64,000 bases of DNA from Pseudolabrys sp. (GTDB lineage: Bacteria; Pseudomonadota; Alphaproteobacteria; Rhizobiales; Xanthobacteraceae). Shown in pieces: positions 1 through 64,000 of this stretch; within the stretch, counting starts at the first letter, position 1, and every line of letters begins with the position of its first letter. The stretch lies in assembly GCA_017849615.1 (NCBI GenBank), contig JAFIGS010000007.1, positions 1 to 64,000 of the forward strand, given 5' to 3'. The notes beneath the pieces were generated by a model, which saw nothing but the letters and a program-made list of their open reading frames with translations, was not told the DNA's origin and made no database searches. Both the position numbers and the translations under genes were made by a program.

Positions 1-143
1 CCAAGCCGGCTGTTGCCCGCGCCGTCACCGCTCCGGCGAAGCCGGCTCCGGCCAAACCGCAGGCCGTGGTCCAGCTCAAGCAGACCAGCAGTGGCGGCGC
101 GGTCCGCAAGATCGAAGCCGATACCGACTGGAAGGAGTTCTGA
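1..143 (+). CDS. C-terminal end of a methyl-accepting chemotaxis protein (cut by window edge)
   Basis: The frame starting at base 3 is open from the left edge to the TGA at 141-143 and gives 46 residues. They form an Ala/Pro/Lys-rich linker followed by the last residues DTDWKEF. A terminal W-x-x-F pentapeptide on a flexible tail is the CheR/CheB docking signal of chemoreceptors. The complete receptor at 22721-24424 ends in the same five residues (DWKEF), which is the main reason for the call. The ligand-binding and signalling parts lie outside the window. A different Ala/Pro-rich protein is possible, but the shared terminal motif makes that less likely. Confidence 0.7.
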   Translation, partial: KPAVARAVTAPAKPAPAKPQAVVQLKQTSSGGAVRKIEADTDWKEF

Positions 144-190
144 GTTTCATTCCGCGCTGGCGGTCCCGCCATCGGCCTCCACCACGACGT

Positions 191-219
191 GCCCGGCGCC
201 TCAAACGCCGGGCATTTTC
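191..219 (+). terminator. Hairpin terminator after the receptor fragment
   Basis: Eight-base arms at 191-198 (gcccggcg) and 206-213 (cgccgggc) enclose a 7-nt loop and are followed by attttcg. It lies 48 bases after the receptor stop codon and before nadK, so it probably ends the chemoreceptor transcript. The T-tract is short. Confidence 0.6.
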
Positions 220-332
220 GTGCGACCTCGACAAAGCGGGCCAAAATCGTCTAAGAAGCGCCGGAAAATGAATGCCTGACAGGCACTTGCGCAAGGCTCC
301 CGTTGCGCGGCACCGGTTTCCAAGAGCCCTTG

Positions 333-1115
333 ATGAGCCCCTCGGCCCCCGCCCCCAAGCGCATCGCCTTCGTCGCCAGCCCGACGCCGGAATCGCGCGC
401 CGCCATCGTGGCGCTCGAGGCGCGCTACGACAATGTCGATCCAAAGGATGCCGACGTCATCGTGGCCCTCGGCGGCGACGGCCTGATGCTGCAGACGCTG
501 CATCGGTTCATGACGTCGGGCAAGCCGATCTACGGCATGCACCGCGGCACGGTCGGCTTTCTGATGAACGAGTTTTCCATCGACGGCCTGCACGAGCGCC
601 TCGCCGCGGCGCAGGCCACCGTCATCCATCCTCTGGTGATGGAAGCGCGCGACGATCAGCGCGTCGTGCACGAGCGCCGCGCCATCAACGAGGTGTCGCT
701 GTTCCGGCAGAGCGCGCAGGCCGCGCGCTTGCGCATTCTCATCGACGGCAAGGAGCGCCTCGCCGAGCTGGTGGCGGACGGCGTGCTGGTGGCGACGCCG
801 GCCGGCTCGACCGCCTATAACCTGTCGGCGCAAGGCGCGATCATTCCGATCAACGCGCCGTTGCTCGCTTTGACGCCGATCTCGCCGTTCCGGCCGCGGC
901 GCTGGCGCGGCGCGCTGTTGCCGGACAAGGCCCGCGTCACCATCGAGGTCATGGAAGCCGACAAGCGCCCGGTCGCGGCGGTGGCCGATCACGACGAGGT
1001 GCGCTTCGTGCGCAAGGTCGATATCAGGATGGACGACGCGATTTCGCTGAACCTGCTGTTCGACCCCGGGCACAATCTCGACGAGCGCATTCTCGCCGAG
1101 CAGTTCGGGTTCTAG
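333..1115 (+). CDS. nadK: NAD kinase
   Basis: NAD kinase phosphorylates NAD to NADP in the cytosol. The 260-residue product is close to the usual length for alphaproteobacterial NadK. It shows the diagnostic GGDG motif at residues 47-50, the NE pair at about 120-121, and the glycine-rich [13 protein letters not shown] segment at about 155-167. I chose the ATG at 333 over an upstream TTG at 303 because the 10 extra residues match nothing in the family and the fold begins at KRIAFVAS. It converges on the MFS gene with a 6-base gap, and the terminator at 191-219 separates it from the receptor upstream. Confidence 0.95.
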
Positions 1116-1121
1116 AGAAGC

Positions 1122-2624
1122 TCAGATCCGCTTCTGCGGATTGGTGAAGGCCAGCAGGAAGCCGCAGGCCGTGAACAGCGCCATCACCGTGAAGGCGGCG
1201 CGGAAGGCGATTTTGATATCCGCCTGAATGATGCCCATCTGCGCGGCCGACAGACCGGCGCTGGCGTGGTGGGCATGTTCGAACATCGCGGCAAAGACAT
1301 GGGCGGCGTCCGGACTGCGCATCGACAATACGGCGAACAGGACTGTCGCCACCAGCGCGGTGCCGAATGCGGCGCCGATGGAGCGCGAGAACTGCACCGA
1401 CGCCGCGGCTTCGCCAAGACGCATCTGGCCGGCGGCGTTCTGCACGCTGACCTGCACGACGCCCATCACCGTGCCCATCGACAGGCCGTTGACCAGCAGC
1501 AGCGCGGCGAGCGCTGCGATGCCGAAATTGTCCGCCAGCAACGCGAGCACCAGGAAATCCGCCGTCGCGATCACCAACCCGATGACGGGATAGATCGTGA
1601 GCCGTCCTGAAGCGTTGACCAGCCGTCCCGTGACCAGCGAACCGACGCCGATGCCGACCGTCAGCGGCACAAGAACCAGGCCGGTCGCCGACGGCGAGAA
1701 GCCGCGCACCACTTCGAGATAGACCGGGATGAAGGTGATCAGCGACACCAAGGCCGCGCCGTGGCAGGCCGCGAGCGCGTCGCTGTGCCAGATCGCCGAC
1801 TGACGCAGCAGCGACAGCGGAATGAGCGGCGACTCGGCGCGGTTCTCGTGCCAGATCAGCGCGACGAGCGCGATGATGCCGGCGGCCAGAAGCGCGCCGC
1901 CGATCGGCAGGTTGGCGATATCGACGCGCTGCACCTGCTCCAGCGCCAGCAGCGTGGTCGCGACGAAAATGGCGAACAGCACGGCGCCGCCGGGATCGGC
2001 GCGCCACGCCAGCCGCTCGCCATGCGGCGGCGGCAACCGCGTCACCAGATAGAAAGCAACCAGCCCGATCGGCAGATTGACCAGAAAGATCGACTGCCAG
2101 CCGAAATGCTCGGTGAGAATGCCGCCGGCGATGGGGCCGAAACTGTTGGCGCAAACCGCGACGGCGGCGAGATAGCCCTGATAACGGGCCCGCTCGCGCG
2201 GCGGGATCGACTCGCCGACCAGCGCCTGCGACAGGGTCATCAGCCCGCCGCCGCCGAGGCCCTGCAACACCCGCGCCGCCGTGAGCGTCAGGATCGTGGT
2301 GGAAGCCGCGCACAACACTGACGCGCCGATGAAAATACCGAGCGCGAAATACATGACGCGGCGGCGCCCGAAAGAGTCGCCGAGCCGCCCGTAGACCGGC
2401 GCCGCAATGGTCGCGGCGATGAGATAGGACACGACGACCCAGGAGACGCGCTCGACCTCGCCAGTCGCCGCGGCGATGGCCGGCAGCGCGGTGGCGATGA
2501 TGGTCTGGTCCACCACCGCCAGAAACATCGGCAGCATGATGGACGGAAAGATGGCCAGGAAGCCGGGATGTTTCGGAACGCCGGGAGACCCCGGGCCCGG
2601 AGACTGATCGGAGGTGTTCGACAA
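1122..2624 (-). CDS. MFS drug-efflux transporter, DHA2 (EmrB/QacA-like) family
   Basis: A 500-residue polytopic protein with about 14 hydrophobic segments, the normal size for 14-TM DHA2 proton antiporters that export drugs or other small molecules. The motif A loop (GRLGDSFGRRRV) is clear near residue 75, and a second conserved GGG-rich segment follows near residue 123. The start is a TTG at 2624 with an AGGG-type ribosome site about 7 bases upstream; no better ATG precedes the first membrane helix. It lies 25 bases downstream of the universal stress gene on the same strand, so the two are probably cotranscribed. The substrate cannot be read from sequence. Confidence 0.88.
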   Translation of the reverse strand: MSNTSDQSPGPGSPGVPKHPGFLAIFPSIMLPMFLAVVDQTIIATALPAIAAATGEVERVSWVVVSYLIAATIAAPVYGRLGDSFGRRRVMYFALGIFIGASVLCAASTTILTLTAARVLQGLGGGGLMTLSQALVGESIPPRERARYQGYLAAVAVCANSFGPIAGGILTEHFGWQSIFLVNLPIGLVAFYLVTRLPPPHGERLAWRADPGGAVLFAIFVATTLLALEQVQRVDIANLPIGGALLAAGIIALVALIWHENRAESPLIPLSLLRQSAIWHSDALAACHGAALVSLITFIPVYLEVVRGFSPSATGLVLVPLTVGIGVGSLVTGRLVNASGRLTIYPVIGLVIATADFLVLALLADNFGIAALAALLLVNGLSMGTVMGVVQVSVQNAAGQMRLGEAAASVQFSRSIGAAFGTALVATVLFAVLSMRSPDAAHVFAAMFEHAHHASAGLSAAQMGIIQADIKIAFRAAFTVMALFTACGFLLAFTNPQKRI

Positions 2625-2649
2625 CGGTCGGCCCTGCTTGTCGCCTCCC

Positions 2650-3492
2650 TCAGTGCGCCATCAATACCGGAACGGCGGCGTTGGCAAGTATGTGCCGGGT
2701 GGCGCCGCCGAAAATCATCTGCCGCAGCCGGCTTTGCGTGTAGGCGCTTTTCACCACGAGATCGCAGCCCAGCGAGGCCGCATGCTCGAGCGTGATTTCG
2801 CCGATCGCCTCGCCCGACGGCCGGTCGCCGCGCTTGACCGTAACCGCCTCGGCGTTGATGCCGTTGCGGCGCAGATGCAGCGCCGCCTCGTCCACAGACG
2901 GACCATCCGGCGAGCCGCCTTGCACGAACAGCACCGTCACCTTCTCGGCCTGCCGGAGAAACGGCATGGCAAAGGAATTGGTGTGGGCCTGTTCAGTCGA
3001 GCCGTTCCAGGCGATCAATATCTTGCGGCCGATCGAGGTGGGCACCTGCTTCGGCACGATCAGCACCGGCTTGCCGGCATCGAACAGCGCCGCCTCCAGC
3101 GGCGGCATGCGCGGATTTTCCGGCGCCGAACCCGGGCGGCCGAGCACGATGAGATCGAAGATGCGGCCGTACGTGCCGATGAAGGCGTCTTCCATCGCGT
3201 CGGCGCGCGGCCAGCCATAGGAATAGACCGCGGGGGTCTCGGCGCCGCCGGCGGGCACCTTGCGCTCGCGCATGAAGTTTTCGAAGTCGGCTTTCACCTT
3301 GGCGGTGTCGGCTTCGAACACGCCGGAGATGGCGAGGCTCGAGACCGGCTCCACCGTCACATAGGTGCCGGGCGACGGCCGCACCGCGAACCCCTCCATG
3401 TAACCGTCGAAAGCCCGCGCAATCAGCCGCGCGCCCTCGAGCACCGCCGGCATGGCGTCATGGTCTTCGGTGGGGATCAGGAACGTCTTCAT
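2650..3492 (-). CDS. Two-domain universal stress protein (UspA family)
   Basis: A 280-residue cytosolic protein with two Usp-like halves. The N-terminal half begins MKTFLIPTEDHD and the C-terminal half begins near residue 147 (GRKILIAWNGS). The second half ends with the ATP-binding type signature FGGATRHIL followed by AVPVLMAH, typical of the family. The frame is open 39 codons further upstream (to 3609), but I chose the internal ATG at 3492 because the fold starts there. Members usually act in stress survival without a defined reaction. It is the likely first gene of a two-gene transcript with the MFS pump. Confidence 0.85.
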   Translation of the reverse strand: MKTFLIPTEDHDAMPAVLEGARLIARAFDGYMEGFAVRPSPGTYVTVEPVSSLAISGVFEADTAKVKADFENFMRERKVPAGGAETPAVYSYGWPRADAMEDAFIGTYGRIFDLIVLGRPGSAPENPRMPPLEAALFDAGKPVLIVPKQVPTSIGRKILIAWNGSTEQAHTNSFAMPFLRQAEKVTVLFVQGGSPDGPSVDEAALHLRRNGINAEAVTVKRGDRPSGEAIGEITLEHAASLGCDLVVKSAYTQSRLRQMIFGGATRHILANAAVPVLMAH

Positions 3493-3741
3493 GGCGGAAC
3501 CGTCAGGGTTGGAATTTTCGTTCACGACGTCGCAGAACCGACTTGGCGAGGCGCACCATGCCAGCTTAGACGCCGCGACGGCGATGACCAGCCCCTCGCC
3601 GGTGGTCATGCCCAGGCTTTCAACCTGCCAAATCCGGCGAAACCGGCCGGCTTGGCGCCCCGAAACGCTCCATTAACGCCGATTCTGTAGTTTTTCCCTT
3701 CATTCCGGCATGTTCGGCGCGCGCCGTGTCCTCGAGGCCTC

Positions 3742-4287
3742 ATGGTCCGCATTGACTTCAAACGGCTGCGCTTCCTCGTCATCGACGACAACGCCCACAT
3801 GCGGCGTATCCTGCGCACCCTGCTCCATGGCTTCGGCGCCCGCGAGGTCTTCGAGGCCGAGGATGGCGCCACGGGCCTCGACGCGTTCAACAATTACGTC
3901 CCGGATATCGTGATCTGCGACTGGGCGATGCCGGTCTTCGACGGGCTGGAATTGACGCAGATGATCCGTCAGCCCGGCGCCAACGGCAATCCGTATGTCG
4001 CGATCATCATGCTTACCGGCCACTCGGAAAAGAAGCGCGTCACGGCAGCGCGCGATGCCGGCATCACCGAATTCCTCGCCAAGCCGATTTCGGCGAAGGG
4101 CCTGTACGAACGCATCGTCAATATCGTCGTCAATCCGCGGCCGTTCATCCGCACGCGAACCTATTTCGGCCCTGATCGCCGCCGCAGCAACGGCTCAGGC
4201 TATGCCGGACCCGAACGCCGCAAAGGCGGCAAGGCCGATCTCATCAAGCATTCAACGCTGCTCGAAAAAGTCCGCAATCCGAGCTGA
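3742..4287 (+). CDS. CheY-like response regulator with charged C-terminal tail
   Basis: A 181-residue protein with an N-terminal receiver domain. The acidic pair is D15/D16, the phosphoacceptor is D60 in VICDWAMP, T92 is the conserved hydroxyl and K114 (FLAKP) the conserved lysine. No DNA-binding domain follows. Residues about 130-181 are an Arg/Gly/Lys-rich tail with two similar blocks (GPDRRRSNG and GPERRKGG). It lies 16 bases upstream of a Hpt protein, and a DUF2336 gene converges on the pair. It is probably a stand-alone signalling or scaffold receiver in a phosphorelay; its output partner is unknown. Confidence 0.9.
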   Translation: MVRIDFKRLRFLVIDDNAHMRRILRTLLHGFGAREVFEAEDGATGLDAFNNYVPDIVICDWAMPVFDGLELTQMIRQPGANGNPYVAIIMLTGHSEKKRVTAARDAGITEFLAKPISAKGLYERIVNIVVNPRPFIRTRTYFGPDRRRSNGSGYAGPERRKGGKADLIKHSTLLEKVRNPS

Positions 4288-4303
4288 CAGAGGCAGAGCC
4301 ACC

Positions 4304-4882
4304 ATGCGGTCCATCAAGAACTCAGCCGCGATCACGACCTACGGCGATCACGAGGTCATCCGGCCGGAGAACAAGCTGCGCAAGGCGCTCACCGACGCGC
4401 CGCCCGCGCCCGGCGAGGACGATCCGGTGGCGCAAGCCGAGCGCGCGCTTGCCGATCTGTCCGGCGAGTTCGGCGCGTGGATGGACGAGGAATGCGAGCG
4501 CCTTGACGGCTGCCGGCAGGCCATTGTCGCGAACGGTATCACTCAGACCGCGAAGACCGCGCTGTTTCACGCCGCCCATGACATCAAGGGTCAGGCCGCG
4601 ACGCTCGGCTTCCCCGCGGTCGCCGCGATCGCCGACAGCCTGTGCCGGCTGATCGAATTCACGCCGCAGTCCGACCGCATCCCGCTCAAGCTGATCAACC
4701 AGCATGTCGACGCTGTGCGCGCGGTTCACCGCGAATATGCGCGCTCGGACGCGCGCGATCTGGCAGCGCAGCTCGATCACAAACTGCGCGACGTCACCGA
4801 TCATTTCCTGATCGAGGAAAACCGCGGGCGCCCGGACATTATCGAGCAGATCACCGGCGCGCCGCCGCAGGCACCGGCGTAA
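4304..4882 (+). CDS. Hpt (histidine phosphotransfer) domain protein
   Basis: 192 residues. The Hpt signature HxxKGxxxxxG is present as HDIKGQAATLG, with H92 the predicted phosphohistidine. The flanking sequence is helical, as expected for the four-helix bundle, and an N-terminal extension of about 45 residues is Pro/Ala/acidic and probably disordered. It starts at ATG 4304, 16 bases after the CheY-like gene, so the two very likely form an operon and may exchange phosphate. No kinase is adjacent. The hybrid kinase at 59719-62232 carries its own Hpt, so this Hpt probably serves a different kinase. Confidence 0.88.
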   Translation: MRSIKNSAAITTYGDHEVIRPENKLRKALTDAPPAPGEDDPVAQAERALADLSGEFGAWMDEECERLDGCRQAIVANGITQTAKTALFHAAHDIKGQAATLGFPAVAAIADSLCRLIEFTPQSDRIPLKLINQHVDAVRAVHREYARSDARDLAAQLDHKLRDVTDHFLIEENRGRPDIIEQITGAPPQAPA

Positions 4883-4910
4883 ATTTCCGCCGTCTTCACG
4901 ACGGCCCTGA

Positions 4911-6098
4911 TTACGCGACCAGCCGGGTCTCGTGGATTTGCGGACTGTACGCCGCCGGTTCGTAGACGACCAGATCGTCGCAGAACATACGCGCTTCCTC
5001 GCGCGCCGCCTCGACCGCGAACCGGCGCAACAACGCCAGTAATGAAGCCATGTCGTCGCGGCGCTCGGCGACGCAGGCGTCGAGCACATGCTCGACCATG
5101 CGGCGCTTGAGCCGCGTCACGCCGCCAGGCTCGCCGACGAGAATGCCGTCGCGCAGCGCGGCGATGGCTTCGCGGAAAGCCGGATAGGCGGCATCGGGCA
5201 AGCCGGCGCGCGTGTAGATCGCGCGGAAGCCCGATATGTGCTTGTCGTGGATGTAGGCAGAGACGCGATCGATCGCCATGCCGGTCAGTTCGGCAAGGGC
5301 CTCTTCGAACAGCACGACGTTCCCCGACAGCAAGGCGCGCAGGATCATGCCGGCGGTGAGCTGGCCGCTTTGGCGCAGGTGCCGCATCAGTTCGGCGATC
5401 TCGTCGTAAGGCGTCTCCGCCGCGAGCGCGACGGTCGCCTTTTCGCAGGCCTCACGGGCGGCGTGTTCGGCGTGCTCCGAGCCGAGCCAGTGGCGCGCGG
5501 TGACGAAGCCCGCCAGCGTCTGCGACAGCTTGGCAAGCAGCGCCTGGCGCGACGCCATCGGCAGGTCGTGCCGGCCGATGAGGTTTTCGCGGATCGCGGC
5601 GAGATGGCCGAAGCGCTCGATGATGCGATCGAGCGAGAACAGCGCGATGCTGGCATCGGGATTGTCCAGCAGCGCCAGACAGGCCTGCGCGCAACCGACC
5701 TCGGCAATGGCGGCAGCGAGCGGCGGCGACAGCAGCGCGCGCGATGCGATCGCGATTTGCGAATCCGGCTGCGCCGTTGCGAACAGATCGACGAGATCCT
5801 CGTCGCTGAGCAGCGGCGAGCGCGACAGCACCGGGATCGCCACCTCGGGCTGATCGGCCGCCAGCGCATGAACGACCACCGGGGGCGCCTTCTGCGCCGA
5901 CGCGAAGACCTGCGCGAGCGCGCTGCGCACCAGCGGCGACGGATCGTCGAGCAGCATGATCATCGCGCCTTCGGCGGCGGACAGATCGTCGTTCGATAAA
6001 TCGGAATGGAGATACGCTCTCGCCAGAGCGGAGGTCGCCTCGGCACGCTCGCCGGGCGAGGCATTACGCAGCCACTGCAAAAACTGACGAACAATCAT
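4911..6098 (-). CDS. DUF2336 family protein
   Basis: A 395-residue soluble protein made of repeated short helices rich in Ala/Leu, matching the DUF2336 family that is widespread and often multi-copy in alphaproteobacteria. The N-terminus (ALARAYLHSDLS, then DDPSPLVRSALAQ) is the recognisable HEAT-like start. No catalytic motif is seen. Members are frequently found beside motility and chemotaxis genes, and here the gene converges on the CheY-like/Hpt pair, so a signalling role is inferred. A near-consensus CtrA box lies at 6167-6181, about 70 bases upstream of its start. Confidence 0.85.
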   Translation of the reverse strand: MIVRQFLQWLRNASPGERAEATSALARAYLHSDLSNDDLSAAEGAMIMLLDDPSPLVRSALAQVFASAQKAPPVVVHALAADQPEVAIPVLSRSPLLSDEDLVDLFATAQPDSQIAIASRALLSPPLAAAIAEVGCAQACLALLDNPDASIALFSLDRIIERFGHLAAIRENLIGRHDLPMASRQALLAKLSQTLAGFVTARHWLGSEHAEHAAREACEKATVALAAETPYDEIAELMRHLRQSGQLTAGMILRALLSGNVVLFEEALAELTGMAIDRVSAYIHDKHISGFRAIYTRAGLPDAAYPAFREAIAALRDGILVGEPGGVTRLKRRMVEHVLDACVAERRDDMASLLALLRRFAVEAAREEARMFCDDLVVYEPAAYSPQIHETRLVA

Positions 6099-6245
6099 GA
6101 CACGACCAGGACGCTACAAACACTCGCCAACACAACGGCGAACGCAGACATCCTAGCCGGCGACACTTAACAAAGCGTTCACCATAGGTGTTGACAGGAG
6201 ATTAACGACGATCGCGCCGAAAAGGCCGATGCATCAATGCGCGCG

Positions 6246-7238
6246 TTAGCCGCGTCCGGTGAACAGGCCGCGCGCATTGGCGGCGCTGTCGGTGAACAGA
6301 TCGCGAGTCCCGAACGGTTGTGCGCCCGCGGGGTTCGCGGAGGGCAAGGCGGCGCCGGCCGTCGCATCGGTGTCCGACCATAGCGAGGTCACCGTGCGGC
6401 TCACCGGGCCGCGCTCGCCATCGCTGAACATCGCCGCGAACAGCGGCCGCGCCGATGGCGGCGGCGGACGCGTATCCGCCGCGGCCAGCGCCTGCGTCAT
6501 GCCCGCCGTATCCGGGACACTCACCGGCGCGGCGATCGAACGCGACACCGCGTCGGCTCCGACCGGCGCGGGCGGGCGCTGAACGTCCTGCACCAGCGCC
6601 AGCCGCGTGTTGTCGAACTTGGCGGTCAGCCGATCGTAAACTTCGGTAACCGAGCGCGGCGACCCGTCGCGGTTGTAAAAGATCGGCCGGTTGGCGGCGG
6701 CGGCGGCCGGAAACATCGTTGCGGCATTGGCATCGCCGCGCGAATTGACGGCGTTGATCAGCCGCCCCGCCCCTTCGGGCCCGAGGAAATGCGCGGCATA
6801 AAGCTCGCCTTCGGTCGGCACCTTGCCGGTCGAGGCGCTGAGGTAGGACGCGTTGGTGCGCGCCAGCGCGCCCGCCATCATGGCGCTCATGGCCGGATCG
6901 GTGCGCAACTTGAGGATTTCCGAACGCATCGCCGGATCGGCGACCTCATAGCGGCCGCTGGCGCTGCGCGTAATGGCGTCGGCGTATTGCCCCATGCCGA
7001 GTTCCGCGCCGTCCTGCTTGACGGTGGCGAGCCAGGTCTGATCGATGAACTGGTAGAGTCCCTTGGCCGAGGATGTCGCCGCCTGCGCCTGCGGGTTCAG
7101 GCTCGATTCGATCCTGGCCGTCGTGACGAGGTACTGGAAGCTGATGCCGGTCGATTGCGCAGCCCTGCTGATCGCGCCGCTGATCTGCGGTGCGATGCCA
7201 TTGCCGGCGGCGCTATTGGCGACGCGATCGACAGCCAT
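6246..7238 (-). CDS. Transglycosylase SLT domain protein
   Basis: A 330-residue protein with a lytic-transglycosylase SLT domain in its first ~120 residues. The predicted catalytic glutamate is in TTARIESSLNP (about residue 43), followed by the family GLYQFIDQTWL segment. SLT enzymes cleave the MurNAc-GlcNAc bond of peptidoglycan. No signal peptide or TM helix is visible, which resembles the flagellum-associated type of alphaproteobacteria rather than the Slt70 type. The C-terminal ~150 residues are Ala/Pro-rich and low in complexity. A CtrA-like box with one mismatch lies at 7327-7341 upstream, which would fit a motility-linked role (inference). Confidence 0.85.
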   Translation of the reverse strand: MAVDRVANSAAGNGIAPQISGAISRAAQSTGISFQYLVTTARIESSLNPQAQAATSSAKGLYQFIDQTWLATVKQDGAELGMGQYADAITRSASGRYEVADPAMRSEILKLRTDPAMSAMMAGALARTNASYLSASTGKVPTEGELYAAHFLGPEGAGRLINAVNSRGDANAATMFPAAAAANRPIFYNRDGSPRSVTEVYDRLTAKFDNTRLALVQDVQRPPAPVGADAVSRSIAAPVSVPDTAGMTQALAAADTRPPPPSARPLFAAMFSDGERGPVSRTVTSLWSDTDATAGAALPSANPAGAQPFGTRDLFTDSAANARGLFTGRG

Positions 7239-7396
7239 TCTGCCCTCGGGGTTGCCCGGCTGAGACAGCCGGCCTTCAATACGGCCAACGGGGCGTACGG
7301 TACCTGTTGACCTTGGGTAATTATGGTAAACGGTCGGTTAACGGCGGCTGCGGCAAGCGTGCCCGGCTACCGGCCAGACCAAGAAAAACGGAGACG

Positions 7397-7885
7397 ATGA
7401 CGATGGCGGACACGGCGCAACGGCATAAGCGCGGCGGGCTCTATTTCGAGGACATGGAGGTCGGCAAGCTTTACGAGCATCGCTACACCCGCACCGTGAC
7501 GCAGATGGACAACATGTTGTTCTCCAACATGACGCTCAATCCGCAGCCGCTGCACATCGACCGGCATTTCTGCGAGACCGAGACCGAATTCGGCCAGCCG
7601 CTGATGAACTCGCTGTTCACGCTCGGCCTGATGATCGGCATGCAGGTGTCCGACATGACCGTCGGCACCACGATCGCCAATCTCGGTATGACCGATGTCC
7701 GCTTCCCCAATCCGCTGTTCGAAGGCGACACCCTGACGTCGCAGACCACCGTGATCAGCAAGCGCGATTCCAAGTCGCGCGACAACGCCGGCATCGTCGA
7801 GTTTCATCACCAGGGCTTCAAGCAGGACGGCACGCTGGTGGCGGAGTGCAAGCGCAACGCCTTCATCATCAAGCGGCCGAAGTGA
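7397..7885 (+). CDS. MaoC-family dehydratase (enoyl-CoA or mesaconyl-CoA hydratase type)
   Basis: A 162-residue single hot-dog-fold protein. The hydratase-2 signature is recognisable: N..PLHID near residues 50-55 holds the catalytic Asp/His pair, followed by FGQPLMNSLFTLGL. MaoC proteins hydrate or dehydrate 2-enoyl-CoA thioesters. A CitE-like CoA lyase sits 0.8 kb downstream, a pairing seen for mesaconyl/beta-methylmalyl-CoA chemistry, so a C4-C5 acyl-CoA substrate is a reasonable inference, not a demonstration. Start is ATG 7397, with a GGAGA-type site just upstream. It is followed by a strong hairpin terminator. Confidence 0.88.
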   Translation: MTMADTAQRHKRGGLYFEDMEVGKLYEHRYTRTVTQMDNMLFSNMTLNPQPLHIDRHFCETETEFGQPLMNSLFTLGLMIGMQVSDMTVGTTIANLGMTDVRFPNPLFEGDTLTSQTTVISKRDSKSRDNAGIVEFHHQGFKQDGTLVAECKRNAFIIKRPK

Positions 7886-7905
7886 AACGCCGAGGTTGAG
7901 AATGC

Positions 7906-7944
7906 AAAGGCCGCCGCCCGAAAGGACGGCGGCCTTCGTCTTTT
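7906..7944 (+). terminator. Intrinsic terminator after the MaoC gene
   Basis: A GC-rich stem of about 13 bp (aaggccgccgccc with its complement ggacggcggcctt, one wobble or mismatch) with a short loop is followed by cgtcttttt. It lies between the convergent MaoC gene and the frameshifted gene and could serve both strands. Confidence 0.75.
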
Positions 7945-7953
7945 TCGACGCCG

Positions 7954-8588
7954 CTAATACTGGTCGGCGCAGTACGAAGCGGCCGCCCCGAACGCGCCGG
8001 CCGCAAGCACAGCGCCGGCACCAGCGGTGCCCGCGGTCACCGCTGCGGCGCCCAGCGCACCGAAGCCCCAGCACGCGGCATGCCCCACCGTGGTCCACGT
8101 GTCGCGTTTCACATTCTCCGACGCCCTGGTTTTCAGATCGGCATGCATCTGCTGGAGCGTTGCCACGAACGGCTTGAGTTGCTCTTCGAGTCCCGGAGGC
8201 AGCGGCACAACGATGGGAATGCCACCCGGCGCGTTCGGATTGAACGGCCCGCTGAACGGCGTGCCGTTGGCCGTGCCGCTGATCGTCCCGGCCGGGGGTA
8301 GTCGGTCAGATCGACCGTCCAGTCGACATTGACGCCGTCACCGGTCAGTTTCAGGCCAATGGTCTTTGCCGCCGGCGAAACCGTGGCAACCGCCTTGATC
8401 AGGCTGCCCTTCGATCCCGCGATGTCGATCGTGCCGGCCGACGCCGCCCCCGCCGCGCCGGCGGCTTTGCCGACCGCGCCCTTCTGAACGTGCAGCGACA
8501 ACGCCGCGCCCCCGGCGTCCACAGCCTCGGCGCTCAAGATATTCCCGGCCTTGTCCTTCGAAACTTTTACGGCTTCCATCACTGCCAT
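7954..8588 (-). pseudogene. Conserved hypothetical membrane-anchored protein, frameshifted
   Basis: Two overlapping frames on the minus strand join into one plausible protein of about 211 residues. The first (8588 down to about 8298) encodes an Ala/Gly-rich soluble half ending VDWTVDLTDYP. The second continues AGTISGTANGTPFSGPFNP and ends with a Gly/Ala-rich hydrophobic stretch and the tail SYCADQY at 7954. The switch falls in a run of five G at 8294-8298 (C on the coding strand); one extra base restores a continuous frame. This is either a homopolymer base-calling error or a true single-base deletion. I do not recognise the family. The C-terminal hydrophobic stretch suggests membrane insertion. 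Confidence 0.6.
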
Positions 8589-8704
8589 GACACGCTCCGT
8601 TGGTTTGATGACGCACTTTGCACCCGCATTAGTTGTTCCAGTCGTTGCAAACCTCTTTGACTTGCGTCAAATGACGACATCCGCACGAACGATGGTGATT
8701 TGAT

Positions 8705-9574
8705 ATGCGCTCTCTTCTCTTCGTACCGGCCGATGCCGGCGCCAAGCTCGACAAGGCCATGACCTCGGGCGCCGATGCCGTCATCATCGATCTGGAGGAT
8801 TCGATTACCCCGGAGCGCAAGCCGGCGGCGCGCGAAGCAGCGCGCGAATACCTCAAGGCGCATACCGGCACGGCGCGGCGCCCGCGCCTGTTCGTGCGCA
8901 TCAACGGTCTCGATACCGGCATGACCGACGCCGATCTCGAAGCCATCGTGCCGGGCAAGCCGGACGCCGTGCTGTTTCCCAAGGCCGAAGGCGGCGAGAG
9001 CGTCATCCATCTCGACGCGAAGCTCACCGCGCAGGAAGCCATCGCCGGCGTCGCCGCCGGTTCGATCAAGGTCCTCGCGCAGAACGTCGAGTCGGCGGCC
9101 GGACTGTTTCTGGCCGGCACCTTCAAGGATGTCAGCCCGCGCCTGATCGGCGTGACCTGGGGCCCGGAAGATCTCTCCGCCGAGCTGGGCGCGGAAGCGA
9201 ACCGCGACGACAAGGGCTTTCTCACCGAGCCCTATCGTCTCGCGCGTTCGATCTGCCTGTTCGGCGCGGCGGCGGCGAAGCTGCCGGCCATCGAAACGGT
9301 CTATGTCGATTTCCGGAATAGCGAAGGCCTGCGCCGTGACACGATCGAAGCCCGCCGCGACGGCTTTACCGGACGCCTAGCCATTCATCCGGCGCAGGTG
9401 CCGGTGATCAACGAGGTGTTCACGCCGACCGCCGAGCAGGTCGAAAAGGCGAATGCGATCGTCGCCGCCTTTGCGGCCAATCCCGGCGCCGGCGCCATCG
9501 GTATCGAGGGCAAGATGTTCGACCGCCCGCACCTCGTTCGCGCGCAGCGGCTGCTGGCCGCTGCGGCGAAATAG
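8705..9574 (+). CDS. HpcH/HpaI aldolase / citrate-lyase-beta-like CoA ester lyase
   Basis: A 289-residue TIM-barrel enzyme of the CitE-like family. It starts RSLLFVPAD, then DAVIIDLEDSITP with the conserved acidic residues near 31-33, FVRINGLDTG, and FPKAEGGESV; a conserved AQNVESAAGLF segment follows near residue 127. Members cleave or form malyl-CoA, beta-methylmalyl-CoA, citramalyl-CoA or HMG-CoA esters using Mg2+. Free CitE of citrate lyase would be expected beside citF/citD, which are absent, so a stand-alone CoA lyase is favoured. The MaoC hydratase nearby supports acyl-CoA metabolism. The exact substrate is undetermined. Confidence 0.87.
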   Translation: MRSLLFVPADAGAKLDKAMTSGADAVIIDLEDSITPERKPAAREAAREYLKAHTGTARRPRLFVRINGLDTGMTDADLEAIVPGKPDAVLFPKAEGGESVIHLDAKLTAQEAIAGVAAGSIKVLAQNVESAAGLFLAGTFKDVSPRLIGVTWGPEDLSAELGAEANRDDKGFLTEPYRLARSICLFGAAAAKLPAIETVYVDFRNSEGLRRDTIEARRDGFTGRLAIHPAQVPVINEVFTPTAEQVEKANAIVAAFAANPGAGAIGIEGKMFDRPHLVRAQRLLAAAAK

Positions 9575-9614
9575 CTCTTTTGTTTGACGCGTTTTCTTAA
9601 GTGAAAGCGCTATG

Positions 9615-10898
9615 CTAGGCCGCCAGCGGCCCCTCGCCGTCCGCGATCATGTTCGCGACGCGGAAGCCGGAGCCGGCCCCTAGCGTCCAGCCCAAGGTGC
9701 CGTGCCCGGTGTTGAGCCACAGGTTGCGATAGCGTGTGCGGCCGACATACGGAATGTTCGACGGCGTTGCCGGCCGCAGCCCCGACCAGAAGGTCGCGGC
9801 GTCGAAATTGCCGGCCTGGGGAAACAGTTTCCGCACATTGTCGACGATCGCCTGACACCGCGTGCGGTTGAGGTCGCGCGTATAGCCCGACAGTTCCGCG
9901 GTGCCGGCGACGCGCAGCCGGCTGCCATAGTTGGAATAGACCAGCTTGTATTCGTCGTCGGTCAGGCTCGTGACCGGCGCCATGTTGGAGCCGTCGGTCG
10001 GGATCGTCACCGAATAGCCCTTGGCCGGATAGATGGTGAGATTGATGCCGTAGTCGCGCAGGAACGGCGCCGACCACGAGCCCATGCTCACCACAATGTC
10101 GCGCGCGCGCAACGTCTTGTAACCATCGGGCCCGACGACCTCGACGCTGTTCACCTCGCCCGCGACGCGATTGGCGCCAAGCGCGGTGACTTGCGTGTTG
10201 TAAAGAAAAGTCGCGCCCATCCGTTCGCAGACTTGCGCCAGGTTCTGGGTAAACTTGAGCGCGTCGCCGCTTTCATCTTCAGCCGTATATGTCGCGCCGG
10301 CAATCTCATGGCGCTTGCCGGCGAATGCCGGTTCGATCTCGACGACCTTGTCGGCGTCGATGACGGTACGCTCGCAACCATACTTGCGCATCAGTTCGGC
10401 CACCGGGATCGCCGCCTCGAATTCGCGCGCGCTGCGATAGAAATGCAGAATGCCCTTGCTGCGCTCGTCGTAGTGGAAGTTCTCTTCGCTGCGGATCTGC
10501 CGGATCAGCGAGCGGCTCTGCACCGCCAGCTTGACGATCTCGGTGGTGTGGCGATTGGCGCGATGCGGCAGACAATCGACCAGGAAGCGCGCGATCCACA
10601 GCCATTGATGCACGTCCATGCGCGGCCGGAACAGTAGCGGCGCATCGCTCTGCATCAGCCACTTGAGCACCTTGAGCGGCGCGGATGGATTGGCCCAGGG
10701 CTCGGCATGGCTGACCGACACCTGCCCGCCATTGGCGAAGCTGGTCTCGAGTCCCGCTTCCGGCTGCCGGTCGACGATGCAGACCGACTTGCCGTTCTTC
10801 AGATTGAAGTAGGCGGTGTTGATGCCGACGACGCCGCCACCAAGCACGATGATGTCGAAATCCGTTGTGGATGAACTGGCGGATGTGTGAGGGGACAT
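9615..10898 (-). CDS. dadA: FAD-dependent D-amino acid dehydrogenase (DadA-like)
   Basis: A 427-residue flavoenzyme of the DAO/DadA family. The N-terminal Rossmann motif IVLGGGVVGINTAY and the following acidic strand end (VDRQPEAG) bind FAD, and ETSFANGGQVSVSHAEPWANP is the characteristic DadA segment. A C-terminal FAD contact (NTGHGTLGWTLGAGSG) is present. DadA oxidises D-amino acids to 2-oxo acids and ammonia, passing electrons to the respiratory chain. A tandem glycine riboswitch lies directly in its 5' leader, implying that transcription or translation responds to glycine. No alanine racemase gene is adjacent. Glycine itself, or a related amino acid, is a candidate physiological substrate (inference). 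Confidence 0.88.
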   Translation of the reverse strand: MSPHTSASSSTTDFDIIVLGGGVVGINTAYFNLKNGKSVCIVDRQPEAGLETSFANGGQVSVSHAEPWANPSAPLKVLKWLMQSDAPLLFRPRMDVHQWLWIARFLVDCLPHRANRHTTEIVKLAVQSRSLIRQIRSEENFHYDERSKGILHFYRSAREFEAAIPVAELMRKYGCERTVIDADKVVEIEPAFAGKRHEIAGATYTAEDESGDALKFTQNLAQVCERMGATFLYNTQVTALGANRVAGEVNSVEVVGPDGYKTLRARDIVVSMGSWSAPFLRDYGINLTIYPAKGYSVTIPTDGSNMAPVTSLTDDEYKLVYSNYGSRLRVAGTAELSGYTRDLNRTRCQAIVDNVRKLFPQAGNFDAATFWSGLRPATPSNIPYVGRTRYRNLWLNTGHGTLGWTLGAGSGFRVANMIADGEGPLAA

Positions 10899-10944
10899 GT
10901 CTCAGGTCCTTCTGGCGCGCGCGAGCGTCATCGACGTCTCGCCT

Positions 10945-11142
10945 GCCCCCTCTGTCATTGGCCTGAGAGCTTCGTCGCCAAGGCGTTATTGCCTCGAACG
11001 ACTTTCACCGTCGGCAGGAGCCTTGAGGGCTCCATTCTTCAGAGGTCGAAGTCCTGGTGAACGGTCCTTTTGCCTGAGAGATTCCGGGGCGGTTGCTCCT
11101 TCGGCGCCGGCCTCAAGCGCGAGGCCGGTCTCTCCCGTTCGT
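10945..11142 (-). promoter_or_regulatory. Tandem (two-aptamer) glycine riboswitch
   Basis: On the minus strand the leader of the DadA-like gene holds two aptamers. Aptamer I begins with GGGAGAGACC near 11137, carries the GCCGAAGGAGCAA core (about 11106-11094) and closes with CTCTCAGGCAAAAGGACCG (11080-11062). Aptamer II follows, with a P1 stem CCTCTG / CAGAGG and the second CTCTCAGGCCAATGACAG (10969-10952). These two CTCTCAGGCnAA elements and the GCCGAAGG core are the conserved glycine-riboswitch signatures. Its position about 50 bases before the start codon fits control of that gene. Whether glycine turns it on or off cannot be read here; most tandem glycine switches are on-switches. Confidence 0.93.
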
Positions 11143-11198
11143 CGATAGAAATAACCGATTCACCGATAGGAGTCGAGCCACCAATCTCGGCAACCCGC

Positions 11199-11630
11199 CT
11201 ACCCTTTGGGCGAATAAACAGCCGTCGGATCGAATTTGCGGTCGGCGTCCTTGAATTCGAGCTTCACCGCGCCGCTCTGGCCGAGCGGCACCGCGCGATA
11301 GAAGCATGAGCGCCGCCCGGTGTGGCAGGCGCCCTCGCCTTCCTGCACGACCTTGAGCCACAGCGCGTCCTGATCGCAGTCGACGCGCAATTCCTTGATG
11401 CGCTGGACGTGGCCGGAGGTCTCGCCCTTCTTCCACAGCTTCTTGCGCGAGCGGCTGTAATACCAGGCTTCGCCGCTCTCGATGGTCTTTGCCAAAGCCT
11501 CCGCATTCATGTGCGCGACCATCAGCACGTCGCCATTGCCGGCGTCGGTCACCACCGCGGTCAGAAGGCCGTCGGCGTCGAATTTGGGAAGAAGGGCGAG
11601 GCCTTCTTCGATGTCGGAGGCGGATGACAT
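11199..11630 (-). CDS. hisI: Phosphoribosyl-AMP cyclohydrolase
   Basis: Third step of histidine biosynthesis: hydrolytic opening of the purine ring of PR-AMP, a Zn2+/Mg2+ enzyme in the cytosol. The 143-residue product has the family blocks [26 protein letters not shown] and [11 protein letters not shown] with the metal-binding cysteines. It is monofunctional: the HisE pyrophosphohydrolase domain is absent, as usual in alphaproteobacteria. I chose ATG 11630 over an in-frame start at 11681 because the extra 17 residues are unlike HisI. It lies downstream of folE on the same strand, with a terminator-like hairpin between them. Confidence 0.95.
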
Positions 11631-11654
11631 GATCAATACACCGGTTCTTGGACA

Positions 11655-11682
11655 GCAAAATGCCGGGCTCTCGCCCGGCATG
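11655..11682 (-). terminator. Terminator between folE and hisI
   Basis: A perfect 9-bp stem (11660-11668 with 11673-11681, ATGCCGGGC/GCCCGGCAT, loop of 4) is followed on the minus strand by TTTTG. It lies 33 bases past the folE stop and just upstream of hisI, so it would end or attenuate the folE transcript. Confidence 0.65.
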
Positions 11683-11714
11683 ATACGCAGATCACGTTCG
11701 CGGGAAAATCGGGC

Positions 11715-12365
11715 TTACTTCCCGCGCAGCAGCGACATGAAGCGAACGAGTTCGTTCGGGTCGTCGCGGAACGTGCCGGAGAAATGCGTGGTCATGGTCA
11801 GCGAGCCCGGCTTGGCGACGCCGCGCATGGTCATGCAGGTGTGCTCGGCTTCCAGCATCACCGCGACGCCCTTGGGCTTCATCACTTCCTCGAGCGCCGT
11901 GGCGATCTGTGCCGTCATGTTCTCCTGCGTCTGCAGGCGCTTGGCATAGGTATCGACAAGCCGCGCCAGCTTCGAGAGGCCGACCACGCGGTCGGTCGGC
12001 TTGTACGCGATATGCGCCAGGCCGAAGAACGGCATCATGTGATGTTCGCAGTGCGAATTGAACGGGATGTCCTTGACCAGCACGAAGTCGTTGTAGCCGG
12101 AGGTTTCCGAGAAGGTGCGGTCGAGCGAGTCAGCCGGCACTTCGCGGTAGCCCTGAAACAGTTCGTCATAGGCGTCGACGACGCGCTTGGGCGTATCGAG
12201 AACCCCTTCACGGGTGGCGTCATCGCCGGCATAGGCGATGAGCGTGCGGACGGCGGCCTCGGCCTCGTCACGCGATGGCCGCGGCGCGCTGGCCGCCGGC
12301 GCGGTCCTGACATGATCGGCCAGGCCCTGCTGCCAGGGCTTAGTCAAAATATTCTTGGCGTCCAT
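11715..12365 (-). CDS. folE: GTP cyclohydrolase I
   Basis: Catalyses GTP to 7,8-dihydroneopterin triphosphate, the entry step of folate (and pterin or queuosine) synthesis. At 216 residues it has the expected size. The zinc-binding motif [10 protein letters not shown] supplies the first Cys and the His, and [10 protein letters not shown] the second Cys. [13 protein letters not shown] and the C-terminal [15 protein letters not shown] are also typical. The first ~35 residues are a variable, probably disordered extension. It is divergent from the Fe-S scaffold gene, with a 269-base region between them. Confidence 0.96.
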
Positions 12366-12634
12366 CGACGGTCTCCGTTCGACCGGAGCCCGTCTTCAAG
12401 GGACGGCACCGGGAGTGTCACCGGGGTGGCCGCGTGATCGCGCCCTTTCCGGACGCCAGAACGCCGCAATCCCAAAGCCGCCCGGCTTTCCTCTTGATTT
12501 CTAACGAGTAACCCGGGCCTCAGCCGCCGAGAACCCCTTCTCGAACCGGCCGAACGATCCCTATATATTGCTTTGTACGACCGAGGCAATGAGCCGGATG
12601 ACCGGCAGCCTTGGGGCGGCCGGGACAAATTTGC

Positions 12635-13084
12635 ATGCTGAACGACGTCTATAATGAGAAAATCCTCGATCTGGCCGGCAATATTCCCCGCCTGGGCCGC
12701 CTCGCCAAGCCGGACGCCACGGCCACCGCCCATTCCAAGTTGTGCGGCTCGACGGTAACCATCGACCTCAAGATGGACGGCGGCGCCGTCACGGATTTCG
12801 CCCATGACGTCAAGGCCTGCGCGCTGGGCCAGGCCTCCTCCTCCATCATGGCCCGCCACATCGTCGGTTCGACGCCGGACGAACTTCGCGACCTGCGCGA
12901 GACCGTGCGCAAGATGCTGAAGGAGAACGGCACCCCGCCGAAGGACGGCAAGTGGGCCGAGATCGCCTATCTGGAGCCGGTGCGCGACTACAAGGCGCGA
13001 CACGCCTCGACCTTGCTGACCTTCGACGCCGTGGTCAAAGCCGTCGACGAGATCGAGGCGAAGCGCAAGCAGGCCGTCGGCTAG
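12635..13084 (+). CDS. U-type iron-sulfur cluster assembly scaffold (IscU/NifU-N-like)
   Basis: A 149-residue cytosolic scaffold-like protein. The start VYNEKILDLAGN and the first two ligand positions, C37 (SKLCGS) and C62 (KACALGQASSSI), match the IscU/SufU fold. The third cysteine of canonical U-type scaffolds is missing: the equivalent segment reads YKARHASTL, so a His stands where Cys is expected. From memory this variant is common in alphaproteobacteria. No iscS or hscA partner is adjacent. Start ATG 12635 follows an AT-rich promoter-like stretch (ccctatatattg, about 12569-12580). It may carry clusters differently from IscU or act as a carrier. Confidence 0.82.
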   Translation: MLNDVYNEKILDLAGNIPRLGRLAKPDATATAHSKLCGSTVTIDLKMDGGAVTDFAHDVKACALGQASSSIMARHIVGSTPDELRDLRETVRKMLKENGTPPKDGKWAEIAYLEPVRDYKARHASTLLTFDAVVKAVDEIEAKRKQAVG

Positions 13085-13093
13085 GCTCCGTCC

Positions 13094-13480
13094 TCAATCG
13101 AACGACGCCGATGTAGTGTCAGTCTTGCGGTTGTAGCGCAGGGTGATGCGCGAGACCTCGCACAGATCGATGTCGTGCCACACTGCCGACGAATCGTCGT
13201 CGTCGTAGACGACCTTCAAATCCCATTTGCAGGTCTTGCCGGCGCGCGCGAAGTGCACGTTGCGCTTTTCGCCGTCCTCGAAATTGTTGTCGCTGTTCTC
13301 GAGCAGGTCGTCCTGCCAGTCGTCGGCCTTGCTCGGCGACACGTAGACTTCGCTGATGGCATAGCCGGTGCGATTGATCAGCTCAAAATCCTGCTTGGAT
13401 TGCGCCTGTGCCGAAATCGGCATCAGCGCGCAGAAAGCCAGCGCCGTCGCCGCGGCCATCGAAGTCAGCTTCATCGTCAT
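13094..13480 (-). CDS. Small exported protein of unknown function
   Basis: 128 residues. It has a clear signal peptide (KLTSMAAATALAFCALMPIS then AQAQS, cleavage after AQA about residue 26), so the mature ~100-residue protein should be periplasmic. The mature part is acidic (DDDDSS, NSDNNFEDGEK) and holds two cysteines about 30 residues apart (TCKW, DLCEV) that could form a disulfide. Segments such as FELINRTGYAISEVYVSPS suggest a beta-sandwich like that of other small periplasmic proteins of unknown role. ATG at 13480 or the in-frame ATG at 13474 are both possible starts. It converges on the scaffold gene, 9 bases apart. Confidence 0.75.
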   Translation of the reverse strand: MTMKLTSMAAATALAFCALMPISAQAQSKQDFELINRTGYAISEVYVSPSKADDWQDDLLENSDNNFEDGEKRNVHFARAGKTCKWDLKVVYDDDDSSAVWHDIDLCEVSRITLRYNRKTDTTSASFD

Positions 13481-13637
13481 CCCCCGAAAATAAAATACCG
13501 CGTCGTGAGCGCGGCCCCTCGGATAGCGACGATGTCGTGGCGCATGTTACGTGTAAATGTCGGCGCGCGGATTTCCGCAGCCGAGTGGGCCTTGGCGCGT
13601 GCGAATTTACGGGCGATTTATTCGCAGGACAGCCGCG

Positions 13638-14987
13638 CTACTTCGCCAGGGCCATGCCGCCGGTCTTCTGCATCAGCGAGGCGTCCGCTCGGCCGCCCGC
13701 CGCCGGCTTGGCACAGGCCGAAGCGAGGCGCGGGAAATTCTGCGCCGCGCCGGTATTGCCGATGCGGATCACGGTGACCATGCCGTCGCTCGTCGTCTCG
13801 ACGACCAGCGAGCGCCGACCCTCGGCAAAGCCGCGCACCAGTTCGTCCGGCACCGCGCCGATCGCCAGACTGCGCAGTTCGCTCATCGCATCCTTGCGCT
13901 CGCTCGACACCACCTTCAGCACCGCCGACGCGCGGCCGACGCGAAGCCGCACATTGTCGAGACGCTTCGGGACCGTGACCGCGTCGCTGCCGCTGCGGCG
14001 TTCGACATAGCTCATGTCAAACTTGCCATCGGCGCCGCAGGACAACATGAGATCGAAACTGCCGATGCCGTCGCCCTCGACCGTCAACGGATGACGGCGG
14101 GCCAGCGCCGCGCCCTCGTCGCGGCTCAGCAAGGCCCAGCTACGCTCGCTGATCGGCGTTGCCGCGGCGCCCTCGGTGAGCGGCAGTCGCTGCGGCCGCA
14201 CCGAAGTCGGCGGCGCCGACGCGACCGGCGCCGATGCCGGCGCGGCGTCTTCCGTCGAGAGCCGGGTTCTGACGATTTCGGCGCGCGACATCACGTGCAG
14301 CGGCTCCCACGGCGGGATGCGCAGCGCCAGATCGAGAAGGTCGATGGAGGCGCCCATCTCCTCGGTGAAACGGGCCAGCGAACCGATATCGCGCTGCACC
14401 AGGACGAGGTCCTCGGCGGAGTAAGTGGCGGCGGTTGGATCCTCGCGGCGGTCGCCGAGCCAGATCTGGTGCACCATCACGCGCGCTTCCGCGGGGACCG
14501 TGCGCTTGATGCCGCCCAGCACCACGAAGGCGCACATGGATTCGCAGTCGGCGATCGGCGATATCTTGGCGCGGGGCCGGTCGCCGGGCACTTTCGCCCT
14601 GGTTTCGGCAAGGTCGACCACCCGGCCGACGGCGGTGGACAGCCCCGCCTTGCGGATCTCACGGCCGAGGGCGATGGCGCCCAGCACGGAACCGCCGTCG
14701 GAATCGAACACTACGGTCGCGTCGTCCAGCCGCTGGCCGCGGGCCGTATTAACCTGCATGAATTTGAGGAAGTCGCGCGGGCTCTCGGCAGTGATGGCCC
14801 CGGTCGCGCCAATCAGGGTCCGGCATGTCTCGCCGCAGCTTGCGGCCGGGCCTTCGACGCGCAACTCGAAATGCATGGGCAATGCGCGATCATCGCCGCG
14901 CGCCTGGACAAGCGCCGAGCCAACCAGCACCGGCACCATCAGCAAAGCGCCGGTCAGAATACGAAGCGTGGCCAGGGAACGTCGCAT
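13638..14987 (-). CDS. Periplasmic ClpP/crotonase-fold-like protein of unknown function
   Basis: 449 residues with an N-terminal signal peptide (about 1-29). Residues about 90-200 look like the ClpP/SppA superfamily: DSDGGSVLGAIALGREIR is the glycine-rich oxyanion strand-loop, and ADCESMCAFVVLGG places a serine between two cysteines where ClpP has its nucleophile. The paired cysteines around the serine are typical of the secreted COG3904-type group. A histidine follows in MVHQIWLGD. The second half (about 250-449) is a separate region with an Ala/Pro/Ser linker first and no recognised domain. Peptidase activity is not established. A perfect palindrome lies just upstream at 15005-15025. Confidence 0.7.
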   Translation of the reverse strand: MRRSLATLRILTGALLMVPVLVGSALVQARGDDRALPMHFELRVEGPAASCGETCRTLIGATGAITAESPRDFLKFMQVNTARGQRLDDATVVFDSDGGSVLGAIALGREIRKAGLSTAVGRVVDLAETRAKVPGDRPRAKISPIADCESMCAFVVLGGIKRTVPAEARVMVHQIWLGDRREDPTAATYSAEDLVLVQRDIGSLARFTEEMGASIDLLDLALRIPPWEPLHVMSRAEIVRTRLSTEDAAPASAPVASAPPTSVRPQRLPLTEGAAATPISERSWALLSRDEGAALARRHPLTVEGDGIGSFDLMLSCGADGKFDMSYVERRSGSDAVTVPKRLDNVRLRVGRASAVLKVVSSERKDAMSELRSLAIGAVPDELVRGFAEGRRSLVVETTSDGMVTVIRIGNTGAAQNFPRLASACAKPAAGGRADASLMQKTGGMALAK

Positions 14988-15332
14988 CTTCCCTCTTCCG
15001 AAGCCCGGCGAAAATATTTCGCCGGAAGATGGAACAGGAACCCTCCCGCCGCATTGTGGAAGCGGAGGATTCCAGGTCTGCCTCGGAGTTTTATTCGCAC
15101 CGCGGCGAAAAGCGTGTGTGCGCGCCTTCTGCCGTTGGCTGCGAACTCTCCCCCGATATGTAATTTTTAATTTGTCACACAGATTCCCGCTAGTGCAAAA
15201 AGGTCGCTATCCCTTTCCTATCGTGCCCGAAAGCTGAGCAGTTCCATTACCTTGGAACTCTGATATGGAACTCGGAGGCGCCGCAATGGTGCCCTGCACC
15301 TTGTCACTTATGCACTGCAGCGCGCGGCGGGT
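14988..15332. other. Intergenic region between divergent genes, with two repeat signals
   Basis: 345 bases separate the ClpP-like gene (left, minus) from yidD (right, plus). Next to the left start is a perfect palindrome at 15005-15025 (9-bp arms ccggcgaaa / tttcgccgg around ata). Near 15150-15180 is an AT-rich stretch (gatatgtaatttttaatttg) that could hold a promoter. At 15253-15273 the octamer tggaactc occurs twice with a 13-base period, and gttcca at 15241 makes an inverted pair with the first copy. No gene could be supported. Confidence 0.5.
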
Positions 15333-15656
15333 ATGATCGAACCGGAAAAAACAGCGTTGCTCGCCCGGCTGCCGCGCCTTGCCGGCCGCGGCATGGTCGC
15401 CGTGTACCGCTACACGCTCTCGCCCTTGCTCGGTCCGCGCTGCCGCCATCTGCCGAGCTGCTCGGAATATGCCGATGAAGCGATCGGCCGCTATGGCCTC
15501 TGGGCCGGCGGCTGGATGGCGCTGGCGCGCATTCTGCGTTGCCATCCCTGGGGCACGCATGGCCTCGACTTCGTGCCAAAGGCCCTGCCTGCCCAGGCGC
15601 ATTGGTGGATGCCGTGGCGCTACGGCCGCTGGCGCGGTACGCAGAGCCAGCCATAG
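15333..15656 (+). CDS. yidD: Membrane protein insertion efficiency factor YidD
   Basis: A 107-residue protein of the YidD family, a small membrane-associated protein thought to assist YidC in inserting inner-membrane proteins. The signature RYTLSPLLGPRCRHLPSCSEYADEAIGRYG, with its paired cysteines, is nearly textbook, as is ILRCHPWGTHGLDFVP. The C-terminal ~25 residues (WWMPWRYGRWRG) are a Trp-rich extension. In many bacteria yidD sits in the rpmH-rnpA-yidC cluster; here it is separate and followed by a DMT exporter and thrS, an arrangement I recall from related Hyphomicrobiales. Confidence 0.93.
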   Translation: MIEPEKTALLARLPRLAGRGMVAVYRYTLSPLLGPRCRHLPSCSEYADEAIGRYGLWAGGWMALARILRCHPWGTHGLDFVPKALPAQAHWWMPWRYGRWRGTQSQP

Positions 15657-15726
15657 GCCACAGAAAGCGGGTGGCGCGACGGGCGCCGCTAGAGCAAAGC
15701 GCCAGACCTCATCCGAAAGAAACGCG

Positions 15727-16644
15727 ATGGCCCACGAACCGATCCCGATGCACCGCAACGACTGGCTGCTGCTGGTGCTGCTGTCGATCCTGTGGGGCGG
15801 CTCGTTCTTCTTCAACGGCGTGGCGTTGCGGGAATTGCCGCCGCTGACCGTCGCGCTCTGCCGCGTGACGCTCGGCGCGCTCTGTTTGCTGATCGTCCTC
15901 AAACCGCTCGGCGGTTCATTGCCGAAGCGGCCGTCGGATTGGCTGCCCTTCGCCATCATGGGTCTGGTCAATAATGTCATCCCGTTCTCGCTGTTTCTCA
16001 CCGCGCAGACGACGATCTCGAGCGGGCTGGCCTCCGTGATCAATGCGACGACGCCCCTGTTCGCCGTGCTGGTGATGGCGGCCGGCGGCGAAGAGCGCCT
16101 GACCGGCCGCCGCATCGCCGGCGTACTCATCGGCATCGGCGGCGTGGCGCTGCTGCGCGGACCCGGCCTCGACGCCGAAAGCCAGACACTGGGCATCGTG
16201 CTCTGCCTCGCCGCCGCACTGAGCTACGGCTTTGCCGGCTACTGGGGCCGCCGCGCGCTGCCTGGCGTACCGCCGCTCACCTCCGCGACCGCGCAACTGA
16301 TCTGCTCGACGCCGGTCATGGCGATCATCGCCGGCGTCGCCGAGCGGCCCTGGACGCTGCCGATGCCCGGCCCGGCCACCTGGCTGGCCATCGCCGGCCT
16401 TGCCACTTTGTCCACCGCACTGGCCTACATCCTGTTCTTCCGCATCCTCAACCGCTCCGGCGCCGTGAACGTCGTGCTGGTGACGCTGCTCATCCCGGTA
16501 ACGACCATTCTGCTCGGCGTCTCCGTTCTCAACGAGCCTCTCTCGGTCAATGAGATCGCCGGCGCGCTCGTCATCGCCGCCTCGCTGCTCGTGATCGACG
16601 GCCGGGTGTTCACCTGGCTGCGGAGGCGCGTGGCCCGCCCTTGA
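15727..16644 (+). CDS. DMT-superfamily (EamA) metabolite exporter
   Basis: 305 residues with ten hydrophobic segments in two EamA halves. The first half starts WLLLVLLSILWGGSFFF, the classic EamA opening, and the second repeat begins near residue 155 (LGIVLCLAAALSYGFAGYW). Such proteins are inner-membrane permeases, mostly exporters of amino acids or other metabolites. The start ATG 15727 is preceded by gaaagaaacgcg, a weak ribosome site; the upstream open frame overlaps yidD out of frame and is not coding. No substrate can be assigned. Confidence 0.87.
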   Translation: MAHEPIPMHRNDWLLLVLLSILWGGSFFFNGVALRELPPLTVALCRVTLGALCLLIVLKPLGGSLPKRPSDWLPFAIMGLVNNVIPFSLFLTAQTTISSGLASVINATTPLFAVLVMAAGGEERLTGRRIAGVLIGIGGVALLRGPGLDAESQTLGIVLCLAAALSYGFAGYWGRRALPGVPPLTSATAQLICSTPVMAIIAGVAERPWTLPMPGPATWLAIAGLATLSTALAYILFFRILNRSGAVNVVLVTLLIPVTTILLGVSVLNEPLSVNEIAGALVIAASLLVIDGRVFTWLRRRVARP

Positions 16645-16740
16645 GGCGACTTGCCGCGCGCGAATCTCCTGCTATATCGCTCCTGAGTTCCATCGCTTAC
16701 CCGCGCTCGTTCGCGGGAGTGAGCAACAGGAGAATGCCCA

Positions 16741-18708
16741 ATGGTCGCCCTGACCTTTCCCGACGGCGCGCGCCGCGACTATCCCGACAACATCACCGGC
16801 CTCGACATCGCCAAGGGCATCTCGCCCTCGCTGGCCAAGCGCACGGTCGCCATGGCGCTCGATGGCGTCGTCGGCGATCTCACCGACCCCATCGAAAAAG
16901 ACGCGCGCATCGAGTTCGTCTCGCGCGACGACCCGCGCGCGCTCGAACTGATCCGCCACGACGCCGCCCATGTGCTGGCCGAGGCGGTGCAGGAATTGTG
17001 GCCCGGCACGCAGGTGACCATCGGCCCGGTGATCGAGAACGGCTTCTATTACGACTTTGCGCGCAACGAGCCGTTCACGCCCGACGATCTGCCTGTCATC
17101 GAGAAGAAGATGAAGGAGATCATCGCCCGCGACAAACCCTTCACCAAGGAAATCTGGTCGCGCGAGCAGACCAAGAAGGTGTTCGCCGACAAGGGCGAGT
17201 ACTTCAAGGTCGAGCTGGTCGACGCCATTCCGGAAGACCAGTCGATCAAGATCTATAAACAGGGCGGCTGGTTCGACCTGTGCCGCGGCCCGCACATGAC
17301 CAGCGTCGGCAAGGTCGGCAATGCCTTCAAGCTGATGCGCGTGGCCGGCGCCTACTGGCGCGGCGATTCCAACAACCCGATGCTGTCGCGCATCTACGGC
17401 ACCGCCTTCGCCAAGCAGGAAGACCTCGACGCCTACCTCAAGCAGATGGAGGAAGCCGAGAAGCGCGACCACCGCAAGTTAGGGCGCGAGATGGACCTCT
17501 TCCACTTCCAGGAGGAAGGCCCCGGCACGGTGTTCTGGCACGCCAATGGCTGGACCATCTTCCAGGAAATCATCGCCTATATGCGCCGCCGCCTCAAAGG
17601 CGATTACGACGAAGTCAACGCGCCGCAGATGCTCGACAAGTCGCTGTGGGAGACCTCGGGTCACTGGCAGTGGTATCGCGAGAGCATGTTCGCCGCGCAG
17701 TCGGCCGGCGACGAGGCCGAAGACAAGCGCTGGTTCGCCATCAAGCCGATGAACTGCCCGGGCCACGTGCAGATCTACAAGCATGGCCTCAAGAGCTATC
17801 GCGAGCTGCCGATCCGCCTCGCCGAGTTCGGCATCGTGCATCGCTACGAAGCCTCCGGCGCGATGCACGGCCTCTTGCGTGTGCGGGCCTTCACGCAGGA
17901 CGACGCGCATATCTTCTGCACCGAGGATCAGCTTGCCGAGGAATGCCTCAAGATCAACGACCTGATCCTGTCGACCTATGCAGACTTCGGCTTCGAGGGC
18001 GATCTCGTCGTCAAGCTGTCCACGCGGCCGGAAAAGCGCGTCGGCACCGACGCGGCGTGGGATCATGCCGAAGGCGTGATGCAGAACGTTCTGCAACGCA
18101 TCGCCAAAGACAACAACCGCATCAAGACCGCGGTCAATCCCGGCGAAGGCGCGTTCTACGGGCCGAAGTTCGAATATGTGCTGCGCGACGCCATCGGCCG
18201 CGACTGGCAGTGCGGCACCACGCAGGTGGACTTCAACCTGCCGGAGCGCTTCGAGGCCTTCTACATCGCGCCGGACGGCTCCAAGCAGACGCCGGTGATG
18301 GTGCACCGCGCGATCTGCGGTTCGCTGGAGCGCTTCCTCGGCGTCGTGCTCGAACACTATGCCGGCCACCTGCCCTTGTGGCTGGCGCCGAAGCAGGCCG
18401 TGGTCTGCACCATCACGCAGGACGCGGACGCCTACGCCGCCGACGTGATGGCCGCGGCGCGCAAGGCCGGCCTGCGTGTCGACGCCGATCTGCGCAACGA
18501 GAAGATCAACTACAAGGTCCGCGAGCACTCGCTGGCCAAGGTCCCCGTGCTCCTTGTCGTCGGCAAGAAGGAAGCTGAAACGCGGCAGGTCTCGATCCGT
18601 CGCCTTGGCTCCGACAAGTCGCAGGTGATGTCGCTTGACGACGCGCTCAAGCTTCTCGCCGACGAGGCGTTGCCGCCGGATGTGAAGCGGGCGTTGTCGG
18701 CTGGCTGA
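16741..18708 (+). CDS. thrS: Threonyl-tRNA synthetase
   Basis: Charges tRNA-Thr in the cytosol. The 655 residues contain, in order, a TGS domain (1-60), the editing/SAD domain with H73 and H77 (HDAAH) and the FDLCRGPHM motif near residue 178, and a class II catalytic core. In the core, MNCPGH carries a zinc-binding cysteine and [15 protein letters not shown] is class II motif 2. The C-terminal anticodon-binding domain runs from about residue 555. The start at 16741 is preceded by AACAGGAGAATGCCC, a good ribosome site. A RNA hairpin at 18719-18737 follows the stop but lacks a T-tract. Confidence 0.98.
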
Positions 18709-18818
18709 CGTGAAGACGGCGGCGCTCAGCGCCGCCGCAGCGTCGCGATAAAGGCGGCAAGGTCACTCAAAATTACGTGAAATAAAAAGCGTCGTCACTA
18801 CCCGCGTATCGCGCTCGG

Positions 18819-19127
18819 CTACCTCCCTTGGCTCAGGATATAGGCCGCCAGATCCGCGGCCTCGCTGCGGCTGAGCGCCATGTCCGGCATTTTCGGATGC
18901 GGCAGCAGCAGAAAAAGCGCCAACCGCGACGGATCGAGGTCGGGCGTTCTGCCGATCGTCGAAAACGGCGGCGCCTGTCCGGTGACACTCTGCTGATCGG
19001 TGGCCACCACATGGCACGCCGCGCACCAGCGCCTTGCAAGAATCTCGCCCCTGTCCGCATCCGCAGCCCACGGCGGAGTCGCGAGAACGACAAGGAAGAG
19101 CAATGAGGCCGCTAAAGAGCGACGCAT
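18819..19127 (-). CDS. Small periplasmic c-type cytochrome
   Basis: 102 residues with a signal peptide (MRRSLAASLLFLVVLATPPWAAD) and one haem-binding motif CAACH at residues 35-39. The axial methionine is probably in HPKMPDMALS near residue 80, and the C-terminal helix SEAADLAAYILSQGR is the usual ending of class I cytochromes. It is therefore a mono-haem electron carrier of the periplasm. The open frame extends to 19301, but the signal peptide fixes the start at ATG 19127. It lies convergent with thrS and downstream of otsA on the same strand; the electron partners are unknown. Confidence 0.88.
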   Translation of the reverse strand: MRRSLAASLLFLVVLATPPWAADADRGEILARRWCAACHVVATDQQSVTGQAPPFSTIGRTPDLDPSRLALFLLLPHPKMPDMALSRSEAADLAAYILSQGR

Positions 19128-19204
19128 TGGAGGCCTTTCCAGGGTTTTCCCAAAAAAAGCTACCCTCGTCTGCCGCTGCCTGACATGACCTGGATCAACG
19201 TCGT

Positions 19205-20629
19205 CTAGGCGCTGGCGCTGCCGATACGCCTGGCCGCCGGACGCAAATCCGGCACGGCGGCTGCCGTGCCTTCGAGCAAACCAAGGAAGCGCTCCGCCCA
19301 CAACGTCAGGTCGCTGCGTGTCAGCGCGGCATAATTGGCCTGATGGCGCATGCGGCGCTCCTCGAGCGGCATGCTGAGCGCGCGGTTGATGGCGATGGCG
19401 ACGCCCTCGGAATCATAAGGATTGACCAGCAGCGCCGCGCCGCATTCGCGGGCCGCGCCGGCGAAGCGCGACAGCACCAGCACACCCGGATCCTCCGGGT
19501 CCTGCGCGACCACGAATTCCTTGGCGACGAGGTTCATGCCGTCGCGCAGCGGCGTGACGAGACCGACGCGCGCATGGCGATAGAACCCGGCCAGCGAACT
19601 GCGGCTGTAGGCCTTGTTGACGTAGCGCAGCGGCGTCCACGACGCCTCGCCGAAGGTGCCGTTGATGCGGCCGACAGTTTCGCCGACCAGCCGGCCGATG
19701 TCCGCATACTCACGGATGTCGGTTCGGCTGCGCGGCGTGATCTGCAGATAGGTCACCAGCCCGCGCCAGTCCGGAAAATTGGCGAGGAAGCGCTCGAAGG
19801 CATTGAGCCGCTCGGGAATGCCTTTGCTGTAATCGAGACGATCGACGCCGATGATCAGCGCGCGTCCGGACATGCTGGCGACGACTTCGTTGACGTAAGG
19901 CGAGTTGACGGCGCGCCGCGCCAGCCGCGCGAAGGCGTCGGTCTCGACGCCCACCGGGAAAATGCCGACGCGCACCACGCGACCTTCGTAGTAGAAGCCA
20001 TCGTCGCCGGCACGCTTGAGCCCGACTTCATTGGCGAGATAACGCGAGAAGTTATTGGCGTCGTTCTCGGTCTGGAAGCCGACGAGATCATAGTGGCACA
20101 GCGCCGGGATCAGGCGCTCGTGGTTCGGCAGTCCGGTGAGGATTTCCGGCGGTGGACAGGGAATGTGGAGAAAGAAGCCTATGCGGTTCTTGTGGCCGCG
20201 CTCGCGCAGCATCTGCGCCAGCGGCATCAGATGATAGTCGTGCACCCAGATGACATCGTCGGGCCGCAGCACCTGCTCCAGGCTCTCGACGAAATACTGG
20301 TTGACGCGGAAATAACCGCCCAGATCGCGGCGGGTGAATTCGGCGAGGTCCAGCCGGTAATGCAGGATCGGCCACAGCACGCGGTTGGCGAAGCCGTTGT
20401 AGAATTCCTCGTAGTCGTCCTTGAGCAGATCGATGGTGATATAGGAGACCTTGTCGTGCTCGACGGACTTGGGGGCGCTCGCCCTGTCCTCCGCGACCTT
20501 GCCGCTCCATCCGAACCAGATGCCGCCGCGCTTTTTCAGCGCCGGCCGAATGGAAACCTCGAGGCCGCCCGCACGGGCGCTACCGTCGGGTATCCCCACA
20601 CGATTGGATACGACCACAAGTCGCGACAA
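19205..20629 (-). CDS. otsA: Trehalose-6-phosphate synthase
   Basis: A GT20 glycosyltransferase making trehalose-6-phosphate from UDP-glucose and glucose-6-phosphate. At 474 residues it is the normal bacterial OtsA length. Typical blocks include the N-terminal [12 protein letters not shown], the glucose-6-phosphate region [33 protein letters not shown], and the C-terminal donor-binding region [15 protein letters not shown]. It follows otsB on the same strand with 115 bases between, together forming the two-step OtsBA pathway for the osmo- and desiccation protectant trehalose. Confidence 0.96.
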
Positions 20630-20744
20630 AGCGGATGTTCTCCCAGATCAGCGGCGTCCCCCACGCGCTCGGGAAGTTTATGCGAATTTTATTTCTCGGG
20701 TAACGCCAAATGATTGATCGATAACGTTTTCACCTCCGGAAAGT

Positions 20745-21497
20745 TCAATGTGTCGCAGCCAGCAGGGCCAAAGCCTGCCTTACTTCGGAAGGGTCTGAAA
20801 AGATGCCGCTCAGCCCCTCGAAGTCGCGACCGACGGAAAAACTTTTCCCGCCGAGGCCCGGAATGGCCGAAAAGGCCGCCTCGTCGGTCACGTCGTCGCC
20901 GACAAAAACCGGCACGCGGCCGGCAAACGGCTCGTGGGCCATCAACCGGCGTATGCCGGCACCCTTGTCGACTCCCGGCCGCTTGACCTCGATCATCATC
21001 TTGCCAGGCAGCATTTCGGTGTCTTCGCCCGGAAAAGCGGCGCGGGTCTCGGCAACGTGCGCCTGCAGCCGCGCTTCGTGCTCCGGCGCGCGCCGGTAAT
21101 GCAGGGCCACCGAGTATCCCTTGTCCTCGTATTCGACGCCGGTCGCCGGATCGACCGCGGCGATCAGGCGCTCGCGCAGCGCGCCGGGCAAATCGGCGAC
21201 AGTCACGGCTGGCTCGCCGCCGCGCAACCGCATCTCGGCGCCATGGCCGCCAACGGCGGGCAACGTGAGCGGCGCGAACAGTCGGTCAAGATCGCGGATC
21301 GGGCGCCCGCTCACCAGCGCCAGCGCGCCGCCGGTCAAATTCAATAGCCGGTCCAGGGATTGCCTGAGCGCGTCAGGTATATCGACGTCAAACGGCGCGG
21401 GACCGATGTCGATCAACGTGCCGTCGACATCGAAAAGAAACGCCACGTCATGGAGATCGAGCGCGGTGAAGGCCTGGAGCGCCGAAGCTTTACTCAC
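20745..21497 (-). CDS. otsB: Trehalose-6-phosphate phosphatase
   Basis: A HAD-superfamily phosphatase releasing trehalose from trehalose-6-phosphate. The 250 residues include HAD motif I FLFDVDGTLIDI (nucleophile Asp near residue 24), motif II ALVSGRPIRDL, a lysine in KMMIEVKRPGVDKG, and motif IV VFVGDDVTDEAAF. I chose GTG 21497 as start because GGAGG lies about 10 bases upstream and the 70 codons of open frame before it are Arg-rich nonsense. It is upstream of otsA on the same strand, so one transcript is likely. Confidence 0.93.
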   Translation of the reverse strand: MSKASALQAFTALDLHDVAFLFDVDGTLIDIGPAPFDVDIPDALRQSLDRLLNLTGGALALVSGRPIRDLDRLFAPLTLPAVGGHGAEMRLRGGEPAVTVADLPGALRERLIAAVDPATGVEYEDKGYSVALHYRRAPEHEARLQAHVAETRAAFPGEDTEMLPGKMMIEVKRPGVDKGAGIRRLMAHEPFAGRVPVFVGDDVTDEAAFSAIPGLGGKSFSVGRDFEGLSGIFSDPSEVRQALALLAATH

Positions 21498-21529
21498 AAC
21501 GTTTCCGCCTCCGCTCGCAGCGCGCTTGC

Positions 21530-22582
21530 CTATCGCGCCAGCACCTCGACATCGCCGTCCACGCCCGGCACCACGGTGAATTCGCGCTCGAAGACGGTGC
21601 CGTCGTTGCGCGCGATGGCGCGATACTCGCCTTCGGCCAGAACCACGCGGGGGAAGGCGCCGATCGATTCCTTGATGACGTCGCCGCCCGGCGTCAGCAC
21701 CGACCACGCGGTGTTGGCCAACGCCTCGCCGCCTTTTTCGTTCACCAGCTTGAGCGTGATAATGGCGGCGCGATGGTTGACCACGACGTCGGTGAGTTTG
21801 CCGGCCTGCACGCGGATGTCGGAGCGCACCACCGAATTGGCGTCGCCGTAGTTCGACACGATGTAATAGGTGCCCTCAGGCACGACGACGACCGCGCCGC
21901 TGGCGACATGCTCGGCGATCGGCCTGCGGTCGCCGGGCTCGAACTGGCTGCCCTTGAATACGTCAAACGAAATCTGCGCCGAGGGAATGCGCGCGTCGCC
22001 GACACGGCCTTCGATGCGCAGCCCGCCGGCAGGCAGATCGAATTCTTCGCGCACGGTCGCACCGCGCAAGGTCACCGGCTTCACCGCATTGGCAAGACCG
22101 AAGCCGACATGGACGATGTAGTTGCCGGCGGGCAGCACGATGGTCGGCGAGGCCGACTTGTCCTCGCGGATCATGCGATAGCCGCCGCTCTTCTCGGTCT
22201 TGGCGGCGTAAACGCGCCAGGTCAGCCCTCCATTGATGGGGCTCGACTGGGCGCCGAACCGGGCCGTCAGCGACAGGGCTACCTGCCCGGCCGGCACCAT
22301 GGGCGCGGCGCCTTGCGGAATGCCGACGGGAGCCTGCGTGGCCGGGCCGAGCGCGCCGCCACCAAATCCATCGCCGCCTCGCGCCGGCGGCGGCGAGAAG
22401 GCGCCCAGCGAGGGCGTTGTGGAAAACAGCGAGCTGGAGCCGCCGGCCTGCGCCAACGCTGCCTGCGGGCCGGCCGGGCCGAATGCGGCCTGAAGGACGA
22501 CGAACGCGAGCAGAGCCCCGCTCCGAAGCGAGGAAAGCCACGAATTCGCGACAGGATTGGCCGTTGGGTGCGCAGCGGTCAT
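21530..22582 (-). CDS. Exported protein of unknown function with repeated beta-sandwich segments
   Basis: 350 residues with a hydrophobic N-terminal export signal (about 20-46, ending AALAQA) and a Gly/Pro/Ser-rich linker to residue 95. The rest contains repeated units of roughly 80 residues with a recurring pattern of the type LPAGNYIVHVGFG, VPEGTYYIVSNYG, LAEGEYRAIARND. Each ends a carboxypeptidase-regulatory-like or PEGA-like beta-sandwich. These suggest a periplasmic or cell-surface carbohydrate/protein-binding scaffold. It is 32 bases upstream of otsB on the same strand and may be cotranscribed with the trehalose genes. I do not know a named family. Confidence 0.7.
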   Translation of the reverse strand: MTAAHPTANPVANSWLSSLRSGALLAFVVLQAAFGPAGPQAALAQAGGSSSLFSTTPSLGAFSPPPARGGDGFGGGALGPATQAPVGIPQGAAPMVPAGQVALSLTARFGAQSSPINGGLTWRVYAAKTEKSGGYRMIREDKSASPTIVLPAGNYIVHVGFGLANAVKPVTLRGATVREEFDLPAGGLRIEGRVGDARIPSAQISFDVFKGSQFEPGDRRPIAEHVASGAVVVVPEGTYYIVSNYGDANSVVRSDIRVQAGKLTDVVVNHRAAIITLKLVNEKGGEALANTAWSVLTPGGDVIKESIGAFPRVVLAEGEYRAIARNDGTVFEREFTVVPGVDGDVEVLAR

Positions 22583-22636
22583 ACCGGTTCGCTTTTCGGC
22601 CGAAATCGAGGCGAATTCAAGCCAATCCAGACAGCA

Positions 22637-22670
22637 GAACGAGCAGCCAGCGGGGGTTGGCTGCTCGTTC
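22637..22670 (-). terminator. Perfect 13-bp hairpin between the receptor and the exported-protein gene
   Basis: Arms at 22637-22649 and 22658-22670 (gaacgagcagcca and its exact complement) enclose an 8-base loop. It lies 50 bases past the stop of the chemoreceptor on the minus strand. There is no T-tract, so it is a terminator-like or mRNA 3'-end-protecting stem rather than a textbook intrinsic terminator. Confidence 0.55.
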
Positions 22671-22720
22671 AGACTGCCCGGGCTCTGGAGCGAAAACCCG
22701 GGATCGCCACCTCTCTTGAA

Positions 22721-24424
22721 CTAAAACTCTTTCCAGTCCTGTCCGACCGCAGTCGCCAGCGAAGCCTGCATCTCGCGGGCCGGAGCGGCGGCCGGCTTGG
22801 AAACCAGCTTCGGCGCGGGCCTTGCCGGCGCCGCCTCGACCGGCTCGGCGCGCGCGGCGGACGGCCTGAACGCGTCGCCGCCGGCGATCTGGAACACCGA
22901 CACCTGTTCGTCCATCGCCTTGGCCTGATACTCGAGCGTTTTGGCGGTCGCAGCGTTCTCCTCGACCAGGGCCGAGTTCTGCTGCGTCACTTCGTCCATC
23001 TGCGTCAGCGCCTTGTTGATCTGATCGATGCCGGTCGCCTGCTCGGACGAGGCATTCGCGATCTCGGAGACAACAACCGCGACCTTCCTGATCGACTCGA
23101 CGATCTCCGTGAGGGACTCGCCGGCCTTGTTGACGAGGTCGACGCCGTCGCGCACCTGGCCGTTCGAGCTGGTGATGAGGTCCTTGATGTCTTTTGCCGC
23201 CTGTGACGAGCGCTGTGCGAGACTGCGCACTTCGGAGGCCACCACTGCGAAGCCCCGCCCTGCCTCGCCGGCGCGGGCAGCTTCGACCGCCGCGTTGAGC
23301 GCCAGCAGGTTGGTCTGCCGCGCGATCTCGTCGATGACACCGATGATGTCGGAAATCTTGCGCGAAGAATCCTCGATCTTGGCCATCGCATCGACCGCCT
23401 TGGCGACAACCTGACCGCCACGGTCGGCAACTTCGCGCGTGGTCGCGGCATCCTGATTGGCGAGCTGCGCATTCTCGGCGTTGCGGCGCACGGTGGCGGC
23501 GAGCTCCTCCATCGCCGCCGAGGTCTCTTCGAGGCTCGCGGCCTGCTCTTCCGTCCGCTGCGACAGGTCGGTGGTCGAGACCGCGATCTCCGCCGAGGCG
23601 TTGGTCACTTCGCGGCCGGAGACTTTGATCTCCGCGATGGTGCGCGAGACCTTGCTCGCCATGATTTCCACCGCCTTGGCGATCTGGCCGACCTCGTCCT
23701 TCTGATGGACCCACGGCAGGCTCACAACGAAATTGCCGTCCGCGAGTTTAGTCAACTGCGCGATCATGCCCGAAATCGGTTTGACGATGCCGATCTGAAC
23801 GAGGGCGAAGGCGATCAGGAGGACGATCGCCATGGCGCCGCCGATGGAGCCGTAGGTGACCATAATCGTGTGCTCCACCATTGCTGCGGCATCAGCGGAT
23901 GATTTTTCAGCGCCCTTCACCAGACCGTCGACGATACTCGCCATTTGCACGACGAGGGCAGCCATACGCGGGGCGATCTTGGCGTTGGCGGCAGAGGCCT
24001 CCGCGTTCTTGTTGGCCAGGCCGAGCTGCTCAACAATCTCGTACTCGGCTCGCATGCCGTCGAACGTCTTCTGCGCGTCGGCAATCTGCTGCGAAAACGC
24101 CGGCGACTTGGCCTTCGCCGTCTCGGTAAAGTTCATGAATCTCTTGGTCGCTTCCCTCTTCGCCTGCACAGCCTCCTGCATTTGCGGCATTTCGGTTTCC
24201 GCGATGACCCTCCAGGTCGCGGACTGGAACGCCTCGAGCGCACGATTGGCGCGCGCGCCGCTAATGGCCGCGACTTCATCGTGAGTCAGGATGTCGTTGT
24301 AGGTATTCTGGATTTCCTTCATCTGGCTCGCCGCGAACCATACAGCGACCCCGACAACCGCGCCGAGGAGCAGAAAGCAGGCGAATATCTTGTAGACGAT
24401 CTTGATATCGGAAAACCTGATCAT
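22721..24424 (-). CDS. Methyl-accepting chemotaxis protein
   Basis: A 567-residue transmembrane receptor. TM1 is at about 11-31, a four-helix-bundle type periplasmic sensor lies between about 32 and 193, and TM2 is at about 194-215. HAMP follows, then the long cytoplasmic coiled-coil hairpin, whose tip carries the invariant [21 protein letters not shown]. It signals to CheA through CheW. A Pro/Ala linker leads to a C-terminal DWKEF, the W-x-x-F docking peptide for CheR/CheB adaptation enzymes, so this receptor can probably aid methylation of neighbours. CheW lies immediately upstream on the same strand. The ligand is unknown. Confidence 0.95.
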
Positions 24425-24484
24425 GATGGACCTGTTTTGGTTGGTGCGAACGCGCAGAGGAAACCGAAGCGGCGACGATTGCCG

Positions 24485-25018
24485 TCAGGAGTTACAGTCT
24501 TCAACTGAAAGCAGGTTCGGCAGATCGATCAGCGCGATCATGACGCTGTCGTGACTGACGATGCCGGACAGAAAGTCGATCTGCGGGCCGTTGCCGGTGC
24601 GTGGCACCTTCCGGATTTGCCCCGCGTCGACCGACACGATGTCGAGAACGCGGTCGCCGATCAGGCCGACCTGGCGGCCGTCGATCTGCACGATGATGAC
24701 GATGTGCAGCGGGGTCGTCTCGGTCAGCCCCTGCCCGAAGCGACACCGCAGATCGACGATCGGCACGATCGCACCGCGCAGATTGAGCACGCCGCGCACA
24801 TATTCCGGCTGCTTCGGCAAATGAGTGATGTCCGACCAACCCTTGATCTCGCGCACGGCCATGATGTCGACGCCGTACTGATCGTTGCCGATCGCGAAGC
24901 TGATGAACTGGATCTGCGCCGCGGCGCCTGCGGCGTCGGTCTCGGACTCAAAGGCGCGGGCGGCACTGCCGGATTCCGCCACCGCGGCGTCCGAAGAGGA
25001 TACCTGCATCATGGACAT
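24485..25018 (-). CDS. cheW: Chemotaxis coupling protein CheW
   Basis: A 177-residue cytosolic adaptor linking receptors to CheA. After a ~35-residue Ala/Ser-rich N-terminal extension it has the CheW beta-barrel: QFISFAIGNDQYGVDIMAVREI, the highly conserved YVRGVLNLRGAIVPIVDLR, and GLIGDRVLDIVSV. It is 60 bases upstream of the receptor and on the same strand, so the pair is probably one transcript. No cheA, cheB or cheR is present here, so this unit must plug into a chemotaxis core encoded elsewhere. Confidence 0.95.
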   Translation of the reverse strand: MSMMQVSSSDAAVAESGSAARAFESETDAAGAAAQIQFISFAIGNDQYGVDIMAVREIKGWSDITHLPKQPEYVRGVLNLRGAIVPIVDLRCRFGQGLTETTPLHIVIIVQIDGRQVGLIGDRVLDIVSVDAGQIRKVPRTGNGPQIDFLSGIVSHDSVMIALIDLPNLLSVEDCNS

Positions 25019-25599
25019 TCTGTCCCTGCTCTGTCTCAGCCATCGTCATCGGCGTTGCGTGCAAGCGATGCGACGAAGATCGCTTGTGATTCGTGATCGC
25101 GATTGCGACCACGAATGAGCGATAGCAGCCAGTTCTATTAAAATTGTTTATAGCTCATACGCGAACCAATAAATGCGCATTCAGCATGCGTGATTTAATA
25201 CGGTGGTTACGCCGAACTACACCCGCAGATGACGAAACGCATCTCAATACCATTGGTTCGCAAGCAAAGCCTCGCTCGACACGCGATCACGACTCACCTG
25301 CGCATCGAAATAAACACTTCGGCGGAGAGAGACAGCAGCGCGATACCGTGTCCGCATTCGACGGCGGCGACGGGACGGCTCCTCGCTCTGCGCAAGTGTG
25401 ATCGCGGACCGGCAAACGAAAGAGAGCGGCGTCTCTGGCTGCGGCATAGAAATCGGCGAGTTCTGCAGACTCAGCCAGCTCTGCTGCGCACGGCCTTGAG
25501 GTATCAGGTTGCGCCAGCGTCCGGTTATGACTATCTCCTAATCAGCCCCTTGCCGCGCCCGCACCCTCCCTTCCGCTCCCTGCACGCCGAAAGCGATCA
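25019..25599. other. Long intergenic region, no gene supported
   Basis: 581 bases between cheW (minus) and the nitroreductase (plus). The first ~200 bases are AT-richer than the surroundings (for example aaaattgtttatagctcatac at about 25140-25160) and should hold the cheW promoter. Short open frames exist on both strands but lack ribosome sites and family-like sequence. I see no repeat, tRNA or riboswitch. Confidence 0.5.
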
Positions 25600-26178
25600 A
25601 TGCCCGACGCCTTAGAACTCCTCAAAACCCGCCGTTCCGTGAAGCCGATCGAGATGACCGGGCCCGGCCCGTCGGCCGCCGACATCGAAACGCTCCTCAC
25701 CGTTGCCGCGCGCGTGCCGGACCACGGCAAGCTGGCGCCATGGCGCTTCATCATTTTCGCCGGCGATGCGCGGCTCGCCGCCGGCCAAAAGATCGCGGAA
25801 GCCTTCCGCGCCGGCCGTCCCGACGCGACGGCCGAGCAGATCGAATTCGAGCGTCAGCGCCTCGCCCGCGCGCCGCTCGTCGTCGCGGTGGTGAGCCGCG
25901 CCGCGCCGCATGTGAAAATTCCGGAATGGGAGCAGCAGATGTCCGCCGGCGCGGCCTGCATGAACCTGCTGACTGCCGCGCATGCCATGGGTTACGTCGG
26001 AAGCTGGCTCACCGAATGGTTTGCCTTCGACCGCGCAGTCCTTGGCGCGCTTGGGCTGGCCGAGCATGAGCGCATCGCCGGCTTTGTCTATATCGGCAAA
26101 CCGACGAAGGCGCCGGAAGACCGTGACCGGCCGAAGCTCGACAGCATCGTCACTTACTACCGCGGAGCAAGCGCCTGA
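25600..26178 (+). CDS. Nitroreductase-family flavoprotein
   Basis: 192 residues of the NADH-dependent FMN nitroreductase fold. The N-terminal LLKTRRSVKP is the FMN-phosphate binding start, VPDHGKLAPWRFIIF matches the conserved PDHGKLxPWR segment of the YdjA-like subgroup, and GSWLTEWFAFDR follows near residue 130. YdjA-type enzymes are minimal nitroreductases of unsettled physiological substrate. The stop codon TGA overlaps the ATG of the next gene (ATGA-type, shared base 26178), so translational coupling with the flavin reductase-like protein is very likely. Confidence 0.9.
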   Translation: MPDALELLKTRRSVKPIEMTGPGPSAADIETLLTVAARVPDHGKLAPWRFIIFAGDARLAAGQKIAEAFRAGRPDATAEQIEFERQRLARAPLVVAVVSRAAPHVKIPEWEQQMSAGAACMNLLTAAHAMGYVGSWLTEWFAFDRAVLGALGLAEHERIAGFVYIGKPTKAPEDRDRPKLDSIVTYYRGASA

Positions 26179-26786
26179 TGTTCTACGAACCGGAGAAGCG
26201 CGACCGCAATCTCCTGCCGCACGATCCGTTCAAGGCCATCGTCGCGCCGCGCCCGATCGGCTGGATCACGTCGATGAGCGCGAAGGGCGAGATCAATCTG
26301 GCGCCCTACTCTTTTTTCAACGGCGTGAACAGCCGGCCCAATCTGGTGATGTTCGCCAGCGAAGGGCACAAGGACTCCGTCGCCTTCATCGAGGAGACCG
26401 GCGAGTTCGTCTGCAATTTGGCGACCTACGATCTGCGCGTCCAGATGAACGAGACGTCGGCGCCGATGGCGCGCGGCGAGAACGAAATGATCCGCGCCGG
26501 GCTTGCGCCGGCGCCCTCGCGCATCGTCAAGCCGCCGCGCGTCGCCGCAAGCCCCTGCGCACTCGAGTGCAGGATGACTCAGATCGTCGCGCTGAAGGAC
26601 ATCACAGGCGCGCCGGCCGATTGCCATGTGGTGTTCGGCCAGGTCGTCGGCGTTCACATCGAGGACCGCTTTATCAAGAACGGCATTCTCGACACCGCCG
26701 CCATGCGCCCCATCGCGCGCTGTGGTTATGCCGGCGACTACGCCGTGGTCGACAGCCTTTTCTCCATGACGCGGCCGGATCGCTGA
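26178..26786 (+). CDS. Flavin reductase-like (FMN-binding split barrel) protein
   Basis: 202 residues of the flavin-reductase domain family. The motif HDPFKAIVAPRPIGWITSMS at the N-terminus, LAPYSFFNGVNSRPNLVMF, and the later CALECRM are typical of the DIM6/NTAB-like group, which binds FMN in a split barrel and reduces flavin or acts on small aromatic substrates. It overlaps the upstream nitroreductase gene by one base, so the two flavoproteins are almost certainly coexpressed and may act on the same substrate or cofactor pool. A GC-rich palindromic stretch lies 50 bases downstream. Confidence 0.88.
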   Translation: MFYEPEKRDRNLLPHDPFKAIVAPRPIGWITSMSAKGEINLAPYSFFNGVNSRPNLVMFASEGHKDSVAFIEETGEFVCNLATYDLRVQMNETSAPMARGENEMIRAGLAPAPSRIVKPPRVAASPCALECRMTQIVALKDITGAPADCHVVFGQVVGVHIEDRFIKNGILDTAAMRPIARCGYAGDYAVVDSLFSMTRPDR

Positions 26787-27027
26787 CGGCGTTTTCGCGG
26801 GCCCGAACCAAAACGGGTCCCCGGCATTGTTCCGGGCCCGCCTCTTAACCCTAAGGTAATCCCGCCGGCGCAGGCTCAAGGTGTCAACGTCTTGTCATGC
26901 GACTCTGGCCGACCTACCGGCAGTGGCGTTGCTTTGCGGCCGCGCATTCACCACATCCGGGTGAATGGCTTGTGTCACGGCCCATCCCGGACCGATCATA
27001 TGGCCCGGATCCAAGGAGTAAGTCTTG

Positions 27028-28059
27028 GTGTTTGAAGGCTTCTTCACCCGGGCCCTTAGCGGCGATGACCGCGCGGCCGATGCGACCGAAACCCCGGCGA
27101 AACCGGACAGGATCAGGCCGACGATCGGCCTTGCGCTCGGCGGCGGCGCCGCGCGCGGCTTTGCCCATATCGGTGTGCTTCGTACCTTGGCGGCGCATGG
27201 CATCGTGCCGGACGTCATCGTCGGCACTTCGATCGGCGCCGTTGTCGGCGGCTGCTACGCAGCCGGCCAGCTCGACGATCTCGAGGCTTGGGCGCGCAGT
27301 CTTAACACGCGCACCGTGATGAGCTATCTCGATATCAGCCTGTCCGGGTCCGGGCTGATCGGCGGCAATCGCCTTGCCAGCAAGCTGACCGAAGGGCTGC
27401 AGGATACGCGCATCGAGGGCCTGCCGATGCGCTTTGCCGCGATCGCCACCGAATTCAACACCGGGCACGAAATCTGGCTGACACGCGGCCGGCTGTCCGA
27501 CGCATTGCGCGCCTCCTATGCGCTGCCCGGCATTTTCCCGCCGGTGAAGATCGGCGGCCGCTGGCTCGTCGATGGCGCGCTGGTCAATCCGGTGCCGGTG
27601 TCGGCCGCCCGCGCGCTCGGCGCCCGCGTCGTCATCGCCGTCAATCTCAATGCCGACCTGTTCGGCCGCGGCACCATCATCGCCGACCACGGCTCCGACG
27701 ACACCGACGACGCACCGCCCGCCACTGAGGCGTCCGGCGGCTTGCGCGGTCTGTTCGGTCGCGAAGCGTCGCTGCGCCGCAAGCTGTTCGGCCATCACGG
27801 CCGTCCCGGCATCCCGACGGTGATGGTGGAAGCCTTCAACGTCATGCAGGATCGGATCACGCGCGCGCGGCTGGCCGGCGATCCGCCCGACGTGCTGATC
27901 AGTCCGCGTCTCGGTCCGATCGGCTGGTTCGACTTCCACCGCAACAAGGATGCCATCGCCGTCGGCGTCGACGCCGCCGAAAAGGCGATGGAGACCGTGA
28001 ACGAAGCGATCGAAAGCCTCTCGCAACCCAACGAGACCGGCGTCAGCGGCGGCAAGTAA
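27028..28059 (+). CDS. Patatin-like phospholipase family protein (RssA-like)
   Basis: 343 residues, cytosolic, with no TM segment. The patatin hydrolase elements are all present: the oxyanion loop GLALGGGAARGFAHIG near residue 35-50, the nucleophile elbow GTSIGAVVGG (Ser near residue 69), and the catalytic Asp in WLVDGALVNPVP. Such enzymes hydrolyse membrane lipids or acyl esters. I chose GTG 27028 over TTG 27025 because AAGGAG ends 9 bases upstream. Residues ~210-255 form a variable charged insertion. A one-mismatch CtrA box lies at 26845-26859 in the upstream region. Confidence 0.9.
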   Translation: MFEGFFTRALSGDDRAADATETPAKPDRIRPTIGLALGGGAARGFAHIGVLRTLAAHGIVPDVIVGTSIGAVVGGCYAAGQLDDLEAWARSLNTRTVMSYLDISLSGSGLIGGNRLASKLTEGLQDTRIEGLPMRFAAIATEFNTGHEIWLTRGRLSDALRASYALPGIFPPVKIGGRWLVDGALVNPVPVSAARALGARVVIAVNLNADLFGRGTIIADHGSDDTDDAPPATEASGGLRGLFGREASLRRKLFGHHGRPGIPTVMVEAFNVMQDRITRARLAGDPPDVLISPRLGPIGWFDFHRNKDAIAVGVDAAEKAMETVNEAIESLSQPNETGVSGGK

Positions 28060-28086
28060 ATCGTGGCCGCCGCCGCAGTCGCGGGA

Positions 28087-28518
28087 TCAGGCGGTCTGGA
28101 TGTAATCGCGCATCGCGGCCGCGTCGCTCTCGATTTCCTGGACGCGCGACTTGACGACGTCGCCGATCGAGATCACGCCGATCAGCCGCTCGCCTTTCAG
28201 CACCGGCATGTGACGGAATTTTCGCTCCGTCATCCGCTCCATCAGTTCGGAGATGGAATCGTTCTCGCCGCAGGTCACCACATTGCGGGTCATCACCTGT
28301 CCGACCGGCACATTGAGCGCCGCCGCGCCCTGCTCGGCAATGGCGCGAACGATATCGCGCTCGGAGAGAATGCCGGCGAGCCGATTGCCCGCACCGAGAA
28401 TGACCACAGCGCCGATGCGATGCTTGCTGAGGAGTTGTGCAGCGGCCGCAAGATCGGCCGTTGGTTCGATGCTGATAACGTCGCCGCCCTTAGCGGCCAG
28501 AATCGTCTTCACGTTCAT
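28087..28518 (-). CDS. CBS-pair domain protein
   Basis: 143 residues, consisting almost entirely of two CBS domains. The first runs about 8-60 (STAR: AAAQLLSKHRIGAVVILGAGNRLAG with GILSERDIVRAI) and the second 75-130 (LMERMTERKFRHMPVLKGERLIGVISIGDVVKSR). Stand-alone CBS pairs bind adenosyl nucleotides and act as energy sensors, often stress-induced. The ORF is open upstream to 28557, but ATG 28518 directly precedes the first CBS strand. It converges on the patatin gene with 27 bases between them. Confidence 0.9.
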   Translation of the reverse strand: MNVKTILAAKGGDVISIEPTADLAAAAQLLSKHRIGAVVILGAGNRLAGILSERDIVRAIAEQGAAALNVPVGQVMTRNVVTCGENDSISELMERMTERKFRHMPVLKGERLIGVISIGDVVKSRVQEIESDAAAMRDYIQTA

Positions 28519-28670
28519 GGCAGCCTCCTGACTTCCCGAGTCCGGGGTCAGTGCCAACGATCAGGCCACGAACGCTGTTCCGTCAAGCGACAATGCGCCG
28601 CGGAGTTCGCTGCGCTGCGATAAGCTGTGCCACCTGCACGCGTTTACCGCCGGCAGAGCACCTATGCGCG

Positions 28671-29420
28671 TCAGTGAATGGCGACGTCGTCGCGCGGTTC
28701 GACCTCGCGGTATGGCGGATCGAACCAGGAAAAGAGCAACAGGCCGGCGAGAAAGCCGCCGATATGCGCCTGCCACGCGACGACTTCATCCGCGCCGGTC
28801 AGCGGCGACGACCACAAGCCGAAAAGGATGTTGATACCGAACCACACGCCGACGAAAAGCAGCACCCGCGCGTCGCTGAACGCGCCGGCGAGCGACAGGG
28901 CCGGCACGCGATAGGCATCGTCATCGGTGCCGCGCCACATGCCGAGCGGCCCGCCGCGCTGAAAGGCAAAGCGCATGGTCGCGGCCATCGCGCCGGAGAT
29001 CGCAGCCGAGGCGCCAACCATCGGCGCGACCGACCCGGCATTGGTGACGAGATGCATCGCCGCCCCTGCGGCGGCGGTCACGGCGAAGAAGGCAAGGAAA
29101 CGCACTGTGCCGAAGCGCCGCGCCAGCGGCGAACCAAACGCCATCAACCAAACCGCATTGATGCCAAGATGCATCCAGCTGCCGTGCAGGAACGCGTAGG
29201 TGACGAAGCTCCACACATCGGCGCCCGAACCGCCCGGGAAGACGCCGCCAGGCACCGCGGTCGCGTCGTAGCGCGCCGGAATGAAGGCGAAGTCGAGCAG
29301 CACCCAGATGTCCTGCTGCTGGGTCAGAAACCAGTCGCGCACGCCATGAATGAGCGCGAGCACGCCCAGCAACGCGATGATGGTGGTGGGGAGATTGAAC
29401 AGCGGTTCGCGTTGTTGCAC
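28671..29420 (-). CDS. Rhomboid-family intramembrane serine protease
   Basis: 249 residues with six or seven hydrophobic helices. The catalytic serine lies in MVGASAAISGAMAA (GxSxxxSG) and the catalytic histidine in WQAHIGGFLAG, so both members of the dyad are present; HGSWMHLGINAVWLMAFG is the conserved TM2 segment. Rhomboids cleave membrane proteins within or near the bilayer. GTG 29420 was chosen as start; the ribosome site is weak and the true start could differ by a few codons. The C-terminus ends in an acidic tail (YREVEPRDDVAIH). Confidence 0.88.
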   Translation of the reverse strand: MQQREPLFNLPTTIIALLGVLALIHGVRDWFLTQQQDIWVLLDFAFIPARYDATAVPGGVFPGGSGADVWSFVTYAFLHGSWMHLGINAVWLMAFGSPLARRFGTVRFLAFFAVTAAAGAAMHLVTNAGSVAPMVGASAAISGAMAATMRFAFQRGGPLGMWRGTDDDAYRVPALSLAGAFSDARVLLFVGVWFGINILFGLWSSPLTGADEVVAWQAHIGGFLAGLLLFSWFDPPYREVEPRDDVAIH

Positions 29421-29644
29421 GAGCAAATTCCGTTGACCTTGGTTCGAGTTAGGCGTTTCGCGGCAGGCCCGCAAGCACGCCCGGCGCGTTTTTAACGCTA
29501 ATGCGTCGCTGTTTAGCCATCTCGGCCGCGGCGGCACGCGACGTGCTCCAGCCATGCCAAGGCGCGGCGAAAGGCGTCCGAAGTGTCCCGCAGGGGCACA
29601 CCGGAGACAGTCCGACGTCTCGCCACGGCACAGGGTGGCGCGTC

Positions 29645-30304
29645 ATGAAGCACAGATCATCGCAGGCGGTTTACGCTTACTGGAACGAGAAGCGCGGCAC
29701 CCGTCCGGCGCCGGAGCGCGGCGACATCGACCCGGCGGACATCCGGCGGGCGCTCGGCGACACCGTGATGCTGGCCGCCGATTTCGTCGAGCGCTGGCGC
29801 TTTCGTCTCGCCGGAACCCGGGTCTGCGCCCTGTTCACCCGCGAGCTCAAGGGCGAGGGCCTCACCGCGCTGTGGCGCGAGGAAGACCAGAATAAGATCG
29901 AAACGCTGGCCGTTACCCTGACCCACGAACAGGTCGGCGCGGTGATGGGGTTGACCGGTGTCGCCGCCGATGGCGCAACCGTCGACCTGGAGATGCTGCT
30001 CCTGCCGCTGGCCCATGCCGGCCACGCCCGGATTCGGGCGCTCGGCGTGCTGGCGCCGCTGTCGTTGCCATTCTGGCTAGGCAGCAAGCCGGTCACCGAA
30101 CTGCGTCTCACCGCGCTGCGCCACATCGGTCCCGGCCCGGAAGCCTTCGCCTCCGGCCCGGCGCTGGCGCCCGCGCAGACGCCGGCGACAACGCTGCCGA
30201 CAGACAGGCCGGCCCTCGCCCTCCATGACGGCGGCCGGATGCGACGCGGTCTGGTTGTCTACAGCGGTGGGCGGGAAGATTTGCCGGACCCCGATACCAA
30301 CTAA
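29645..30304 (+). CDS. PAS_5-family domain protein
   Basis: 219 residues. The N-terminal ~150 residues match the PAS_5 family (PAS-like fold abundant in Hyphomicrobiales): YWNEKRGTRPAPERGDIDPADIRRALGD is its hallmark opening, and FRLAGTRVCALFTRELKG follows. No effector domain is attached; the C-terminal ~65 residues are a Pro/Ala linker and a short basic-acidic tail. The family is often next to PilZ or c-di-GMP genes, and here a PilZ protein follows 70 bases downstream, with a CtrA-like box between them. A sensory or regulatory role is inferred. Confidence 0.85.
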   Translation: MKHRSSQAVYAYWNEKRGTRPAPERGDIDPADIRRALGDTVMLAADFVERWRFRLAGTRVCALFTRELKGEGLTALWREEDQNKIETLAVTLTHEQVGAVMGLTGVAADGATVDLEMLLLPLAHAGHARIRALGVLAPLSLPFWLGSKPVTELRLTALRHIGPGPEAFASGPALAPAQTPATTLPTDRPALALHDGGRMRRGLVVYSGGREDLPDPDTN

Positions 30305-30374
30305 CCGGCCATTAACAATACGAACTTAGGGTCGTAACCAGAGGGATCCCCTTACCCCCAGGCTACGTCCGACC

Positions 30375-30998
30375 ATGGCATTGCCGCTGACCCAACCGAG
30401 AATTCTGCCGCTCGCCGACGAGCGGCGGCGGCATCAGCGCGTCAAGGTCAACCTGCTCGGCCGCTATATGCTGTCCGATCGCAACGAATACCCCTGCCAG
30501 GTCGTGAACATGTCGCCCGGCGGCATGGCGCTGGTGGCCCCGGTCATGGGCAATGTCGGCGAGCGCGTCATCGCCTATGTCGATCATCTCGGCCGTCTGG
30601 AGGGCCAGGTGGCCCGCCTGCTCGACAACGGCTTCGCCATGACCATCTCGGCGACCGCGCGCAAACGCGACAAGCTTGCCGCCCAGCTCACCTGGCTCGC
30701 CAACCGGCAAATGCTCAACCTGCCGGAAGACCGCCGCCACGGCCGCTTCTCGCCGAAGATCCCGCGGGCCCGCCTGATCCTGCCCAACGGCCAGAACATC
30801 ACCTGCCGGGTCATCGACCTGTCGGCCTCCGGCGCCGCCGTGTCCGTGCCACGCGACCTGCTGCCGCCGGTCGGCTCCGCCGTCACCCTCGGCAAGACGC
30901 CGGGCCGGGTCGTGCGTCACATTGAGGAAGGCTTTGCGGTCGAGTTCAGCCGCCTGCAGCATCCGGACTTCATCGAAGACAACGTCACCGGCGATTAA
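30375..30998 (+). CDS. Tandem PilZ domain protein (predicted c-di-GMP effector)
   Basis: 207 residues holding two PilZ-like units. The first has R-rich DERRRHQR (about 16-22) and NMSPGG (45-50). The second has DRRHGR (119-124) and DLSASG (148-153). These are the RxxxR and (D/N)xSxxG elements that bind cyclic di-GMP, so both halves look competent. There is no other domain and no TM segment. It follows the PAS_5 gene after 70 bases that include a CTAA-N7-TTAA box (30301-30315), so CtrA control is plausible. The output target is unknown. Confidence 0.92.
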   Translation: MALPLTQPRILPLADERRRHQRVKVNLLGRYMLSDRNEYPCQVVNMSPGGMALVAPVMGNVGERVIAYVDHLGRLEGQVARLLDNGFAMTISATARKRDKLAAQLTWLANRQMLNLPEDRRHGRFSPKIPRARLILPNGQNITCRVIDLSASGAAVSVPRDLLPPVGSAVTLGKTPGRVVRHIEEGFAVEFSRLQHPDFIEDNVTGD

Positions 30999-31028
30999 AG
31001 CCGCCAGCCGGACCAACGCAGCTTCCTG

Positions 31029-31062
31029 AACGCCGTGGCCGCCGCTGCGGCGTTTCGCTTTT
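31029..31062 (+). terminator. Terminator after the PilZ gene
   Basis: Seven-base arms (31029-31035 aacgccg and 31048-31054 cggcgtt) with a GC-rich loop are followed by tcgctttt. It lies 30 bases after the PilZ stop codon. Confidence 0.6.
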
Positions 31063-31478
31063 GAGCGCCCGCATCCGCGGCAAAAAGCGGCCGTGCCGGC
31101 GACGCGCCGATGGCCTGATGACGCCATGGTCAGCGGATTGTGGCCGCGATCATTAAAATTGCGCGCGATCTGAGCGGTGCCGCTCCCCGGATTTTCTCGC
31201 ACAGCGAGCCTGCGGGAACGCGTCGGCGCGAGCGCATACGGTAAATCTCGCGGCTCTCCTGAGGTGATTTTGGCCGTCGTAGCCGGCCCAAAAGCTTTAA
31301 TGCCTCAAATTTTAGACAAATCGTATTCGTTTCATTTTTAGGCGAATTAGACTTCATTTTTCGAAGCATTCGTATCGTATTTTCAGATAACTCCATTCAA
31401 TACTGAACTTATTACTTCAGCGCGGCGAAAAACATCTTTGCGATTGTTGTCCCGGGACGAATGGGAAGGGACAACACC
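31063..31478. other. AT-rich intergenic region upstream of the LapG-like gene
   Basis: After the PilZ terminator the sequence is first ordinary and GC-rich. It then turns strikingly AT-rich between about 31280 and 31420 (for example cattcgtatcgtattttc near 31367-31384), unlike the ~65% GC around it. This is likely the promoter/regulatory region of the transglutaminase-like gene. An 88-codon minus-strand frame (31130-31396) has no ribosome site and is not called. Confidence 0.5.
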
Positions 31479-32147
31479 ATGATTACATCGAAAAAGGGCT
31501 GTATTCGAATCGCCAATACTATGGCGATGGCGGCGGCAGCACTCACCATCTCGCTGGCGGGGGCCAGCGCCGGTGACCGCTACGCCTCTCTCGGCAACGG
31601 CAATGCCGCCAACCGTCCGGTCTTCGCGACGGTCGGCGAGGCGACCCGCGCGCCGATCGGCTGGATCGACTTCTGTCAGGAATACAAAGGCGAGTGCAAC
31701 ACCAGGCCCTCGGCGCCGCGTGACATCGTGCTGACGGCGAAGGCCTGGGACGACCTCATCAAGGTCAACAACTGGGTCAACGACTCGATCAAGCCGGTGA
31801 CCGACATCGAACACTGGGGCGTCGTCGAGCGCTGGAATTTCGGCGAGGACGGCTACGGCGATTGCGAGGACTACGTGCTTCTCAAGCGCCGCATGCTGAT
31901 GCAGGCGGGCTGGCCCCGCGAGGCGCTGCTGATCACCGTCGTCCGCGACAAGAAAGGCGATGGCCACGCGGTCCTCACGGTCAAAACCGACCGCGGCGAG
32001 TTCATCCTCGACAATCAGGAAGCGCAGATCCTGCCGTGGACTCACACCGGCTACAAGTTCGTGAAGCGCCAGTCGCAGGGCGATCAGAACGCGTGGGTCT
32101 CGCTCGGCGAACCGCGCAACGCACCGGCCACCGTCTCGGCCCGATAG
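31479..32147 (+). CDS. Transglutaminase-like cysteine peptidase, BTLCP (LapG-like) family
   Basis: 222 residues with an N-terminal signal peptide (about 1-31, ending AGASA), so it is periplasmic. The predicted catalytic triad of the family is C129 (YGDCEDYV), H163 (GHAVL) and D178 (LDNQ). LapG-type proteases cleave a TAAG-like site near the N-terminus of RTX-type surface adhesins and are controlled by the c-di-GMP receptor LapD. No adhesin or lapD is in this window. Alphaproteobacteria often carry several BTLCP paralogs of unknown targets. Start ATG 31479 was chosen for its AAGGG ribosome site; ATG 31461 lacks one. A strong terminator follows at 32245. Confidence 0.88.
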   Translation: MITSKKGCIRIANTMAMAAAALTISLAGASAGDRYASLGNGNAANRPVFATVGEATRAPIGWIDFCQEYKGECNTRPSAPRDIVLTAKAWDDLIKVNNWVNDSIKPVTDIEHWGVVERWNFGEDGYGDCEDYVLLKRRMLMQAGWPREALLITVVRDKKGDGHAVLTVKTDRGEFILDNQEAQILPWTHTGYKFVKRQSQGDQNAWVSLGEPRNAPATVSAR

Positions 32148-32244
32148 CGGAGGCTTTGGGGAGAGCCTGCTGAACTGACAATCTGGTGAGGATACGCGTC
32201 TCCGGTCACGTCCCCACCCTCCCCGTCCCCAGACCGGGACGCGC

Positions 32245-32282
32245 GCGGCCAGGCTCCCCCAAGCCTGGCCGCACTTTTTTTT
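32245..32282 (+). terminator. Strong intrinsic terminator after the LapG-like gene
   Basis: A perfect 11-bp stem (gcggccaggct, 32245-32255, with agcctggccgc, 32262-32272) is followed by ac and eight T. It ends the transcript about 100 bases after the stop codon at 32147. Confidence 0.9.
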
Positions 32283-32382
32283 GGGGCGAAAGAAGCGCCT
32301 CGAACAAAAGAATTTCTTTCCCGCATAAGTTGACGATAGTCTTCCCTCACCGCCCCAAAGAGGCGGATTTGGAGGATTGATG

Positions 32383-32838
32383 ATGCGTTTGATATTAGCG
32401 GTCATACTTAGCATGACAGCGCCATTATTGGCGGGCTGCGCAGGAGGAGGCACCGGAGCAACCGAGACACCCCTCCTTGATTCCGCAAGTCTCCCGCCAA
32501 ACTATCGACAAATCATCGTTTCCAAAGTCAAAGAAACTTTCTTTGACCCGTATAGCATTCGTGATGCAAGTATATCCCAGCCCATTGCTGGCCGCGCCGC
32601 GTTAGGCCCGGTCGCCACCATCTGCGTCCGCTCGAACGCAAAGAATCGGATGGGCGGCTACACGGGTCTCAAGGCAACATCCTACACCTTCCGAGCTGGT
32701 GCCTTGACGGTGGTTGACGACCAGTATGCCGCGCTGACTTGTGACAAAGCCACTTACGAGCCGTTTCCGGAAATCGACGCAGGCTCTCCGCCGCGGGCCG
32801 ACAACAAATCAACTTCCGGCCAAAGAAATATCCGCTAA
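32383..32838 (+). CDS. Small lipoprotein of unknown function
   Basis: 151 residues. The signal peptide MRLILAVILSMTAPLLAGC ends in a lipobox (LLAGC), so the mature protein should be lipid-anchored at Cys19. After a Gly/Thr linker, the body (QIIVSKVKETFFDPYSIRDA, then a beta-rich stretch) resembles small inner/outer-membrane lipoproteins of unknown role. GGAGG at 32371-32375 lies 7 bases before ATG 32383, fixing the start over ATG 32380 and TTG 32377. Codons are less GC-rich than neighbours (for example many ATA, AAT and AAA), hinting at recent acquisition. It lies between a terminator and the frameshifted antitoxin. Confidence 0.75.
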   Translation: MRLILAVILSMTAPLLAGCAGGGTGATETPLLDSASLPPNYRQIIVSKVKETFFDPYSIRDASISQPIAGRAALGPVATICVRSNAKNRMGGYTGLKATSYTFRAGALTVVDDQYAALTCDKATYEPFPEIDAGSPPRADNKSTSGQRNIR

Positions 32839-32868
32839 TGGTGGAGGGCGAACCTCCAGAGCAAACTC

Positions 32869-33193
32869 ATGAAGAAAACCACCCAACGCAAAGGCAATGT
32901 TTTCGCGGATATCGGAATTCCGAATGCCGGGGAGCATGCCCTGAAGGCGGATGTTGTCATCAAGCTGGCGAGGATGATCGAACTAAAAGACATCTCTCAG
33001 AGCGAAGCGGCAAAGCTCACCGGCATCGCCCAACCCGACCTGTCCACTGCTGCGCGGAAAGTTCGATGGATTCTCGATGGATCGGCTGCTGCAGGCACTC
33101 ATGGCGCTTGGCAGTGATATCGAAATCCGCGTGAAGAAGCCCGTGCAGAATAGACGGGGTCATGGCCGCGTCCTTGCGGCATTCGCCAAGTGA
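32869..33193 (+). pseudogene. XRE-type antitoxin-like gene, frameshifted
   Basis: From ATG 32869 the frame encodes KGNVFADIGIPNAGEHALKA, then an HTH-like region (ISQSEAAKLTGIAQPDLS). This is the recognisable XRE (HigA2-like) antitoxin start of a toxin-antitoxin module. At about 33045-33046 the reading frame breaks. The +2 frame from 33047 continues LLRGKFDGFSMDRLLQALMA, the expected rest of the fold, and runs to TGA 33191-33193. Family alignment suggests a 2-base deletion just after QPDLS. No HigB/RelE toxin frame lies next to it. Either a decayed orphan antitoxin or a sequencing error. The 3' end overlaps the terminator of the gamma-carbonic anhydrase gene. Confidence 0.75.
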
Positions 33194-33220
33194 AAAAGGC
33201 CCGGCCAAACAGCCGGACCC
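33193..33220 (-). terminator. Terminator of the carbonic-anhydrase-family gene
   Basis: On the minus strand, GGTCCGGC (33219-33212) pairs with GCCGGGCC (33205-33198) with one G-T wobble, loop of 6, followed by TTTTT (33197-33193). It is 23 bases past the stop of the gene at 33243 and shares its last bases with the XRE remnant. Confidence 0.75.
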
Positions 33221-33242
33221 TTGGGCGCCTCGCTGCAGCCCC

Positions 33243-33773
33243 TCACCCGATCCGCTTCAGGCCCTTGGCGTACTGCTTCGAGCGCTTCACGTAATGATCC
33301 GCGCCGCCGCGGATCATCGCCAGCATCTTGTCGTCGAGCGTGCGGATGGCGCGCGCGGGCGAGCCGACGATCATCGAGTTGTCCGGGAAGCTCTTGCCTT
33401 CCGTGACCAGCGCGCCGGCACCGACCAGCGAGTTGGCGCCGATTTTCGCGCCATTGAGCACGACGGCGTTCATGCCGATCAGCGAATTGTCGCCGATGGT
33501 GCAGCCATGCAGCATGACCTGATGGCCGATGACGCAATCCTTGCCGATGATCATCGGAAAGCCGGGGTCGGTGTGCAAAGTACAATTGTCCTGGATCTGC
33601 GAGCCCTCGCCGAGCTCGATCCACTCGTTGTCGCCGCGGATCACCGCGCCGAACCAGACGCTCGCATTGCGCTTGAGCCGCACGCGGCCGATCAGCACGG
33701 CGGTCTCGGCCACCCAGTATTCGCCCTCGGCCGGAAATTCCGGGCCTTGTCCGTCGAGTTCGTAGATCGGCAT
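33243..33773 (-). CDS. Gamma-carbonic-anhydrase-family (left-handed beta-helix) protein
   Basis: 176 residues of hexapeptide repeats forming a left-handed beta-helix. The metal-site histidines are present as in gamma-CA: one in NCTLHTDPG, two in IGHQVMLHGC. Members hydrate CO2 or are structural or enzymatic homologues with unclear activity (YrdA/PaaY-like). It starts MPIYELDGQGPEFP, the usual family opening. It is the first gene of a minus-strand unit ending at a terminator. Its activity as a carbonic anhydrase is not certain. Confidence 0.88.
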   Translation of the reverse strand: MPIYELDGQGPEFPAEGEYWVAETAVLIGRVRLKRNASVWFGAVIRGDNEWIELGEGSQIQDNCTLHTDPGFPMIIGKDCVIGHQVMLHGCTIGDNSLIGMNAVVLNGAKIGANSLVGAGALVTEGKSFPDNSMIVGSPARAIRTLDDKMLAMIRGGADHYVKRSKQYAKGLKRIG

Positions 33774-33869
33774 GTCGCGCTCCCTGTCAGGGGCGCGAGT
33801 TAGCCCGGATGATTGGCAAAATGGAAGAGCCCGCCCGCAGCGTTCGCGGGTGTGAAACGGCGGGCGAAA

Positions 33870-34196
33870 CTAGACGACGCCGCAGGCGCGCAAACTCATC
33901 ACCAGCACCTGGCCCGACATCAGGCTCCAGAAGCCGGCGATGACGGTGGCCAGAAACACGAACTGGAACTGACGGGCCTCATGGCGCGCACCCAGCAAGG
34001 TGTTGCGCATGATCAGGAACGGCGCGGCGACAACCAGCAGCGGCACGGCGGCCAGCGCCTGCGCGCTCGGGCCCCTGGCGAGCATCGTGAAGCTCGGCAG
34101 CCGGCTCGTCGCGAGCTGGTACGCCGAGCACGACATCCCCGCCACGGCAAAGCCGAAGGCGAGCGCCAGCAGCATCTGTACGGAGTCCGGGGTCAT
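33870..34196 (-). CDS. Small integral membrane protein of unknown function
   Basis: 108 residues with three hydrophobic segments (about 6-26, 45-66, 80-100). The sequence is Ala/Leu/Phe-rich with no charged catalytic motif. I recall this as a conserved hypothetical of Hyphomicrobiales (DUF6949-like); confidence in the family name is low. ATG 34196 was chosen; a TTG one codon upstream is possible. It is divergent from the gene at 34320, and a perfect CtrA box sits between the two, so either could be its target. Confidence 0.7.
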   Translation of the reverse strand: MTPDSVQMLLALAFGFAVAGMSCSAYQLATSRLPSFTMLARGPSAQALAAVPLLVVAAPFLIMRNTLLGARHEARQFQFVFLATVIAGFWSLMSGQVLVMSLRACGVV

Positions 34197-34260
34197 CAAC
34201 GCCTCAACGCACGCGAGGCCTTGAGGTAACCTGCGCGGTCGGGCCCGGGCCAGCCAATCC

Positions 34261-34275
34261 TTAACGGATGGTTAA
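34261..34275. promoter_or_regulatory. Perfect CtrA box
   Basis: TTAA-cggatgg-TTAA is an exact match to the TTAA-N7-TTAA binding motif of the alphaproteobacterial cell-cycle regulator CtrA. It lies 45 bases upstream of the plus-strand gene at 34320 and 65 bases upstream of the minus-strand gene starting at 34196. A second, imperfect pair (TTAC-N6-TTAA) follows at about 34281-34295. Confidence 0.75.
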
Positions 34276-34319
34276 CCGCTTTACCATACGTTAACCAAGC
34301 CGTGCCACTTCAAGAGACC

Positions 34320-35042
34320 ATGGCCACCATTGCGCAACATCCCGCCGCGCGCCGCCGCGCCGTCAAACGCCGCAAGCATGCCGGTCCGCTCGTCGCGCCG
34401 GTCGCGGTGTTCGCCGCCGCCTGCATCGTCGCCGTGATCTATGTTGCCTACGTGCTGTGGCCGCGCTGGCCCGATGCGCCCGTGGCGACCGATGCGCCGT
34501 CGATCCCGATCACCGTCGCGGGCACCGTCTTCAACATCGAGCCCGCCGCTGTGCGCATTCCAAGCCAGCGCAATGCCGGCTCGCAGAACCGCATTGATGT
34601 CGCCTATCTCTGGCCGTCGCTGATCCCGCCCGACCCATCGATCAAGATCATCGACGGCAAGCCGGTCGATCCCAACGAGCGGCTGTTCGCCCTCATCCAG
34701 ATCGACGACGGCGCGCTGCCGCTCGCCCAGCGCGTGCGCAATATCTATCCGCGCTATCTGTCGAACACGCAGGCGTCGGGGCCCGAAGGCCTGATCGTCC
34801 ATCCCTTCCGCGGCGATACGCCTTATGAAGGCGAAGACCTCGTCTACGAGAAGGCGCAGCCGGAACACTTTCTGGCGCGCTGCTCGCGTCAGGGCGTTGC
34901 CAATGCCGGCACGTGTCTTCTGGAAAAACGCGTCGGCGCCGCGGACGTCACCTTCCGCTTTCCCCGCGACTGGCTGTCCGACTGGCAGAACGTCGCCGCC
35001 GGCATCGACAAGCTGATGGCGCGCTGGCGGCCGAACACCTAG
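34320..35042 (+). CDS. Membrane-anchored protein of unknown function, predicted CtrA target
   Basis: 240 residues. A basic N-terminus (RRRAVKRRKHAG) precedes one TM helix (about 24-45, VAVFAAACIVAVIYVAYVLW), so the bulk of the protein (46-240) should be periplasmic. That part has two cysteines (ARCSRQ, GTCLLE) that may pair, and YPRYLSNTQASGPEGLIVHPF, but no family I can name. ATG 34320 was preferred; an in-frame GTG at 34302 is possible. The perfect CtrA box 45 bases upstream suggests cell-cycle-regulated expression (inference). Confidence 0.7.
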   Translation: MATIAQHPAARRRAVKRRKHAGPLVAPVAVFAAACIVAVIYVAYVLWPRWPDAPVATDAPSIPITVAGTVFNIEPAAVRIPSQRNAGSQNRIDVAYLWPSLIPPDPSIKIIDGKPVDPNERLFALIQIDDGALPLAQRVRNIYPRYLSNTQASGPEGLIVHPFRGDTPYEGEDLVYEKAQPEHFLARCSRQGVANAGTCLLEKRVGAADVTFRFPRDWLSDWQNVAAGIDKLMARWRPNT

Positions 35043-35059
35043 CCGGTGAAGGCGAAATC

Positions 35060-35479
35060 TTACTCGCCCGTTTCCTCGAGATCGAAATCGAGGATCGGCA
35101 GTTCGAGGATATACGACTTGCGGCCGCGCTCGGCCTCGAGGAACAGAACGCCGAGGAAATCCTCGCCGATATAGACCTCGAGCGAATCCATCTTCTTTGG
35201 CCGCGTCACGACGCGGATCTTGTCGTTGTCGAACTTCTTGCGCAGGTAGGCATTCAGCGTCGGGATCGGCTGCATCGCCGGATCGTTCGACACCTGGATG
35301 ACCATGCGGAAGTTATACGACTTCTCGCCCTCGTCCTCGTCAGACGTCAGTTCGCCGAGATCGTCCTCGCCGGCGAAGACTTCGGCCACCTCGTCCGATT
35401 TCGGCACCACGCGAATGGTCTGGTTGCCGAAAGTTTTCTTCAGATAGGCGTCGAGCTTTGAGACTTCCTGGACGTCCAC
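35060..35479 (-). CDS. Tandem DUF3126 protein
   Basis: 139 residues made of two homologous units. Unit 1 (about 8-64) reads KLDAYLKKTFGNQTIRVV, and unit 2 (about 74-132) TLNAYLRKKFDNDKIRVV. Both continue with a VF/VYxGEDxLG strand and end in an acidic segment before SY(N/I). The family's usual protein, as I remember it, is a single ~70-residue unit, so this is a duplication or fusion. The start is GTG 35479, preceded by AAGGAG. Function unknown; small, acidic and cytosolic. It lies convergent with the membrane-anchored gene on the left and downstream of cysE on the right. Confidence 0.82.
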   Translation of the reverse strand: MDVQEVSKLDAYLKKTFGNQTIRVVPKSDEVAEVFAGEDDLGELTSDEDEGEKSYNFRMVIQVSNDPAMQPIPTLNAYLRKKFDNDKIRVVTRPKKMDSLEVYIGEDFLGVLFLEAERGRKSYILELPILDFDLEETGE

Positions 35480-35619
35480 CGGGCCGCTCCTTGAACAATC
35501 GAATGTCGGGGCTAGTTGCCCGATTGGACGCCCGAGCGCAACCCGTCAGGGTGACACAGCGTTTTCAAGCGAAGCGGGTACCGGTTCGAGTGAAGAAAAC
35601 GCGTCAAAACAATAACCTC

Positions 35620-36447
35620 TCAGCCGTCCAGCATCAGCCCGGACAGCATCTGGTCCATGGTCCGCGACGGCTCCGAGCAGCCGGCCTCGCCCACGACCTT
35701 GGCCGGCACGCCGGCCACCGTGACGTTGTTCGGAACCGGCTTGATCACCACCGAACCAGCGGCAATGCGCGCGCAGCGGCCGATTTCGATATTGCCCAGA
35801 ATGCTGGCGCCGGCGCCGATCATCACGCCCTGGCGAATCTTCGGGTGGCGATCCTCGTTCTCCTTGCCGGTGCCGCCGAGCGTGACTCCGTGCAGAATCG
35901 AAACATTGTCGTCGATCACCGCGGTCTCGCCGACAACAAGACCGGTCGCGTGATCGAGGAAGATGCCGCGGCCGATCTTCGCCGCCGGATTGATGTCGCA
36001 CTGGAACGCCGCGGACGAGCGGCTCTGCAGATAAAGCGCGAAATCCTTGCGGCCCTTCTTGAGCAGCCAGTGCGCCAGACGGTGCGTCTGGATGGCGTGG
36101 AAGCCCTTGAAGTACAGGACCGGCTCGATGAGACGCGACGCCGCCGGATCGCGGTCGATGGTGGCGACGATGTCGGCGCGGAAATCGTCGCCGAGCGAGG
36201 GCTGATCCTCGATGGCGTCGCTGAAAGCCTGACGGATCAGATCGCTCGACACATCGGAATGTTCGAGGCGCTGGCTGACGCGATGCGCGACCGCCGTCTC
36301 CAGCGTGTCGTGGTGGAGGATATTCTCGTAGATCAGGCTGGCGAGTTCGGGCTCGCGCCGCACGATGCCTTCGGCTTCGGTGCGGATGCGGGTCCAGACG
36401 GGATCGACGGTATCGAGCCCTTTGGCCCGGGTCTGATGCAGCGCCAT
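35620..36447 (-). CDS. cysE: Serine O-acetyltransferase
   Basis: First committed step of cysteine biosynthesis: L-serine plus acetyl-CoA to O-acetylserine. The 275 residues contain an N-terminal helical domain (about 1-150, with the AHRVSQRLEHSDVSSDLIRQ-like stretch) and a C-terminal left-handed beta-helix with hexapeptide repeats. FLDHATGLVVGETAVIDDNV is the conserved catalytic region with the active His/Asp pair. The length and the long C-terminal tail (which in the family gives feedback inhibition by cysteine) are normal. The start ATG 36447 is clear. Confidence 0.95.
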   Translation of the reverse strand: MALHQTRAKGLDTVDPVWTRIRTEAEGIVRREPELASLIYENILHHDTLETAVAHRVSQRLEHSDVSSDLIRQAFSDAIEDQPSLGDDFRADIVATIDRDPAASRLIEPVLYFKGFHAIQTHRLAHWLLKKGRKDFALYLQSRSSAAFQCDINPAAKIGRGIFLDHATGLVVGETAVIDDNVSILHGVTLGGTGKENEDRHPKIRQGVMIGAGASILGNIEIGRCARIAAGSVVIKPVPNNVTVAGVPAKVVGEAGCSEPSRTMDQMLSGLMLDG

Positions 36448-36551
36448 AGAATATTATTCTCCGAATGCCTCTCGACCCCTCAGATATTTCTTAGCACACC
36501 CGGCGCCAGAGAACACCTGAAGAACAGCTAGGCTTTTTTGTGGGAGCAGCA

Positions 36552-37304
36552 TCAGGGGCGCTGGTTAAGAAACTCCAGCACGCCGGCCTTGTAGACCTTG
36601 TCGCCGACCGCGAGCATGTGGTCGCGGTCCGGGATATCCAGCGCCTTCGCGCCCGGGATCAGCGCCGCCAGGTCATGTGCCGAGCCCGCCACGTCGTCCT
36701 TGGTCCCGATGGCGATGAGGATCGGCGGCTTCAGGCCGGAAAACTGACTCTCCGTCATGACCTGCCGCGAGCCGCGGATACACGCGGCCAGCGCCTTGCG
36801 GTCCGATTTGGTCTGTTCGGCGAAGGCGCGGAAGACGCGGCCTTGCTTGTCGGTGACGTCGTCGAGCGATGGCGCTTCCAGCGCATCGGCAATGGTCGTC
36901 GGCAAACCGACGCCGTCGATCAGGTGCATGCCGAGACCGCCGAGGATGGCCGAGCGCACGCGCTCGGGATGCTTGAGCGCGAGAAACGCGGTGATGCGCG
37001 CGCCCATCGAATAACCCATGACGTCGGCGCGGGCGATGCCTAGGTGATCCATCAGCGCGCGCACGTCGTCGGCCATCTTGGCGGTGTCGTAGTCGGCCGG
37101 ATCGTAGAGCTTGCTCGAGGCGCCATGGCCGCGATCGTCGAGCGCGATGACGCGATAGCCGGCGCGCGTCAGCGTCGTCACCCAGCCCGGATTGACCCAG
37201 TTGATTTCCTTGGTCGAGGCGAAGCCGTGCACCAGCACGATCGGCTCCCCTGAGCCCTCGTCGATGTAAGCAATTTCGACCGGGCCGTTATGGAAGCTGG
37301 GCAT
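36552..37304 (-). CDS. Alpha/beta hydrolase
   Basis: 250 residues with the alpha/beta-hydrolase fold. The oxyanion start is IVLVHGFAST, the nucleophile elbow is VMGYSMGARI (GYSMG), and the catalytic His is in IPDRDHMLAVG near residue 231. The acid residue is probably in IAIGTKDDV. Such enzymes hydrolyse esters or related bonds; the substrate is unknown. It lies upstream of cysE on the same strand with 104 bases between. A possible partner in a detoxification or lipase function cannot be read. Confidence 0.85.
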   Translation of the reverse strand: MPSFHNGPVEIAYIDEGSGEPIVLVHGFASTKEINWVNPGWVTTLTRAGYRVIALDDRGHGASSKLYDPADYDTAKMADDVRALMDHLGIARADVMGYSMGARITAFLALKHPERVRSAILGGLGMHLIDGVGLPTTIADALEAPSLDDVTDKQGRVFRAFAEQTKSDRKALAACIRGSRQVMTESQFSGLKPPILIAIGTKDDVAGSAHDLAALIPGAKALDIPDRDHMLAVGDKVYKAGVLEFLNQRP

Positions 37305-37370
37305 TGCGCTCTTTCCTCTCCGCCATCATGCCCGGCCATAGCCCGTACTTTCTGTGGACGCAAATCAACG

Positions 37371-38525
37371 TCACACCGGAAACGTCGCCGCCGCCTCGCG
37401 GTCCATGCGCCGCCTTTTGCGATAGCGGAAGAAGCGCCGCGCGCCGCGCTCGGTCGCGCTCTTGAGCGAGGCAATGAACATCAGAACCGTGAACAGTGCG
37501 CCAACGATCCAGGTGGTGAGGTTGAAGGTGGCGACCGACAGCGCGATGGCGCCGCGGCCGGCGGTTTTCAGGATCGCCCGGGTACGGCTGCCGGATTTCT
37601 CGGCAAGCTTGGCGACACGCGCCACCTCCGCCGGCGTCTCCGCGATCTTGAGGCCGTCGAGCGCCGCCTTGGTGCCGGCCTTGGCCTGGACGCGGCCGAC
37701 ATTGCGCGCCATGTCGACAAGGCCGCCGGCGCGTTCCACCTTCACCGCGTCGCGCGCCGCGCGCACCGCAAGCTGCGGCTCGGTGATCGAGAAACTGCCC
37801 GCCGCCCGGCGCAGCGCCGGACCGTCGATGACGCCGCGCATCATGCGCGACACGCGCGACGCCAGCCCGACGCTCAGACGTCCGGTCTTGCGCGCCGCCT
37901 TCGCTACCGTGAGACCCATGCGCACCGGTGCGGCGAGACCGCCCGTGACGTAAGTGCCGGCCGTGATCGCCAGACCGACGCAAGCGAGGCCGAGAATGAG
38001 TTCGTCGACCTCCTGCCCGCTCGCCATTCGTGAGCCTTCGCGCACGGCGTCGCGGATATCGCCGAACACGAACAGATCGCCCAGCGCGGTGCCGGCCAGC
38101 CCGGGCATGTCGTCCGGCTCCCCGGTGACGAGGCCATAGGCGAAGCTCTGCGCCGCATGCGACGTACTGGCGTCTTCCGCCACCGCGGCGGTGACCCGGT
38201 CAACGAGCCCCGGGGCCAGCGCCACCTGCCGGTCGGCGGCGAGATCGACGAAGCTCTTGGCCAGATCGCTATCCTTGGCCGCCAGCGCCGCCTCGATTTC
38301 GCGGTTGGCGAGATCACTGTTGAAGCTGGAAGCCAGCGCCCGCTCCGCGATCGCCTCCGGGTCATCCTCGATGGCGAAGAGATGGCCGGCCTCGAAGCCG
38401 CGCGGCACCACATAAGCGCCCGCAACCGCCAGCAACGCGGCGATGAGCAGCACCGGCGCCAGCCGAAGCTCGCGACCGATCCGCGTGCGCACCGTTTTCG
38501 GCGCTAAACCTTCCGCATCGCGCAT
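37371..38525 (-). CDS. Polytopic membrane protein of unknown function
   Basis: 384 residues from ATG 38525 (an in-frame start at 38606 would add 27). One TM lies near the N-terminus (APVLLIAALLAVAGAYVV), a long soluble Ala/Asp-rich part follows (about 60-165), then a hydrophobic pair (LILGLACVGLAITAGTYVTGG and nearby), a second soluble Ala/Lys/Arg-rich part, and a C-terminal TM (TWIVGALFTVLMFIASL). It ends in a very basic tail (RFFRYRKRRRMDREA). I recall this as a conserved hypothetical in related Hyphomicrobiales with no assigned function. No domain was recognised. Confidence 0.7.
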   Translation of the reverse strand: MRDAEGLAPKTVRTRIGRELRLAPVLLIAALLAVAGAYVVPRGFEAGHLFAIEDDPEAIAERALASSFNSDLANREIEAALAAKDSDLAKSFVDLAADRQVALAPGLVDRVTAAVAEDASTSHAAQSFAYGLVTGEPDDMPGLAGTALGDLFVFGDIRDAVREGSRMASGQEVDELILGLACVGLAITAGTYVTGGLAAPVRMGLTVAKAARKTGRLSVGLASRVSRMMRGVIDGPALRRAAGSFSITEPQLAVRAARDAVKVERAGGLVDMARNVGRVQAKAGTKAALDGLKIAETPAEVARVAKLAEKSGSRTRAILKTAGRGAIALSVATFNLTTWIVGALFTVLMFIASLKSATERGARRFFRYRKRRRMDREAAATFPV

Positions 38526-38744
38526 GTCATTCGACCGCTTGTCGTCACGGTAAGCCGGTGGCTGGGGATTACCCGCATCGGCGAGATGCCGCGCGCCCCC
38601 GAGCATCAGGAAAACCCAGCCGAATCAACGCAGTTCCACCGAATCTGGACCCAAGACTAACGAACCATCACCGCTAGATATATGGCGGGGGTGTCGCTAT
38701 GGTGCGCGCGCAAATCGGTTCCTTTAAGGCGAAGGCAGAGGTCC

Positions 38745-38990
38745 ATGGCGGAGCACGTTGTCCCCCATTTCCAGAACGATCCGGGCGTGCCGGTGATCGA
38801 AATCGGCGCGCACGAATTCATGTGCGTCGGCGCCACGCCGCCTTACGACCACCCGCATGTCTTCCTCGACATGGGCGACGAGCACGAGATCATCTGCCCC
38901 TACTGCTCGACGCTGTATCGCTTCAACGCCTCGCTCGATCCGCACGCCGCCATCCCGGCGGAATGCGCCTATCGGCTGGCCGCGGCCTAA
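38745..38990 (+). CDS. Zinc-finger domain protein (NDUFS6 / zf-CHCC-like)
   Basis: 81 residues. Cys27 (HEFMCVG), a histidine in the DHPHVF segment (H36/H38) and CPYC (C51, C54) form the four-ligand zinc site of the zf-CHCC family, best known from the NDUFS6 accessory subunit of complex I; CPYCSTLYRF is diagnostic. In alphaproteobacteria this small protein is associated with respiratory complex I, although whether it is a subunit here is unknown. ATG 38745 is preceded by ggcagaggtcc. It is followed after 15 bases by the flavin monooxygenase gene. Confidence 0.88.
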   Translation: MAEHVVPHFQNDPGVPVIEIGAHEFMCVGATPPYDHPHVFLDMGDEHEIICPYCSTLYRFNASLDPHAAIPAECAYRLAAA

Positions 38991-39005
38991 GGCCGGGGCC
39001 GCATC

Positions 39006-40199
39006 TTGGCGCCCTCGCGTCACGTCATTGTCGCGGGCGCCGGCATCGCCGGGCTGACCACGGCGATGACCTTGTCGCGCGCCGGCTTCCGCGCCACCGT
39101 GCTCGAGCAGGCGGCAAAGCTGGAAGAAACCGGCGCCGGCATTCAGCTCTCCCCCAACGCCACCCGCGTCCTCTTTGAACTCGGCCTGCGCGACCGGCTC
39201 GAGCCGCATGTCGTCAAGCCGCAGATGATCCGCGTCATGTCGGGCGGCTCCGGCCGCGAGATCACGCGCATTCCCCTCGGCGACATCGCCGAGCGCCGTT
39301 ACGGCGCGCCGTTCTGGGTGATCCATCGCGGCGATCTGCAGGCGGCGCTTTACGATGGCGCGCGCAACAAGATCGACATCGACATCAAGCTCGATCATCG
39401 CTTCGACGATTACGCCAGCCATGCCAACGGCATCACCGTGCAGGCCTTCCGCGGCAAGCAGCTCGTCGATGAGCGCGGCGCGGCGCTGATCGGCGCCGAC
39501 GGCATCTGGTCTGCGGTCGGCAACAGGCTCAAGAACCACCGCAAGCCCGCCTTTGCGCACCGCACCGCCTGGCGTACGCTGGTGCCGTCCGACAACGTGC
39601 CGGATTATCTCCGCGCGCCGGCCGTGCATCTGTTTCTCGGCATGGACGCGCATCTCGTCGCCTATCCGGTGAAAGCCGGCGCGCTCGTGAATATCGTCGG
39701 AATCGTCAACGACAACTGGAGCGAAGCCGGCTGGAATGCACCGGGCGATCGCGCCGAAATTCTGCGCCACTTCGCCCGCTTCACCTGGCACGAGTCGGTG
39801 CGCGAACTGATCGGCATTCCGCAGCGCTGGCTCAAATGGGCGCTGTTCGACAACGCAACTCCCTTCGCTGGCGGCGCCGGCGCCGTGACGCTGATCGGCG
39901 ACGCCGCGCATCCAATGCTGCCGTTCCTCGCCCAAGGCGCCGGCATGGCCGTCGAGGATGCCGCCGTGCTCGCCGACAGGCTCAAAGAGCACAGCGACAA
40001 TCCCGCCGCCGGCCTGCGCGCCTATGAGCGGCTGCGCCGCGCCCGGACTGCGCGGGTGCAACGCACCGCGCGTCAGCAAGGCTCGATCTATGGCCGCACC
40101 GGGCCGGAAGCGCTGGCGCGCAACTTCGTCATGCGCATGATCGGCGGCGAGCGCCTGCTGAAACGCTACGATTGGGTCTATAATTGGCGCCGGGACTGA
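39006..40199 (+). CDS. FAD-dependent monooxygenase (salicylate-hydroxylase-like)
   Basis: 397 residues of the class A flavoprotein monooxygenase family. The Rossmann motif VIVAGAGIAGLTTAM is at the N-terminus, the DG motif appears as GADGIWSAVG near residue 165, and the second FAD-binding GD motif is LIGDAAHPMLPFLAQGAGMA near residue 295. Such enzymes hydroxylate aromatic substrates using NAD(P)H and O2. The start is TTG 39006; no ATG lies near the Rossmann strand. It ends 34 bases before the methionine synthase-like gene, so the two may be cotranscribed. Substrate unknown. Confidence 0.87.
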   Translation: MAPSRHVIVAGAGIAGLTTAMTLSRAGFRATVLEQAAKLEETGAGIQLSPNATRVLFELGLRDRLEPHVVKPQMIRVMSGGSGREITRIPLGDIAERRYGAPFWVIHRGDLQAALYDGARNKIDIDIKLDHRFDDYASHANGITVQAFRGKQLVDERGAALIGADGIWSAVGNRLKNHRKPAFAHRTAWRTLVPSDNVPDYLRAPAVHLFLGMDAHLVAYPVKAGALVNIVGIVNDNWSEAGWNAPGDRAEILRHFARFTWHESVRELIGIPQRWLKWALFDNATPFAGGAGAVTLIGDAAHPMLPFLAQGAGMAVEDAAVLADRLKEHSDNPAAGLRAYERLRRARTARVQRTARQQGSIYGRTGPEALARNFVMRMIGGERLLKRYDWVYNWRRD

Positions 40200-40233
40200 C
40201 GCGCGCGACAAAGAAAAGCCGAGGGAGGTTCCC

Positions 40234-41256
40234 ATGCTGTTTCCGACCACCATTGCCGGGAGTCTGCCGAAACCGTCATGGCTCGCCGAGCCCGACAAGC
40301 TGTGGCCGAAGTGGCGGCTCGACGGCGCGGACCTCGCGCAGGGCAAGCTCGACGCCACGCTCTTGATGATCAAGCTGCAGGAAGACACCGGCATCGACAT
40401 CGTCTGCGACGGCGAGATGTCGCGCCAGCATTTCGTCCACGGCTTCCTTGAATATGTCGACGGCATCGACACCGTGAACAAGGTCGAGATGGGCATCCGC
40501 GCCGACCGCTACAAGGCGATGGTGCCGGTGGTGCGCGGCGCGCTCACGCTCAAGAGCCGTGTGCACGAGACCGAGGCGCGCTTTGCCCGCGCCCATACCA
40601 GGCGCCGGCTCAAGATCACCCTGCCCGGCCCCATGACCATCGCCGATACCGTCGCCGACGCGCATTACGGCGACAAGGTGAAGATGGCCTTCGCCTTCGC
40701 CGACCTGCTCAACGTCGAGGCCAAGGCGCTGGAAAAAGACGGCGTCGACGTCATCCAGTTCGACGAGCCGGCCTTCAACGTGTTCATGGACGAAGTGCCG
40801 ACCTGGGGTATTGAGGGGCTTCATCGCGCGATCGACGGGCTCAAGTGCACCACCGCCGTGCACATCTGTTACGGCTACGGCATCAAGGCCAATATCGACT
40901 GGAAGAACTCGCTCGGCGAGGAATGGCGGCAATACGAAAAAATCTTCCCGGCGCTGGCCAAGAGCCGCGTCCAGCAGATCTCGCTCGAGGCCATCAATTC
41001 GCGCGTGCCGCTGCACCTGTTGTCGCTGCTCGACGGCAAGGATTTGCTGGTCGGCGTCATCGACGTCGCCACCGATATTGTCGAGACGCCGGACAAGGTC
41101 GCCTCCGTCATCGCCGATGTCATCAAATACGTGCCGAAAGAGCGCATCGTCTGCTGCACCAATTGCGGCATGGCGCCGATGCACCGCAACATCGCCGAAG
41201 CCAAGCTCAAGGCATTGGGCGATGGCGCTAAACTGGCGCGGCAGAAGTTTATCTAG
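40234..41256 (+). CDS. Core-type methionine synthase (MetE-C-like)
   Basis: 340 residues, half the length of canonical MetE, equal to its catalytic barrel only. FPTTIAGSLPKPSWLAEP is the family opening, the zinc ligands appear in HICYG (His and Cys) and CTNCGMAP (Cys), and IQFDEPAF carries a substrate-binding acidic pair. Core-MetE proteins transfer a methyl group to homocysteine but lack the folate-binding N-terminal half, so the methyl donor is not 5-methyl-THF in the usual way or requires a partner. In the MesD subgroup the partner is MesX (DUF1852); no such gene is adjacent here. The subgroup assignment is from memory. Confidence 0.83.
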   Translation: MLFPTTIAGSLPKPSWLAEPDKLWPKWRLDGADLAQGKLDATLLMIKLQEDTGIDIVCDGEMSRQHFVHGFLEYVDGIDTVNKVEMGIRADRYKAMVPVVRGALTLKSRVHETEARFARAHTRRRLKITLPGPMTIADTVADAHYGDKVKMAFAFADLLNVEAKALEKDGVDVIQFDEPAFNVFMDEVPTWGIEGLHRAIDGLKCTTAVHICYGYGIKANIDWKNSLGEEWRQYEKIFPALAKSRVQQISLEAINSRVPLHLLSLLDGKDLLVGVIDVATDIVETPDKVASVIADVIKYVPKERIVCCTNCGMAPMHRNIAEAKLKALGDGAKLARQKFI

Positions 41257-41257
41257 T

Positions 41258-41284
41258 GTCGGCCCCGCTTTCGCGGGGGACGAC
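41258..41284. repeat. Short palindromic repeat arm
   Basis: The sequence gtcggccccgctttcgcggg (41258-41277) plus gggacgac is a compact GC palindrome that resembles one arm of the larger element at 41561-41654 (both end in gggacgac). It follows the methionine synthase stop directly. Confidence 0.55.
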
Positions 41285-41358
41285 TGCACCTTGATCCACA
41301 TCAATACCCCCGCACAAGCGCGGCGTAGCTTTCTCCATGTCAAGACATGGAGCCTGCC

Positions 41359-41553
41359 ATGACTGCGAACGTAGGAACATTCGACCGCATCGCGCGGGTC
41401 GTTGTCGGCCTCGCGCTGATCGCCTTCGCGCTCGGCTATATAGCGCCGGGCACGACTTGGGCCTGGGTCGGCTGGATTGGCGTGGTGCCGATTCTGACGG
41501 CGGTGTTTGGCACCTGTCCGCTATACAGCGTGGTCGGCTGTTCGACGAAGTAG
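41359..41553 (+). CDS. YgaP-like (DUF2892) small inner-membrane protein
   Basis: 64 residues with two hydrophobic helices (VVVGLALIAFALGYI and WAWVGWIGVVPILTAVFG). It starts NVGTFDRIARVVVG, the hallmark of the DUF2892 / YgaP-membrane-domain family, and the C-terminal half keeps CPLYSVVGCSTK with its two cysteines. Those cysteines are typical of members fused to or neighbouring rhodaneses. The first in-frame ATG of the open frame (41347) is less likely than ATG 41359. It lies next to the copper module but on the other side of a repeat, and its role is unknown. Confidence 0.82.
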   Translation: MTANVGTFDRIARVVVGLALIAFALGYIAPGTTWAWVGWIGVVPILTAVFGTCPLYSVVGCSTK

Positions 41554-41560
41554 CAAAGGC

Positions 41561-41654
41561 CGTCGTCCCGAGCGAGCGATAGCGAGACCGGGACCCATAG
41601 CACAGGTCTATCGAGAGCACACAGCGTATGGGTCCCCGCCTGCGCGGGGACGAC
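41561..41654. repeat. Intergenic palindromic repeat (Hyphomicrobiales type)
   Basis: The 94-base element begins cgtcgtcccg and ends ggggacgac, with gggacccata (about 41592-41601) mirrored by tatgggtccc (about 41628-41637). It is an inverted repeat separating the DUF2892 gene from csoR. Such elements are scattered in many rhizobial genomes as intergenic repeats; it may act as a bidirectional transcript end. Confidence 0.7.
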
Positions 41655-41662
41655 AGAATTGA

Positions 41663-41974
41663 TTACCTCCCCGCCCTTCCCATGACGTCCATCAGCTCCG
41701 CGACCTTGCGGCGCTGGTCGGACTTGTCGCCGGAAGCAATGGCGTGCTCCACGCAATGCGCGACATGCTCGCGCAGGATTTCCTCTTCCACCTTGCGCAA
41801 GGCCGCGCGCGCCGCGGCGATCTGCGTGACGATGTCGATGCAGTAGCGGTCCTCGTCGACCATGCGGGCGATGCCGCGCACCTGGCCCTCCAGCCGGCCG
41901 AGGCGCTTGAGCGTATCGGTCTTGTGGGCGGTGGTGCGGGCCATCGTGTGCGCGGGCTTGCTGGGCTTTGCCAT
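41663..41974 (-). CDS. csoR: CsoR-family copper-sensing repressor
   Basis: 103 residues of the CsoR/RcnR/FrmR (DUF156) all-helical repressor family. The Cu(I) ligands C45 (DRYCIDI), H70 and C74 (EHVAHCVEHA) have the CsoR spacing (25 then 4 residues), which distinguishes CsoR from FrmR/RcnR. RLEGQVRGIARMV is the family signature helix. Metal binding releases it from DNA and derepresses copper efflux. It is divergently transcribed from the copper ATPase, with the operator between them; ATG 41974 is 10 bases from the operator. No clear Shine-Dalgarno is visible. Confidence 0.92.
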   Translation of the reverse strand: MAKPSKPAHTMARTTAHKTDTLKRLGRLEGQVRGIARMVDEDRYCIDIVTQIAAARAALRKVEEEILREHVAHCVEHAIASGDKSDQRRKVAELMDVMGRAGR

Positions 41975-41983
41975 AGGGTCTAT

Positions 41984-42000
41984 ATACCCCCCTAGGGTAT
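41984..42000. promoter_or_regulatory. CsoR-type operator
   Basis: The 17-base near-palindrome atacccccctagggtat (41984-42000) has the C-run / G-run structure of CsoR/FrmR-family operators. It lies between the divergent csoR (start 41974) and copper ATPase (start 42028) genes and would block both promoters when bound. Confidence 0.8.
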
Positions 42001-42027
42001 AAGTTGCAAGACGCAAGACATGCCGCC

Positions 42028-44397
42028 ATGGACGACAAAATGACCGATCATTCGCATCACGATCACAGCTATCACGGCCACGCTCATCACAATCATTCGC
42101 ACGGCCCCACGGCCGGCGGCGTCATCGATCCCGTCTGCGGCATGACGGTCGACCCGCACACGGCCAAGCACCGCGCCGAGCACAACGGCCACACTTACTA
42201 TTTCTGCAATCCGTCCTGCCGCACCAAGTTCATCGCCAATCCAGGCAAGTATCTCGGCCCGCGCGAGCCCGAGCCTGTCGTTGAAGGCGCGATCTACACC
42301 TGCCCGATGCACCCGGAGATACGCCAGCAGGGGCCCGGCTCCTGCCCGATCTGCGGCATGGCGCTCGAACCGGAGATCGCCACTGCCGACAGTGGTCCCA
42401 ATCCCGAACTCGTCGACTTCACGCGGCGCTTCTGGATCGGTCTCGCGCTGACGCTGCCGGTGTTCGTGCTCGACATGGGCGCGCATCTGTTCGGCGAGCA
42501 CAACTGGGTCGATCCGGCCTTGTCGAACTATCTCCAGTTCGCCTTCGCCACGCCGGTCGTGCTGTGGGCCGGCTTTCCGTTCTTCGAACGAGGCTGGCAG
42601 TCGCTGGTGACCCGAAACCTCAACATGTTCACGCTGATCGCGATGGGCACCGGCGTCGCCTATCTCTACAGCGCCGTCGCCGCCTTCGCGCCCGGTCTGT
42701 TCCCCGAGACGTTCCGCGGTCACGGCGGCGCGGTCGCCGTTTATTTCGAGGCCGCCGCCGTCATCACCATTCTCGTGCTGGTCGGCCAGTTGCTCGAACT
42801 GCGCGCCCGCGAGGCCACCTCCGGCGCCATCAAGGCGCTGCTCAATCTCGCGCCGAAGACGGCGCGCCGCGTCAACGACGACGGCAGCGACGAGGACGTC
42901 GCGCTCGACACCGTCGCCGCCGGCGACAAACTGCGCGTGCGCCCCGGCGACAAGGTGCCGGTCGACGGCACCGTGCTCGAGGGCCGTTCGTCGGTCGATG
43001 AATCCATGGTCACCGGCGAGTCGATGCCCGTCACCAAGGAAAAGGATGCCCGCGTCATCGGCGGCACCATCAACGCTTCCGGCTCCTTCGTCATGCGCGC
43101 CGACAAAGTCGGCCGCGACACGCTGCTGTCGCAGATCGTGCAGATGGTGGCGAGCGCGCAACGTTCGCGCGCGCCGATCCAGCGCCTCGCCGATCAGGTC
43201 GCCGGCTGGTTCGTGCCAGCGGTGGTCGCGATCGCGCTCGTTGCTTTTGCGTCATGGGCGCTGTTCGGACCCGAGCCGCGCCTGTCCTACGGCCTCGTCG
43301 CCGCCGTCAGCGTGCTGATCATCGCCTGCCCATGCGCGCTCGGCCTTGCCACGCCGATGTCGATCATGGTGGGCGTCGGCCGCGGTGCCCAGGAAGGCGT
43401 GCTGATCAAGAACGCCGAGGCGCTGGAGCGGCTGGAGAAGGTCGACACGTTGGTCGTCGACAAGACCGGCACGCTGACCGAAGGCAAGCCGAAGGTCGTC
43501 GCCGTCATTCCCGCCGACGGCTTCGACGAAACGCAGGTGCTGACCATTGCCGCGTCGGTCGAGCGCGGCAGCGAGCATCCGCTGGCCGCGGCGATCGCCA
43601 AGGCGGCGGCGGAGCGTCAACTCGAACTCGCCCCGGTTCGCGGCTTCGACTCGCCCGTCGGCAAGGGCGTCATCGGCATGGTCGGCGGCAAGCGCATCGC
43701 GCTCGGCTCGCCGGCTTTCCTGACAGAACTCAGCATCGACACCGCGCCGTTGCATGACGCCGCCGAAGCGCAGCGCCGCGACGGCGCCACCGCGATCTTC
43801 CTCGCCGTCAACGGCAAGCCGGCCGGCGTTCTCGCCATCGCCGATCCGATCAAGGCGACCACGGCGGAAGCGCTCAAGCGCCTCGCCGCCGACAACATCC
43901 GCGTCGTCATGCTCACCGGCGACAACCGCACCACCGCGCAGGCGGTCGCCAGCAAACTCGGCATCACGGAAGTCGAAGCCGAGGTGCTGCCCGATCAGAA
44001 GAGCGCGGTGGTGGAGAAACTGACGCGCGAAGGCCGCATCGTCGCCATGGCCGGCGACGGCGTCAACGACGCGCCGGCGCTCGCCGCCGCGCAGGTCGGC
44101 ATCGCCATGGGCACCGGCTCGGACGTCGCCATCGAAAGCGCCGGCGTCACGTTGCTCAAGGGCGACCTGATGGGCATCGTCAAGGCGCGCGCGCTGTCGA
44201 AGGCGGTGATGCGCAACATCCGGCAGAACCTGTTCTTCGCCTTCATCTACAACAGCGCCGGCGTGCCCATCGCGGCCGGCATTCTCTATCCGGTGTTCGG
44301 CCTGCTGCTGTCGCCGATTGTCGCCGCGGCCGCGATGGCGTTGTCATCCGTCAGCGTCGTCGGCAATGCGCTCCGCCTGCGCGGCGTGAAGCTCTAG
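42028..44397 (+). CDS. copA: Copper-translocating P1B-type ATPase with His-rich, YHS and metal-binding N-terminus
   Basis: 789 residues. The N-terminus is unusual: a His-rich stretch (about 6-25), a YHS domain ([10 protein letters not shown]...[12 protein letters not shown], about 33-75), then a heavy-metal-binding domain (TCPMHPE...CPICGMAL, about 89-112), in place of the common HMA repeats. Eight TM helices follow. The CPC motif is [13 protein letters not shown], the phosphorylation site DKTGTLTEG, and the nucleotide/hinge motifs SEHPL and GDGVND are intact. It exports Cu(I) across the inner membrane. ATG 42028 is preceded by the CsoR operator; a TTG start at 42004 is possible. Expression is probably copper-induced. 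Confidence 0.93.
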
Positions 44398-44400
44398 GGG

Positions 44401-44438
44401 AAAAACAAACGCACCGCCGGCCGCCCCGGAAGGGCGGC
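44401..44438 (-). terminator. Terminator of the small membrane protein gene
   Basis: On the minus strand a GCCGCCC / GGGCGGC stem (44438-44432 with 44426-44420) is followed by a GC-rich spacer and GTTTGTTTTT, reaching 44401. It lies between the convergent ATPase and Thivi_2564-type genes. Confidence 0.55.
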
Positions 44439-44467
44439 GGCGATGCGCCGGTCGTCGTCCGTCAGTT

Positions 44468-44635
44468 CTAGAATACGGCGAGATATTTCAATAGCGACAA
44501 CACGCCGATGATGATGACGATGATGCGCGCGATCTGCTTGGCGCGGCCATCGATCGGCAGCATGTTGATGAGATAAAGCACCAGCACGATCACCAGGAAG
44601 GTGATCAGGATGCTGACCAGCAGGCTGATAGCCAT
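44468..44635 (-). CDS. Thivi_2564-family small membrane protein
   Basis: A 55-residue gene. The product is almost entirely hydrophobic: MAISLLVSILITFLVIVLVL, then YLINMLPIDGRAKQIARII (the conserved NMLPI-DGRAKQ-type turn of the family) and a second helix VIIIGVLSLLKYLAVF. The family name is from memory, but the turn motif is characteristic. It would be a two-helix inner-membrane protein of unknown function. Start ATG 44635 is preceded on the minus strand by GGGGCTCCTGCC, and a terminator follows at 44401-44438. Confidence 0.8.
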   Translation of the reverse strand: MAISLLVSILITFLVIVLVLYLINMLPIDGRAKQIARIIVIIIGVLSLLKYLAVF

Positions 44636-44742
44636 GGCAGGAGCCCCGTGTTCGTCGCCGCGGCAGTGCGGCTGTCACGGGGCGACAAGTTCCGGCGCGA
44701 TGAAAAGTTCCCAGGGCCGGAACCGCAGCGACGGGGTGACCT

Positions 44743-45105
44743 TCAGCGCGCCGGACCGGGCAGCGGATCGCACTTCTTTTCCGCGGCTTCGCGGCGCAAC
44801 TCGTTGAGGTTGCCCCGCACCTGGCCATATTCGGCGTCATAGCCGAGGGCCGACATGAACTGGCCGCCCGGGGCCGCTTCCGCCCTGTTTTTGGCGATCC
44901 GCAGCTCTCTCTCCCGCTCCTGATAGCCCTTTGCCGTCTGGGCAAGCTGCACGCAGTCATACAGCGTGTACTTGCCCGGCGCGACCAGAAACCGGCCCAC
45001 CCTGTCGTCGCGCGTTTCGCCGGCGCTGCCGCAGGCGGCCAGCAACAGCAATGCTCCGCCCGCCGCCGCAAAACGTATCGGAATTGATCGATCTGACATT
45101 GTCAT
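44743..45105 (-). CDS. Small lipoprotein, conserved in Hyphomicrobiales
   Basis: About 120 residues. A signal peptide (IPIRFAAAGGALLLLAAC) ends in a lipobox, so the protein should be lipid-anchored at the Cys of LLAAC. The mature part is helical and charged: RVGRFLVAPGKYTLYDCVQL, then EYGQVRGNLNELRREAAEKKC. Two further cysteines (YDCV, KKCD) may pair. Start is uncertain among ATGs at 45126, 45114, 45105 and 45099; 45105 has GGAG about 12 bases upstream. I recall this as an unnamed twin-arginine-independent lipoprotein family; no function is known. Confidence 0.7.
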   Translation of the reverse strand: MTMSDRSIPIRFAAAGGALLLLAACGSAGETRDDRVGRFLVAPGKYTLYDCVQLAQTAKGYQERERELRIAKNRAEAAPGGQFMSALGYDAEYGQVRGNLNELRREAAEKKCDPLPGPAR

Positions 45106-45225
45106 GGGGCGCATCAACTCCAGCAAAACGGCTTAACCGAGACCGGGCCGCCCTAGGGGGCCCTCGCCGCCGAACGATTGGCGGCCCCGGCCGTTAGTCC
45201 CCATCGGGACATTTAAGGACAGGCC

Positions 45226-45684
45226 GTGAGCGATACCAGATTCGACACCGCCGCGCAGGCGGCAAAGCGCGAGGCCGAGCCGGTCTTCAGCATCGCCGCC
45301 AGCATGGTTTTCCTGCTGCTGGCCGTCATCTGCGTGGGGCTGATCCGGGAATTCGGCGCCTTCGAACCGGCGGCCCTGACGTTTCTCGATCTGGCGCTGC
45401 TCAGCTTCGCCTGCCTGCGGCTGATTCATCTCGTCACCTTCGACAAGATCCTCGATCCGCTGCGGCGCAAGCTGCAGTCCGGCGACCGCATGGCGGGGCT
45501 GCTCGCCGGCTTCGTCGCCTGCATCTGGTGCACGGGCATGTGGTCGGCCATGGTCGCGACCACCTTGTACTTCCTCGTGCCCTGGGGCCGCTTCGCCGTC
45601 TGGGTGCTGGCCGTGGCTGGCTTCGGCACTTTGTTACAGGTGATCTCGCGCGCAATCGCGGGCTGCACCGTGCCGAGGGATTAG
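45226..45684 (+). CDS. DUF1360 membrane protein
   Basis: 152 residues starting at GTG 45226. The family opening is CLRLIHLVTFDKILDPLR near the middle (residues ~65-82), preceded by two hydrophobic helices, and CIWCTGMWSAMVATTLYFLVP is the diagnostic CxWCxGMW segment. Members are small membrane proteins, named spore-specific in Bacillus but widespread, of unknown function. The N-terminal ~20 residues are a charged cytosolic extension. It is divergent from the lipoprotein gene, with about 120 bases between the starts. Confidence 0.85.
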   Translation: MSDTRFDTAAQAAKREAEPVFSIAASMVFLLLAVICVGLIREFGAFEPAALTFLDLALLSFACLRLIHLVTFDKILDPLRRKLQSGDRMAGLLAGFVACIWCTGMWSAMVATTLYFLVPWGRFAVWVLAVAGFGTLLQVISRAIAGCTVPRD

Positions 45685-45702
45685 TGGGCCACAGCCTTTA
45701 AC

Positions 45703-46554
45703 TTAGCGGAACGCCGCCCGGTCCCGCGATACCGTCCGGCCTGGCCGAACATCTTCAAGGCAGGTCACATGGCTGGCGATGAGCCGCGCGGTATCCTTGG
45801 CGTGCGTTGAGATCATGAAGTGCGCGGCGTCCTTGACGACAGCCAGGGCCGCGTCGCGAATGTGCACGCACAGCAGCTCATTGGCGCGCTGCGCCGCAGG
45901 ATGGCTGTTCTCGCCAACCATGACCAAAGTTGGCACCTTGATAACCGCCAGCGTCGCGGGCGACGGCCCGAAGCTGTAAGCGCTCAACCAATCCCAGCGA
46001 TTGACCGGCGTTGTTTCGATGGCGTAATTGCGCACCCGCTGGGGCAAACCCGCGAATGTGTCTGCCCCTTCGTAGAAATCGACCATGCGCGCGATGGCCA
46101 TCTGGTCGCCGCTGTCATATGCGGTAAAATACGCTTCGGTCATGGCCCGGAACGCCAGAAAGTGATTGAGTTCACCGCAGGCGCGCAACAGTTCTGGCGC
46201 CGGCGCTTCAACGATAGTGAGCGAGCGCAATGGAACGCGCGCCCGCACCGCCACCGCCAGCGCGACAAGGCCGCCGAACGAATGGCCCACTAGATGAACC
46301 TCGCCGCCGGCGCGTCGGACGACGGCCTCGACCGCGTCTGCCGGATGCCAGATCGAGTAGTCGCCAGAGGTACGGCGTTCTTCGGTCCCGCCGTAACCCG
46401 GCAGGCTTGTGGCCACGCAGCGGTAACGCGCCGACATTTCGGCAATCACGCCCCGCCATGCGGCGGCCATGCTGCACGAGCCGAGGACGAATACGACGGT
46501 AGGCCCCGCTCCGCATTCTTCGTAGTCGATATTGCCGTCAATGTTTTGAAGCAT
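45703..46554 (-). CDS. Alpha/beta hydrolase
   Basis: 283 residues. The nucleophile elbow is VGHSFGGLVA (Ser near residue 86), the oxyanion region is VVFVLGSCSMAAAW, and the catalytic His is in VKDAAHFMISTHAKD near residue 247. It resembles haloalkane-dehalogenase/epoxide-hydrolase-like hydrolases but the exact reaction cannot be set. ATG 46554 is preceded by GAGGACCTC. It is the last gene of the minus-strand accessory run that may be controlled by the AraC regulator at 48486, although a 180-base gap with a frameshifted gene lies between. Confidence 0.83.
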   Translation of the reverse strand: MLQNIDGNIDYEECGAGPTVVFVLGSCSMAAAWRGVIAEMSARYRCVATSLPGYGGTEERRTSGDYSIWHPADAVEAVVRRAGGEVHLVGHSFGGLVALAVAVRARVPLRSLTIVEAPAPELLRACGELNHFLAFRAMTEAYFTAYDSGDQMAIARMVDFYEGADTFAGLPQRVRNYAIETTPVNRWDWLSAYSFGPSPATLAVIKVPTLVMVGENSHPAAQRANELLCVHIRDAALAVVKDAAHFMISTHAKDTARLIASHVTCLEDVRPGRTVSRDRAAFR

Positions 46555-46734
46555 GAGGTCCTCGTTACCCGTAAAACTGCACGCGACGAGCGCGGCGACC
46601 ACGCTCGCCGCGCGCACACGGGGCCATCGGCGCTGGCGAATGCCGTCAAGCGGAAGCGTTGAACGATTACCTGTCGATCGCTTTGCCCATAGCGGCGGGC
46701 TTCGGGCCAGCCATTGCCGGACCCCAGGATGTCG

Positions 46735-47063
46735 TTATTCGCAGGCGCGGCGACGGCCGCCGCCTCGGCTAGGCAGAATGCCCTGAATGCCGTTCTTGAC
46801 GACGCGGTCTGGTGTTACACTTTGACAGTTGTTGTTGTCGCATTGCGCCTGACACTTGCCGCCCTTACCGTCGCAATTCGCCTTGGCGCAGCCGTAGCCG
46901 CCGCCATCGGGTGAACTTCGAAGTTGCCGCCGGCGCTCGGGCACGCCATGCGCACCTGGCTCACCGAGGCCGTGAGGGAAATCACGCGGGCCGACGCCGG
47001 GCCGGCCGACACGACCAGGAGCGCAGCAAGAGCGGCGCCGGCGACAATCAGATTTTTCATCAT
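46735..47063 (-). pseudogene. Small secreted cysteine-rich protein, frameshifted
   Basis: Starting at ATG 47063 (or 47060, both after AAGGA) the frame gives a clear signal peptide (MMKNLIVAGAALAALLVVSA) and SARVISLTASVSQVRMACPS, then breaks. The other frame continues DGGGYGCAKANCDGKGGKCQ and CDNNNCQS, ending with TAA at 46735. The joint is at a short G run 46909-46911 (C on the coding strand); one added base restores a ~109-residue protein with eight-odd regularly spaced cysteines. The intact version would be a small secreted cysteine-rich protein. Either a true deletion or a base-calling error. Family unknown. Confidence 0.65.
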
Positions 47064-47083
47064 CGTTGTCCTTGGTTGCTTCC

Positions 47084-47287
47084 TCATAACCCCTGCGCGG
47101 AGGTCGAGCTTTCACAGATGGTTTGCTCGAGTGGCGCCGTCGCCGTCTTCGTCGCAACGACGCCGTGAACGGCCAGCGCTGCCGCGAGAGCTGCACCCCC
47201 CGTCAGCGCCAAGAGGAAGTGAAAACCGGCGCCGCCTGTCGTCGCCGACTGCCGTGGTGCCAGCGGCTTACTTCTTGCGCGGGTCAT
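47084..47287 (-). CDS. Possible small membrane protein
   Basis: A 67-residue frame starting inside the last 20 bases of the cupin gene (ATG 47287) and stopping at 47084, 20 bases before the cysteine-rich gene. It has one hydrophobic helix (FHFLLALTGGAALAAALAVHG), a basic N-terminus (MTRARSKPLAPRQ), and G/C-biased third codon positions, which makes it look coding. There is no obvious ribosome site, so translation could be coupled to the cupin gene. I do not recognise the family. It may instead be a non-coding gap. Confidence 0.4.
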   Translation of the reverse strand: MTRARSKPLAPRQSATTGGAGFHFLLALTGGAALAAALAVHGVVATKTATAPLEQTICESSTSAQGL

Positions 47288-47729
47288 CGGCGGGATTGAC
47301 GTAAGTGATGCCCTGCGGACCCATGCCATGGAGCTGGATCACCGTCTCTTCCGGGAAGATCGCGTAGTGGGTCATGCCCTTGGCGACATACGAATAGCCG
47401 CCGGCCTTGAGCACCTCGCCCTTCTTGTCGTCGAGCTTGTCGCCGGTGCCGATCTGGAACGTGCCGGAAAGAACGGTCACGTTCTCATCGTTCGGATGCG
47501 TGTGCGCCGGGATCTTGAAGCCCGCCGGGACCTTGAGGCGAACGACGTAAAGACCTTCCTTGGTCGGATCGCCCTTGACCACGGCAAGCTGTGCGCCCGG
47601 CGCATAGGCAGCCGGTTGCGACCATTTCAGCGCGCCGGCATGAACCGCCGCATGATGATCGTCGGCGCCGAACGCCGCCGCGGGCATCAGCGCCGCAACG
47701 AACCCAGCCATGGCAATTGATTTATGCAT
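47268..47729 (-). CDS. Secreted cupin-domain protein
   Basis: 153 residues with a signal peptide (MHKSIAMAGFVAALMPAAAFGA). The cupin barrel carries the first motif as KIPAHTHPNDENVTVLSGTF (metal-binding HTH...E) and a second histidine in GMTHYAIFPEE, so a metal-binding cupin_2/RmlC-like fold is likely. The C-terminus (GMGPQGITYVNPADDPRKK) resembles a DUF4437/cupin of small export proteins. The start ATG 47729 is set by GGAG 8 bases upstream. It sits on the minus strand between a gene remnant and the small membrane frame, probably cotranscribed. Confidence 0.83.
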   Translation of the reverse strand: MHKSIAMAGFVAALMPAAAFGADDHHAAVHAGALKWSQPAAYAPGAQLAVVKGDPTKEGLYVVRLKVPAGFKIPAHTHPNDENVTVLSGTFQIGTGDKLDDKKGEVLKAGGYSYVAKGMTHYAIFPEETVIQLHGMGPQGITYVNPADDPRKK

Positions 47730-47792
47730 CGTCACGTCTCCTGTTGTGAAAGAGGCAGCCGACCGGACCGGCCAGGCCGCTTGCTTGCCGCC

Positions 47793-47909
47793 CGTCAGTT
47801 CGGCGCAGCCGTGCCGGCCCCGACGGGCGGAAGCGGGTTGGGGATGAGTTCATGCGGATAGCGATACTGCGCGTTTTGCGACGGCAATAGCGGGACCGCG
47901 GCATAGGAA
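47793..47909 (-). pseudogene. Remnant of a protein C-terminus
   Basis: On the minus strand, an open stretch of about 38 codons from a TAA at the upstream edge to TGA at 47793 reads QPKFSYAAVPLLPSQNAQYR and YPHELIPNPLPPVGAGTAAPN. The third codon positions are almost all G or C, as in real genes here, but there is no start codon, only a possible TTG. It looks like the C-terminal end of a lost secreted protein. The start of the gene was probably deleted together with the region between it and the rhodanese gene. Confidence 0.35.
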
Positions 47910-47941
47910 AACTTCGGCTGTTAGAAAACGTCGATGTTTGT

Positions 47942-48325
47942 TTATTTTGCCGATTCGACGGGCAGGCCATCTTCAACCCACGCCTTGAAGGCGCCCAGGT
48001 TGAAGACATTGGTGTAGCCCATATCCAGAAGCGCCTTGGCGCCGAGCGCCGAACGGCCGCCCGATGCGCAATACAAAATTATCGGCCGACTCTTGTCGAA
48101 GGACTCGTCGTAATATTGCGAGTCCGGATCGGCGCGAAATTCAAGCATTCCCCGCGACACGTTGATCGAACCAGCGATCTTTCCGGTCGTTTCGACCTCT
48201 GGCGCATCGCGCACATCGACGACCACCGCGCCGCGCTCGGCGATCAGGCTCCTGGCTTGCGACGGCGTAATTCGCTGCACTGCCGCATTTGCCGCTTCCA
48301 TCATCATCTTGACGCTCGTCGCCAT
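47942..48325 (-). CDS. Rhodanese-domain protein
   Basis: 127 residues, one rhodanese domain. The active-site cysteine is C86 in ILYCASGGRSALGAK, and the CDC25-like strand VVVDVRDAPEVETTGKI (about 34-50) precedes it. The motif at the active site (CASGGRS) is typical of sulfurtransferases moving sulfane sulfur. A short N-terminal extension of ~18 residues has no obvious signal peptide. GAGG 6 bases before ATG 48325 supports the start. It is divergent from the AraC regulator, with 160 bases between. Confidence 0.88.
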   Translation of the reverse strand: MATSVKMMMEAANAAVQRITPSQARSLIAERGAVVVDVRDAPEVETTGKIAGSINVSRGMLEFRADPDSQYYDESFDKSRPIILYCASGGRSALGAKALLDMGYTNVFNLGAFKAWVEDGLPVESAK

Positions 48326-48485
48326 AACATCCTCTACTTGTTTATTATTTTCAACAATTCCCACATCCCGGCCGGTTGGCGTGCGCCAGGATGCACGTTA
48401 TTAGATCGCATCGACGCGTAGACGAATGACCGGTCGGCCGGTTGAGTTGACCGTCCGTCCGAATTCACAGAAGGCGATTGTTGCA

Positions 48486-49445
48486 ATGGATGTGCTGTCG
48501 GACGTTCTTCGGTCTGTCCGGTTGACCGGCGGCGTATTTCTGGACGCCCGCTTCAGCGCGCCGTGGTGCGTATCGGCTCAGTTGCATGCGAGTGATTGCA
48601 AGGCATTCCTGGCGTCGCCCAAACAAGTCATCGCCTACCACGTCATCCTGGACGGCACGCTTGTCGTCGGCCTGGACGGCGAGCCCGCGGTCACCGTCGG
48701 ACCGGGCGAAATCGTGATTTTCCCCCGCAATGACAGCCACACTCTATCGAGCGGGCCCGGCCTGAAGCCGGTCAAGGCGGACGATCTCATCCAGATGTCA
48801 CCCGATGGCGGCCTCGCCCGCATCATTCACGGCGGCGGCGGCGCCGAGACGCGCATGGTGTGCGGCTTCCTCGGCTCAGACGACGGCTACAACCCCCTGA
48901 TAGCGGCCCTGCCTCGCGCGCTCACGCTCGACATCCGCAAGGGGACGTCGCGCGACTGGATCGAAACCTCGGTACGCTTTGCCGCCGAGGAACTGGCCGC
49001 GGGCCGGATGACCTCCATGGGAGTGATGTCACGCCTGTCCGAGACGCTGCTCGTCGAAGCGGTCCGCCAATATGCTTCGACACTAAGCGAGGCCGAGTCC
49101 GGCTGGCTGAAAGGGCTCAAGGATCCGCACATCGGGCGAGCGCTGGTCTTGCTGCACGATGATCTCACGGCCTCGTGGTCGACCGATATGCTGGCGCGCG
49201 AGATCGGGCTGTCGCGGAGCGCCTTCATCGAACGCTTCACCGAATTCGTCGGCCATCCACCCATCCGCTATCTGACGGCGCTGCGAATGCAACTCGCCAA
49301 ACAGCATCTGGCTGAAAGCGGGAGGCCCATCGGCCAGCTTGCGCACATTGTCGGCTACGAGTCGGAAGAGGCGTTCAGCCGTGCCTTCAAGCGCGAATTC
49401 GGCATCTCGCCCGGCGCCTGGCGCGACCGGCAATCTGCGCGCTAG
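48486..49445 (+). CDS. AraC-family transcriptional regulator with cupin_6 sensor
   Basis: 319 residues from ATG 48486 (a frame to 48426 is also open). The N-terminal ~180 residues are a cupin_6 / AraC-binding-like domain (LDGTLVVGLDGEPAVTVGPGE), and residues ~215-315 are the double HTH of AraC (DMLAREIGLSRSAFIERFTE, then LAHIVGYESEEAFSRAFKRE). The C-terminal region ends FGISPGAWRDR. It should bind a promoter in the 160-base gap shared with the divergent rhodanese gene and control the accessory minus-strand run. The effector is unknown; this subfamily often responds to small organic or stress signals. Confidence 0.88.
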   Translation: MDVLSDVLRSVRLTGGVFLDARFSAPWCVSAQLHASDCKAFLASPKQVIAYHVILDGTLVVGLDGEPAVTVGPGEIVIFPRNDSHTLSSGPGLKPVKADDLIQMSPDGGLARIIHGGGGAETRMVCGFLGSDDGYNPLIAALPRALTLDIRKGTSRDWIETSVRFAAEELAAGRMTSMGVMSRLSETLLVEAVRQYASTLSEAESGWLKGLKDPHIGRALVLLHDDLTASWSTDMLAREIGLSRSAFIERFTEFVGHPPIRYLTALRMQLAKQHLAESGRPIGQLAHIVGYESEEAFSRAFKREFGISPGAWRDRQSAR

Positions 49446-49484
49446 CCACACAGAAAACACGTGAGGTCTGCCTGACGCAATCGA

Positions 49485-49571
49485 TGGTGCGGACGGAGGG
49501 AATCGAACCCTCACGGGCTTACGCCCAACGGATTTTAAGTCCGGTCTGTCTACCAGTTCCAGCACGTCCGC
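49485..49571 (-). tRNA. tRNA-Leu, anticodon TAA
   Basis: The minus strand from 49571 reads GCGGACG (acceptor), a Leu-type D-arm CTGGAACTGGTAGACAG, an anticodon stem-loop GGACTTAAAATCC with TAA in the loop, a long variable arm (TGGGCGTAAGCCCGT) typical of Leu/Ser tRNAs, T-arm GAGGGTTCGATTCCCTC, CGTCCGC, discriminator A, and an encoded CCA. UUA codons are rare in this GC-rich genome, so this gene should serve few codons. The 173-codon minus-strand frame over it is a well-known translational shadow. Confidence 0.95.
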
Positions 49572-49677
49572 ATCGCTTCGCTGTCCGCCGACACGGCGGA
49601 TCATCTCCGGCGCAGCGGCGAACGGGAAGTTAGTTCTCTAATAACCCGGCCATGAACAGCGTAACCATCACCGCCCC

Positions 49678-50184
49678 TCAATCGCCGCCGGCACGGATCG
49701 GCGGCGCATAGGACAAAGCGGTGTCCCACGGAAAATAGATCCAGGTGTCCTGCGAGACTTCGGTGATGAAGGTATCGACCAGCGGCCGCCCCATCGGCTT
49801 GGCATAGACGGTGGCGAAATGCGCCGCCGGCAGTATCTCGCGCACCATGCGCGCCGTCTTGCCGGTGTCGACGAGGTCGTCGATGATCAGTACGCCCTTG
49901 CCCTGCGCGCGCATCGACGTGATCTCGGGGCCGACGCCCTTCATCACCTTGATGTCGCCCTGATTCTTGTAGTCGTGATAGCTGGCGATGCACACCGTCT
50001 CGATGATGCGCACATTCAATTCGCGCGCCACGATCGCCGCCGGCACCAGCCCGCCTCGCGTGATGCAAACGATCGCCTCGAACGGCCCGGCCTCGTGCAG
50101 CCGCCAGGTCAGAGCGCGGGTGTCGCGGTGAAACTGGTCCCAGGAGACGGGAAAGACTTTCTCGGGTCGCGGGAGTTCGCTCAT
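49678..50184 (-). CDS. gpt: Xanthine phosphoribosyltransferase (Gpt-like)
   Basis: 168 residues of the type I phosphoribosyltransferase fold. The PRPP-binding motif is [19 protein letters not shown] near residues 97-116 ([10 protein letters not shown]), and [20 protein letters not shown] is the N-terminal PPi-loop region. Gpt uses PRPP to salvage xanthine and guanine. The size and the [10 protein letters not shown] segment near the C-terminus match bacterial XGPRT (Gpt). Start ATG 50184. It lies downstream of the CinA-like gene on the same strand. Confidence 0.93.
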
Positions 50185-50223
50185 CGTGTTCTCTGATCGT
50201 TATGATGTCTCGGTCGCGCTCGT

Positions 50224-50979
50224 TCAGTTCGCGGCGATCTGCGCGCGCACCGTCACCAGCATGGCCTCGACCGCGGCCTTGGCTTCGTTGAGGCGCGCCG
50301 CGTCGCGCGAGCGCACCACGATATTCGTGTTCGGTCCGCCCTTCTCGTCCATGAACGGATAGCTGCCGATGATCGTGTCGGGATGAGCCTTGGCGATCAG
50401 GCCGAGCTCGGTGCCGACGTCGCCTTCGCGGGCGTCGGCGCGGATCGATTCCGACAGCATCTTGACGCCGGTCTTCAGCTTCGGCGCCACCTCGTCGAGC
50501 ATCGCCTGCATCACGGCCGGAATGCCGGCCATGGTGATGACATTGCCGATCCAGAAGCCCGGCGCGCCAGACACCTTGTTGGCGACCAGCGCGCCGCCCT
50601 TGGGAATGCGGGTCATGCGCATGCGCGCTTCGTTGAGCTCGCCGCCGACCTTGGCGACACGCTCTTTCATGATCGCCACGGCCTCGGGATGGAACTCGAG
50701 CGGAACGCCGAACGCCTTGGCGACACAGTCGGCGGTGATGTCGTCGTGGGTGGGCCCGATGCCGCCGGTGGTGAAGACGTAAGTGTAGGCGCTGCGCAGA
50801 GCGTTCAGCGCGGAGACGATGGCATGCTCGTCGTCGGACACGACCCGCACTTCCTTGAGGTCGATGCCAAGGGCGGTCATGTAATCGGCGATGTAGCCGA
50901 TGTTCTTGTCCTTGGTGCGGCCGGAGAGAATCTCGTCGCCGATCACCAGCACGGCCGCGGTGACGATCTCGGCGGTCAT
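50224..50979 (-). CDS. CinA N-terminal (molybdopterin-binding-like) family protein
   Basis: 251 residues, corresponding to the N-terminal MoCF-biosynthesis-like domain of CinA without the C-terminal NMN deamidase domain. The start AAVLVIGDEILSGRTKDKNI and VFTTGGIGPTHDDITADCV are diagnostic. In full-length CinA this domain is a pyrophosphatase for nucleotide-sugar-like substrates; here only the N-terminal family member is present, as in many alphaproteobacteria. ATG 50979 has a GGAGCCTCC context upstream. It probably shares a transcript with gpt 39 bases downstream. Confidence 0.88.
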   Translation of the reverse strand: MTAEIVTAAVLVIGDEILSGRTKDKNIGYIADYMTALGIDLKEVRVVSDDEHAIVSALNALRSAYTYVFTTGGIGPTHDDITADCVAKAFGVPLEFHPEAVAIMKERVAKVGGELNEARMRMTRIPKGGALVANKVSGAPGFWIGNVITMAGIPAVMQAMLDEVAPKLKTGVKMLSESIRADAREGDVGTELGLIAKAHPDTIIGSYPFMDEKGGPNTNIVVRSRDAARLNEAKAAVEAMLVTVRAQIAAN

Positions 50980-51116
50980 GGAGGCTCCCTGAAGGCGCGC
51001 ACCGATGGGCCGATGCCGCGATGCCTGCGGTTAAAGCACGAACCGCGCGACGCCGGAAGCGGCGGGCCCGCTTGTGCACCGCCGCTGTGGACGCCGCGGC
51101 GCCGGGATCGTCCGGT

Positions 51117-51350
51117 TCAGAGCTTCCTGGCGGGCTGAAGAACGAAAGCATGCGCGCCGGCGACGATGCCGTTCGATACCCGGCCGGACGCGATCGATGC
51201 CACAGCGCGCGGAACACCCCGGTGACATTGCTGTACTGCGCCGTCCAGGCCGTCACCGAGTTGCAGCGCCTTCGCAGTCGACCGTGAAGCCGAGCGCGCG
51301 ACCGGCCCCGCCGCCCCGAGCGCCATGCCCGCAATGCTCTTTGCGACCAT
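51117..51350 (-). CDS. Possible small protein, well-placed ribosome site
   Basis: A 77-residue frame (MVAKSIAGMALGAAGPVARS at the start). AAGGAGG lies 5 bases before ATG 51350, the best ribosome site in this 0.65-kb region, and third codon positions are mostly G/C. There is a weakly hydrophobic Ala/Gly-rich start but no clear signal peptide or domain. It opposes the ATP-grasp gene and would be transcribed from the AT-rich area at 51405-51445. I do not recognise it, and it could be fortuitous. Confidence 0.4.
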   Translation of the reverse strand: MVAKSIAGMALGAAGPVARSASRSTAKALQLGDGLDGAVQQCHRGVPRAVASIASGRVSNGIVAGAHAFVLQPARKL

Positions 51351-51652
51351 CCATCCCTCCTTGCACACCGCGACGCGGCATCGGGCCGCGAGTCTCGGCC
51401 AAATTCACAATTATCTTCCGTACAATAGTAAGGGCGGTCAAAATTTACGGCCGTACCGGCCAAGCCGATGGCGCCGGTTGCGGCCGCGTGCCACGCTCAA
51501 AAATAAAGGCGCGCCCGCGTGCTGATCATAATGCTCAAACGTTGGGCATCGGCGCGGGGCCGGACGGTGTCCGAATCCGGGTTTGCCGGTTGGCGCGAAC
51601 TTTGCTCCTAAAAGGGGCACGATACGGTTGGTGGGAAGAAGCTGGGGGACGT
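51351..51652. other. Upstream region of the Anbu cluster
   Basis: About 300 bases between the small minus-strand frame and the ATP-grasp gene. It holds a relatively AT-rich stretch at 51405-51445 (cacaattatcttccgtacaa, then tagtaagggcggtc) that is the most likely promoter region. The 3' end (gggggacgt) gives the ribosome site for ATG 51653. No CtrA box, riboswitch or terminator was found here. Confidence 0.5.
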
Positions 51653-53074
51653 ATGGGTTTGGCCTTCGACGAGATGAGGGGCCATGACGGCAAGGCGGTC
51701 CGCCCGGCCTATGGCGAGCTCGACCGCTGGCTCAAGGAAGTGCCGGCGGACGTCCTCGACTATCGCCGCCGCGAGGCCGAGCTGATTTTCCGCCGCATCG
51801 GCATCACCTTCGCCGTCTACGGCGAGGCCGACGCCACCGAGCGCCTGATCCCCTTCGACGTCATCCCGCGCATCATGTCCGGCGGCGAGTGGCGGCAACT
51901 GGAAAAGGGCCTGACCCAGCGCGTCAACGCCCTCAACATGTTCATCAAGGACATCTACAGCGGCCGCGAGGTGCTGCGCGCCGGCGTCGTGCCGGAGGAC
52001 ATGATCTTCCGCAACCCGGCCTTCCGCCCGGAGATGAACGGCCAGAGCGTGCCGCACGATATCTATGTCCACATCGCCGGCATCGACATCATACGCGTCG
52101 ACGCCGACACCTTCTATGTGCTCGAGGACAATGCGCGCACGCCCTCCGGCGTCTCCTACATGCTGGAGAACCGCGAGATCATGATGCGGCTGTTCCCGGA
52201 ACTGTTTTCGCGTCACCGCATCGCGCCGGTCGAGAACTATCCCGACGAACTTCTGGCCTCGCTCAAGTCGGTGGCGCCGCTGTCGACGCCGAAGGAACCG
52301 AACGTTGTGCTGCTGACGCCCGGCGTCTATAACTCCGCCTATTACGAGCATTCGTTCCTTGCCGACAAGCTCGGCGTCGAGCTGGTCGAAGGCCGCGATC
52401 TCTTCGTCAAGGACGAGGTCGTCTACATGCGCACGACGCAGGGGCCGCAGCGCGTCGACGTCATCTATCGCCGCGTCGACGACGACTTCATCGATCCCCT
52501 CGCCTTCCGCCCCGACTCGATCCTCGGCGTGCCTGGCCTGATGTCGGCCTATACCGCCGGCAACGTCACGCTCGCCAACGCGGTCGGCACCGGCATCGCC
52601 GACGACAAGGCGATCTATTCCTTCATGCCGGAGATCGTGAAGTTCTATCTCGGCGAAGAACCGCTCCTGAAAAACGTGCCGACCTGGCGCTGCCGCGAAG
52701 CGGAACACCTTACTTATGTGCTCGATCACCTGCCCGAACTGGTGGTCAAGGAGGTGCACGGTTCCGGCGGCTACGGCATGCTGATCGGCCCGTCGGCCAG
52801 CAAGATCGCCATCGAGCAGTTCCGCGCCAAGCTCAAGGCCGCGCCGGACAATTTCATCGCCCAGCCGACCTTGGCGCTGTCGACCTCGCCGACCTGCGTG
52901 GAAAGCGGCGTCGCACCGCGCCATGTCGATCTGCGGCCCTTCGTGCTGACCGGCCGCAAGGGCGTGCGCATCGTGCCCGGCGGGCTCACCCGCGTCGCGC
53001 TGAAAGAAGGCTCGCTGGTTGTCAATTCGAGCCAGGGCGGCGGCACCAAGGATACGTGGGTGCTGGATGGTTGA
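51653..53074 (+). CDS. Circularly permuted ATP-grasp protein of the Anbu cluster
   Basis: 473 residues of the DUF404/DUF407 circularly permuted ATP-grasp type. Family blocks: IMSGGEWRQLEKGLTQRVNA near residue 75, VPHDIYVHIAGIDIIRVD, YVLEDNARTPSGVSYMLENR, VLLTPGVYNSAYYEHSFLAD, and VVKEVHGSGGYGMLIGP toward the ATP site. In related systems these proteins are predicted amide- or peptide-bond-forming enzymes. ATG 51653 follows a GGGGGA ribosome site. It is the first gene of the four-gene Anbu cluster. Its reaction is unproven. Confidence 0.9.
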   Translation: MGLAFDEMRGHDGKAVRPAYGELDRWLKEVPADVLDYRRREAELIFRRIGITFAVYGEADATERLIPFDVIPRIMSGGEWRQLEKGLTQRVNALNMFIKDIYSGREVLRAGVVPEDMIFRNPAFRPEMNGQSVPHDIYVHIAGIDIIRVDADTFYVLEDNARTPSGVSYMLENREIMMRLFPELFSRHRIAPVENYPDELLASLKSVAPLSTPKEPNVVLLTPGVYNSAYYEHSFLADKLGVELVEGRDLFVKDEVVYMRTTQGPQRVDVIYRRVDDDFIDPLAFRPDSILGVPGLMSAYTAGNVTLANAVGTGIADDKAIYSFMPEIVKFYLGEEPLLKNVPTWRCREAEHLTYVLDHLPELVVKEVHGSGGYGMLIGPSASKIAIEQFRAKLKAAPDNFIAQPTLALSTSPTCVESGVAPRHVDLRPFVLTGRKGVRIVPGGLTRVALKEGSLVVNSSQGGGTKDTWVLDG

Positions 53075-53100
53075 GATGACGCAGACGCGAAGCACCGTCG

Positions 53101-53220
53101 CTCCCCTCCCTCCGTTCGCGAAGCGAATGGTGGGGAGGGGTTGGGGGTGGGGGGCCAATCGTCAACGTGACAAGAGCCCCCCACCCCTGACCCCTCCCCG
53201 CCGCTTCGCGGGGGGAGGGG
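53101..53220. repeat. Large intergenic inverted repeat
   Basis: About 120 bases. A G-rich arm (tggtggggaggggttggggg, 53129-53148, continuing tggggggc) is mirrored by a C-rich arm (gccccccacccctgacccct, 53176-53195, continuing ccccg), and small inner stems (ttcgcgaagcgaa; ccgcttcgcgg) sit in each half. It resembles the palindromic intergenic repeats common in Bradyrhizobium relatives. It lies inside the Anbu cluster between the ATP-grasp and alpha-E genes, where it could act as a processing or attenuation site. Confidence 0.75.
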
Positions 53221-53252
53221 AAAGCGCCCTACCCGCTGCAATGGAAGCATAA

Positions 53253-54194
53253 ATGCTCTCACGCACTGCCGATAACCTGTTCTGGCTTTCGCGCTATGTC
53301 GAACGCGCCGAGTATCTGGCGCGCATTCTCGACGCCACGCAGCGACTCTCCGCTCTGCCGCTCGCCTATGTCGGCACCGGCAACGAATGGGAGTCCGCCG
53401 TGCTCACGGCCGGTTGCGCCGGCCCGTTCTTCAAGCAATACGAAACCGCCACCGAGGAAAACGTCACCGACTTCCTCGCCTTCTCCCCCGCCAACCCGTC
53501 CTCGATCCGCAACTGCTTCGAGATGGCGCGCGGCAATGCGCGCGCCGTGCGCACCGCGCTGACCGGCGAGATGTGGGACGCCATCAACGGCACATGGCTC
53601 GAGCTCAAGCGTTTCGGCAACGGCCCTTCGTCGCGCGAGGAGACCTCGCGCTTCCTGCGCTGGGTGCAGGAGAGCTCGCTGCGCTACGACGGCTCGGCCT
53701 ACCGCACCATGCTGCGCAGCGACGCCTACTGGTTCTCCCGCCTCGGCGTCTACATGGAGCGCGCCGACAACACCGCGCGCATCCTCGACGTCAAGTATCA
53801 TCTGCTACTGCCCGAGCATGAGCGGGTCGGCGGCCCGCTCGATTATTTCCAGTGGGCCGCGATCCTGCGCTCGGTGTCGGCGCTCACCGCCTATCACTGG
53901 GTTTACCGCGAGAGCCTCAAGCCGTGGCTGGTCGCCGACCTCCTGATCCTCAAGGAGGAGATGCCGCGCTCGCTCGCCTCCTGCTACGAGGCTATCGTGC
54001 GCAACCTCGACGCCATCGGCTCGACCTATGGCCGCCAGGGCGCGGCGCAGCGCCATGCCCGCGGCATCCGCACCCGCCTGCAGAACAGCAAGATGGACGG
54101 TATTTTCCAGCGCGGCCTGCACGAATTCATCGGCGAATTCATCACTGAAAACAATCGCTTGGGCGTCAACATCACCGAGCAATTCCTGCAGTGA
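53253..54194 (+). CDS. Alpha-E domain protein of the Anbu cluster
   Basis: 313 residues, all-helical, matching the alpha-E family. The opening LSRTADNLFWLSRYVERAEYLARIL is diagnostic, and YWFSRLGVYMERADNTARILD repeats the same type of helix around residue 160, so the fold contains two related helical halves. The family has no known catalytic motif; it is found almost only with the ATP-grasp, transglutaminase and Anbu genes. It may scaffold or present a substrate. ATG 53253 lies after the repeat at 53101-53220 and 178 bases from the ATP-grasp stop. Confidence 0.9.
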   Translation: MLSRTADNLFWLSRYVERAEYLARILDATQRLSALPLAYVGTGNEWESAVLTAGCAGPFFKQYETATEENVTDFLAFSPANPSSIRNCFEMARGNARAVRTALTGEMWDAINGTWLELKRFGNGPSSREETSRFLRWVQESSLRYDGSAYRTMLRSDAYWFSRLGVYMERADNTARILDVKYHLLLPEHERVGGPLDYFQWAAILRSVSALTAYHWVYRESLKPWLVADLLILKEEMPRSLASCYEAIVRNLDAIGSTYGRQGAAQRHARGIRTRLQNSKMDGIFQRGLHEFIGEFITENNRLGVNITEQFLQ

Positions 54195-54262
54195 TGAAGG
54201 CCTTGCATCCCGCCCCGCCGTGCTAGGGTAGCGCCACGAACACCCGCGTCACGCCAGGCTTC

Positions 54263-55117
54263 ATGCGCATCCGGATCGCCCACACCACCACCTACACCTA
54301 CGATGCGCCGCCCAAGAGCGTGACGCAGGTGCTGCGCCTGACGCCGCGCAACCACGACGGCCAGTACGTGCTGAACTGGCGCATCGACCTGTCGCGCGAC
54401 AGCCAGTTGCACCAGCGCGAAGGCGCCTTCGGCAATATCAGCCACGTCTTCACCGCCGAGGGCCCGTTCAACGAGCTGACCGTATCGGTCGAGGGCGAGG
54501 TCGATACCCAGGATACGAGCGGCGTCATCCGCGGCACCGTCGAGCGCTTTCCGCCCGCGCTGTATTTGCGCGACACGCAGCTCACCGAAGCCGATGCCGC
54601 CATTATCGCGTTCGCCGAGGGCATTCGCGCCGAGGCCGGCGCCGATAGGCTCACCGTGCTGCACGCCTTGCTCACCGCGCTCAACGAGGGCTTCGCCTTC
54701 GACACCGAACCGACCCATGTCGGCACCACGGCGGCGGAAGCCTTCAAGCTCAAGCGCGGCGTCTGCCAGGACGGCACGCACGTCTTCATCGCCGCCGCGC
54801 GCCATCTCGGCATCCCGGCGCGCTATGTCGGCGGGCATTATTGCCGCACCGATGAAGCCGCGCCGCAGGAAGCCGGCCACGCCTGGGCCGAAGCCTATAT
54901 CGACAAGCTCGGCTGGGTCGGCTTCGATCCGACGCATGGCCTGTCGCCGACGGAAGCGCATGTGCGCGTCGCCGTCGGCCTCGATTATCTCGGCGCCGCG
55001 CCGGTGCGCGGCTCGCGCGTCGGCGGCGGCAACGAGACGATGTCGGTCGCGGTCAAGGTTACGCCGGCGACCTGGCAGGCGCAGGGCGGCTCATGGCAGA
55101 CGCAGTCGCAGAAGTGA
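54263..55117 (+). CDS. Transglutaminase-like protein of the Anbu cluster
   Basis: 284 residues. The N-terminal ~110 residues are the bacterial transglutaminase N domain (IAHTTTYTYDAPPKSVTQVL), followed by a transglutaminase-like catalytic core. The predicted catalytic Cys is in KRGVCQDGTHVFIAAARHLG (about residue 172), His in EAGHAWAEAYI and Asp in VGFDPTHG. These proteins are usually thought to hydrolyse or transfer acyl groups from peptide or isopeptide bonds. It follows the alpha-E gene by 68 bases and precedes the Anbu gene by 68 bases. No signal peptide is visible. Confidence 0.92.
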   Translation: MRIRIAHTTTYTYDAPPKSVTQVLRLTPRNHDGQYVLNWRIDLSRDSQLHQREGAFGNISHVFTAEGPFNELTVSVEGEVDTQDTSGVIRGTVERFPPALYLRDTQLTEADAAIIAFAEGIRAEAGADRLTVLHALLTALNEGFAFDTEPTHVGTTAAEAFKLKRGVCQDGTHVFIAAARHLGIPARYVGGHYCRTDEAAPQEAGHAWAEAYIDKLGWVGFDPTHGLSPTEAHVRVAVGLDYLGAAPVRGSRVGGGNETMSVAVKVTPATWQAQGGSWQTQSQK

Positions 55118-55185
55118 CGGCGTTGCATTCATCGGCCGGATCCGAAAGCCCGATCTGAAATAACCTGTACGAGAAGAACCGATCC

Positions 55186-55932
55186 ATGACCTATTGCTGC
55201 GGAATTCTGGTGCGCGACGGCCTCGTGATGATTGCCGACACGCGCACCAATGCCGGCCTCGACAACGTGTCCACCTTCCGCAAGCTGCACGTCTACAGCA
55301 CGCCCGGCGAACGCATCATGGCGATCGCCTCCTCCGGCAACCTGTCGCTGTCGCAGACCGTGCGCTCGATGCTCACCGAAGGCATCGAAAACCCGGAGAC
55401 GGGCGAACTCGAAACGCTGATGAACGCGCCGACCATGTTCAAGGCGGCGCAGCGCATCGGCAAGGCGGTGCGTCTGGTGCAGGGCATCGACGGCAAGGCG
55501 CTGGCCGAAGCGTCCATCGACCACGACGTCGCCTTCCTGTTCGGCGGCCAGGTCAAGGACGGCAAGCTGCGCCTGTTCATGATCTACTCGGCCGGCAACT
55601 TCATCGAATGCACCACCGACACGCCCTACTTGCAGATCGGCGAACACAAATACGGCAAGCCGGTGCTCGACCGCGCCATCTCCTACGACACCGACGTCTA
55701 TGACGCGCTCAAGATCGGCCTGATCTCGATGGACTCGACCATGCGCTCCAATCTCGGCGTCGGCCTGCCGATCGACCTGATGGTGGCGCGGCGCGACGAC
55801 CTCAACCCGGAGGTCAATTACCGCATCGAGCCGGGCGAGCCCTATTTCCAGGATCTGCGCGAGCAGTGGTCCGGCGCGCTGCGCGCCGCCCATATCGCCA
55901 TCCCCCGCCCGCCCTACGGCAGCGGACGGTAG
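55186..55932 (+). CDS. Anbu (ancestral beta-subunit) proteasome-like protein
   Basis: 248 residues of the Ntn-hydrolase proteasome/HslV superfamily, Anbu branch. The N-terminal nucleophile position is Thr2 (MTYCCGI), and the catalytic partners are D18 (IADTRTNAG) and K33 (FRKLH), as in HslV. Other Anbu features include MAIASSGNLSLSQTVRSML and ISMDSTMRSNLGVGLPID. Anbu proteins form a ring- or spiral-like assembly in the structures I recall, but their substrate is unknown. It is the last gene of the four-gene cluster, all on the plus strand, so concerted expression is likely. ATG 55186 is certain since T2 must be exposed after Met removal. Confidence 0.93.
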   Translation: MTYCCGILVRDGLVMIADTRTNAGLDNVSTFRKLHVYSTPGERIMAIASSGNLSLSQTVRSMLTEGIENPETGELETLMNAPTMFKAAQRIGKAVRLVQGIDGKALAEASIDHDVAFLFGGQVKDGKLRLFMIYSAGNFIECTTDTPYLQIGEHKYGKPVLDRAISYDTDVYDALKIGLISMDSTMRSNLGVGLPIDLMVARRDDLNPEVNYRIEPGEPYFQDLREQWSGALRAAHIAIPRPPYGSGR

Positions 55933-55971
55933 GCACCGATCGCCGGCGAACCATGCTCCGCCGGTCGCGCC

Positions 55972-55986
55972 TTAACCTCCGGTTAA
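55972..55986 (+). promoter_or_regulatory. Perfect CtrA box upstream of the GGDEF-EAL gene
   Basis: TTAA-cctccgg-TTAA matches the CtrA consensus TTAA-N7-TTAA exactly. It lies 55 bases before the GTG start at 56042 and 40 bases after the Anbu stop codon, so CtrA probably controls the c-di-GMP enzyme rather than Anbu. Confidence 0.8.
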
Positions 55987-56041
55987 CGACTTTGTCCCAA
56001 ATTGCCGTGGTATTGTTTTCCGCCGGATCGAAATTGGCCCG

Positions 56042-58378
56042 GTGAAAGCGATTGGCAAGCTTTGCCCTTTACCGTCCGGCCGGATTGTCCAATCGATAGG
56101 ACGCTTTAGGGGAAGCTCCTTGCTGTCGCCGGCTCATTCGAGAACCCCGGACGAGTTGCAATACTCCAATTGGGACCGCGCGCGGTTGAGCGTCGTGGTG
56201 CCGGTCGGCGTCATCGTCGCCGTGGCCATCGTCTGCATCGTCGTCGCCGTGCTCTCCTCGGCCCAGCGCGCCGACGAAGTCGCGGTAGCGCAGGAGCGGC
56301 AGCTCCTGTCCAACGCGCTGCAGCATGTCGGCCGCCGCGTGCTGCGCGAGACCGAAAGCGTCGCCTCCTCGCAAGGCGCCTATGATCACATCCGCCAGGA
56401 GTTCCATCCGGCATGGGTCGAGGAGCAGGCCGGCGCCTGGCTCGCCACCTATTTCAAGCACGACCTGGTTCTGATCTTCGACAAGACAAACCGGCCGATC
56501 TATTCGCGGCTCGGGCGCTTCGCCGCCGATCCCAATGCGCTCGACTTCCGCCCGCCGGAAATCATGGCGGTGCTCGACACCATCCGCGGCCGCCACGGCG
56601 ACAAGCCGGGTGCGCGGCCGGCTGCCGGCACCGGGGCGCAGCCGAATGTCCTCGAGTTCAGGGAGGTCATGGGCCGGCCGGCGACCGTCGCCGCCGTTGC
56701 CATCGGGGACGACCGCGTCGCCGCCGCCTATGACACCGAGGCGCCGGTTCTGGTCTCGGTCAAATTCCTCGGGCCCGAAGTCATCAACAACATCAGTTCG
56801 CGGCTCGGCCTCAACCATCTGCGTATCGTCGAGGGCGATGCCGCGACGCCCGAAGGCGACTATCTCTACCGACTCGCTGCCCCGGACGGCTCGCGCATCA
56901 TCGACATTGCCTGGACGCCGAAGCAGCCGGGGGCCGACATCGTCCGCAATGTCGTGCCCTTCATCGCCGTGGCGCTCGCCGGTTTCGCCCTGCTCGGCGC
57001 GTTCGTGCTGCGCTATATGCGCCGCACCGCGGTCGCCATCACCGCCGGCGAAAACCGTTTGCGTCATCTGGCGCTGCACGATCCGCTCTGCGGCTTGCCG
57101 AACCGCATCTTCTTCTCGGAGCGCCTCGAAGCCGTGATCGAGGAAGTCGCCGCCACCGGAATGCCGGCGGCGCTGTTCTATATCGACCTCGACCACTTCA
57201 AGGACGTCAATGACACGCTCGGCCATCCGGTCGGCGACGAACTGATCCGCAACGTCACCTTGCGCCTGTCACATGCCGTGCGCGGCGGCGATCTGGTGGC
57301 CCGACTCGGCGGCGACGAATTCGCGGTCATCTCCTCGATCGGCGGCGACAGCGCCATGCTGATGTCGCTCGGCCAGCGTCTGATCAGCACCATCTGCGCG
57401 CCCTACGGCATCGCCGGCCAGAACATCGTCATCGGCGCGTCGATCGGCATCGCCGTCATCGACCGCAATTGCGCCGGCGCGCCGGACGTCATGCGCTATG
57501 CCGACATGGCGCTGTATCGCGCCAAGAACGAAGGCCGCAACCGCGCCTGCATTTACGACAACGCGATGGATGCCGACCTGTCGAACCGCAAGCTGCTCGA
57601 GGGCGACCTGCGCGAGGCGATCCAGACCAGCCAGCTCCGCCTGCTCTACCAGCCGATCGTCGACAAGAGCGGCAACACCATGCTGGGCGTCGAGGCGCTG
57701 TGCCGCTGGACGCATCCGACGCGCGGCGAAATCTCGCCGGCCGAATTCATCCCGCTCGCCGAGAACTCCGGGCTCATCGTCGAACTGGGCGCCTGGGTGC
57801 TGCGCAAGGCGATGATGGACGGCCTCGCCTGGCCGGATCTCACCGTCGCGGTCAACGTCTCGCCGCTGCAATTCCGCCGGGCCGATTTCGCCGAACTCGT
57901 CGAGCGCACCCTCTCCGAAACCGGCTTCGACCCGGCCCGCCTCGAGCTCGAAATCACCGAGAGCGTGCTGATCGGCAATTTCGACACCGCCGAAGCCAGC
58001 ATGCTGCGCCTCAAAGCGCTCGGCGTGCAGCTCGCGCTCGACGACTTCGGCACCGGCTATTCGTCGCTGCTCTATCTGCGCCGCTTCCCGTTCAACAAGC
58101 TCAAGATCGACCGCAGCTTCGTCCTGTCGATCGAGAAGGCCGCCGACGCCGCCGCCATCGTCCACGCCGTGGTGTCGCTCGGCCGCGGCCTCGGCATGAA
58201 GGTCACCGCCGAAGGCGTCGAGACCGCCGACCAGCAACTCTTCCTGCGCGCCGCCGGCGTCCACCAGATGCAGGGCTACCGCTTCGGCCGCGCCATGGCG
58301 CCGGAGAAGATCGCGGCCCGGCTGAATTCGCCCGAGCTCTTCCAGATGCCGGACGAGCGGACCTCGCTTGCGGGCTGA
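56042..58378 (+). CDS. CHASE4-GGDEF-EAL c-di-GMP enzyme
   Basis: 778 residues starting at GTG 56042. TM1 (about 49-70) and TM2 (about 305-325) flank a periplasmic CHASE4-like sensor. The GGDEF domain (about 345-505) has the intact signature ARLGGDEFAVI, so diguanylate cyclase activity is predicted. The EAL domain (about 520-770) has LGVEALCRWTHP (EALxR) and LALDDFGTGYSSL, with the conserved metal-binding Glu and Asp residues, so phosphodiesterase activity is also possible. A bifunctional membrane sensor is likely. The CtrA box 55 bases upstream links it to cell-cycle control. Confidence 0.93.
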   Translation: MKAIGKLCPLPSGRIVQSIGRFRGSSLLSPAHSRTPDELQYSNWDRARLSVVVPVGVIVAVAIVCIVVAVLSSAQRADEVAVAQERQLLSNALQHVGRRVLRETESVASSQGAYDHIRQEFHPAWVEEQAGAWLATYFKHDLVLIFDKTNRPIYSRLGRFAADPNALDFRPPEIMAVLDTIRGRHGDKPGARPAAGTGAQPNVLEFREVMGRPATVAAVAIGDDRVAAAYDTEAPVLVSVKFLGPEVINNISSRLGLNHLRIVEGDAATPEGDYLYRLAAPDGSRIIDIAWTPKQPGADIVRNVVPFIAVALAGFALLGAFVLRYMRRTAVAITAGENRLRHLALHDPLCGLPNRIFFSERLEAVIEEVAATGMPAALFYIDLDHFKDVNDTLGHPVGDELIRNVTLRLSHAVRGGDLVARLGGDEFAVISSIGGDSAMLMSLGQRLISTICAPYGIAGQNIVIGASIGIAVIDRNCAGAPDVMRYADMALYRAKNEGRNRACIYDNAMDADLSNRKLLEGDLREAIQTSQLRLLYQPIVDKSGNTMLGVEALCRWTHPTRGEISPAEFIPLAENSGLIVELGAWVLRKAMMDGLAWPDLTVAVNVSPLQFRRADFAELVERTLSETGFDPARLELEITESVLIGNFDTAEASMLRLKALGVQLALDDFGTGYSSLLYLRRFPFNKLKIDRSFVLSIEKAADAAAIVHAVVSLGRGLGMKVTAEGVETADQQLFLRAAGVHQMQGYRFGRAMAPEKIAARLNSPELFQMPDERTSLAG

Positions 58379-58501
58379 GGCCCGCCGCCTAATTCACTTC
58401 GCCGCAACGCATAACCTGCGCGCGCCGCGCCCCCTGTGGCGTCGATGGTCTTTGTGCTAGGCAGGCTCCACAAGAAACGCACCCTTGAGGGAGGATTGCC
58501 T

Positions 58502-59260
58502 ATGACTGCCAAGATCGCGCTGGTTACCGGCGCCGGGACCGGAGTCGGCCGCGCCGTGGCCATTGCCTTGGCCAAGGCCGGCTACAATGTCGTGCTCGCG
58601 GGCCGGCGCAAGGAGCCGCTCGATGCGGTCGGCGCCGAGATCAACGCCATCGGCCAGCAGGCCCTGTCCGTGCCGACCGACGTGTCGCAGCGCCAGTCCA
58701 TCCTCGACCTGTTCGCCAAGACCAAGGCCAGCTTCGGCCGCCTCGACGTGCTGTTCAACAATGCCGGCGTCGGCGCGCCGCCGGTGCCGCTCGAGGACCT
58801 GCCCTTCGAGACCTGGCAGAACGTCGTCAATACCAACCTGACCGGCATGTTCCTGTGCACCCAGGAAGCCATCAAGATCATGAAGAGCCAGAACCCGCAG
58901 GGCGGCCGCATCGTCAACAACGGCTCGATCTCCGCGCACGCGCCGCGGCCGTTCTCGGTGGCCTATACCGCGACCAAGCACGCGGTGACCGGCCTCACCA
59001 AATCGACCTCGCTCGACACCCGCAAGTACAACATCTGCTGCGGCCAGGTGGACATCGGCAACGCCATCACGCCGATGACCGCGCGCATGGTCGAAGGCGA
59101 AGGCGTGCCGCAGGCGAACGGCACCATGATGGTCGAGCCGCGCATGAACGCCGATAATGTCGGCGCCGCCGTCGTCTACATGGCGAGCCTGCCGCTCGAC
59201 GCCAACGTGCTGTTCATGACGGTGATGGCGAACACCATGCCGTTCGTCGGCCGGGGGTGA
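58502..59260 (+). CDS. Short-chain dehydrogenase/reductase
   Basis: 252 residues of the classical SDR family. The cofactor motif is [17 protein letters not shown] (TGxxxGxG), the conserved NNAGVG lies near residue 87, and the catalytic residues are Ser in [13 protein letters not shown], Tyr and Lys in VAYTATKHA. It should be a NAD(P)-dependent alcohol/ketone oxidoreductase. ATG 58502 is preceded by GGGAGG (58489-58494 region). It converges on the receiver-domain gene, with 13 bases between. Substrate unknown. Confidence 0.88.
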
Positions 59261-59273
59261 TCGGGGGCGCCGC

Positions 59274-59726
59274 TCAGACGGCGGCGGCGCGGGCCATCAC
59301 CGACAGCGCCCGCGTCGTCGCCGCATGCTGCCGCAGCCGGCCGAACGCCTCGCGCAAGGCCTTGAGATCGAGCGGCTTGGCGAACACCCTGGCGTCGATC
59401 TGCAGCGACTTCGACATCGTGGTCGTCGCTTCGAGCAGATACTCGTCGGCGCCGCTGATTACCAGCACCGGCAAATGATAACCGGTCCTGGCGACGAGCG
59501 GCAGCAGCAGCGCGCCGCTGCGGTCGCCGAGGCCGAGATCGAGCGTCACGCAATCGAAGGAGCGCGCCTCGAGCAACTGCGCCGCCTCTTCGAAGCGCGC
59601 GGCCATCGTCACCTTGAAGCCGGCCTGCTGGGCGAGCCGGCCGATGATGGTGCGCTGGATCGGATCGTCGTCCACCACCAGAAGATCGAACTCGGCCGGG
59701 GCGATATCGGACATTTGCTCAGACAT
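59274..59726 (-). CDS. Stand-alone receiver domain (response regulator)
   Basis: 150 residues, one receiver domain. The acidic pair is in LLVVDDDPIQRTI, the phosphoacceptor is in CVTLDLGLGD (about residue 65), and the conserved lysine is in VFAKPLD (about 117). No output domain is attached; the C-terminus is short and helical. ATG 59726 overlaps the stop region of the upstream hybrid kinase by 8 bases (59719-59726), so translation is coupled. It is a likely phosphate acceptor of that kinase. Confidence 0.9.
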   Translation of the reverse strand: MSEQMSDIAPAEFDLLVVDDDPIQRTIIGRLAQQAGFKVTMAARFEEAAQLLEARSFDCVTLDLGLGDRSGALLLPLVARTGYHLPVLVISGADEYLLEATTTMSKSLQIDARVFAKPLDLKALREAFGRLRQHAATTRALSVMARAAAV

Positions 59727-62232
59727 GAGCGACTCCTGTGGTGTGCTGAGGTGACGCCGCAAGCGCGGCGCGGAACGCCGCGGCGAGCGCGTCGATTCGG
59801 GTGATGAGCGGCGCGCGATCGAGCGTCATGCAATCGCGCTCGATGGTTTTCGCCAGCGCCGACAGCGTCAGAAAGCCGATCGAGGCGGCCGAACTCTTGA
59901 TCGCATGCGCCTCGATGCGCACCGCGGCGGCATCGCCGGCGGCGCCGGCGCGCTGCATCAGCGCGAGGCGCTGCGGCATGTCGGTCATGAACGTGCCCAC
60001 CACATCGGCGACGCCGTCCTCGCCAATGGCCTCGCGCAGTTCGCCATACACGGCCTCGTCGAAGGCCGGTGGCTCGGCGTTGTCGGGCGCCAGAGCGGGC
60101 GCATCGACGACCGGCGCTGCCTGGGTGAGATAGAGATCGAGCTTGCCGGCAAGCCCGGCGCGCGTCACCGGCTTGGCGAGGAAATCGTCCATGCCGGAGT
60201 CGAGACAGGCGGTGCGGTCGGCGGCGCTGGCATTGGCCGTCAGCGCGATGATGTGCGCCGCGTTGAACGGCGCCGGCAGCTTGCGGATCGTCCGCGTCGC
60301 CGACGGCCCATCGACGCCCGGCATCATCACGTCCATCAGCACGACGTCGTAGCGGGTCGCGGCGCAGGCGGCGACGGCTTCGGCGCCGTCATTGACGATG
60401 TCGGCGCTGTAGCCCAGCCGCGCCAGCAGCGCGATGACGACCTGCTGGTTGGTCTTGTTGTCCTCGGCGACCAGAATGCGGATGGCGCGCCGCGCCGCCG
60501 CCGGCTTCGCCGCGGCCTGATCGACCGTGGCCGGCGCGGCGTTGTCGGTCCGCGCGTCGATGGTGAAGCGGAACGTCGTGCCCTTGCCGACTTCGCTCTG
60601 CACCGTAATCAGCCCGCCCATCAGCGCCACCAGGCGGCGGCTGATGGCGAGACCGAGGCCGGTGCCGCCGAAACGCCGCGCGATCGAGGAGTCGAGCTGC
60701 GAGAACTCCTTGAACAGAAGCGGGATGCCGTCCTGCGGAATGCCGATGCCGGTGTCGCTGACGGCGAAAGCGAGCCGTACATGCCCGGCCAGCATCGGCG
60801 TTGGATCGACGCTCACCGCGACCGTCACCGAGCCCTCATGCGTGAACTTGAGCCCGTTGCCGACGAGGTTGAACAGCACCTGCCGCAGCCGCGCCGGATC
60901 GCCGACGATGCGCCTGGGCACGCCGGGCGCGATCCTGGTGGCGAGCGCCAGGCCCTTCTCCGCCGCCGCAGCCGAAAGAATCTCGGCATTGGTCTTCACC
61001 AGATCGTCGAGGTCGAAGGCGACCTGCTCGAGCTCGACACGATCGGCCTCGATCTTGGAAAAATCGAGCACGTCGTTGATCAACTGCAGCAGGTGCTCGG
61101 CCGACTTGCGCAAAGTCTGGGCGAAGCCGAGTTGCTCGGCGCTCAGCCCGCTTTCCATGAGAACTTCGGACATGCCGACAACGCCGTTCATCGGCGTGCG
61201 GATCTCGTGGCTCATCATCGCCAGGAATTCGCTGCGCGCGCGGGTGCCGGCTTCGGCGGCGTCGCGGGCCTGGGTGAGCGTGCGCTGATAGCGCCACATC
61301 AGGAGGGTGATGCCGGCGAGCCAGAGCGTCAGCGCCGCCGACACGATCTGCCCCTCGTCCTGGTTGGCCTCGACCGTATCGAACACCTCTTCCTTGGCGA
61401 GGCCGACGGTCACCACCAGCGGCAGGTCACGCACCTTGCGATAGGCGAATAGCCGATCGACGCCATCGAGCTTGCTGCGGCCGTCATAGCGACCCGTGTC
61501 CGCAGTTGGCAGAAAGCGGAACAACTCGCTGTTGGACAATGACATCCCCACGTAATCGGACTCGAGGGCCGCGCCGCGCGCGCGCACGATGCCGTCGGTG
61601 CCAACCACCGTCACGGCGCCCTGCCGTCCGACGTCGATCGAGCCGTAGAAGCGCGACAGATAGTCCGGGCTGATCGAGGCGACGGCGACGCCGCCGAAGC
61701 TGCCGTCCGGCATGGTGATGCGGCGGGTAAGCTGGATCGACCATTTGCTGCTGACGCGGCCGAGCACCGGCTTGCTGATGAAGAGTTCGTCGCTGTCGCG
61801 CGTGACGTGAACGCGGAAGTGTTCACGGTCGCTCAGATCGACGCCCGCCTGCGAGCCGGGGATGCTGCTGGCGACCATGCGGCCGTCCTTGCCGATGATG
61901 ACGACCTGGAAATTGAAGCCGGTGAGAAACTCGCTGTCCTCCGACCACAGCGAAATGTCGAAGTGACGCGGGTCGCGGGCATATTTGTCGCGCACATAGA
62001 GCAGCGTCTGATCGACGGCGCGGATCGAGCGCAGGAGCTGTTCCTCGAAAGCCGCCGCGAGATTCGACGCGCTCTTGTAGGCCGAGCGCTCGGTCTCGAC
62101 GCGCGCGCCGTGCGCGAAATAGAACGTCGCCGCCCAGATCAGCGCGATCGCCGACAGACCGAGCAGCAGACTGGCGTAGCTGCTGAACCGGTAGAACCAG
62201 CGTTGTTTAGCGACGGCATTAAGATACGGCAC
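59719..62232 (-). CDS. Membrane hybrid histidine kinase with receiver and Hpt domains
   Basis: 837 residues. TM1 (about 19-39) and TM2 (about 293-312) flank a periplasmic PDC/dCache-like sensor. HisKA follows with H-box MMSHEIRTPMNGVVGM (phospho-His near residue 342), then HATPase with the N-box LRQVLFNLVGNGLKF, DTGIGIP and GTGLGLAIS. A receiver domain (ILVAEDNKTNQQ, DVVLMDVMMPGVDG) lies near 585-700 and a C-terminal Hpt (HAIKSSAASIG) at about 740-837. It is a full phosphorelay kinase. Its 3' end overlaps the receiver-only gene by 8 bases, so the two act together. Signal unknown. Confidence 0.94.
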   Translation of the reverse strand: MPYLNAVAKQRWFYRFSSYASLLLGLSAIALIWAATFYFAHGARVETERSAYKSASNLAAAFEEQLLRSIRAVDQTLLYVRDKYARDPRHFDISLWSEDSEFLTGFNFQVVIIGKDGRMVASSIPGSQAGVDLSDREHFRVHVTRDSDELFISKPVLGRVSSKWSIQLTRRITMPDGSFGGVAVASISPDYLSRFYGSIDVGRQGAVTVVGTDGIVRARGAALESDYVGMSLSNSELFRFLPTADTGRYDGRSKLDGVDRLFAYRKVRDLPLVVTVGLAKEEVFDTVEANQDEGQIVSAALTLWLAGITLLMWRYQRTLTQARDAAEAGTRARSEFLAMMSHEIRTPMNGVVGMSEVLMESGLSAEQLGFAQTLRKSAEHLLQLINDVLDFSKIEADRVELEQVAFDLDDLVKTNAEILSAAAAEKGLALATRIAPGVPRRIVGDPARLRQVLFNLVGNGLKFTHEGSVTVAVSVDPTPMLAGHVRLAFAVSDTGIGIPQDGIPLLFKEFSQLDSSIARRFGGTGLGLAISRRLVALMGGLITVQSEVGKGTTFRFTIDARTDNAAPATVDQAAAKPAAARRAIRILVAEDNKTNQQVVIALLARLGYSADIVNDGAEAVAACAATRYDVVLMDVMMPGVDGPSATRTIRKLPAPFNAAHIIALTANASAADRTACLDSGMDDFLAKPVTRAGLAGKLDLYLTQAAPVVDAPALAPDNAEPPAFDEAVYGELREAIGEDGVADVVGTFMTDMPQRLALMQRAGAAGDAAAVRIEAHAIKSSAASIGFLTLSALAKTIERDCMTLDRAPLITRIDALAAAFRAALAASPQHTTGVAHV

Positions 62233-62384
62233 GGCGCAGCCTCTTCGCGAAAGATGCTGCGATCATGCATAGTTCATTTTAAATCACAGTGAAACAATGC
62301 GCGATGGAGTCGGGCTTTGATTTACGTCTTGCTTACCGGCGCGGGCCGAAACCGGTATCCCGATGCGATGAGACGCGCTCGTAT

Positions 62385-63596
62385 TTACGATGATACCGCC
62401 TGCGCGGGGCGATCGCGCGTCAGCGCCCACAAGACGATCGCCAGGGCGACAAAGACGACGCCGGCCAGTCCCAGTTCGCGCAGCATCCCGGCGCTGTAGA
62501 GAATGCCGCCGAGCGCGGAGCCGATCGCCTGGCCGATATAGACGCTGCTGGTGTTGAGCGCGACCGAGGCGCTGGCGAGTTCGGGTCCCGCCTGCACCAG
62601 CCGCGCCTGCTGGATCGAATTGCTCGCGGAAAAGCCGAGGCCGAGAAAGATCATGCCGGCCGCCATCAGCGTCAGCGCGCTGGCGCTGGCGCCGGCGCTC
62701 CAGACCGAAAGACCGATGACATTGCAGGTCAGGAAGATCACCGACGTCTTCCAGCCGCCGAGCCGCCCGATGATCCGGCTCGCGACGATGTTGCCGGCAA
62801 GGCCCATCACGCCGTACAGCGCGAAGATCAGTCCGATAGTGCCATGGCTCGCACCGGTGAGCTGCGTCAGCACCGGCCCCAGATAAACGAACACCATGAA
62901 CTGGCCGCCGAGGAACAGGATGGTGATGGCGAGCAGCAGCAATATCCTGGTGTTGCGCATCAGGCCCGCGAAACTGCCGAGCGACAGCGGCGGCCCCACC
63001 AGCCGCGACGGCAGCGACACGGCCAGCATGATGCACGGCACCAGCGAGGCGAAGGCCGAGAAGGCGAAGCCGCCGCGCCAGCCGGCATAGCCGGCGATCA
63101 TTGTGATCAGCGGCAGGCCGGCGGCCACAGCCAGCGACCAGCCGAGAAAGATGAAGGTGATGGCGCCAGGCCGCTCGCGGGCGGACACCATCAGGCCGAT
63201 CGTGCTCGCCGCCTGCGGCGTGAACACCGCGGCGACCGCCAGCATGGCCAGCCGCAACGCCAGTACGACCCCGTAGTTCGGCGCCAGCGCCATGGCCGCC
63301 TGCCCCACGGCCATCACGCCGAGCGTGGTCACCAGCAGCGCACGCCGGTCGAGGCGCGTCGTCAGCCAGGCCATCACCGGCGAGCCGAAACACAGGATGA
63401 TGGCGCCGAATGTCACCAGCAGGCCGGCGTCGCGAATGCCGACATCGAGACCGTCGGCCAGCACCGCCAGCATGCCGGCGGGCGCCAGCACCGACAGGCC
63501 GGTGGCGAAATTGCCGAGCAACAGCCCGTAGCGCGACAACTGATGATGGGCGGGCATGGGGCCGTGCGGGTTCGAGGGCGGGTCGGGAGAGGTCAC
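62385..63596 (-). CDS. MFS transporter, 12-TM type
   Basis: 403 residues with 12 hydrophobic helices, matching DHA1-like (YdhP/AraJ-like) sugar or drug efflux permeases. After a Pro-rich N-terminus the first TM (GLLLGNFATGLSVLAPAGML) is followed by a MAWLTTRLDRRALLV loop (motif-A-like), and the second half begins near residue 215. The substrate is unknown. It reads toward the hybrid kinase gene with a 150-base gap in between. The right neighbour is a repeat-rich region. Confidence 0.87.
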   Translation of the reverse strand: MTSPDPPSNPHGPMPAHHQLSRYGLLLGNFATGLSVLAPAGMLAVLADGLDVGIRDAGLLVTFGAIILCFGSPVMAWLTTRLDRRALLVTTLGVMAVGQAAMALAPNYGVVLALRLAMLAVAAVFTPQAASTIGLMVSARERPGAITFIFLGWSLAVAAGLPLITMIAGYAGWRGGFAFSAFASLVPCIMLAVSLPSRLVGPPLSLGSFAGLMRNTRILLLLAITILFLGGQFMVFVYLGPVLTQLTGASHGTIGLIFALYGVMGLAGNIVASRIIGRLGGWKTSVIFLTCNVIGLSVWSAGASASALTLMAAGMIFLGLGFSASNSIQQARLVQAGPELASASVALNTSSVYIGQAIGSALGGILYSAGMLRELGLAGVVFVALAIVLWALTRDRPAQAVSS

Positions 63597-63723
63597 ATGG
63601 CAACCGGTTCAGGCTCTGGCAAGCCGCGCCGGCTCATGACGGTCGCACAATTGCGAATGACGTTGATAACCTTTGGTGATGGGAGTGTCGCCCGACCTGT
63701 CCGGCGGTGCGCAGCCAGACCGG

Positions 63724-63830
63724 CCTCATCCTGAGGAGCGCATGGCGCGTCGGCGCCATGCGCGTCTCGAAGGATCGAGGCCGCCCCATGGTTCGAGACG
63801 GGCCTCGGCCCTCCTCACCATGAGGGTGGA
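63724..63830. repeat. Rhizobial intergenic repeat (CCTCATCCTGAGGAGC type)
   Basis: It begins cctcatcctgaggagcgcat and ends cctcaccatgagggtgg, with inner segments gtctcgaaggatcgagg and ggttcgagac. This layout of cctcat/atgagg ends and ctcgaa/ttcgag inner pairs is a repeat I recall as widespread in Bradyrhizobiaceae genomes. Confidence 0.7.
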
Positions 63831-63837
63831 GAGAATC

Positions 63838-63915
63838 CCGTCATTCCGGGGCGCGCCAAAGGCGCGAACCCGGAATCCAGCGATGCATGAGCACGCGGCT
63901 GGAGTCCGGGTTCAG
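63838..63915. repeat. Second intergenic repeat (CATTCCGGG type)
   Basis: cccgtcattccggggcgcgc followed by gcgcgaacccggaatccagc and, further on, gctggagtccgggttcag. The tccggg / cccgga inverted pair and the surrounding gcgcg form another repeat typical of rhizobial intergenic DNA. Confidence 0.65.
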
Positions 63916-63958
63916 TCCTCCGGGCCTCCGGAATGTCGGCTTTCAAAATATTATTTCC

Positions 63959-63995
63959 TAGGACTATTGACTTCATTTCTGCCTAGTCCTATATT
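63959..63995 (+). promoter_or_regulatory. Strong sigma70-type promoter with a flanking perfect 8-bp dyad
   Basis: A -35 box TTGACT at 63967-63972 and a -10 box TATATT at 63990-63995 are separated by 17 bases, close to ideal. TAGGACTA at 63959-63966 and its exact complement TAGTCCTA at 63984-63991 flank or overlap the two boxes (25 bases centre to centre), which looks like an operator. The gene it drives starts outside the window to the right. The segment is AT-rich, unlike its surroundings. Confidence 0.7.
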
Positions 63996-64000
63996 CCCAC

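Follow-up and report, generated by a model that had tools for sequence, protein, structure and literature searches.

The four-gene locus

The window, the whole 64,000-nucleotide stretch of DNA that was analysed, comprises positions 1 to 64,000 of the forward strand of contig JAFIGS010000007.1 from Pseudolabrys sp. (GCA_017849615.1). Four open reading frames lie in a row on its plus strand. Gene 1 (51653..53074) encodes a circularly permuted ATP-grasp protein of 473 aa, and gene 2 (53253..54194) an Alpha-E protein of 313 aa with an internal duplication. They are followed by gene 3 (54263..55117), for a transglutaminase-fold (TG) protein of 284 aa carrying Cys168, His206 and Asp222, and gene 4 (55186..55932), for an Anbu protein of 248 aa carrying Thr2, Asp18 and Lys33. 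The intergenic gaps are exactly 178, 68 and 68 nt, the arrangement given in the preliminary description of this DNA.

The four families named there are borne out by Pfam and by solved structures. Gene 1 matches CP_ATPgrasp_2 (E 2e-168), CP_ATPgrasp_1 (E 8e-160) and the structure 3n6x (E 2e-206), gene 2 matches Alpha-E (E 1e-93), and gene 3 matches Transglut_core (E 5e-22) and Bact_transglu_N (E 1e-21). The match of gene 4 to the Pfam family Proteasome (E 9e-6) is barely past the cut-off; its only PDB matches at E 0.001 are five Anbu sequences (5loy, 5nyj, 5nyf, 5nyw and 5lox), with E values from 3e-79 to 6e-63. Family-wide conservation of the three Anbu residues, also anticipated in the preliminary description, was found for T2 in 175 of 177 proteins (the exceptions being one Ser and one truncated protein) and for D18 and K33 in all 177, the window copy included and three loci being entered twice in this set.

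Neither a Pup-like small protein nor an AAA+ unfoldase is present among the genes of the cluster, and an Rfam scan of 48000-60000 gave a tRNA at 49488-49571 as its sole match. None of the four proteins matched a PADLOC model at E 0.001, and an anti-phage defence system was set aside on this basis.

Of 38 Anbu loci of relatives, 28 keep ATP-grasp, Alpha-E, TG and Anbu in this sequence on a single strand, as do 44 of 72 Anbu loci sampled across the phylum, so that the gene order holds up on comparison. Among the ten non-intact loci of relatives, seven are interrupted by contig ends; in L068 the TG frame is broken, in L047 TG and Anbu are about 6.4 kb apart, and in L062 Anbu is oriented against the other three genes. 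The locus is a complete, ordinary copy of the four-gene Anbu operon that is already in print (PMC5666114, PMC6376114). The operon described from Yersinia bercovieri and Pseudomonas aeruginosa in these two reports has the same four families, order, catalytic residues and nitrogen link, and in what is available of them nothing essential differs; the large palindrome that follows gene 1 is local to this genus.

The palindromic repeat between genes 1 and 2

This palindrome, whose arms lie within 53102..53221, is a dispersed repeat of the genome. The 178-nt gap folds strongly, with a z score of -9.5 when compared with 200 shuffled versions of itself. The gap repeats of relatives were compared by eye, on sequences and folds. 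Different repeats occupy the gap in sister species, some relatives have none there, and in four loci of the same genus only 1-2 nt separate genes 1 and 2. Since the repeat is dispersed, replaced in sisters and missing from some relatives, it is not required by the system: the preliminary description was right that a large, real palindrome lies here, but it is not a necessary part of the operon. The hairpin was also considered as a terminator and rejected, as the terminator scan lists no such site in this gap.

Promoter motif and nitrogen control

A sigma-54-type (-24/-12) promoter motif lies on the plus strand at 51591..51606, ending 62 nt short of the gene 1 coding region's boundary region, with one mismatch to the consensus. 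Two such matches, this one included, occur on the two strands of the entire 64 kb. Of 172 loci, 76 carry such a motif upstream of gene 1, and upstream of genes 2-4 it is nearly always absent; among phylum-wide loci it is seen in only 16 of 64, even at two mismatches. Canonical NtrC palindromes are not enriched upstream (3 of 76, with 2.4 expected), and a scan of 51300-56300 found no sigma-70 promoters.

Control by sigma-54 and nitrogen is prior published knowledge rather than a new finding, and one data set contradicts it. In Burkholderia cenocepacia, a DUF404/407-DUF403-TG-large TG cluster shows NtrC-dependent expression (PMC5491218). In nitrogen-limited wild-type Pseudomonas putida, PP_2686-2688 are induced 11- to 15-fold and PP_2685 is not (1.1-fold); an rpoN mutant induces PP_2686-2688 no less strongly, by 14- to 20-fold (PMC7801951). 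Induction without rpoN, together with the uninduced PP_2685, is evidence against sigma-54 dependence in P. putida.

ATP-grasp and Alpha-E form the core

ATP-grasp and Alpha-E have an identical distribution, being present together in 145 of 249 genomes, without exception; beyond the phylum, 14 control genomes were covered. Anbu occurs in 99 of the 249, and 97 of these also carry the pair, the other two belonging to one genus. Conversely, 48 of the 145 pair-bearing genomes have no Anbu, so feeding Anbu cannot be the only role of the pair. The core of the system is the ATP-grasp/Alpha-E pair and not Anbu, after which the preliminary description names the cluster. For 10 of the 145 pair-bearing genomes, a search at E 1e-20 turned up no TG. 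Both domains are joined in single frames in L100, L119, L120, L121 and L161, and the Pseudolabrys genome itself has a further Alpha-E inside an open frame of 842 residues.

The duplication within Alpha-E aligns residues 1-102 with 153-258. Its structure model is confident, and a comparison with PDB folds gave 191 weak matches, the best at E 0.7, with TM-scores of at most 0.26 among the 50 listed; on these grounds we take the fold as unmatched. Of the ATP-grasp protein it is reported that it frees phosphate from ATP and is not stimulated by glutamine or glutamate; in co-expression pull-downs no specific complex was seen (PMC6376114).

The TG protein and its glutamine-rich tail

The TG protein had been put forward as an acyl-bond-cleaving enzyme. 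Its Cys-His-Asp triad (Cys168, His206, Asp222) is present in the window copy, but the assignment is not reliable for the family: the triad is complete in 156 of 177 relatives and lacks its catalytic Cys in the other 21, with at least eight changes on a tree. Purifying selection still acts on TGs without the Cys, with dN/dS of 0.22-0.36 in six pairs from two lineages.

Residues 269-284 of gene 3 (55067..55114, plus strand) form a glutamine-rich C-terminal tail that is predicted to be disordered. A Gln stands within the final two TG residues at 42 of 47 phylum-wide loci, against none of 24 paralogous TGs, which lack the tail, and 118 of 1673 other genes; three or more Gln among the last 12 residues occur at 29 of the 47 loci, against 24 of the 1673. 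Comparison with the paralogous TGs, with other operon proteins and with these 1673 neighbouring genes rejects a composition effect. The tail is retained in 15 of 18 trios from Anbu-negative genomes and hence does not serve Anbu alone; a mere Anbu-docking peptide was set aside for the same reason. It is also retained in 13 of the 21 Cys-less TGs. A clear tail is lacking in 8 of these 21 and in 13 of the 156 intact TGs; a linked loss of Cys and tail, suggested by the raw Fisher test (p 8e-4), did not hold up once relatedness was allowed for by comparing independent pairs on a tree. For the Y. bercovieri and P. aeruginosa operon, the accessible parts of PMC6376114 and PMC5666114 say nothing of the tail, of TGs without the Cys or of a duplication within Alpha-E.

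A model for the system

The comparison establishes which genes are present and in what order, their catalytic residues, the promoter motif, the strict pairing of ATP-grasp with Alpha-E, the TG tail and the recurrent loss of the TG Cys. The best explanation, which we hold only tentatively, is that the ATP-grasp/Alpha-E pair forms amide bonds on the TG tail, or by way of it, and that Anbu is an optional peptidase. The four genes would be expressed as one unit, presumably on a single transcript, from the sigma-54-type promoter, probably under nitrogen limitation. ATP-grasp and Alpha-E, as an obligate pair, would then spend ATP to form what is likely to be an amide bond. The TG-fold protein may be mainly a binding partner or acceptor, its flexible glutamine-rich tail being the putative site, and where its Cys-His-Asp site is still present this might edit or reverse the bond. 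Finally, in some systems only, Anbu could trim or degrade the modified product through its N-terminal threonine. The order of these steps is one that we infer.

In favour of this explanation are the exact co-occurrence of ATP-grasp and Alpha-E and the frames fusing both domains, the Gln enrichment of the tail over paralogous TGs and other genes, its persistence without Anbu and without Cys, the continued selection on Cys-less TGs, the sigma-54 motif before gene 1, the NtrC and nitrogen induction, and phosphate release by ATP-grasp. Weighing against it are the pull-downs without a complex and the missing glutamine or glutamate stimulation (PMC6376114), the P. putida rpoN data, the sparse motif and the lack of NtrC enrichment, as well as the TGs without a clear tail (8 of the 21 that lack Cys, 13 of the 156 intact ones) and the missing TG in 10 of 145 genomes. 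Fuchs et al. also judged a role in peptide synthesis to be less likely (PMC5666114). In a more specific form, which we regard as unlikely, the TG protein would be primarily a built-in substrate or carrier and not an enzyme, its tail modified by the ligase in nitrogen limitation, with the Cys editor and the Anbu trimmer both optional and Alpha-E, a new duplicated helical fold, as the second ligase subunit.

The preliminary description had suggested a system that makes and later removes a peptide or tag. This is compatible with the data, but it is not new: it was put forward by Iyer 2009 and by other authors whom PMC5666114 and PMC6376114 cite. As a metabolite route, ATP-grasp and Alpha-E would join a small peptide or amide, TG would cleave or transfer an acyl group and Anbu would hydrolyse the product, leaving the tail as a flexible localisation or solubility element only. 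The nearest structure to gene 1, 3n6x, was deposited as a putative glutathionylspermidine synthase. Glutathionylspermidine synthetase joins a synthetase to a papain-like amidase, a coupling that resembles ATP-grasp plus TG here, and the 156 of 177 TGs with Cys, His and Asp fit such a route. Further support comes from its proposal in print (Iyer 2009, as cited in PMC5666114) and from marine metagenomes, in which DUF403/404/407 abundance tracks urea-metabolism domains (PMC3597751). We consider the route doubtful. An essential catalyst with an idle tail would not be expected to lose its Cys at least eight times, nor to retain that tail in 13 of the 21 TGs without Cys.

The available Anbu literature reports no substrate or function, and discusses the protein as an ancestor or intermediate of proteasome evolution. 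Anbu might be a protease that degrades proteins in bulk or when damaged, the other three genes tagging its targets or, in starvation, supplying nitrogen from glutamine side chains. This is the reading preferred by Fuchs et al., and Anbu does bind proteasome inhibitors (PMC5666114); the nitrogen link and the conserved catalytic residues agree with it, and the one genus (2 genomes) with Anbu but no ligase pair partly favours it. We think it rather improbable: Anbu showed no peptidase activity (PMC6376114), no AAA+ partner is known for it (PMC5666114), and in 48 of 145 genomes the ligase pair occurs without Anbu. Very improbable is a reading in which Anbu, by analogy with the related connectase, would act on the TG tail as a transpeptidase or ligase and not as a hydrolase. 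Connectase belongs to the proteasome family and ligates proteins (PMC8665760), and standard peptides were not hydrolysed by Anbu (PMC6376114). Against this reading, 15 of 18 trios from genomes without Anbu retain the tail.

Comparison with known systems

The Pup-proteasome combines an ATP-dependent ligase, a Gln-rich protein end and a proteasome-family hydrolase, to which ATP-grasp, the TG tail and Anbu would correspond. The likeness is an analogy only, as its ligase is of another fold and it has a separate small Pup protein and an unfoldase. RimK-type ATP-grasp enzymes modify a protein C-terminus by amide-bond chemistry, similar to that which we propose for the Anbu operon, but they are not circularly permuted and have no Alpha-E. 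With the TG protein as substrate, the operon would perform Pup- or RimK-like chemistry on one dedicated protein.

The survey of genomes puts the ATP-grasp/Alpha-E pair, in place of Anbu, at the centre of the system, and the place to look for an Anbu substrate would be the C-terminal glutamine tail of TG, under nitrogen limitation, in ATP-grasp or Alpha-E mutants. Assays resting on transglutaminase activity call for caution, as they may target a dispensable step.

The ligase core is alike by domain names in the B. cenocepacia cluster (PMC5491218) and, putatively, in P. putida PP_2685-2688 (PMC7801951), and nitrogen control is a further shared feature. In B. cenocepacia it stands beside a large TG protein, with no Anbu named in the accessible part of that report (PMC5491218). 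The Pseudolabrys genome has a second locus, L052, in which a ligase core occurs with a large TG protein.

A complete and ordinary Anbu operon

The preliminary description had four genes in a row on one strand, separated by gaps of 178, 68 and 68 nt, and the reading frames gave the same values. All four lie on the plus strand and were assigned with Pfam: gene 1, a circularly permuted ATP-grasp protein (CP_ATPgrasp, 51653–53074); gene 2, Alpha-E (53253–54194); gene 3, a transglutaminase-fold protein, TG (Bact_transglu_N and Transglut_core, 54263–55117); and gene 4, the proteasome-like Anbu (Proteasome, 55186–55932). Gene 1 matches the solved structure 3n6x (E 2e-206), gene 4 matches five solved Anbu sequences, and gene 3 resembles 3isr in sequence (E 2e-8), a match that its predicted fold makes clearer (E 1e-21). 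By sequence, Alpha-E has no relative among solved structures (best E 0.15); its identity to the nearest named relatives is 86–90% among the matches listed. For the four proteins, no NCBIfam model scored above its cut-off and PADLOC gave no match. The cluster is a complete, ordinary member of a known operon, and its value lies in what comparison reveals about the partner genes, foremost the tail of TG and its apparently dispensable catalytic Cys.

Conserved gene order and conserved T2, D18 and K33 in Anbu had been named beforehand as points on which the description could fail, and both held. Anbu was present in 39 of the 60 genomes in a search of relatives, own genome counted. All 38 other Anbu loci were fetched, and the four genes are collinear in 28. 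Contig ends interrupt seven of the 38; elsewhere the TG frame is broken (L068), TG and Anbu lie ∼6.4 kb apart (L047) or Anbu is oriented against the other three genes (L062). In a phylum-wide set of 80 loci, hand-picked mostly as one Anbu-positive genome per genus out of 99, the collinear order is kept at 44 of the 72 loci with Anbu. Among the best 80 named loci listed through Alpha-E, 65 have Anbu and 62 are collinear, with two more in which the Alpha-E frame is split. T2 is conserved in 175 of 177 Anbu sequences, and D18 and K33 in all 177. Counts over all sets may be up to three too high because three loci sit in two sets (L059=L179, L063=L164, L064=L162).

The ligase pair as the core

Across 249 Pseudomonadota genomes, Alpha-E was found in 145 and ATP-grasp in the same 145, with no genome holding one without the other. 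TG (E 1e-20) was found in 137, 135 of them also with Alpha-E, and Anbu in 99, 97 of them with Alpha-E; the associated p-values are inflated by the relatedness of the genomes. Judged by these distributions, the core of the system is the ATP-grasp/Alpha-E pair. The only Anbu-positive genomes without the pair, G152 and G305, belong to one genus.

In those two genomes Anbu (L133, L134) stands apart from any such cluster, and two nearby frames resemble response regulators by eye. One family of seven loci (f55: L122, L132, L141, L144, L145, L146, L158) has Anbu without the other three genes in the fetched stretch; the genomes hold partner genes elsewhere, ATP-grasp/Alpha-E in all seven. ATP-grasp and Alpha-E share one frame, adjoining a separate pair, in L119, L120, L121, L161 and L100, and all of these loci except L100 include Anbu. 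The own genome carries a second, divergent ligase locus (contig C20, about 212800–219600), with Alpha-E inside an 842-residue open frame, adjoining ATP-grasp sequence, and two TG-like genes, one a TG lacking the glutamine-rich tail and the other a 1117-residue frame. In L194 (10866–12395) Anbu is duplicated in tandem within one operon whose TG has lost the catalytic Cys.

Nitrogen control

A sigma-54-type −24/−12 element lies upstream of gene 1 (51591–51606, plus strand). Allowing at most two mismatches to the consensus and a distance of up to 300 nt, such sites precede gene 1 in 21/30, 16/64 (phylum-wide) and 39/78 loci of three sets, where mononucleotide shuffles predict 0.1, 0.8 and 1.0, respectively. 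They precede Alpha-E in 0/174, TG in 1/156 and Anbu in 2/173 cases. Canonical NtrC palindromes are not enriched upstream (3/76, 2.4 expected). We take COG3484 to be the Anbu COG.

In published work, expression of such a cluster is NtrC-dependent (PMC5491218), Anbu is raised in nitrogen-limited P. putida (as cited in PMC5666114 and PMC6376114), and a sigma-54 regulon predicted for alpha-, beta- and gamma-Proteobacteria includes a COG3484 proteasome-type protease (PMC12316311). Nitrogen limitation induces PP_2686–2688 11- to 15-fold in the wild type, yet an rpoN mutant also shows a 14- to 20-fold rise; PP_2685 stands at 1.1-fold in the wild type (PMC7801951). The nitrogen link of the operon, already in print, is thus well supported, and sigma-54 dependence is split: the motif and one species support it, and another species contradicts it.

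The TG tail and catalytic Cys

TG ends in a glutamine-rich tail predicted to be disordered (residues 269–284). With TGs that score less than 200 bits set aside (less than 150 in the Anbu-negative set), Gln occurs among the last two residues in 42/47 phylum-wide, 33/36 relatives' and 67/76 named loci, and in 15 of 18 hand-picked trios (ATP-grasp, Alpha-E and TG) from Anbu-negative genomes. The corresponding figures are 0/24 for paralogous TGs (22 hand-picked, two from the own genome), 2/64, 10/64 and 9/72 for phylum-wide ATP-grasp, Alpha-E and Anbu, and 118/1673 for neighbouring genes. Among 18 of the excluded low-scoring TGs, those listed and mostly from the second kind of locus, none has three Gln in the last 12 residues and three have Gln in the last two. 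A literature search listed no TG with such a glutamine tail.

Of 177 TGs, 21 have another residue at the catalytic Cys (P, A, G or V in 17, S in four) and four at the triad His, whereas the Asp is always present. Two or more Gln remain within the final 15 residues in 13 of the 21 Cys-less proteins. On an ATP-grasp tree built quickly from 138 loci (16 Cys-less), the Cys state must change at least eight times, and five independent contrasts fall on well-supported branches. dN/dS is 0.22–0.36 for Cys-less pairs (six pairs, two lineages) and 0.11–0.42 for intact pairs (11 pairs).

ATP-grasp enzymes form amide bonds via acyl phosphates. When a TG is retained although its Cys is gone, and its tail is rich in a single residue, its role looks more like that of an acceptor or binding partner than of an indispensable catalyst, and it is this retention that leads us to propose the order ligase pair, TG site, Anbu. 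The TG tail may be what the pair acts on or through; the TG site might then edit, and Anbu, if present, would trim. What the data show directly is the sequence patterns. PMC6376114 reports no complex, no peptidase activity and no stimulation by Gln or Glu, and these negatives argue against any confident claim of mechanism.

Internal duplication of Alpha-E

Residues 1–102 of Alpha-E align to 153–258 (hhalign, E 3.9e-13, 26% identity). The reversed C-terminal half gave E 0.83 and five column-permuted versions 0.04–0.45, and the halves still align without the first helix (E 1.4e-5). In the AlphaFold2 model (59 sequences; pLDDT 91.4, pTM 0.90) both halves show, by eye, a similar succession of helices. 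Foldseek of this model against 350,542 PDB chains returned nothing significant (best E 0.7). E169 is present in 95 and R18 in 93 of 95 sequences. The literature we searched, including a word search of PMC6376114, does not mention the duplication, and earlier notice of it is possible.

The palindrome-bearing intergenic gap

The palindromic repeat that separates genes 1 and 2 (53102–53221) is one copy of a family scattered through the own genome, with 26 alignments at about 14 places, this copy counted. In two relatives the gap sequence likewise recurs across the genome, giving 63 and 62 alignments. Of 21 same-genus loci in which the two flanking genes are complete, 16 have a gap longer than 100 nt; most of these long gaps hold a hairpin, and by eye the hairpins fall into at least four families. 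In nine of the 16, the gap contains one of the three strongest-folding 160-nt windows of the locus, L060, L061 and L063 rank sixth to ninth, and L054, L058, L059 and L067 are unremarkable. The gap looks like a repeated landing site in the genus. The system needs no palindrome, since the gap is 1–2 nt in relatives L066 and L071–L073. Over L053–L075, different palindromic repeats occupy the same spot by species, and other gaps measure 1–2 nt.
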